DNA from: a virus
Virus record (IMG/VR): IMGVR_UViG_3300029263_000188
Coordinates: 1 to 23,770 of that record
Strand: one strand, 5' to 3'
DNA length: 23,770 nt
Numbering within the stretch: the stretch's first letter is position 1; each line of letters begins with the position of its first letter. Below are positions 1 to 23,770 of the stretch, one piece after another. Made by a program: the position numbers and the translations under genes. The notes under the pieces are model-generated. The model did no database searches. It saw only the letters and a program-made list of their open reading frames with translations, and had not been told where the DNA came from.

Positions 1-417
1 CGAACATGGAATGCTAATGTACTCGAAGCTCTTAGTTTGGAAGCAGTCCTACGCAGTCCAGCAGCTACTACAACACAGTATCAGATTTCAGTACGTGATG
101 GTGTTGAGCAAGATTCATTGGGCAACTGGGTAGAAAAGTATATCGCCAGAGATATGTTTGCTGACACCACGGATGAGGACGGCGTTACTACAACTAAGTC
201 TGAACATGAGGCTGCATATCAGGCTGGGCTAGATGCAAATGTAGCTACCTCAAACAGAGCTACACGAGATAACTTAATAGCTGAGACAGACTTCTATGCT
301 TTGTCCGATGTAACAATGAGTGATGATATGACAGCGTATCGTCAAGCACTACGTGACCTACCTAGTCATTCTAACTGGCCTAACTTAGAGTCAGGTGACT
401 GGCCTACGAAGCCTTGA
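1..417 (+). CDS. C-terminal part of a phage tail protein with tail-assembly-chaperone-like end (5' truncated)
   Basis: The frame is open from the first base of the window (reading RTWNANVLEALSLEAVL...) with no start needed, so the gene begins upstream; the TTG at 37 is probably internal. The visible 138 residues end in a pattern I recognise from phage tail assembly chaperone-like domains: a run 'R-D-N-L-I-A-E-T-D', then 'M-T-A-Y-R-Q-A-L-R-D-L-P' and a final 'W-P-T-K-P'. In known phages this C-terminal module occurs on small proteins beside, or fused to, tail fibre proteins and is thought to help their folding or assembly. Its place immediately before other virion and lysis genes fits. The upstream part could be a tail fibre or a separate small protein; that cannot be seen here. 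Confidence 0.7.
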   Translation, partial: RTWNANVLEALSLEAVLRSPAATTTQYQISVRDGVEQDSLGNWVEKYIARDMFADTTDEDGVTTTKSEHEAAYQAGLDANVATSNRATRDNLIAETDFYALSDVTMSDDMTAYRQALRDLPSHSNWPNLESGDWPTKP

Positions 418-419
418 GT

Positions 420-435
420 AAGTACTAAGGTACTT
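420..435 (+). other. Short inverted repeat after the tail gene
   Basis: AAGTAC-taag-GTACTT is a perfect 6-bp inverted repeat with a 4-nt loop, starting 2 nt after the tail-gene stop. No T-run follows, so it is not a convincing intrinsic terminator. It could stabilise the mRNA 3' end or be a protein site. Confidence 0.3.
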
Positions 436-462
436 GTAAAGTTATTAACAAAGTGTTATGCT
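434..462 (+). promoter_or_regulatory. Candidate sigma70-type promoter, plus strand
   Basis: A TTGTAA (-35-like, 4 of 6 to TTGACA) is followed by exactly 17 nt and TATGCT (-10-like, 4 of 6 to TATAAT). The -10 is preceded by TG one base upstream (TGTTATGCT), giving an extended -10. It sits in the only sizeable gap of the plus-strand module and would drive the genes from 498 onward. Position and spacing support it, but the match is moderate and untested. Confidence 0.45.
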
Positions 463-497
463 GATTACACAACTAAACTACGGTAATATAGAATAAA

Positions 498-653
498 ATG
501 CACTTAGTAAGTGCAGAGGAAATCCTAAATTACTATCCTAAAATCTCACCACTCATAGATGGAGAGATAACCACATTCCATACCTTTCAACAGGAGCGGC
601 ACCACTACAATCCGCACTACAGCGTAATTTCGATGGAGATTTTATATGGCTAA
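498..653 (+). CDS. Possible small protein of 51 residues, unknown function
   Basis: An ATG at 498 opens a 51-codon frame (MHLVSAEEILNYYPKI..., ending ISMEILYG) whose TAA lies inside the start of the next gene: ATGGCTAA is shared, an 8-nt overlap. The same kind of overlap (ATGACTAA) occurs between two minus-strand genes at 20651-20658, which makes translational coupling plausible. The composition is protein-like (aromatics, His, charged helix at the N-terminus). Against it, no clear Shine-Dalgarno precedes 498 and the start codon lies inside a palindrome. I do not recognise a family. It may simply be leader sequence. Confidence 0.4.
   Translation: MHLVSAEEILNYYPKISPLIDGEITTFHTFQQERHHYNPHYSVISMEILYG
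499..515. promoter_or_regulatory. 17-bp near-perfect palindrome, operator-like
   Basis: TGCACTTA-G-TAAGTGCA is a perfect 8-bp dyad about one central base, 37 nt downstream of the candidate -10. Its half, ATGCACTTAG, recurs at 22184-22193 before the helicase, and GTTATGCACTT recurs at 23618-23628 inside the candidate early promoter. A shared DNA-binding protein site is a reasonable inference. Confidence 0.45.
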
Positions 654-2121
654 GTTTGACAGTAATCCATTTCAAGGAGACGGCAAAATTGACACTGATT
701 TTGGTGCTGTAGGTGCCGCCTATGTTGCTAATGCAGCCACTAAACAACCTGCAGACGATGTCGGCATCATGGGAAATACATATGTTACTAATGTTACAAA
801 AACAGGTTTAGGTGATACTCAGTACACAGGGATCATGGGCGGGATTGGTGGTGTGCAATCAAGCCAAAATGCCGGATTTGCTAATACTCAAAAGGGATTT
901 ACTGACTTAAATACTTATCTAGGTGAGAGATTTAACACGGCCAACAAGGAGAGGTATGACCTTCAAAGGACAACTCAATTAGGACAATTGGCTTTAGATG
1001 AGGCATCTCAGGGCCGTGAGGCTCTGGCTGAAGCAGCAAGAACTCAGATGGGAACGGACATCGGCACCGGCTTCCAAGATATGGGCGTCCGATTTGATAC
1101 TGTGGATACCGATGTTGGAAACGTCCAAACCGCCGTCGATCAGGGCTTTGTAGATCAGGCAACCGGCTTTGCAGATGCACAGATCAATCGTGATACACTA
1201 GACCGTGCAAATCAGACAAATATGAATACCCAATTTGCAGCAGTGGATGAGGCATTAACCACAGGCCTAAATCAGGCAAATACAGATAGGGGTGAAAGAA
1301 GTTTAGAAAATAGAACGCAACAGGATGCTCTTGCAACAACTTTAGGAACAATGGGTACTTCAGCGGATACATATGCAGCCCAAAGCCTTGACAATCAAGG
1401 CAACATCCAATCTGGCATTGATGGCGCTGCATCTACATTCGACACGTATGTTAATCGTTACGCGGAAGATCAAACACTGGCTCAAAAAACCCGTGCTGAC
1501 ATGCAACTAGCCAACTCCAATGCTTCAGCGCAACTTCAGAATCAGTTACAAAACGATTTCAACCAGAATCCTTCTGCACAAAGCGGTGTTCCTGCTGCAC
1601 AAGTAAATTACGCAAACCAACAGGCTAATTACCAAAATAATGTTAACGCTATTCGATCAGTACAGAACCAATTAGCTTCTGGTAGTGGTCAATTAGATGG
1701 CACTCAAGTCAGAGCAGTTGCTGGCATGGCTCAAATGGCCTCTACACAGAATGATTTAAGTGTTGAACAGCGGCAAGAGTTTTACGCGCTAGGCACTGCT
1801 TTCGATGAAAACGGCCAGTTAATCCAAAACGGGATTGATGGGCAAGGATATGTAACCCAGCGTTCCATCGATGCAAGCGGCAATATGATCATCAACACTT
1901 TTAATGCGGCGGGACAGCCTGTGGGAATGGGGAATGTTAACTTAAATAACGCAATGCAGAGGTTGTCGGAACTTCCGCAAATACAAGGAAGCAATGCTCA
2001 AACGGGCAATACTGGCCCAAGAGAGGGTTCCCTGTACGGTCTAGCATCGCCTTCCAGCCTTGGACCTTCGGGGGATGGTTTTATTTCACCCAACCCAATC
2101 GCTTATGCACAAACTCAATAG
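646..2121 (+). CDS. Coiled-coil-rich probable virion protein, 491 aa
   Basis: The start is set by a GGAG seven bases before the ATG. The protein begins with a Gly/Ala-rich segment, then from about residue 80 to 330 has long Gln/Asp/Ala/Thr-rich helical sequence with heptad-like spacing and many short near-repeats (for example G-F-x-D motifs such as 'GFANTQKGF', 'GTGFQDMG', 'DQGFVDQATGF'). The C-terminal part is Gly/Asn/Ser-rich and ends 'PNPIAYAQTQ'. There is no signal peptide or membrane segment. I do not recognise a named family. Its place between a tail-associated gene and the lysis genes suggests a virion component such as a fibre-associated or internal protein, but no direct motif shows this. 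Confidence 0.75.
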   Translation: MAKFDSNPFQGDGKIDTDFGAVGAAYVANAATKQPADDVGIMGNTYVTNVTKTGLGDTQYTGIMGGIGGVQSSQNAGFANTQKGFTDLNTYLGERFNTANKERYDLQRTTQLGQLALDEASQGREALAEAARTQMGTDIGTGFQDMGVRFDTVDTDVGNVQTAVDQGFVDQATGFADAQINRDTLDRANQTNMNTQFAAVDEALTTGLNQANTDRGERSLENRTQQDALATTLGTMGTSADTYAAQSLDNQGNIQSGIDGAASTFDTYVNRYAEDQTLAQKTRADMQLANSNASAQLQNQLQNDFNQNPSAQSGVPAAQVNYANQQANYQNNVNAIRSVQNQLASGSGQLDGTQVRAVAGMAQMASTQNDLSVEQRQEFYALGTAFDENGQLIQNGIDGQGYVTQRSIDASGNMIINTFNAAGQPVGMGNVNLNNAMQRLSELPQIQGSNAQTGNTGPREGSLYGLASPSSLGPSGDGFISPNPIAYAQTQ

Positions 2122-2128
2122 GTAACAC

Positions 2129-2860
2129 ATGCATCCTAACAATATATCACAAGACTGCGTCGAAATAGTTAAGAAGTTTGAAGGTCTGCATAAACTCAAA
2201 GACGATGGCCTAGTCCACGCATATCGCTGCCCAGCGGGAAAATGGACACTGGGATTTGGCGCAACTAAGGGTATTCGCTCTGGCATGACCTGTACTGTAG
2301 CAGAAGCAGAGCAACGTCTTAAAGATGACTTAGATGAACACGGTAAGATCGTTAAGAAGTATGTTAATGTGCCTCTCTCTCAGGGGCAGTACGACAGTCT
2401 TACATCTTTTGTATTTAATTTAGGCGGCGGGGCATTCAGAAGCTCCACTTTGCTAAAACGCCTAAACTCAGGAAATTACGATGATGTACCCGCTCAGATT
2501 CTCAGATGGAACAAGGCGCGGGTAGATGGTAAATTAACTCCCTTGCGCGGCCTAACCAGACGCCGTTCAGCAGAAGCAGCTATATTCAGCCGTGACGCTC
2601 AATTGCCGTCTGATGAGGGTGGTCCTCAGATGGTACAAAAGCCCACGGCAGAGGCTCCAAAACCTCTTATTAAATCCAAGACTATGGCTGGTGCGGGTAT
2701 CGCAGGTGCAGCTACGGGCCTCAATGAGGTAGCAGGTCAACTACAGGGGCTGGTTGCTTATGCAGATAGTCTCAAAACCATCTTCCTACTGTGTGCTATC
2801 GGCGGCATTGCCTTAGCTGCATACGCCCGTTGGAAGGATAACAAAGAAGGCATCCACTAA
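2129..2860 (+). CDS. GH24 (T4-type) endolysin with C-terminal membrane segment
   Basis: Cuts peptidoglycan glycan strands to release virions. The GH24 muramidase domain covers about residues 6-155: catalytic Glu18 in 'KKFEG', then Cys34 and Thr40 in 'YRCPAGKWTLGFGAT', matching the Glu-Asp/Cys-Thr triad of phage endolysins. The Glu-to-Cys spacing is about seven residues longer than the usual eight because of a 'KDDGLVH'-like insertion. After a Pro/Lys linker come a Gly/Ala-rich stretch (about 186-200) and a clear transmembrane helix (about 217-233) followed by a charged tail. There is no N-terminal signal or SAR segment. No separate holin is recognisable nearby, so the tail of this protein may anchor or help permeabilise the membrane. 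The start has AGGTAA upstream, and the stop overlaps the next ATG (TAATG). Confidence 0.9.
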   Translation: MHPNNISQDCVEIVKKFEGLHKLKDDGLVHAYRCPAGKWTLGFGATKGIRSGMTCTVAEAEQRLKDDLDEHGKIVKKYVNVPLSQGQYDSLTSFVFNLGGGAFRSSTLLKRLNSGNYDDVPAQILRWNKARVDGKLTPLRGLTRRRSAEAAIFSRDAQLPSDEGGPQMVQKPTAEAPKPLIKSKTMAGAGIAGAATGLNEVAGQLQGLVAYADSLKTIFLLCAIGGIALAAYARWKDNKEGIH

Positions 2861-3120
2861 TGGCGAAGGGCGATAAGGCAATACGCAAAAAACAACGCCA
2901 TCAAAAGACGCAAAAAGAACAACAGGCTAGGTCGTTACGAAAGTCTGTAGGGGCTTCTGGTAAGGGAAATAAACTATTTGACGCATACGGCCTAAGAACA
3001 CCTCAAACAAAGGCTGATAGGCTTCGCTTGTATAACTGGAAGCTAGGTACTTCTTTTGGTGCTGCTTCAAAGGTTCGACATATAGACCCCTCCCAATACA
3101 AGATAGAAGATAGTAGTTGA
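2860..3120 (+). CDS. Small basic protein, 86 aa, unknown
   Basis: It starts on the TAATG overlap with the endolysin, so translation is probably coupled. The first 45 residues are extremely Lys/Arg/Gln-rich ('KAIRKKQRHQKTQKEQQAR'), suggesting nucleic-acid or membrane-surface binding. The second half has 'AYGLRTPQTKADRLRLYNWK'. There is no transmembrane segment, so it does not look like a holin despite lying between endolysin and spanins. I do not recognise a family. Tight packing in the lysis block suggests co-expression with lysis or late structural proteins. Confidence 0.7.
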   Translation: MAKGDKAIRKKQRHQKTQKEQQARSLRKSVGASGKGNKLFDAYGLRTPQTKADRLRLYNWKLGTSFGAASKVRHIDPSQYKIEDSS

Positions 3121-3123
3121 ATA

Positions 3124-3363
3124 ATGTTCATTTTTGGTAAGATCAAAACTTACATAATAGCTTCTTTAGCTCTGGCTTTACCTATTCTCTATGTAGTGGG
3201 TCAAATTACGGGCAGAGCTAAAGAAAAGAATAAAGTCTTAAAAGACGAACTAGAGGCGCAGAATAAAGCGTCTGATTTCTACAAGAATATGGCAGAGCAT
3301 GAAACTGACAATCTTACTGACCGCAAGTCTGTTACTGACAGGCTGCGCTCAAACGGTTTATAG
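3124..3363 (+). CDS. Inner-membrane spanin (Rz-like), 79 aa
   Basis: The N-terminus has a single hydrophobic helix (about residues 7-26, 'YIIASLALALPILYVVGQ') followed by a charged helical region ('RAKEKNKVLKDELEAQNKASDFY') that should form a periplasmic coiled coil. This is the layout of an i-spanin, the inner-membrane partner in outer-membrane disruption at the last step of Gram-negative lysis. A lipoprotein gene starts inside it in the +1 frame, the classic overlapping Rz/Rz1 arrangement, which is strong support. It is shorter than lambda Rz. Function is inferred from architecture and context, not sequence similarity. Confidence 0.8.
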   Translation: MFIFGKIKTYIIASLALALPILYVVGQITGRAKEKNKVLKDELEAQNKASDFYKNMAEHETDNLTDRKSVTDRLRSNGL

Positions 3364-3544
3364 AACCAAACTCGAAATCTACTGTCCAAACATAAAGCAG
3401 TATGACGAGCGTTTTAATAACCAACTAGCAGACGAATTAGAAAGTCTAGATGCCGCATCTACGGCAATCGATGAAGCTGTGAAGAATTATATTTATTTGC
3501 GGGACCGGTTGCGGCGCTGCCATGCAGAAAGGGATAAAATCTAA
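3299..3544 (+). CDS. Outer-membrane spanin lipoprotein (Rz1-like), 81 aa
   Basis: The start lies within the i-spanin gene (65-nt overlap, +1 frame) with a GAG-type ribosome site. The first 16 residues form a lipoprotein signal peptide ending in a lipobox, 'LLLTGC', so Cys16 would be lipidated and the protein anchored in the outer membrane. The mature part contains a Cys-Pro ('IYCPN') and a helical region about residues 40-70. With its partner it would bridge the periplasm and fuse the membranes after the endolysin has acted. Its presence implies a Gram-negative host. It ends on a TAATG overlap with the next gene. Confidence 0.85.
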   Translation: MKLTILLTASLLLTGCAQTVYRTKLEIYCPNIKQYDERFNNQLADELESLDAASTAIDEAVKNYIYLRDRLRRCHAERDKI

Positions 3545-6012
3545 TGGGCATATGGTCAGATAATTTTGGCGATGGTAACAGTTTTACAGAAAGTGTTGCA
3601 AATACATTTACTCCGAAGGACGGGGCTTCCTACGTCTCTGGAACACTTACATATGATGATGGCGCTAAGGCAGGTAAAACTGTCACTCAAAATGATGATG
3701 GCAGTTATGGAAATGATGGGCAGGGTAACTCTGTATACACAGGTAGCGGCAACAATGTCAAAACCAATGCAACCCTAAACGCCGATGGTACGGTAACGGA
3801 ATATGTACCCAAAGGTACAGCCCCAGAATTTGGATTAGACGATGCTGCTCTGGGGATATTGAGTCCTCTGTCATTAATTCCAAAGGCTCTGGGAAAGTTT
3901 ACAAGTTGGACTATGGGGATTGACCCAAAGACAAACTCATCCAAAGATGTTAACGGCAGAATGGTGTACACTAAACCTGAAGTTGATAATGTGCCGGGGC
4001 TTACTTACTCGTACAATTTTCTTGGACAGCCTTATGAAGTAGAAATCATAGGGGGAAAAGTTGTAGACGCTAATTCTATTGTAAAAGATGCAAATGGTAA
4101 AAAAGAAGGGGATACTGGCTTTGACCCTAGCACTGCTAAATCCGGTTACGACAGGAAATTTGCAGAAGCCGAAGGTGAGGGCGACGATGGTGCGCTGAAA
4201 GAATTGCAGAAATACGAAGAAGATAACGCTAATGAAGAAGGCGAGATTTCTGATGGAATGATAACGTCTGCGGCTGTTTTGCAGATGGCAAAAGATGCGG
4301 GTGTTACTCTCAATCAAGCAGACATGGTAGCTATTGCTGCTGATCCAGAAAAGTTTCTATCAGATCGTAAGCTAACATTATCTGACATTATAACGGAGAT
4401 CGACCCTGACGCCGAAGGTACTGAACTTGATCCGGCGAAGGATGCGTACAAACTTGGTGATGATCCGTCTTACACAGCTACACAAACAGGAGCGACTAGC
4501 TTAGTAGGTGATGAAACTAAACCAGACGCCGCAACATATACTGCCGATACTAACGTAATTACAAACGCTATGTTGATGGACGCTCAGACGGGTACTGTGA
4601 GCGATGAGGCTCAAGTAAACGCTGAAGATTATACTATTGATATGGTCGGCGCAGCTACCGGCGTGAATAAGGATGGCACGACAAGCGTACTGGGTGAGGC
4701 TTTAAACGACTTCGAAACGCAAAGCATCTCTCAAATTATTGATACTACGACTATTGCCGGTAAGCTACTGGCACAGAAACTGGGTGAGGGGAATTATACT
4801 GACAGCAAGGCCACCACCCTCGGCCAAATGAAAATCATCTCTGACGAGTTCAAGGACAGCAATGGAAATCCGGTAATACCGCCGTGGGCGCAAAGCCTTG
4901 CAAGAGATGCAAATAAGTCGATTGCTTTTACCGGCATCAGTGGCACAGCAGCCATAGCCACATTATCAAACGCGATCATGGAAGCTACTCTCGGAATAGC
5001 AGAATCCGATGCGAAATTCTTCCAGACCCTTACAACGAAAAATCTAGATAACAGACAAGAGGCTATCATAAATAAGGCTTCCGTGCTGGCTAATCTAGAG
5101 GTAGCAAATTTAGACGCTCGTTCTGCGGCAGCGGTTCAAAATGCCAAATCATTTTTAGAAATGGATTTAACTAATCTTTCAAATGAGCAACAAGCGGAAA
5201 AGGTTAACAAAGAGGCTTATATACAAGCACTATTTGAAAACACCAAAGCAGAAAATGCTTCCCGCCTATTTACTGCGGAGAGTGAAAACGAAATAAATAA
5301 ATTCTACTCTGAACTGCAAGTGGCGATTGAAAGACATAACTCTTCCGAAACAAACACTCTCGCTAAATTTAATGCGGGGGAGATGAACGATGCAGCCGAA
5401 TTTAACGGAGAAATAAAAACTATTAGAGAAAAATTTCTCTCAGAGATGCAATATAATATTGATGTAAGTAATGTTAAATGGCGACAAACTGTAGAAACCA
5501 CTAATAACGCTAACGAAGTCGAGGCACACACGACAGATGTTAAAAATGGTTTGGATTTATCGCAGGAAGCGTTGAACAACATTTGGGATAGTTCCGACAA
5601 TCTTTTGGATTACATCTGGAAAACTACTGACTCAGACCAAGAACGAGAACTTAGATTGCTCATTGCACAGATGGATGCTCAATCCGGCAAATCTTCTGGT
5701 GGTGGATTTTTGAGCGGCCTATTTACTTTGGGTGGTGCTTACCTTGGAACTAAAACTGGCTCTGGTTGGCTGACCAAGATATTTGATTCAGACATCCGAC
5801 TTAAAGAAAATGTCCAACACTACGACACCTTGAAAGGCATAAACTTTTATACGTGGGATTGGAATGCTGAAGGGGTAAGGATTGGTGCAGATAAGCACCC
5901 GACATTCGGAGTTATAGCGCAAGAAGTTCAGAAAACTCATCCAGAGGCGGTAGTCGAGGGGCCAGACGGTTATCTGCGAGTAAACTACGGAGTTATCAAT
6001 AATGACATTTAA
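3544..6012 (+). CDS. Large virion protein with C-terminal S74 self-cleaving chaperone domain, 822 aa
   Basis: The final 75 residues match the peptidase S74 intramolecular chaperone: 'SDIRLKENV', a central 'INFYTWDW', then 'FGVIAQEVQKTHPEAV' and 'YLRVNYG'. Ser749 and Lys754 are in the Ser-Asp-x-Arg-x-Lys arrangement of the family's cleavage dyad. In the family this domain helps trimers fold and then cuts itself off. Unlike typical tailspikes, the body here is acidic and Asp/Thr-rich in the first half and long alpha-helical from about 480 to 700, followed by a Gly-rich hydrophobic stretch ('GGGFLSGLFTLGGAYLGT', about 717-735). The domain stops right after the conserved 'VNYG' and lacks the longer helical tail common elsewhere. 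It could be a fibre-like or an internal/ejected protein. Confidence 0.85.
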   Translation: MGIWSDNFGDGNSFTESVANTFTPKDGASYVSGTLTYDDGAKAGKTVTQNDDGSYGNDGQGNSVYTGSGNNVKTNATLNADGTVTEYVPKGTAPEFGLDDAALGILSPLSLIPKALGKFTSWTMGIDPKTNSSKDVNGRMVYTKPEVDNVPGLTYSYNFLGQPYEVEIIGGKVVDANSIVKDANGKKEGDTGFDPSTAKSGYDRKFAEAEGEGDDGALKELQKYEEDNANEEGEISDGMITSAAVLQMAKDAGVTLNQADMVAIAADPEKFLSDRKLTLSDIITEIDPDAEGTELDPAKDAYKLGDDPSYTATQTGATSLVGDETKPDAATYTADTNVITNAMLMDAQTGTVSDEAQVNAEDYTIDMVGAATGVNKDGTTSVLGEALNDFETQSISQIIDTTTIAGKLLAQKLGEGNYTDSKATTLGQMKIISDEFKDSNGNPVIPPWAQSLARDANKSIAFTGISGTAAIATLSNAIMEATLGIAESDAKFFQTLTTKNLDNRQEAIINKASVLANLEVANLDARSAAAVQNAKSFLEMDLTNLSNEQQAEKVNKEAYIQALFENTKAENASRLFTAESENEINKFYSELQVAIERHNSSETNTLAKFNAGEMNDAAEFNGEIKTIREKFLSEMQYNIDVSNVKWRQTVETTNNANEVEAHTTDVKNGLDLSQEALNNIWDSSDNLLDYIWKTTDSDQERELRLLIAQMDAQSGKSSGGGFLSGLFTLGGAYLGTKTGSGWLTKIFDSDIRLKENVQHYDTLKGINFYTWDWNAEGVRIGADKHPTFGVIAQEVQKTHPEAVVEGPDGYLRVNYGVINNDI

Positions 6013-6196
6013 TGAGGCAGTTAAAAAATCAATAAAAGTATTTCTCAAAGGCAAAATGCCGATGAAAACAAGTGAACTCAAAGAAGATGGCTTGGTCTAC
6101 ACGCCAGAATATTTTGATGAGCTAGAGGAAGAGTTGCTGGATGAGCCTACCAAAAGCAAAAAAGACAAATTGAAGGAGCTAGAAAATGAATCTTGA
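6002..6196 (+). CDS. Small acidic-ended protein, 64 aa, unknown
   Basis: It starts 11 nt inside the preceding gene with its own GGAG nine bases upstream, and its stop overlaps the next start by 11 nt, so it is packed like a real gene. The N-terminal 20 residues are basic and helical ('EAVKKSIKVFLKGKMP'); the C-terminus is strongly acidic and Lys-rich ('YFDELEEELLDEPTKSKKDK'). There is no membrane segment and I do not recognise a family. Location among virion genes suggests a minor structural or assembly role. Confidence 0.75.
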   Translation: MTFNEAVKKSIKVFLKGKMPMKTSELKEDGLVYTPEYFDELEEELLDEPTKSKKDKLKELENES

Positions 6197-6758
6197 TGCT
6201 CCAATCCCCGGTGCTAATTTCTTGTCAGACACACGTAATTATGCTTGGCATAGGCCACCAGACATTGTGGATTACGATGATGCTGTCAGCTACCTCATTG
6301 ATAAGATTGATCAACCTGAAGAGATTGAGACAGTCCATGCGATGCTGGGCATCGACGCGCATATAACTACTATCGTGACTACTCTGCTACTCCAGACAGT
6401 TTCAAAAGGTAAAATTGGGATTGATTTGGCGGTCCTAATAGCTGGACCTCTCGCACGTTACATTGAGATTATCGCTAAAGATGTGGGCATAAAATACGAG
6501 ATGGGCGTTGAGGATAAAGATCGTATGGTACTCACTCCCAGTTTGTTAAAAGTTGCTCTTGGCATCCTAGATGAGGATGAAGAGGTTGAGCAAGAGAATA
6601 TACAAGCACCAGACGTTGCCGAAATGTCCGGTGGTCTAATGAGTGCGCCTGACCAGATGACAGCTTCGCAAGACGAACAAAACGAGATGCTTGGCTCCGT
6701 AGGCATTGAAGAGGCTCCAGAGGCTCCAGTAGAAGAGGTAGAAGACGATGTCGTTTAA
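6186..6758 (+). CDS. Probable virion or assembly protein, 190 aa, unknown family
   Basis: A GGAG seven bases before the ATG sets the start. Residues about 30-130 look like a folded helical domain with a hydrophobic core segment ('ITTIVTTLLLQTVSKGKIG' and 'LAVLIAGPLARYIEIIAK'). From about 131 on it is low-complexity and acidic, rich in Glu/Pro/Met, ending 'EEAPEAPVEEVEDDVV'. The 'LAVLIAGPLARY' stretch might touch a membrane but is short for a transmembrane helix. It overlaps the next gene by 11 nt. No family recognised; assigned to the structural module by context only. Confidence 0.75.
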   Translation: MNLDAPIPGANFLSDTRNYAWHRPPDIVDYDDAVSYLIDKIDQPEEIETVHAMLGIDAHITTIVTTLLLQTVSKGKIGIDLAVLIAGPLARYIEIIAKDVGIKYEMGVEDKDRMVLTPSLLKVALGILDEDEEVEQENIQAPDVAEMSGGLMSAPDQMTASQDEQNEMLGSVGIEEAPEAPVEEVEDDVV

Positions 6759-9684
6759 ATCAGAGGCTGCTAAGGTAAAGTCTAATATTGCTGCTGGGGC
6801 ATACAAAGAAAAGACAAATGTCTGGGGCGGCTTCTTTGATGAACTCGCCTATGGAGTAAAGAAGCAGGATGAAGAAGAACGTCAGGAGCGTTTAGAAGCC
6901 CGACGAGAGGCTCGTGCAAATGGTCGTATGGTCAAGGCGAAACAGGATGCACAAGACAAACAGGATAAGAAAGACACTGCGCTCGCTAACCTATGGATAA
7001 CCAGTAATGCTGTTGATCCAACAGCCCAGAATATGAATTCTGTACTGGGTGTGGTTAGGGATGGTGGCTTTTCTGGTATTAGTGACTTGACTACTTTCAT
7101 GGATAAAACGTCCACCGTTAAAAGGGCTGTGCCTCCGGCTCCTGCGCCTAGTGTACCTACTCCGATTAAAGACTCTGATGGTACTATGCGAACATTCCCT
7201 GATGGAAAACCTGTGGTTCGTAAAGTAGACGAGGAAAAAAGCAACGCAGAAATATTGGAAACACGAAACAATAATAGTGGTATTGATATTGATCCTGACA
7301 TGATCCAGTTTGGTGTGCAGACGGAGCCATACGACTTGGAATCTGTGACTGAGAACAACTACCTTGGAAAAATGCGAACTGAAGAACTTTCAGGGAATGC
7401 TGAAGCCGTAGCTCAAATAAAAGAAGTTGCTGCAGCTAATGGCTGGGACAAGAAGATTAATGGCATTCCTCACTCAAGTATGGTGGGTGAAGGCAGTAAT
7501 TACTTCGCCGACTTATTAGCGGATATAGACAAAGAAACCGCCCCTGAAGATTATGAATGGGTAAATACCAGACTAGCCGCTGCTACAGCTAGAGAAGCAG
7601 AACCCAACTTCTGGCAGGATGATACTAAACTGTCTAACTACGATGCTAATACACTTGAGGCATTTTTAAGCACTGGTAATTATGCAGAAGGTAGCGAAGC
7701 CTATAAAGCTATTAACGGGTTCTTGGAAATACGATTAGTACAAGAAGGCAAGGCAGGTATTGAGACGCTTATCGGTGCTGATCCTCAAAAAATAGATCAG
7801 TATATTAAAGCCAATGCAGGTAGATTAAGTGCGGCTGAAAAAAATACTCTTACTGACATGCGTAGTATTGCAGAAGAATACGCAGAAAAAGGCAAGGAGA
7901 GTGCTACTGCCAAGCAAAGGGCCTTGGCTGCGTATGTAGAACAGACAGGTGCTAATTCTCTTGAGGCCAATCCTAGAATGGAACTGATGGCTGAGTTTGA
8001 AAAAGGCTGGAAGGTGGCTACATCAACAGCCGAAGTCGATAAGAAATTTTGGCAAAAGCCTGACGCACTGGCTAAGATGACCCCAATTGCTCTTAAGACG
8101 CTTATGGACTCTGGTCTTATAGGTGGTCCTGAAACAGAAGCCTTTAAAGCTGTCAATGCAGCTTACGGGGCTAGAGATAATCTAGAGACAGGAAACTTAG
8201 ATCAACTAATAGGTAAGTCAGTTCTGGAATTAGACCAATACTTTAATAACAACGCTGAGTATTTTGCTAAACCTGAAAACGCTAAAAAACTTACTAAATT
8301 CACAAGATTGAAGTCGCTTGCAGTAGAAAGTGAACGGGCAGGTCAGACTGAGAAGACTAAGACCGCCAAGCAAATTTCCTTAGACGCCTTCATAGTATCT
8401 AACCAGTTAGACACCCTAAAGCCTGAAGAAGTACAGGCTAAGATGTCTGAGTTTGAGAAGAATTGGGCTGCATCCATTAAGACAGTAGAAGAGACGCAGG
8501 GTTCATACACCACAGCTAACTATAGTGCTGATATAATTAAATTCTCTAAGATGCTTAATTCCAGTGATGTTAATGAAGTAAAAGAGGCCACTGATTGGTT
8601 CAGTATTGAGCAGCCTATCATCCAAAGCACACTGAGTGCGGCATCTACGATTAACAAAAGGGCAGAAATTGACCTTCTCATAGAAGGAGGGATACCAGAA
8701 GATATGGCTTTAGCTATTGCTACCGGAAGTTTGAAAATTACTTCTGATGGATTTGGAAGGCCTATAACTGTTAATACAGGTACTGGAGAAACTTCTTCTA
8801 TTACAGGAGAGACTACTGGTGAGGCCTCTTCTAGGGTAAATACTGCATCCTTAACTACAGAGGAAATACAGGAGTTAGAAGTTGCAAAACTAGAACTTGA
8901 AGAAGCCTTAGCGGAAGCTGGGTTTTCTGGTCGAATTAATGATCTAGAAGATATTGCAGCAGCATTTGGCCCTGAAGGATTTACTGGTAAAATCGTAAAT
9001 ACAATTACTGGTGTGTTTAATAAAACGGGGATGAAAGATTCTGCCGAAGCAACCAGCACATTAAATGCTTTAGGTAAGGTAACTAAATTCAATATTATAT
9101 CAGGGTTTGCTGGTCTCAGAGATAGTGTCTCCCTAAAAGCAGAAATTGAAACATTATTACCTAAATCCGGTCAGTTCTTTTCAAGTAAGCCTGATGCTTT
9201 GCGTAATTTTAAAGACATTAAGGCGTTACTTGATCAGGCTATGTTGGGACAAGAAAACATTGCTACAAGAGGCACTGGTATTAGTACGACTGCTGAAAGT
9301 AAAGCTAACGTAGCACTTGAATCTCTGAGACCTCTATCTGAATTATACGCCAAAGTTATTAAGTCTATGGAAGGAGATGGTAAGTCAAATCAAGTTACGG
9401 GAAGTGTGTTTATAGATGGGCAATTAGAACCCAAACGGGAAGCCTTTATTCCAGAAAACCCCCCTGTGAAAAATTCTTCTGGTACAGCCCCAGATCAGGC
9501 GGTCTTTGTGGCAGACTTTCTTAGGTTAAATAAAGATAACCCGAAGGCTACTGAGATAGAGGCGTTACGACAGTTTAAAAATAAATACCCTGATGCCTCT
9601 GCTAATAAGTTTACAACTTCTGATGGAAAGACTTTTAGTACTGGCGCAGAAGCTGCAGCCCACCAATCGACACTTGGAGAGTAA
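6748..9684 (+). CDS. Putative internal virion protein, 978 aa, with a tandem duplication
   Basis: A large soluble protein with no signal peptide or membrane helix. The N-terminus (about residues 35-75) is a highly charged coiled coil ('KKQDEEERQERLEARREAR'). Residues about 288-433 and 434-579 form two diverged copies of the same 146-residue unit, each opening with 'FWQ' and closing with an 'EFEK-x-W' segment. The rest is mostly predicted-helical and Ala/Glu-rich, with a Thr/Gly-rich linker near 690. Size and position at the end of the late module next to another >1000-residue protein resemble the internal core or ejection proteins of podoviruses (T7 gp15/gp16 position), but I see no enzymatic motif. 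Start chosen at the ATG with AGAGG upstream. Confidence 0.8.
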   Translation: MSFKSEAAKVKSNIAAGAYKEKTNVWGGFFDELAYGVKKQDEEERQERLEARREARANGRMVKAKQDAQDKQDKKDTALANLWITSNAVDPTAQNMNSVLGVVRDGGFSGISDLTTFMDKTSTVKRAVPPAPAPSVPTPIKDSDGTMRTFPDGKPVVRKVDEEKSNAEILETRNNNSGIDIDPDMIQFGVQTEPYDLESVTENNYLGKMRTEELSGNAEAVAQIKEVAAANGWDKKINGIPHSSMVGEGSNYFADLLADIDKETAPEDYEWVNTRLAAATAREAEPNFWQDDTKLSNYDANTLEAFLSTGNYAEGSEAYKAINGFLEIRLVQEGKAGIETLIGADPQKIDQYIKANAGRLSAAEKNTLTDMRSIAEEYAEKGKESATAKQRALAAYVEQTGANSLEANPRMELMAEFEKGWKVATSTAEVDKKFWQKPDALAKMTPIALKTLMDSGLIGGPETEAFKAVNAAYGARDNLETGNLDQLIGKSVLELDQYFNNNAEYFAKPENAKKLTKFTRLKSLAVESERAGQTEKTKTAKQISLDAFIVSNQLDTLKPEEVQAKMSEFEKNWAASIKTVEETQGSYTTANYSADIIKFSKMLNSSDVNEVKEATDWFSIEQPIIQSTLSAASTINKRAEIDLLIEGGIPEDMALAIATGSLKITSDGFGRPITVNTGTGETSSITGETTGEASSRVNTASLTTEEIQELEVAKLELEEALAEAGFSGRINDLEDIAAAFGPEGFTGKIVNTITGVFNKTGMKDSAEATSTLNALGKVTKFNIISGFAGLRDSVSLKAEIETLLPKSGQFFSSKPDALRNFKDIKALLDQAMLGQENIATRGTGISTTAESKANVALESLRPLSELYAKVIKSMEGDGKSNQVTGSVFIDGQLEPKREAFIPENPPVKNSSGTAPDQAVFVADFLRLNKDNPKATEIEALRQFKNKYPDASANKFTTSDGKTFSTGAEAAAHQSTLGE
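7609..8484 (+). repeat. Two tandem 146-codon protein-level repeats inside the 978-aa protein
   Basis: Copy 1 begins at Phe288 and copy 2 at Phe434. Shared features in order: 'FWQ', 'GxExxAFKAxN'-like ('GSEAYKAING' against 'ETEAFKAVNA'), 'LIG' followed by 'xDQY' ('KIDQYIKANA' against 'ELDQYFNNNA'), 'TAKQ' ('ATAKQRALAAYV' against 'KTAKQISLDAFI') and 'EFEKGW' against 'EFEKNW'. The DNA copies are well diverged, so this is an old duplication. Confidence 0.7.
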
Positions 9685-9686
9685 TT

Positions 9687-12600
9687 ATGGAAGATAATGA
9701 ATTTGTAATTCCTTCATATGCTGAAGATGAGGACACTAATGAATTTAATATACCTTCGTATGAAACAGAAGTTCAACAAACTGCAAACCCTCAGCCTATT
9801 TCAGGAGAGTTAGACCTAGAAAGTCTACAGCAGAGAAGAGCCTCTGAAGATGATGAAACTATATTAAACGACATCGTCCAACAGGCTGGCACTTCCTTTA
9901 AAATGGATGGGAAGCCTTTTGACTTAGCTCCCCGACTTGAAACCACTAGCTCCACTGCACTCCTAGACTTCATCCTGTCAGGTAATGTGGTTGATACTGG
10001 AGTAGATTCTCAAGGAGACGCCCTTCTTAAGAGCGTAGGTACTGCAGGGACAAACTTACTCGGCTTACCCGTGGACTTTATGAATGCCCCCTTTCAGGCC
10101 GGTGAAGGCCTTGTCCGTAGCGCTATTAATGCGGCTGGGGGAGATGCAAGTACTAACCCAGAAGACTTTTGGCTTTCAGACCCTAATCCCATTGGCGGGG
10201 GGCAGTCTATCAGGGATGGTTTAGAAGCCACTTACGATGCCCTTAATATAACGCCTAAAGAAGACAACACTTATATAGATAGTAGAGAGGAGCTTTCTCA
10301 AGAATTAAGGCCAGCGTTTCAGGTCGGGAGAGTTCTGACAGAAAACTTAGTCCCAGCCGCCTCGGTTCTAAAATTAGCTAAGTTAGGCATAGGCCTTAGT
10401 AATCCTCTAGTCGCAGAGGCTGCAGCTAACCCTACTAAATTCAGAAACGTAGAGACAGCGGCTTCTGGTACAGCGGCTGGACTAGCAGCATTCACTGAGG
10501 CAATTGGTCTGGGGGATAATCCTTGGGCCATCATGGGCGCAGAGTTTATAGGCTCTATACTGGGCGGTAACGTAGCTTCAGGAGCCAGTAAAGTTGGCGG
10601 GGTAAGTTCTGCTGTAAGTAAGTCTATGGAAGGCTTAGTAGCTGCAGTAAGCAAGGGTGCTGCTAATAAAGGTGCTGTAAATGATATTCTCATAGCAGCT
10701 AAAGCTCAGAGAGACCTGCTGATTGACAGAGCCGATGTAGCGCAACAGTCCGGTGACACGGCATTGTTCGACAGGATTATGGCAGATGCCGATGCACATA
10801 CCCCAGAAAGGATTATGCAAGACCTAGAGACCTCAATGGCTCTTGGGGAAACAAGTCCAGTAGAAGGGGTAAACCTACCAGCGGGTACTCTTACTGATAA
10901 CCCTCTATTGGTCGGGGTGCAGAATGCTCTAGTATCACAAGACGCAAGTTTCTCAGGTGATGTAATTAAGGAGCTTAATACCGCACTTAATCAAATACTC
11001 CTTACTTCAGAGCGTCTAGCTAGTGCAGGTAACACCGCCGCCGCTAATACTCTTAGGAATAGATATTTCCAGAACCTGCTTGATACCAGAATTAACTCTG
11101 CACAGGCTGAGGCAAAGTCTAGAGTATCTGAGCTTGGACCTAATGTAAGCCAGACAGAGGCTTCTAGCGTGGCTCAACGCACCCTATTCGAGGCTAAGGG
11201 TACTATCCGCGCTATGGAGACTTACCTGTTTGATCGTATTGACCCTAGCCTGACTACTGATGGCGGGACTATAGCCAACACAATAGAGTCTCTGATTAGC
11301 AAACGTATATTAGCGGGGGAGACCATTGCTGGTGGCGGTCAGCTTGATGCAGTAATAAGCAACATTTACCAACAGGCGAGGGGCGATGGCCCTATGACTG
11401 TTAAGAAGGTCAGGGCGTTTAGGTCACGTATGCTTGCAGCGTCACGCCAAGCAGCGGCTGATAAAGACTTCCATCAGGCGGGTATATTTGATGAATTAGC
11501 TAACTCCGCTATGGATGAATTAAAGTCAATTCCATACGAAAAGGGCGGGGATTCCTTAGACGCTGCACTTAGATTTAGTGCCGAAATGAACCAAAGATTC
11601 ACAAGATATTTTAACTTAGATGCAATGGAGAAAGCCTCTACTGGAGGCACTGCAATACGAGAAGAGCAGGTTTTAGAATCTGCAATGTCTGGCTCAGAGA
11701 CTGATAGAGCTTTGAACATGGGGGAGCTTAAAGAAGGTGCTGAATTTGCAGATAAGATGGGGCCAAGGGTAGAGACCGTTAAGCAACAGGACTTTGCAAA
11801 GGCATACTCACAGTGGGCTACAGAGAAGGCAGTGAAACTAGGGCAAAATCCTAATGATGTAGTAATACCTCAAGCCATCACTCGCTTCGGTCAGTCAGAT
11901 GCAGACATTGGCCCTGTCGCTAGAGACCAATCTCCTTCAACTAAGGCTAGTGGGGATACGTCTAGGTTAGACTCGCGAGACAGGCCAGATGACGCTGATG
12001 CCTTCAGAGGTTTTGCAGATGACCTTGAGGAGTTTGCTAAGGAGATGGATGCCCAAGGTAAAACAGCTATGGCTGAAGAAGCTAGGGCAACGGCTGCGGC
12101 ACAGGGCAGAGGTCCAGCAGGGGAAGAGTATTTTAACCCAGCTACAGAGAAGGCATCTCCTGAGACAGTAGACGAGTTTGCGATTAATGAAGGCGGTCAA
12201 ATAGGCAACGTCCCAGCTATATTAGATGACGCTGCGACAGTAGACTTGGGTCCGACAATGTCAGCGGCTCAAGAAGACTTCTTGCGTGGTTCTGTCATGA
12301 AGCTGAAGAATACAGACAATACTATTGATGCTGCTAAAGTAGAACAGTTTATGTCAGATAAAGAGAACGCAGAGGTATTAAAGGCATTCCCTGACTTCCA
12401 AGCTGAGTTAACTGGATTGGTAGATGCCCAGAGAGTTGCAGACGAGATGTTTAAGCAGTTCTCTGCCATAGCTGAAACAGGCAAACTTCCTGATGCAATC
12501 GGTGAGGTTCTGACCTCTAAGAACCCTGTCGAGAATTATACTAAATTAGCTAATGAGGCTATGGGCTTACCAAACGAATTAAGAGACTTGCGTATGGCTA

Positions 12601-13310
12601 CAATAGACAAGCTGTTCGAGTCTTCTAAGACCGGAAATAATCCTGACTTCTTTAAGTTAACTACAGAGCTAACCCGACCACTAAGCGGGAGGTCTGGAGA
12701 CCAGAGCATCTTAGATGTCATGGAAGAACTAGGCGTCATAAGCAAAGAAGAAACTCAGGCCATTGGAGGTCTGATTGCAGAGGGTTTGCGTATCCAGAAA
12801 AGTACTATGGACCCAACTCAAATAGCCCAAGCTGTCACCGGAACCGGAGACCTAGTTACTAATTCAGCTAGGATATTCGGTGCTAACTTTGGTGCCATGT
12901 TTGGTATGGGCGAGGGGTCACAGCTTCAGGCAGCAGCCATTGGTTCTGCAGCATTTAGAAAGATAGTCGCTGACCTTCCTACAGGTAATAAACTGGAGAG
13001 CATGAAGACGCTTATGCTGCAGCCTAGAACACTTCTAGGTCTCATGCAGAAGAACCCAGCTATACGTAGGGGTGTGATGGATGGTCTGAAAGAGTTCTTC
13101 CTGAAGTATGGATCAGAATTTAAAGGTCTGAGTAAAGGACAGGCAGTAGCTAAGGTAGCTAAAGATGCCACTAAGAAAACTGTTTCAGGGATAGCCGCAA
13201 GAGCTTCACAAGCCCCTATTGCAACTTCATCTGCACTGAGCGGTAATACTGAAGACAATAGGCGTCCGACTGTCACGGTAGATGACCAGATGGAAGCGGC
13301 CTTCCAATAA
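9687..13310 (+). CDS. Very large putative internal virion protein, 1207 aa
   Basis: The last gene of the plus-strand module, starting 2 nt after the preceding stop with GGAGAG upstream. The N-terminus carries a 14-residue tandem motif ('NEFVIPSY' then 'NEFNIPSY'). Residues about 200-320 contain Ala/Gly-rich hydrophobic stretches ('AAASGTAAGLAAFTEAIGLG'-like, 'WAIMGAEFIGSILGGNVASG') that could insert into or cross a membrane. The remainder is long, helical and charged. The C-terminus is a short Pro/Thr/Asp tail ('RPTVTVDDQMEAAFQ'). There is no transglycosylase or protease motif that I can see. Size, order and hydrophobic segments fit a DNA-ejection (internal core) protein of a podovirus; this is inference from context. 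Confidence 0.8.
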   Translation: MEDNEFVIPSYAEDEDTNEFNIPSYETEVQQTANPQPISGELDLESLQQRRASEDDETILNDIVQQAGTSFKMDGKPFDLAPRLETTSSTALLDFILSGNVVDTGVDSQGDALLKSVGTAGTNLLGLPVDFMNAPFQAGEGLVRSAINAAGGDASTNPEDFWLSDPNPIGGGQSIRDGLEATYDALNITPKEDNTYIDSREELSQELRPAFQVGRVLTENLVPAASVLKLAKLGIGLSNPLVAEAAANPTKFRNVETAASGTAAGLAAFTEAIGLGDNPWAIMGAEFIGSILGGNVASGASKVGGVSSAVSKSMEGLVAAVSKGAANKGAVNDILIAAKAQRDLLIDRADVAQQSGDTALFDRIMADADAHTPERIMQDLETSMALGETSPVEGVNLPAGTLTDNPLLVGVQNALVSQDASFSGDVIKELNTALNQILLTSERLASAGNTAAANTLRNRYFQNLLDTRINSAQAEAKSRVSELGPNVSQTEASSVAQRTLFEAKGTIRAMETYLFDRIDPSLTTDGGTIANTIESLISKRILAGETIAGGGQLDAVISNIYQQARGDGPMTVKKVRAFRSRMLAASRQAAADKDFHQAGIFDELANSAMDELKSIPYEKGGDSLDAALRFSAEMNQRFTRYFNLDAMEKASTGGTAIREEQVLESAMSGSETDRALNMGELKEGAEFADKMGPRVETVKQQDFAKAYSQWATEKAVKLGQNPNDVVIPQAITRFGQSDADIGPVARDQSPSTKASGDTSRLDSRDRPDDADAFRGFADDLEEFAKEMDAQGKTAMAEEARATAAAQGRGPAGEEYFNPATEKASPETVDEFAINEGGQIGNVPAILDDAATVDLGPTMSAAQEDFLRGSVMKLKNTDNTIDAAKVEQFMSDKENAEVLKAFPDFQAELTGLVDAQRVADEMFKQFSAIAETGKLPDAIGEVLTSKNPVENYTKLANEAMGLPNELRDLRMATIDKLFESSKTGNNPDFFKLTTELTRPLSGRSGDQSILDVMEELGVISKEETQAIGGLIAEGLRIQKSTMDPTQIAQAVTGTGDLVTNSARIFGANFGAMFGMGEGSQLQAAAIGSAAFRKIVADLPTGNKLESMKTLMLQPRTLLGLMQKNPAIRRGVMDGLKEFFLKYGSEFKGLSKGQAVAKVAKDATKKTVSGIAARASQAPIATSSALSGNTEDNRRPTVTVDDQMEAAFQ
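9696..9761 (+). repeat. 14-residue N-terminal tandem motif NEFxIPSY
   Basis: Asn4-Tyr11 and Asn18-Tyr25 of the 1207-aa protein both read NEF-x-IPSY followed by acidic residues, exactly 14 residues apart. It looks like a short linear docking or processing motif present twice. Confidence 0.6.
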
Positions 13311-13311
13311 A

Positions 13312-13341
13312 GAAACCCCCGCCAACCAAAGCAGGGGTTTC
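13312..13341. terminator. Hairpin terminator between converging modules
   Basis: GAAACCCC-c-GC ... GC-a-GGGGTTTC gives an 8-bp GC-rich outer stem plus a 2-bp inner one, starting 1 nt after the last plus-strand stop. On the minus strand the 3' arm runs into TTTCTTTATT, so it is better as a terminator for transcripts coming from the right. On the plus strand the Ts are within the arm. It probably works in both directions. Confidence 0.8.
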
Positions 13342-13374
13342 AACCAACAAACATAGCGACCAATCTTTGCCATG

Positions 13375-13413
13375 CTTGATAGTTAGATATGCTACTATAT
13401 ACTAAAGATCAAG
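13375..13413. other. AT-rich dyad in the convergent gap
   Basis: CTTGAT-ag-TTAG ... CTAA-ag-ATCAAG forms an interrupted inverted repeat around a 15-nt AT-rich centre containing CTACTATATA. A second overlapping 6-bp dyad is TGCTAC (13390-13395) with GTAGCA (13413-13418). The rest of the gap 13342-13440 shows no gene. It could be a secondary hairpin protecting mRNA 3' ends or a protein site. Confidence 0.35.
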
Positions 13414-13440
13414 TAGCACATTACTTTAAGTCATCTTATT

Positions 13441-13629
13441 TTAGACTTCTTGAGGCAACATAACACACATGGATAACATTCTATGGTCAGGGCTTGGGGC
13501 AGTAGCTTCGAGCCTTTTTTTATCAAATTCCTGCCACTGTTCGCAAGCTGACTTATGTCTAAACACGACATTAGGGGCATGAACATTGTACAACCCTAAT
13601 TCTATTAAAACGACTACATATACCCACAT
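13441..13629 (-). CDS. Small protein, 62 aa, hydrophobic N-terminus, unknown
   Basis: It has a strong ribosome site (AGGAG about nine bases before the ATG). The N-terminal 'MWVYVVVLIELGLY' is hydrophobic, followed by a soluble part with Cys at about 29 and 50 and the segment 'KKRLEATAPSPDHRMLSMC'. It is the last gene of the minus-strand module, 18 nt after the ribonucleotide reductase. The N-terminal stretch might be a weak signal or membrane anchor. I do not know a named family; similar-looking small proteins occur in marine phages. Confidence 0.7.
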   Translation of the reverse strand: MWVYVVVLIELGLYNVHAPNVVFRHKSACEQWQEFDKKRLEATAPSPDHRMLSMCVMLPQEV

Positions 13630-13647
13630 GTATATACTCTCCTGAGT

Positions 13648-15393
13648 TTACTCACACTTGCGGAGACCTGTTGCTGGATCGAAGTAACAGGCACCGCCTT
13701 CCTCGACAAAATCTTGGTTTTCTTCCACGGGAGGTTGTTCAACGACATCTTCTGAGGCAGATGCATTTAAAATTCCGTATCTTTTACCGGATGCTCTAAA
13801 GGTGGTACATCCAGAGGCACCGCCCTCATACGCTTGCATGTAGACCCGTTTAAAGTCTTCCCAGCTAACGTCATCTCCGGTATTGCAAGTCTTAGAACAG
13901 GCACTGTCTACGAATTTAGATGCTGAATTTAAAACTTTGACGTGATCAAACACGCTTAATCCATCAGCGGTTTTACCTTTAATTCCAAACTCCCTATATC
14001 CGTAATCCTCTACTGTCTCTATGCGAGGCCCGTCGAAGGTTTGGATCGTGCGGTCATAGCTGTGCGAGAATACAGGTTCGATCCCACTACTTACGTTATC
14101 CGCACTTAGGCTGATTGTGCCAGTAGGAGCTACGGACAATAGGTGGCTATTGCGGATACCATGAGTGGAAATCAATGCTCTAATGCTGGCAGGTAAAGTC
14201 TTTGCAAAGTCGGAATCCAGATAGCTGGGATTATAAAGAGGGAATGCCCCCTTCTCGACTGCTAAGGATACTGATGTCATATAGCATCCGTCCCGAATTA
14301 CCGTCATGATCTTCTCCATCCAGTGGATGAAGTCATCTGATCCGTATTCATGACCCATAGCCTCAAGAGCATTAGCTACGCCGGTTACCCCCAGCCCCAT
14401 ACGGCGTTTATTCTGAGCCTCTTGCTCTTGTTCTGGCAAAGGGAAGGTTGCCCTGTCGCAGACATTATCCATAGCCCTTACTACGTGAGGGATGTCATTC
14501 TTAAGCATCTGCATGTTAAAAGCGTAACTGCCGTCAGGCATCATGCTGATGTATTTGGTTAGATTGAATGAACCAAGTAGACATGCTCCATAAGGTGGTA
14601 GTGGCTGTTCTCCGCAAGGATTAGTTGCGGCAATAGTCTCGCAATAATGTAGATTGTTCTTGCGGTTAATCCTGTCAATAAACAGAATGCCCGGTTCTGC
14701 CCAATCCCATGTGCTGCGAAGGATGTCATCCCAAAGGGCTGTGGCGCTTACCGTTTTGTGTACACGGCCCTCAAATACGAGATCGAAGTCGGTATCATTT
14801 TTGACAGCAGTCATAAATTCATCCGTTACGGCAACGCTCATATTAAATTGCGTCAATTCTGTAGAATTGTTTTTAGCCCGTATGAACTTCTCGATATCGG
14901 GATGGGACACGTTTAGGCATGACATCTGAGCGCCACGTCTGTGACCTGCAGAGGCAATAGTCTTACAGATGCTGTCGAATATGCCCATGAAGGAAAGAGG
15001 ACCACTAGAGCGGCTCTCCAAGCTGCGTATTAAAGCTCCATGCGGTCTTAAGGTACTGAAGTCATATCCAATGCCACCCCCCAGTTGCATGGTCTTGGCA
15101 GCGTCCTTGGCTGCGCCCATAATACCTTCCATGCTATCTTCAATGGTGGTGGATACAAAGCAATTGTAGGGCGTCACCTTGCGAGGTGCGCCCATAGCAC
15201 TTTGCACTCGACCTGCTGGCAGGAACCGCTGGTTATATAGAATGGTTCTAAAGTTGTTAAAATGTGCTTCATCGTCTTGTAGTGCCGCTGCCACTCTGGT
15301 CATGGCATCACGAAAGCTCTCGCCTTCGGAGCGGTATTTCATGGCGTGAATTTCTTCGGAAATGGGCAGTGTAGGCCCGTACTCGTTTTTCAT
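13648..15393 (-). CDS. nrdJ: Class II (adenosylcobalamin-type) ribonucleotide reductase, 581 aa
   Basis: Reduces ribonucleotides to deoxyribonucleotides for phage DNA synthesis. Core motifs in order: Cys78 in 'TPYNCFVS'; 'LGGGIGYDFSTLRP' (104-117); 'RRGAQMSCLNVSHPDIEKF' (152-170); Asn258-x-Cys260-x-Glu262 in 'NPCGEQPLPPYGACLLGSFN'; Cys271; and 'SVAPTGTISL' near 410. Cys78, Cys260 and Cys271 correspond to the redox pair and the thiyl-radical cysteine. The family level (NrdJ rather than NrdA) is inferred from overall pattern and from the lack of a small-subunit gene. It is shorter than cellular NrdJ. The C-terminal shuttle cysteines are spaced unusually (Cys569 and Cys580). The start has GAGAG upstream, 10 nt after the MazG-like stop. 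Confidence 0.9.
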   Translation of the reverse strand: MKNEYGPTLPISEEIHAMKYRSEGESFRDAMTRVAAALQDDEAHFNNFRTILYNQRFLPAGRVQSAMGAPRKVTPYNCFVSTTIEDSMEGIMGAAKDAAKTMQLGGGIGYDFSTLRPHGALIRSLESRSSGPLSFMGIFDSICKTIASAGHRRGAQMSCLNVSHPDIEKFIRAKNNSTELTQFNMSVAVTDEFMTAVKNDTDFDLVFEGRVHKTVSATALWDDILRSTWDWAEPGILFIDRINRKNNLHYCETIAATNPCGEQPLPPYGACLLGSFNLTKYISMMPDGSYAFNMQMLKNDIPHVVRAMDNVCDRATFPLPEQEQEAQNKRRMGLGVTGVANALEAMGHEYGSDDFIHWMEKIMTVIRDGCYMTSVSLAVEKGAFPLYNPSYLDSDFAKTLPASIRALISTHGIRNSHLLSVAPTGTISLSADNVSSGIEPVFSHSYDRTIQTFDGPRIETVEDYGYREFGIKGKTADGLSVFDHVKVLNSASKFVDSACSKTCNTGDDVSWEDFKRVYMQAYEGGASGCTTFRASGKRYGILNASASEDVVEQPPVEENQDFVEEGGACYFDPATGLRKCE

Positions 15394-15403
15394 ACTAATA
15401 CTC

Positions 15404-15886
15404 TCATACTAAATCTGATAGATTGGGTTTTTTATAATTCGGGCCTTTGAGAACTTTGCCATCTGGTCGTTTTAAGGGTTTGCCATCGACACCTAGCTTG
15501 GACATATTACTGACGTGGACACGCCTAACAGCCTCGTCCAAATCCCAGCCGTAAGTAGCTGCATATCCATAGGTCACGTAGATGAGGTCAGCTAATTCCT
15601 TAAGCATCCCCGCTGGGTGATTACCTAGGCCACTCTCGTCGGACACTTCGCCAAACTCTTCGCGTATTAAGCTAAATCGCATATCCTCTAGCTTAAGGTT
15701 AAAGTACCAATTCTCGTCCAAAGGATGATCCATAGAAGTGGCAAATTGTCGGACCATCTGCAGTGGTGTATCATCCAAATATGCGTCTACAGGATCATCA
15801 GGCAGGTCTTTTACCTGCTTAAAAGTTTCGAGTATTCCTGCTAGGCGATCTTCCGCACAATCATCGATGTCTTGTTTAGTGATCAT
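15404..15886 (-). CDS. MazG-like nucleoside triphosphate pyrophosphohydrolase, 160 aa
   Basis: An all-helical MazG/HisE-type pyrophosphohydrolase. Metal-binding acidic residues appear as Glu76-Glu77-x-x-Glu80 in 'LIREEFGEVSDE' and Glu97-x-x-Asp100 in 'KELADLIYVTYG', the ExxE(x~12-28)ExxD signature. The C-terminal 'VHVSNMSKLGVDGKP' with 'GKVLKGPNYKKP' is typical of the phage subgroup. These enzymes split NTPs or dNTPs to the monophosphate and pyrophosphate, or may lower ppGpp; the substrate here is unknown. It overlaps the upstream gene by ATGA and lies directly before the ribonucleotide reductase, so both serve nucleotide pool control. Confidence 0.88.
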   Translation of the reverse strand: MITKQDIDDCAEDRLAGILETFKQVKDLPDDPVDAYLDDTPLQMVRQFATSMDHPLDENWYFNLKLEDMRFSLIREEFGEVSDESGLGNHPAGMLKELADLIYVTYGYAATYGWDLDEAVRRVHVSNMSKLGVDGKPLKRPDGKVLKGPNYKKPNLSDLV

Positions 15887-16176
15887 AAGTGTTCACCCCT
15901 CTGATGCATTTCAATTAAATCATTAATGAAAAACTTCATTTTCTGGAGGTCATAGCCAATGTCTACTCCCGCCTTTTCTCCAAGACGGTAACAGGCCTTG
16001 AAGATGTCTCCACGGGACTTGGACATGGCTTTATATGAGATAAGATGTCGTAGCTCATCTGCATGACAGGGTATTTTGTAGTATGACGTAGAGGCTCCAT
16101 CAGAGGCTACCTTCTTACGGTCGGTAGGCTGGTCTATTGAACCTTGATGCCAGTCTTTGTCTGTCCACTTTGCCAT
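15883..16176 (-). CDS. DUF3310-like protein, 97 aa
   Basis: The core reads 'YYKIPCHADELRHLI' then 'RGDIFKACYRLGEKAG' and 'DLQKMKFFINDLIE', the layout of the DUF3310 family (a conserved stretch around a G/D-x-x-F/I-K-A-x-Y-R segment followed by a helix with D-x-x-K). Family members are widespread in phage replication regions and are sometimes labelled nucleotide kinases, but the biochemical role is unproven. It overlaps both neighbours by ATGA-type junctions (upstream gene TGATG, downstream ATGA), so it is part of the same mRNA. No P-loop is present, so I would not call it a kinase. Confidence 0.7.
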   Translation of the reverse strand: MAKWTDKDWHQGSIDQPTDRKKVASDGASTSYYKIPCHADELRHLISYKAMSKSRGDIFKACYRLGEKAGVDIGYDLQKMKFFINDLIEMHQRGEHL

Positions 16177-16514
16177 CAGTGCATCTTCTTCTTGATGCTA
16201 ATAACCTTACGGTCTTTGAGAGCTTTAAGTAGCATCTCATCAGGTTCAAAGGTAATGCCCTCGTCATCATCCTCATCCAAATCATCGATAATACTTCTAA
16301 GATTTGAAAGCTCTCTGAGTAAACTACCCTGAAATGCCAGTTCATCTGCACCAGTATTAATTTTACTGATCAACCCATTGATAAGGTCGAGGTAAAACTC
16401 ATGCTGATCTTCATACATGGTAGCTGAGAGATTATGCTCTACTTTTAAATTCAGCGTGTCCGAAGTTTGATCCACATTTAAGGTAAACTGTATTTGGTTT
16501 TTTGGTATTGGCAT
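16176..16514 (-). CDS. Small acidic protein, 112 aa, unknown
   Basis: It has a clear ribosome site (AAGGTG five bases before ATG, inside the end of the upstream gene). The N-terminal 50 residues look beta-rich ('IQFTLNVDQTSDTLNLKVEH'), the middle is helical, then an acidic patch 'DDLDEDDDEGITFEPDE' (about 77-93), and a basic tail 'KDRKVISIKKKMH'. Overlap of stop and start (TGATG) with the next gene supports it being expressed. No family recognised. It might be an accessory factor for the adjacent nuclease or reductase genes, but nothing shows this. Confidence 0.75.
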   Translation of the reverse strand: MPIPKNQIQFTLNVDQTSDTLNLKVEHNLSATMYEDQHEFYLDLINGLISKINTGADELAFQGSLLRELSNLRSIIDDLDEDDDEGITFEPDEMLLKALKDRKVISIKKKMH

Positions 16515-16517
16515 TAT

Positions 16518-16865
16518 TCACCTTTTACTTACTAATTTGAAAAACAGGTCTGCGTCCATTACTGCGAGAGGCTTCTTTCGATCCCCTTTAATGATGCAGA
16601 TTGGAGAAGCACCCTTGGGGCAATTCTCAGCAGCTTGATCTATGACTTTATAGACCGCGAAGTGCTTGTAAGATTTACACTCTACTGAATAAGGGAATAG
16701 GCGTCTGGCAGCGGGACTAAGTTGAACATCCTCGCCGCCAGCACCCATGCTAGTGGATCGGACATCATCTGGCTCAAGTTTGGGGTATAATCCTAAGATT
16801 GTATCCCGCACAAATTGCTGGAGACGCCGACCCTTTGCCTTAGCCGATGAGGTGGTTATAGCCAC
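16518..16865 (-). CDS. PD-(D/E)xK nuclease, resolvase-like, 115 aa
   Basis: A compact single-domain nuclease. 'GAGGEDVQLSPAARRLFP' supplies the first acidic residue (Asp46) and 'YSVECKSYKHF' the Glu62-x-Lys64 pair, the PD-(D/E)xK catalytic core. The N-terminal 'KGRRLQQFVRDTI' helix is typical of small Holliday-junction-resolvase-like phage nucleases. It probably cuts branched or concatemeric DNA during replication and packaging. The start is GTG at 16865, giving a 10-nt overlap with the exonuclease gene; no strong ribosome site is seen, so expression may rely on coupling. The precise DNA substrate cannot be told from sequence. Confidence 0.75.
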   Translation of the reverse strand: MAITTSSAKAKGRRLQQFVRDTILGLYPKLEPDDVRSTSMGAGGEDVQLSPAARRLFPYSVECKSYKHFAVYKVIDQAAENCPKGASPICIIKGDRKKPLAVMDADLFFKLVSKR

Positions 16866-17629
16866 TTAGGTTTCTCTAAGATCGTATACTCACCCCAACC
16901 AGTACCGTAATCATCTTTAACTTCGGCTTCGGCAATTACAGCTAATGTTCGGTGCATTCGTTCAGTAGCTGATTCAAGTAACTCTTCTGATACATGGTGG
17001 ATATGGCTGGCGTAAGGAGCAGACTTCTCAACACAAATAAACGAGAAGTTCTTTATGTGAGTAAGTCCAGCTTTCTGGCACGTCCAAATGTAATGAGCAG
17101 CTTGTAAGTCATACGCATAAGTTTGACACTCTCGCGCAAACCCGTGTGGGCTGGCATCTTGGGTAGTCTTAACGTCATACAGTGAACCCTCATGCTCAAT
17201 CATGCAGTCAGGCCGACACTTAATAACCAGCCCAGTGAAAGGGTCTTCTGCGAAGATACTGACTTCATTCTGTCGGTCTTTATCTTTCAGAATATTCCTA
17301 CATAGATTGTTACTAAGCACTGACGTAGCCATGCGATTAACCACATGATATTCTACTTCAGTTAGTAGTACCTGATCTGGTTTTAGGTCAGCTTTCAGCC
17401 CCAGCCATGTCTTAGTGTTCTTGGTCTTACCGCCCTTAACCAGAAGGTCTCTCTCTGGTTCTAATAATGCGGCATGTGTGGCAGAGCCAATCGTGAAAGC
17501 AGCGGTTTGAGTACGCTTCTCACCTTTCCAGTGGGCTAAAGATTTCTTGTATACAGTTTTAACTGCGCTAGAGCTTATACCACTGGTCGAGTGGTACATC
17601 TCGTTACTCATATCCTTAATGATACCCAT
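16856..17629 (-). CDS. RecE-like PDDEXK exonuclease, 257 aa
   Basis: It matches the C-terminal nuclease domain of RecE/exodeoxyribonuclease VIII-type phage proteins. In order: 'YHSTSGISSSAVK' (12-24), 'HWKG', 'GSATHAALLEPE' (48-59) with His52, Glu122, the Asp141 of 'CRPDCM', Asp152-x-Lys154 in 'YDVKTT', and 'QAAHY' (176-180). These are the metal and active-site residues of the fold. The enzyme would resect dsDNA ends to leave 3' single strands for annealing. It follows an ssDNA-binding-like gene by 9 nt. No obvious Shine-Dalgarno precedes the first ATG; the alternatives at Met7 and Met11 are also weak, so the start is uncertain by a few residues. Confidence 0.85.
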   Translation of the reverse strand: MGIIKDMSNEMYHSTSGISSSAVKTVYKKSLAHWKGEKRTQTAAFTIGSATHAALLEPERDLLVKGGKTKNTKTWLGLKADLKPDQVLLTEVEYHVVNRMATSVLSNNLCRNILKDKDRQNEVSIFAEDPFTGLVIKCRPDCMIEHEGSLYDVKTTQDASPHGFARECQTYAYDLQAAHYIWTCQKAGLTHIKNFSFICVEKSAPYASHIHHVSEELLESATERMHRTLAVIAEAEVKDDYGTGWGEYTILEKPKWL

Positions 17630-17638
17630 GTCGGAGGA

Positions 17639-18463
17639 TCAATAATCGCCAGATAAAGTGTCTACTGCATCCATAATCCGTGCAGCTTCTTCCTCATCAT
17701 CTTGCTGCATATGAGCATACTTAAATGCCTTTTCAATCTTAGCATTCTCTTCAATAATCAAACCAGCGACATGCTGCAAGCTGTCGTAGGTCAATTGATC
17801 GATTGGAATTTTCTTAGAAAGGTCGGGGGCAAATCGCATAACATAGTAACTCGCTCCTTTTGGGGTGGTATGCCTCTCAGCAGACAGCACACACTCATAG
17901 TCATATGTCGCAGAAGTTTTCGGTATTTTTTTTATTACATCCCAAAAGAATGGCCCATAATTCTTGCGCTTCAAAGACAGTAACACAGGGAGATTAGTGA
18001 TAGTCTTCTCTTCTCCGGTTGCGGTCTTACCTGTATAGGTAACCAAGCCCCGAATGATCCTAAACCTGTCACGACCTACAAACTCGGCCCTTTTATCTGG
18101 GGTCATAGCTTGGCTCTGTTCAAATGTAGGCATCCCACACATATAACCACCTAGCTGATCACGGGCCTCAGTCCTCTGGTTATCAACCAAAATGGACTTG
18201 TTTATAAGACCATCATCACCCCAATGCTGGTACTGTATCTTGGAGCTTAATACCCTCAGCCGCACACCTTCAGTGGCGTAAACTTTCTCCCCGTCTGTGG
18301 TGGTGTAGAATGACCCTAAAGTCAGTTGAGTACCGCTCCCATCTAGAGCGTTATGTACGATCTTTAACTTGGCTGTGGTAGTGGTAGATTTAGAGACTAC
18401 GCCTAATTGGGCATTCAGTTCATCAATCGATAAACCATTTTCTTGTAGAACTAGTTCAGTCAT
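17639..18463 (-). CDS. Putative single-stranded DNA-binding/annealing protein, 274 aa
   Basis: The start is placed at 18463 because AGGGA lies seven bases upstream of that ATG; a longer frame begins at 18541 inside the polymerase gene but lacks a ribosome site. The protein has a beta-rich centre (about residues 60-200) and a strongly acidic C-terminus ('QDDEEEAARIMDAVDTLSGDY'), as in phage ssDNA-binding proteins whose acidic tail contacts partner proteins. It lies between the DNA polymerase and the RecE-like exonuclease, exactly where an ssDNA-binding or annealing (RecT-like role) protein is expected. I see no diagnostic family motif, so the call rests mainly on context and tail composition. 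Confidence 0.6.
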   Translation of the reverse strand: MTELVLQENGLSIDELNAQLGVVSKSTTTTAKLKIVHNALDGSGTQLTLGSFYTTTDGEKVYATEGVRLRVLSSKIQYQHWGDDGLINKSILVDNQRTEARDQLGGYMCGMPTFEQSQAMTPDKRAEFVGRDRFRIIRGLVTYTGKTATGEEKTITNLPVLLSLKRKNYGPFFWDVIKKIPKTSATYDYECVLSAERHTTPKGASYYVMRFAPDLSKKIPIDQLTYDSLQHVAGLIIEENAKIEKAFKYAHMQQDDEEEAARIMDAVDTLSGDY

Positions 18464-18513
18464 TACTGTTTCCCTTACAATGTCATTCATTATACGATAG
18501 TTAAGCACTTTGA

Positions 18514-20658
18514 TCAAGTATATTCCTCTTGATCCAGCCAATTTTTACCTCTGGAAATCTCAATTTTAAGAGGTACTACTGCCTTGTAATTAAAGCGAGA
18601 TTCAAGCTCTTCTCCGACCTCAGTCATAGCCGTGGTCAGGATTGCTTTTACTTGATCTATTTCATCAGGGTGGGTATCTGAGACCAAGCTGTCATGGACA
18701 GTTAGGATGATTTTAGAGCGTAGATTTTGCTGCTTAAACAACCTCAATGCCCTAATACATGCGATCTGTACAATGTCAGCAGCGAAGCCCTGAACTGGGT
18801 AATTCAATATTTGTGTGGCAAAGCTGACCCTACCACCCCGTGTCCTAACTACATTAGGCCAGTAATACTGTCGGCCCGAAGGCGTCTGCACGATCCCATT
18901 CTTAAGTGTACCGCGCATGAGGCTGTCATGCCAAACCTTGATACCCTCATAAATGCTGTAGAAGCGGTCAAAATATGCCTTGATGTGGCGCGGCTCTCCA
19001 TTCCCTGTACCACCAAAAAGGGGTAAAAATGTATATGCTTTTGCTCCCTGTCTCTCTACTTTAGTTACGTCTTTAGGAGGCTTCTGGTTAACAATACTAG
19101 CTGTTTGTCTGTGAATATCCTTACCTTCAAGGATGTCGGCTATGCCTTGACCATCTCTCGCCAATTCACATGCGACAACCATCTCAAGACTTGAGTAATC
19201 AGCCTCTAGTAACAGGCCATCATCAAACCTACTGACAATAGAAGACCGTACAGGGAACCCTCTCTTGGGCCAGTTTTGAGCATTAGGGTTACTAGAAGAG
19301 AGGCGACCAGTAGCAGCGACACATTGGTTGAAATTTGCATGAAGTATTCCATTTGCGCGAGTTCCTCGTTTTAAACCCGCGACAAAGCTATCTAGGTAAG
19401 TAGATATGGCTGAAAGGCGGGATAATTTAATTAAAAACTCAACAGCTAGTGCGTCTTTTTTACGCTCGGCTTGTTGAATTAAGGCTTTGATTGTCTCTTT
19501 ATCGGACTTAAATCCGTTGATACTGGCATCCACTGGGCTGGTTGGAGACATCTTAAGCCCCGCTGTAACCCCAGTACTGACATAAACAGCACCAATACCT
19601 TCGCAGGTTGGGCATTTGCTGCGAGTTTTATATGGATCACCTGTCAGGTAATACTTCTTACCATTCTTCTGTCTGGTAATTTTCTTATATTTCTGGGTTG
19701 AACCTACGCCACCACAGTCATTGCACCGCACCGCCATCGTCTTTTTGACGATCTGAGTGGTGGCCCTGACTGCATCAATAAACTGCCCAGAAGACATGCG
19801 CGGAGGTCTAAGTGACATACCAGCTTCATTAGTGCCAATATTCCACGTCTGTATGTGCGCGAGACGATCCTTAACTTCACGGGAGTAAATGACCTTAGTC
19901 ATATCCACACCACTGTTAAGATTAATAGGTGTGTCTCCCATCACGTCTTGAACGAGTTCAGTCAGGCGCGAGGTTAATTCAGCCTTTTCTTTTACAAAGT
20001 CCTCTTCGACCTTAGCCAAGACTTGTAGATCAATCTGGCATCCGTTCCTTTCGATCTCGACCAGAAACATCAGCATGTCATTCATCTGGTCTACTGCCGT
20101 GAGTAGTGACTTATTTTCCTCAGCCTGAAAGTCATCCTGCTGACGTAAGTAGAGTTCAGCAGTGGTTCTGATATCAGCTTCTAAATATTCAGTGACGGTA
20201 TCCAGAGGCATAGACTCAAAGCCTGTACCGTCCTTAAACATCTCATCAACCAAATCACTCTTCTTGAGGTTAGTAAGCTCACGTCTGAGTGCAGTCTCTT
20301 TTAAGGACAGCTTCTTTCGCTGCCCTTTAGCCAGAAGATATTCGGCATTCATTGTGCAGACAATTTTATCTGGGATACGAAAGCCCATTTCCAGCAGCCA
20401 ACTGACATCAAACTTGGCATTATGGAATACAGCCACATCAGCTTCATCTAAAGCAGATTGAAAGGCATCTACGCTGTCAGGAGTAATGCACTCGTCATGG
20501 TGATAAATTGAATGCTGGTAGTCTTCCAGATCATCCCATCCCAAGAACCCCCACCCAGCCGCGACAAGGCGATTGGTTGGGTTATATGGGCTATTGTCTA
20601 TCCTGCCATCGATGCGCTTAACGGTGGTCTCAAGGTCTCCGATAAGGATTTTAGTCAT
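18514..20658 (-). CDS. polA: Family A DNA polymerase with 3'-5' exonuclease and DnaJ-type zinc-finger insert, 714 aa
   Basis: The replicative polymerase. Proofreading domain: Asp8/Glu10 in 'IGDLETT', Asn/Asp of 'FHNAKFDVSWL', and 'YLEADIRTT' (Exo III). An insert at about 312-356 holds 'CNDCGGVG' and 'CPTCEGIG', two DnaJ CxxCxGxG units making one zinc site. Polymerase domain: 'TGRLSSSNPNAQNWP', motif A Asp487 in 'LEADYSSLE', motif B Arg536-x3-Lys540-x3-Phe544-x3-Phe548-Gly, and motif C His655-Asp656 in 'TVHDSLV'. The position of E. coli Phe762 is Phe here, and the E. coli Tyr766 position is Phe. Start chosen at 20658, where a G-rich run (GGTGGGGGG) sits just upstream; an upstream ATG at 20712 would add 18 residues. 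It overlaps the preceding gene by 8 nt. Confidence 0.95.
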   Translation of the reverse strand: MTKILIGDLETTVKRIDGRIDNSPYNPTNRLVAAGWGFLGWDDLEDYQHSIYHHDECITPDSVDAFQSALDEADVAVFHNAKFDVSWLLEMGFRIPDKIVCTMNAEYLLAKGQRKKLSLKETALRRELTNLKKSDLVDEMFKDGTGFESMPLDTVTEYLEADIRTTAELYLRQQDDFQAEENKSLLTAVDQMNDMLMFLVEIERNGCQIDLQVLAKVEEDFVKEKAELTSRLTELVQDVMGDTPINLNSGVDMTKVIYSREVKDRLAHIQTWNIGTNEAGMSLRPPRMSSGQFIDAVRATTQIVKKTMAVRCNDCGGVGSTQKYKKITRQKNGKKYYLTGDPYKTRSKCPTCEGIGAVYVSTGVTAGLKMSPTSPVDASINGFKSDKETIKALIQQAERKKDALAVEFLIKLSRLSAISTYLDSFVAGLKRGTRANGILHANFNQCVAATGRLSSSNPNAQNWPKRGFPVRSSIVSRFDDGLLLEADYSSLEMVVACELARDGQGIADILEGKDIHRQTASIVNQKPPKDVTKVERQGAKAYTFLPLFGGTGNGEPRHIKAYFDRFYSIYEGIKVWHDSLMRGTLKNGIVQTPSGRQYYWPNVVRTRGGRVSFATQILNYPVQGFAADIVQIACIRALRLFKQQNLRSKIILTVHDSLVSDTHPDEIDQVKAILTTAMTEVGEELESRFNYKAVVPLKIEISRGKNWLDQEEYT

Positions 20659-20956
20659 TATCCCCCCACCGTTGATCTTGCTTGAATGGGATTGAGCGAA
20701 TACTAGTGTCACCTTCTGAGATAGACATCTTCGACCATGCCCTTAGCGACATAGGCTCAAAGCAGATTGTTGGTCCTCTCTGGACTATTAGAATACGGTC
20801 TGGGTTATACCCGTCTAGGATAAGCATCCTTGCTAATGTGCCTATCAGACTGCCTCTATTAGTTTGCACAAAGGGTGCGCCCTGAAGTTCTGGGCAAGTG
20901 ACTTTGTTAGAGCCTTCTAGTACAGCTAGGATTGAGTGAATGTTATGATCTATCAT
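20651..20956 (-). CDS. Small protein, 101 aa, unknown, between helicase and polymerase
   Basis: Its ATG overlaps the helicase stop (ATGA) and its TAA overlaps the polymerase start (ATGACTAA), so it is translationally coupled on both sides. It has the segment 'GSLIGTLARMLILDGYNPD' and 'ILIVQRGPTICFEPMSLRAW', with Cys at about 20 and 65. No membrane helix, zinc motif or P-loop. I do not recognise a family. Position suggests a replisome accessory or regulator, without direct evidence. Confidence 0.8.
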   Translation of the reverse strand: MIDHNIHSILAVLEGSNKVTCPELQGAPFVQTNRGSLIGTLARMLILDGYNPDRILIVQRGPTICFEPMSLRAWSKMSISEGDTSIRSIPFKQDQRWGDND

Positions 20957-22167
20957 ATTTCATACCGCGAAGTTTTGATGTCGAGATTACAAATAACTGT
21001 TCCGTGCCAACCGCTGATCTTATTCTTCATTACTGTAATCCAGCGAGTAGGATCATCAGGTTTCTCAGGGCTGTCCATCTTACCTACGCCAAGGAGAATA
21101 TCGCATTCGGCAATTTTCCCAACTTTAGAACCTTCGAGCATCGTAGGCGTGAGGCGTGTCTTACCTTCAGCTTCAGCAGAGGCTTGTGATAGTCCAATGA
21201 TTGCACAGTTATGCTTCTTAGCAAGTTCCCTTAGTCGGTAGTACAACTCCCGGAGACGCTCATGACCGCTGTTGAATTTAGTAGACAGTTCGATCTTGTC
21301 GGCCATGTCTACAAAGATTAAGTCATATTGCTCTCTGCTGAGATAGGCATCTAATTTAGCCATATCCCACCCTTGGATTTCCATAAATATTAGGCGGTCT
21401 TTTATACCAGAGTATCTTGCAGAAGCTGCCCTTGGATCAAACTCAACTTCCTCTTTTGAGAGACCACAATACGCTTGATGCGCTCGTAGCTTTGTGCGTT
21501 TACCTATCTCCTCATTGGCGAGGTATCCGACCTTAGCCCCTTGCTGGCAGAAACCTGCAGGGCCAGCGGATAGGCTTATTGCAAATGCTGTCTTACCCAC
21601 ATTAGAATATGCAGCAATGCAGCCAAACTCTCCACGGGCGATCCCGTAGACTTCCCTGCTCAAAGTTTCGATATTGAATTTAAATCTGTTGTCATTACTC
21701 ACACAAGCGAGAAGCTCATAGATATCATCTGTGACAGGCTCACCAAAATCATCAGGCATGTAGCCATCAGCCACGCGAGTTAGTAGAGCTTGTAGGCCAT
21801 CCCAAGCAGTGGGATCGTTCTCTGACATTTTGATGCCGTAGTTAGCTATATCCAGCCCAATAGATTGCCGCCAAAGGCTTTCAATAACATCACTGGCTAT
21901 GTCAGGATTAACTGCCTGAGAATTATATATTGATCCAATTAAGTCTTCAAATTCAGTGGTTCGGGCTGCTGTACTGGTTGGGTTCTTAGCCTTCCAAAAT
22001 CCAAATAACTCAATTGGGCTGATATCAACTTCAAATTTATCATGCATTTGCACGATGGTTTCGTAGACATCCTTTAAAGTATCATCAAATATTGATGACC
22101 GTAGTTTAGATTTGTTAGAAGTATAGAACTCATTACTTAAGCAAGATTTAACTATAGACTGATCCAT
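20953..22167 (-). CDS. DnaB-like replicative helicase, 404 aa
   Basis: Unwinds DNA at the fork. The N-terminal domain (about 1-130) is DnaB-type ('DQSIVKSCLSNEFY'). The RecA-like core has a Walker A 'AYSNVGKTAFA' (Lys192-Thr193), 'GYLANEEIG', and a Walker B 'YDLIFVDMAD' (Asp287), followed by 'AIIGLSQASAEAEGK' (H3/sensor) and 'EGSKVGKIAECDILLGV'. No primase domain is attached, so primase is a separate protein, unlike T7 gp4. The frame extends back to an ATG at 22221, but that codon touches the T-run of a terminator. The ATG at 22167 has GGA seven bases upstream and gives a natural DnaB-like N-terminus; 22179 is the other choice and lies inside an inverted repeat. Confidence 0.9.
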   Translation of the reverse strand: MDQSIVKSCLSNEFYTSNKSKLRSSIFDDTLKDVYETIVQMHDKFEVDISPIELFGFWKAKNPTSTAARTTEFEDLIGSIYNSQAVNPDIASDVIESLWRQSIGLDIANYGIKMSENDPTAWDGLQALLTRVADGYMPDDFGEPVTDDIYELLACVSNDNRFKFNIETLSREVYGIARGEFGCIAAYSNVGKTAFAISLSAGPAGFCQQGAKVGYLANEEIGKRTKLRAHQAYCGLSKEEVEFDPRAASARYSGIKDRLIFMEIQGWDMAKLDAYLSREQYDLIFVDMADKIELSTKFNSGHERLRELYYRLRELAKKHNCAIIGLSQASAEAEGKTRLTPTMLEGSKVGKIAECDILLGVGKMDSPEKPDDPTRWITVMKNKISGWHGTVICNLDIKTSRYEI

Positions 22168-22176
22168 CACTAATTC

Positions 22177-22203
22177 CATTGTTATGCACTTAGAGTAACA
22201 ATG
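22177..22203 (-). promoter_or_regulatory. 8-bp inverted repeat enclosing the TGCACTTAG motif before helicase
   Basis: CATTGTTA and TAACAATG are perfect inverted copies separated by 11 nt (tgcacttagag). The dyad encloses the GTTATGCACTT word shared with the early promoter region and covers the candidate start codon at 22179. It could be an operator or an mRNA hairpin that controls which helicase start is used. Confidence 0.45.
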
Positions 22204-22221
22204 TATAACGCAATCAGACAT

Positions 22222-22251
22222 AAAAAAAGCCCCGCAAAAGATTGCGAGGCT
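22222..22251 (-). terminator. Intrinsic terminator upstream of helicase
   Basis: In minus-strand RNA, AGCCTCGCAA pairs with TTGCGGGGCT across a 4-nt TCTT loop (ten pairs counting one G-U) and is followed by seven Ts. This is a textbook intrinsic terminator for transcripts coming from primase and the small genes. The helicase reading frame opens immediately after the T-run. Confidence 0.88.
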
Positions 22252-22280
22252 CTTATATTAAGTATAGTTAAGGGTAGACT

Positions 22281-22481
22281 TTAGTTCGCTCTGAACTTCA
22301 TCTTTTTTATGTCAGGAGGGATATCCCCTCTACGTTCACGTAGCTCCACGGCATAATGGACTACTCTACTATCGCCATCCACTAGCTCTTTGATTATTTC
22401 ATTCAGCCGATCTTCTATTTCGGCAGCTTCTCGGTAGCCTTCGATGTCTATGTCAATGACTGCAATTCCACGGGCTTTCAT
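22281..22481 (-). CDS. Small charged protein, 66 aa, unknown
   Basis: A short beta strand 'GIAVIDIDIEGY' is followed by a helix rich in Glu/Arg ('REAAEIEDRLNEIIKELVDG'), then 'VVHYAVELRERRGDIPPDIKKMKFR'. A GAGA-type ribosome site precedes the ATG. The end pattern 'RRGD-I-PPDIKKMKFR' looks conserved-protein-like and I believe similar small proteins occur near marine phage replication genes, but I cannot name a family. It is the last gene before the terminator at 22222-22251, so it probably belongs with primase as an early transcript. Confidence 0.75.
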   Translation of the reverse strand: MKARGIAVIDIDIEGYREAAEIEDRLNEIIKELVDGDSRVVHYAVELRERRGDIPPDIKKMKFRAN

Positions 22482-22749
22482 GCTTACTATCTCTTCTATT
22501 AGTATTTGCTGTGAGCCGTTTAAACGGCATTAAAAAGTTATTCAATGAAATAAATTTGGGTGGACCTGACGGGAGATTTAACCAGTCGCTTAATGATACC
22601 CCCTCGTCACTTAGATAACCTTTACATAAAACTTTATGCGCTGGCATAATAATATTGCAGCGGTTCCACGCCACAACCATCCTGCTCCAGACCATCTTCC
22701 GATGATGCTCCTTGTAGATAAACTTTAAATATTTTTCTGAGATATTCAT
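22453..22749 (-). CDS. Possible 98-aa protein, unknown
   Basis: It fills the only other open space between primase and the 66-aa gene, which it overlaps by 29 nt. The N-terminus is basic and aromatic ('KYLKFIYKEHHRKMVWSRM'), the middle has 'CNIIMPAHKVLCKGYLSDEG', and the end is 'RRDSKHESPWNCSH'. The ribosome site is weak (a G-rich run about 16 bases upstream). No family recognised. The overlap and weak start make it less certain than its neighbours, though no alternative gene covers this stretch. Confidence 0.5.
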   Translation of the reverse strand: MNISEKYLKFIYKEHHRKMVWSRMVVAWNRCNIIMPAHKVLCKGYLSDEGVSLSDWLNLPSGPPKFISLNNFLMPFKRLTANTNRRDSKHESPWNCSH

Positions 22750-22770
22750 TGTAGTACTTACACCCCCATC

Positions 22771-22794
22771 CTCTAGGCTGTGTCGTTGCTAGAG
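22771..22794 (-). other. Short inverted repeat after primase
   Basis: CTCTAG (22771-22776) and CTAGAG (22789-22794) form a 6-bp dyad in the 53-nt gap between primase and the next gene. There is no T-run on either side, so it is not an obvious terminator; it could be an mRNA processing or stability hairpin. Confidence 0.3.
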
Positions 22795-22802
22795 CCGATA
22801 TG

Positions 22803-23561
22803 TTACACAGTTAACACCGCCTTGATTTGTTCAACACTTAAACACTTAAGGTCTTTCTGAGTAAACCTCACTTTTATATGCGAACAAACAGACTTACGTG
22901 TCTTAATAGCCTTACGTGCTGCATCTTTGTCAAGAATAAAATACACTTTGTTGAAATTACTAAGAGTTTCTTTAATTGGGTTGGTAAGTGTTGTGCCAAG
23001 CATTGCTATCCCAACAGTGTTAGGTAATCTACTAATACTACAGGCAGATGGTGTGTCCTCAACTAAGACTGCTGTTGATCCAGTACCCACAGCGATACCA
23101 GCGGGTAGGTCGCCAAAAGACAACCACTTAGGGCCACGGCTTAATGAGCGGCCCACTGCGCCGTCTCCTTGAATAAACAGCACTCTATCCTCAGCAGGGG
23201 CATACCTGACCTCTATGAGGCCTCTCTGGTAGGCTTCTAGGCTGTTGACTGATGCAAGGTAGTCTAGGGCTGGTTGGTGGTTCTCAGGGCGTGTGGTGAG
23301 GCTGGGAATGGGCTTATATCGTTGCTTTGATATCTTAGTTCCATTAGCCATGTAATCTTTAGCAGTCTGCAGGTCACGTCTTCCTGAGTATATTCCCCTG
23401 CCATTACAACTAGCCCTGTAGCAATTCCACATGAGCTTACCATCCGATTTGGCTGCTGATAGTTTCTTTGGGGTTCCGCAGAAGGGGCATTGGATGGTGA
23501 CATTATCCCCTTCTCTTAGGTGAAGACTTTGTATTACCTGTAGTTGTTCAGCATAGGTCAT
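22803..23561 (-). CDS. DNA primase: zinc-binding plus TOPRIM, 252 aa
   Basis: Makes RNA primers at the fork. The N-terminal zinc ribbon has Cys25-x2-Cys28 ('CPFC') and Cys47/Cys52 ('CYRASC'), similar in layout to the T7 gp4 zinc domain. A TOPRIM fold follows: Glu168-Asp169 in 'AVLVEDTPSACSI' and Asp211-x-Asp213 in 'YFILDKDAARKA', the metal-binding residues. It ends soon after TOPRIM, so there is no helicase domain; the helicase is a separate gene about 650 nt downstream. It is the first gene of the minus-strand module, with AGG upstream of the ATG and a candidate promoter about 50 nt further out. Confidence 0.92.
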   Translation of the reverse strand: MTYAEQLQVIQSLHLREGDNVTIQCPFCGTPKKLSAAKSDGKLMWNCYRASCNGRGIYSGRRDLQTAKDYMANGTKISKQRYKPIPSLTTRPENHQPALDYLASVNSLEAYQRGLIEVRYAPAEDRVLFIQGDGAVGRSLSRGPKWLSFGDLPAGIAVGTGSTAVLVEDTPSACSISRLPNTVGIAMLGTTLTNPIKETLSNFNKVYFILDKDAARKAIKTRKSVCSHIKVRFTQKDLKCLSVEQIKAVLTV

Positions 23562-23606
23562 TAACCTAGTCCTATATAGTATACAGCCTCAAGAAAGAAC
23601 TCTTTA

Positions 23607-23635
23607 AGGATACAGGCGTTATGCACTTTCGTCAA
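23607..23635 (-). promoter_or_regulatory. Candidate sigma70-type early promoter, minus strand
   Basis: On the minus strand TTGACG (5 of 6 to TTGACA) is followed by exactly 17 nt and TATCCT (4 of 6 to TATAAT). It lies about 50 nt upstream of primase and would start the whole early module. The spacer carries the AAGTGCATAAC word that also lies before helicase, so a repressor or activator could act here. Confidence 0.65.
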
Positions 23636-23652
23636 CACTTAATAGAGCACTT
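23624..23652. repeat. Three CACTT units with exact 12-bp period
   Basis: CACTT occurs at 23624-23628, 23636-23640 and 23648-23652, each 12 bp from the next, across the -35 end of the candidate early promoter. Regular spacing near one helical turn suggests a cooperative binding array (iteron- or operator-like). Confidence 0.45.
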
Positions 23653-23729
23653 TTAAAACCAATTTATGATAACAGTCATTTCAGTAATAATCGTGTAACC
23701 TATTGAAAACAAACACTACCCGTGACTCA

Positions 23730-23764
23730 ATTGGTCGTAGGTTCGATCCCTACCGCCGGAGCCA
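23730..23764 (+). other. tRNA 3'-end segment, candidate phage attachment core (probably tRNA-Asn)
   Basis: The 35 nt reproduce the 3' part of a tRNA: variable loop, T-stem GTAGG, T-loop TTCGATC, T-stem CCTAC, acceptor strand CGCCGGA, discriminator G and CCA. A72 with G73 implies U1 in the full tRNA, as in tRNA-Asn (tRNA-Gln less likely), and the sequence strongly resembles alphaproteobacterial tRNA-Asn. The anticodon arm and 5' half are missing, so it is not a functional gene. Phage attachment sites commonly duplicate exactly this piece so that the host tRNA is restored after integration. Confidence 0.75.
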
Positions 23765-23770
23765 TCTTAC

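Follow-up and report, generated by a model that had tools for sequence, protein, structure and literature searches.

A tRNA-Asn(GTT) 3' half at the end of an HMO-2011-type marine podovirus fragment is very probably an attachment site for integration into Rhodobacteraceae

Phages of the HMO-2011 type rank with the most abundant ones known from the ocean, and how often they lysogenise is a question that attachment sites can help to address. The window analysed here, a viral fragment of 23,770 bases, raises it directly by stopping at a truncated tRNA: does this piece mark the site at which the phage integrates, the border of an already integrated prophage, or what is left of a phage tRNA gene? 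The first-pass annotation had described a tRNA-like stretch of 35 nt lacking a 5' half at 23730-23764 and had named tRNA-Asn as its probable identity. Both the resemblance and the missing 5' half held, whereas alignment with the host tRNA-Asn moved the start of identity three nucleotides upstream. The resulting core maps to 23727-23764 on the plus strand (TCAATTGGTCGTAGGTTCGATCCCTACCGCCGGAGCCA) and is followed by TCTTAC, which completes the last 44 bases of the window. It is identical at 38 of 38 nucleotides to positions 39-76 (standard tRNA numbering) of Rhodobacteraceae tRNA-Asn(GTT), encompassing the 3' strand of the anticodon stem, the variable loop, the T-arm, the acceptor 3' strand, G73 and CCA. 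The tRNA match breaks off upstream of 23727. The second-best place in the window matches at 22 of 38 positions and the best places in 20 shuffled windows reached 19-23 of 38, and we therefore rejected a chance match; the core is the sole tRNA-3'-like element of the window. As for its identity, ARAGORN named the host genes that carry the core tRNA-Asn(GTT), in agreement with the initial assignment.

We then asked which phage carries this element. The minus strand of the window encodes a DNA primase (22803-23561, PHROG 47), whose start codon lies ~170 nt from the core (usually 167-214 nt in relatives), a DnaB-like replicative helicase (20953-22221, Pfam DnaB_C) and a family A DNA polymerase (18514-20712, Pfam DNA_pol_A plus exonuclease), along with a DUF3799 (PDDEXK-like) protein, a nucleotide pyrophosphohydrolase and a ribonucleotide reductase. 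The translated polymerase contains CNDCGGVG and CPTCEGIG between its exonuclease and polymerase domains, that is, the two CXXCXGXG (DnaJ-type) motifs of the inserted partial DnaJ central domain that is the hallmark of HMO-2011-type family A polymerases (PMC6918029, PMC9038755). In tblastn searches, this polymerase matched those of CRP-738 (65% at the amino acid level), CRP-235, CRP-212 and CRP-3, followed by HTVC033P, CRP-1 and HMO-2011. The replication genes of the minus strand keep the order of CRP-738, and the primase, helicase, DNA polymerase, exonuclease and ribonucleotide reductase module is homologous and co-linear with that of the group. The window is thus an HMO-2011-type marine podovirus with Roseobacter phage CRP-738 as its nearest isolate, an assignment made on a fragment; the group is further defined by a genome of ~52-55 kb and common capsid, portal and terminase genes. 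Within the polymerase gene, 36 nt of the coding strand (19243-19278) recur with 35/36 identity at 2007-2042, inside a late gene (646-2121) and in another reading frame; the repeat was absent from the five related contigs or contig parts checked, and we found no cause for it.

A core at the extreme end of a fragment could be either a free attP or an attL/attR border, as the first-pass annotation had left it. A window that stopped at the junction with the host chromosome would end much as this one does, six nucleotides after the core, and the primase-facing side would be the attR side of a prophage. One IMG/VR contig carrying the core followed by TCTTAC (IMGVR_UViG_3300029266_001036; 8,752 bases; hereafter L242) decides between these possibilities. 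L242 aligns without gaps to 16578-23770 of the window at 99.79% identity over 7,193 nt and extends 1.56 kb past the core, so that the six terminal bases of the window (TCTTAC, 23765-23770, plus strand) are the start of a right arm that runs on as phage DNA. Apart from a block of ~560 nt, this right stretch aligns at ~90-96% identity with three related contigs (L063, L084 and L243). The core is flanked by phage DNA on either side in L242 and is therefore attP rather than a prophage edge, the window ending inside it. Repeats common to phages and host tRNA genes are places where the assembly of a metagenome should break, which provides a plausible explanation for the contig stop at this core. We consequently rejected the prophage edge, which L242 contradicts and which we regard as very unlikely. 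The divergent block of ~560 nt, ~480-1045 nt past the core, holds a 137-aa reading frame, is absent from L063, L084 and L243, and falls between attP and the place where the integrase is expected.

A perfect tRNA 3' half might alternatively be the remnant of a complete phage tRNA gene, serving either as a translational helper or in tRNA-dependent lysogeny. The first-pass annotation had itself named a full tRNA gene elsewhere in the phage as evidence against an attachment core. ARAGORN and Rfam called no tRNA gene in the window, and L063 and L084 likewise yielded none, nor did the first 12 kb of either CRP-738 or CRP-235. The distribution of such elements was further assessed in 80 relatives gathered by their primase only, so that the core was no selection criterion. 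In 69 of the 80 contigs we found, on the same strand and ~160-530 nt from the primase start, the 3' portion of a tRNA with its T-stem paired; upstream DNA is shorter than 300 nt in five of the remaining 11. The truncated part thus recurs at one place with a tRNA identity that varies with the integrase clade, a pattern that att cores should produce but decaying tRNA genes should not. On these grounds the remnant reading was also rejected, its probability being close to negligible. Collectively, an exact copy of the 3' part of a host tRNA down to CCA, phage DNA on both sides and a window devoid of complete tRNA genes make it very probable that the window ends in an attP, that the HMO-2011-type marine podovirus carrying it is temperate, and that its target is the 3' half of the Rhodobacteraceae tRNA-Asn(GTT) gene.

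An attP of this kind calls for an integrase, which the first-pass annotation had placed just past position 23770. In relatives, the primase lies on one side of the core and a tyrosine integrase on the other; an integrase near the core was seen in L063/L084, CRP-738 and dozens of other relatives. L063 and L084, the nearest relatives of this phage (~92% nucleotide identity), are the most informative in this respect. L063 contains a full-length 374-aa reading frame matching Pfam PF00589 (53.8 bits, cut-off 27.1) and PHROG 1, located 1.9-3.0 kb past the core and reading toward it, and L084 carries most of the same gene. Mapping this position through L242 predicts that the integrase of our phage should lie ~2.4-3.5 kb past 23770; the prediction of a neighbouring integrase is therefore borne out in the relatives, though "just past" was slightly optimistic. 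Beyond the core, sequence extends for 6 nt in the window and for 1.56 kb in L242. No integrase was found in the contigs behind L242, L245 and L257, the first two of which end before the expected place.

Acceptor stems of the 69 cores from the primase-chosen set identified tRNA-Asn in 29 cases, a tRNA-fMet-like target in 35, tRNA-Asp in three and two other targets once each; the non-Asn targets bear the names that we take to be correct from anticodon-loop remnants and general knowledge. In the four isolates examined (CRP-738, CRP-235, CRP-212 and CRP-3), the core invariably lies between integrase and primase. Variation in the target, at one nearly fixed genome position, was seen in contigs L271-L345, L240, L241, L263 and L264. 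Mapped onto a tree built from 52 integrases, the target label requires four changes, the minimum for five labels, as compared with 18.6 changes for shuffled labels; on a primase tree of 75 rows it requires five; the tRNA-Asn set in these trees was partly picked for an exact core, and their proportions do not represent frequencies. The target follows the integrase clade, yet phage descent accounts for most of the clustering too. These data suggest that a cassette of integrase and attP, with several alternative tRNA targets, is common among the phages that surround ours in the primase clade. We entertain only tentatively, as a proposal that may well be wrong, that HMO-2011-type phages carry this cassette at one fixed place, that the target (Asn, fMet-like, Asp and two or more others) was switched several times together with the integrase, and that some lineages, this one included, either have shifted the crossover out of the anticodon loop and into the T-arm or tolerate a mismatched overlap.

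The closest experimental precedent is Roseobacter phage CRP-3, whose integration at tRNA-Met(CAT) of its host FZCC0040 was revealed by sequencing and PCR, with a core overlapping the tRNA 3' end (PMC6918029). CRP-3 is likewise of the HMO-2011 type, and its core, flanked by integrase and primase and ~165 nt from the latter, agrees with the one studied here in its place next to the primase, in its orientation and in having no 5' half. Unlike our phage, CRP-3 targets tRNA-Met/fMet and its integrase belongs to a different clade. The earlier proposal of a phage that is temperate, or recently was, thus gains experimental backing at the homologous site of CRP-3, while integration and lysogeny of this phage are predicted from its sequence. 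We take the CRP-3 core to resemble an initiator tRNA, the name fMet resting on general knowledge plus PMC6918029; its equation with the tRNA-Met called in L131 was rejected, as the two do not match and the L131 gene is a different CAT tRNA. CRP-738, the closest isolate, which infects Rhodobacteraceae bacterium FZCC0089, has a tRNA-Asn core at the same place and an annotated integrase (gp03) upstream of the primase. Its core differs in the T-stem (GTTGG/CCAAC, as opposed to GTAGG/CCTAC here) and it keeps the loop CTGTTAA. On a broader scale, tRNA-targeting tyrosine integrases combine identity to a tRNA 3' end, restoration of the tRNA upon integration and a nearby tyrosine recombinase (Williams 2002, as summarised in PMC8371274), and the arrangement predicted for our phage shows no fundamental difference from these; crossover subsites in those systems are the anticodon loop, the T-loop or the 3' end. 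Mycobacteriophage Fionnbharth likewise uses a host tRNA gene as its integration target, but in its tRNA-dependent lysogeny the sequence common to attP and attB is just 10 bp long, and the phage supplies a complete tRNA in place of the one that is broken (PMC10865867). By contrast, phage and host have 38 nt in common here, enough to rebuild the tRNA, and neither the window nor L063 or L084 contains a complete phage tRNA, of this isotype or any other. The site is a clear but ordinary case of a known mechanism: a well-supported attP of known kind in a known phage group, in which the tRNA-Asn target is the part for which the open-access papers searched gave no earlier report within the group.

The core also bears on the host, which had been predicted to be alphaproteobacterial. 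Among 296 genomes sampled from one Rhodobacteraceae family, 199 contain the exact 38-mer, as against 20 of 398 genomes sampled across the whole phylum. This distribution and the hosts of the isolates support a roseobacter-type Rhodobacteraceae host, in keeping with the prediction, at the level of the family. By naming a likely host family and a chromosomal site, the core enables a two-primer lysogeny test applicable to seawater or cultures. A helicase query that does detect phage contigs retrieved no integrated relatives from 395 genomes of the family, which fits either rare lysogeny or poor sampling of the true hosts. Four roseobacter genomes gave partial matches to the polymerase (31-34% identity across ~295 residues), which were rejected as prophages; embedded in frames of 935-1,108 aa, they most likely correspond to cellular DNA polymerase I. 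The genome of Rhodobacteraceae bacterium SB2 (that of L177) contains, at G005:C13:4882-9547, three tRNA-Asn 3' parts with no 5' half spaced 2.2-2.4 kb apart, one of them 90% identical, in a pattern as left by elements inserted successively. Several other Rhodobacteraceae harbour two tRNA-Asn 3' copies roughly 10 kb apart.

How, then, would integration proceed? A tyrosine integrase encoded ~2.4-3.5 kb beyond the window end, in the direction of the core, would bind the core and flanking arm sites and recombine attP with the chromosomal tRNA-Asn gene. Because the phage has an exact copy of positions 39-76, attL, on the integrase side, would carry the rebuilt tRNA, and attR, on the primase side, would be marked by the displaced tRNA 3' fragment. 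An intact integrase and integration itself are inferred for this phage, and two features of the locus bear on where the crossover would fall. On the one hand, an inverted repeat of the TAAGTCATTGATTTTA type flanks the core in several relatives, centred near tRNA position 53, with the best cases scoring 12.5-16.5 as compared with 9.5 for the 99th percentile of shuffled flanks. In our phage, whose left attP arm is TAACCTATTGAAAACAAAC, a putative left arm-type integrase site, TAACCTATTG (23696-23705, plus strand), is in phase with the TAAxxCATTG arm that forms one half of the inverted repeat in relatives; on the right side, L242 has no matching repeat. The centre of this repeat suggests that crossover may occur in the T-arm. 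On the other hand, most tRNA-Asn cores of the group keep the anticodon loop CTGTTAA, and seven-base anticodon loops are a usual overlap region (PMC8371274), so that loop conservation would rather point to a crossover there.

In our phage, the anticodon-loop position (23720-23726, plus strand) reads CCGTGAC in place of the host CTGTTAA, and these three mismatches out of seven would hinder a crossover placed in the loop. Either the crossover falls at position 39 or further 3', in the T-arm that the symmetry of the arms suggests, or the overlap can bear mismatches, a tolerance described for CTnDOT and NBU1 (PMC10865867), or the site is decaying. The last option implies a lineage that was once temperate, a phage that no longer integrates and a core that persists as a decaying footprint. 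It would accommodate the altered loop, given that L063 and L084 keep CTGTTAA at 92% identity, as well as a phage sequence that ends, in both the window and L242, before the expected integrase place and the lack of prophages among the family genomes. However, the 38 nt from which the tRNA would have to be restored match the host without exception, the left arm motif keeps its phase, and the reading frame of the L063 integrase is full-length. Other lineages of the group also alter the loop yet keep positions 39-76, so that loop divergence alone is no sign of decay. We thus consider a relic unlikely and favour an attP that still serves integration. To the right of the core, at ~35-85 nt in L242, an iterated TGGCA/TGCCA element (GGCATGGCAGAAAGCATAGTGGCAGACTGCCATTTTTGCCA) conserved in many relatives possibly provides arm-type integrase or excisionase sites, or forms a hairpin.
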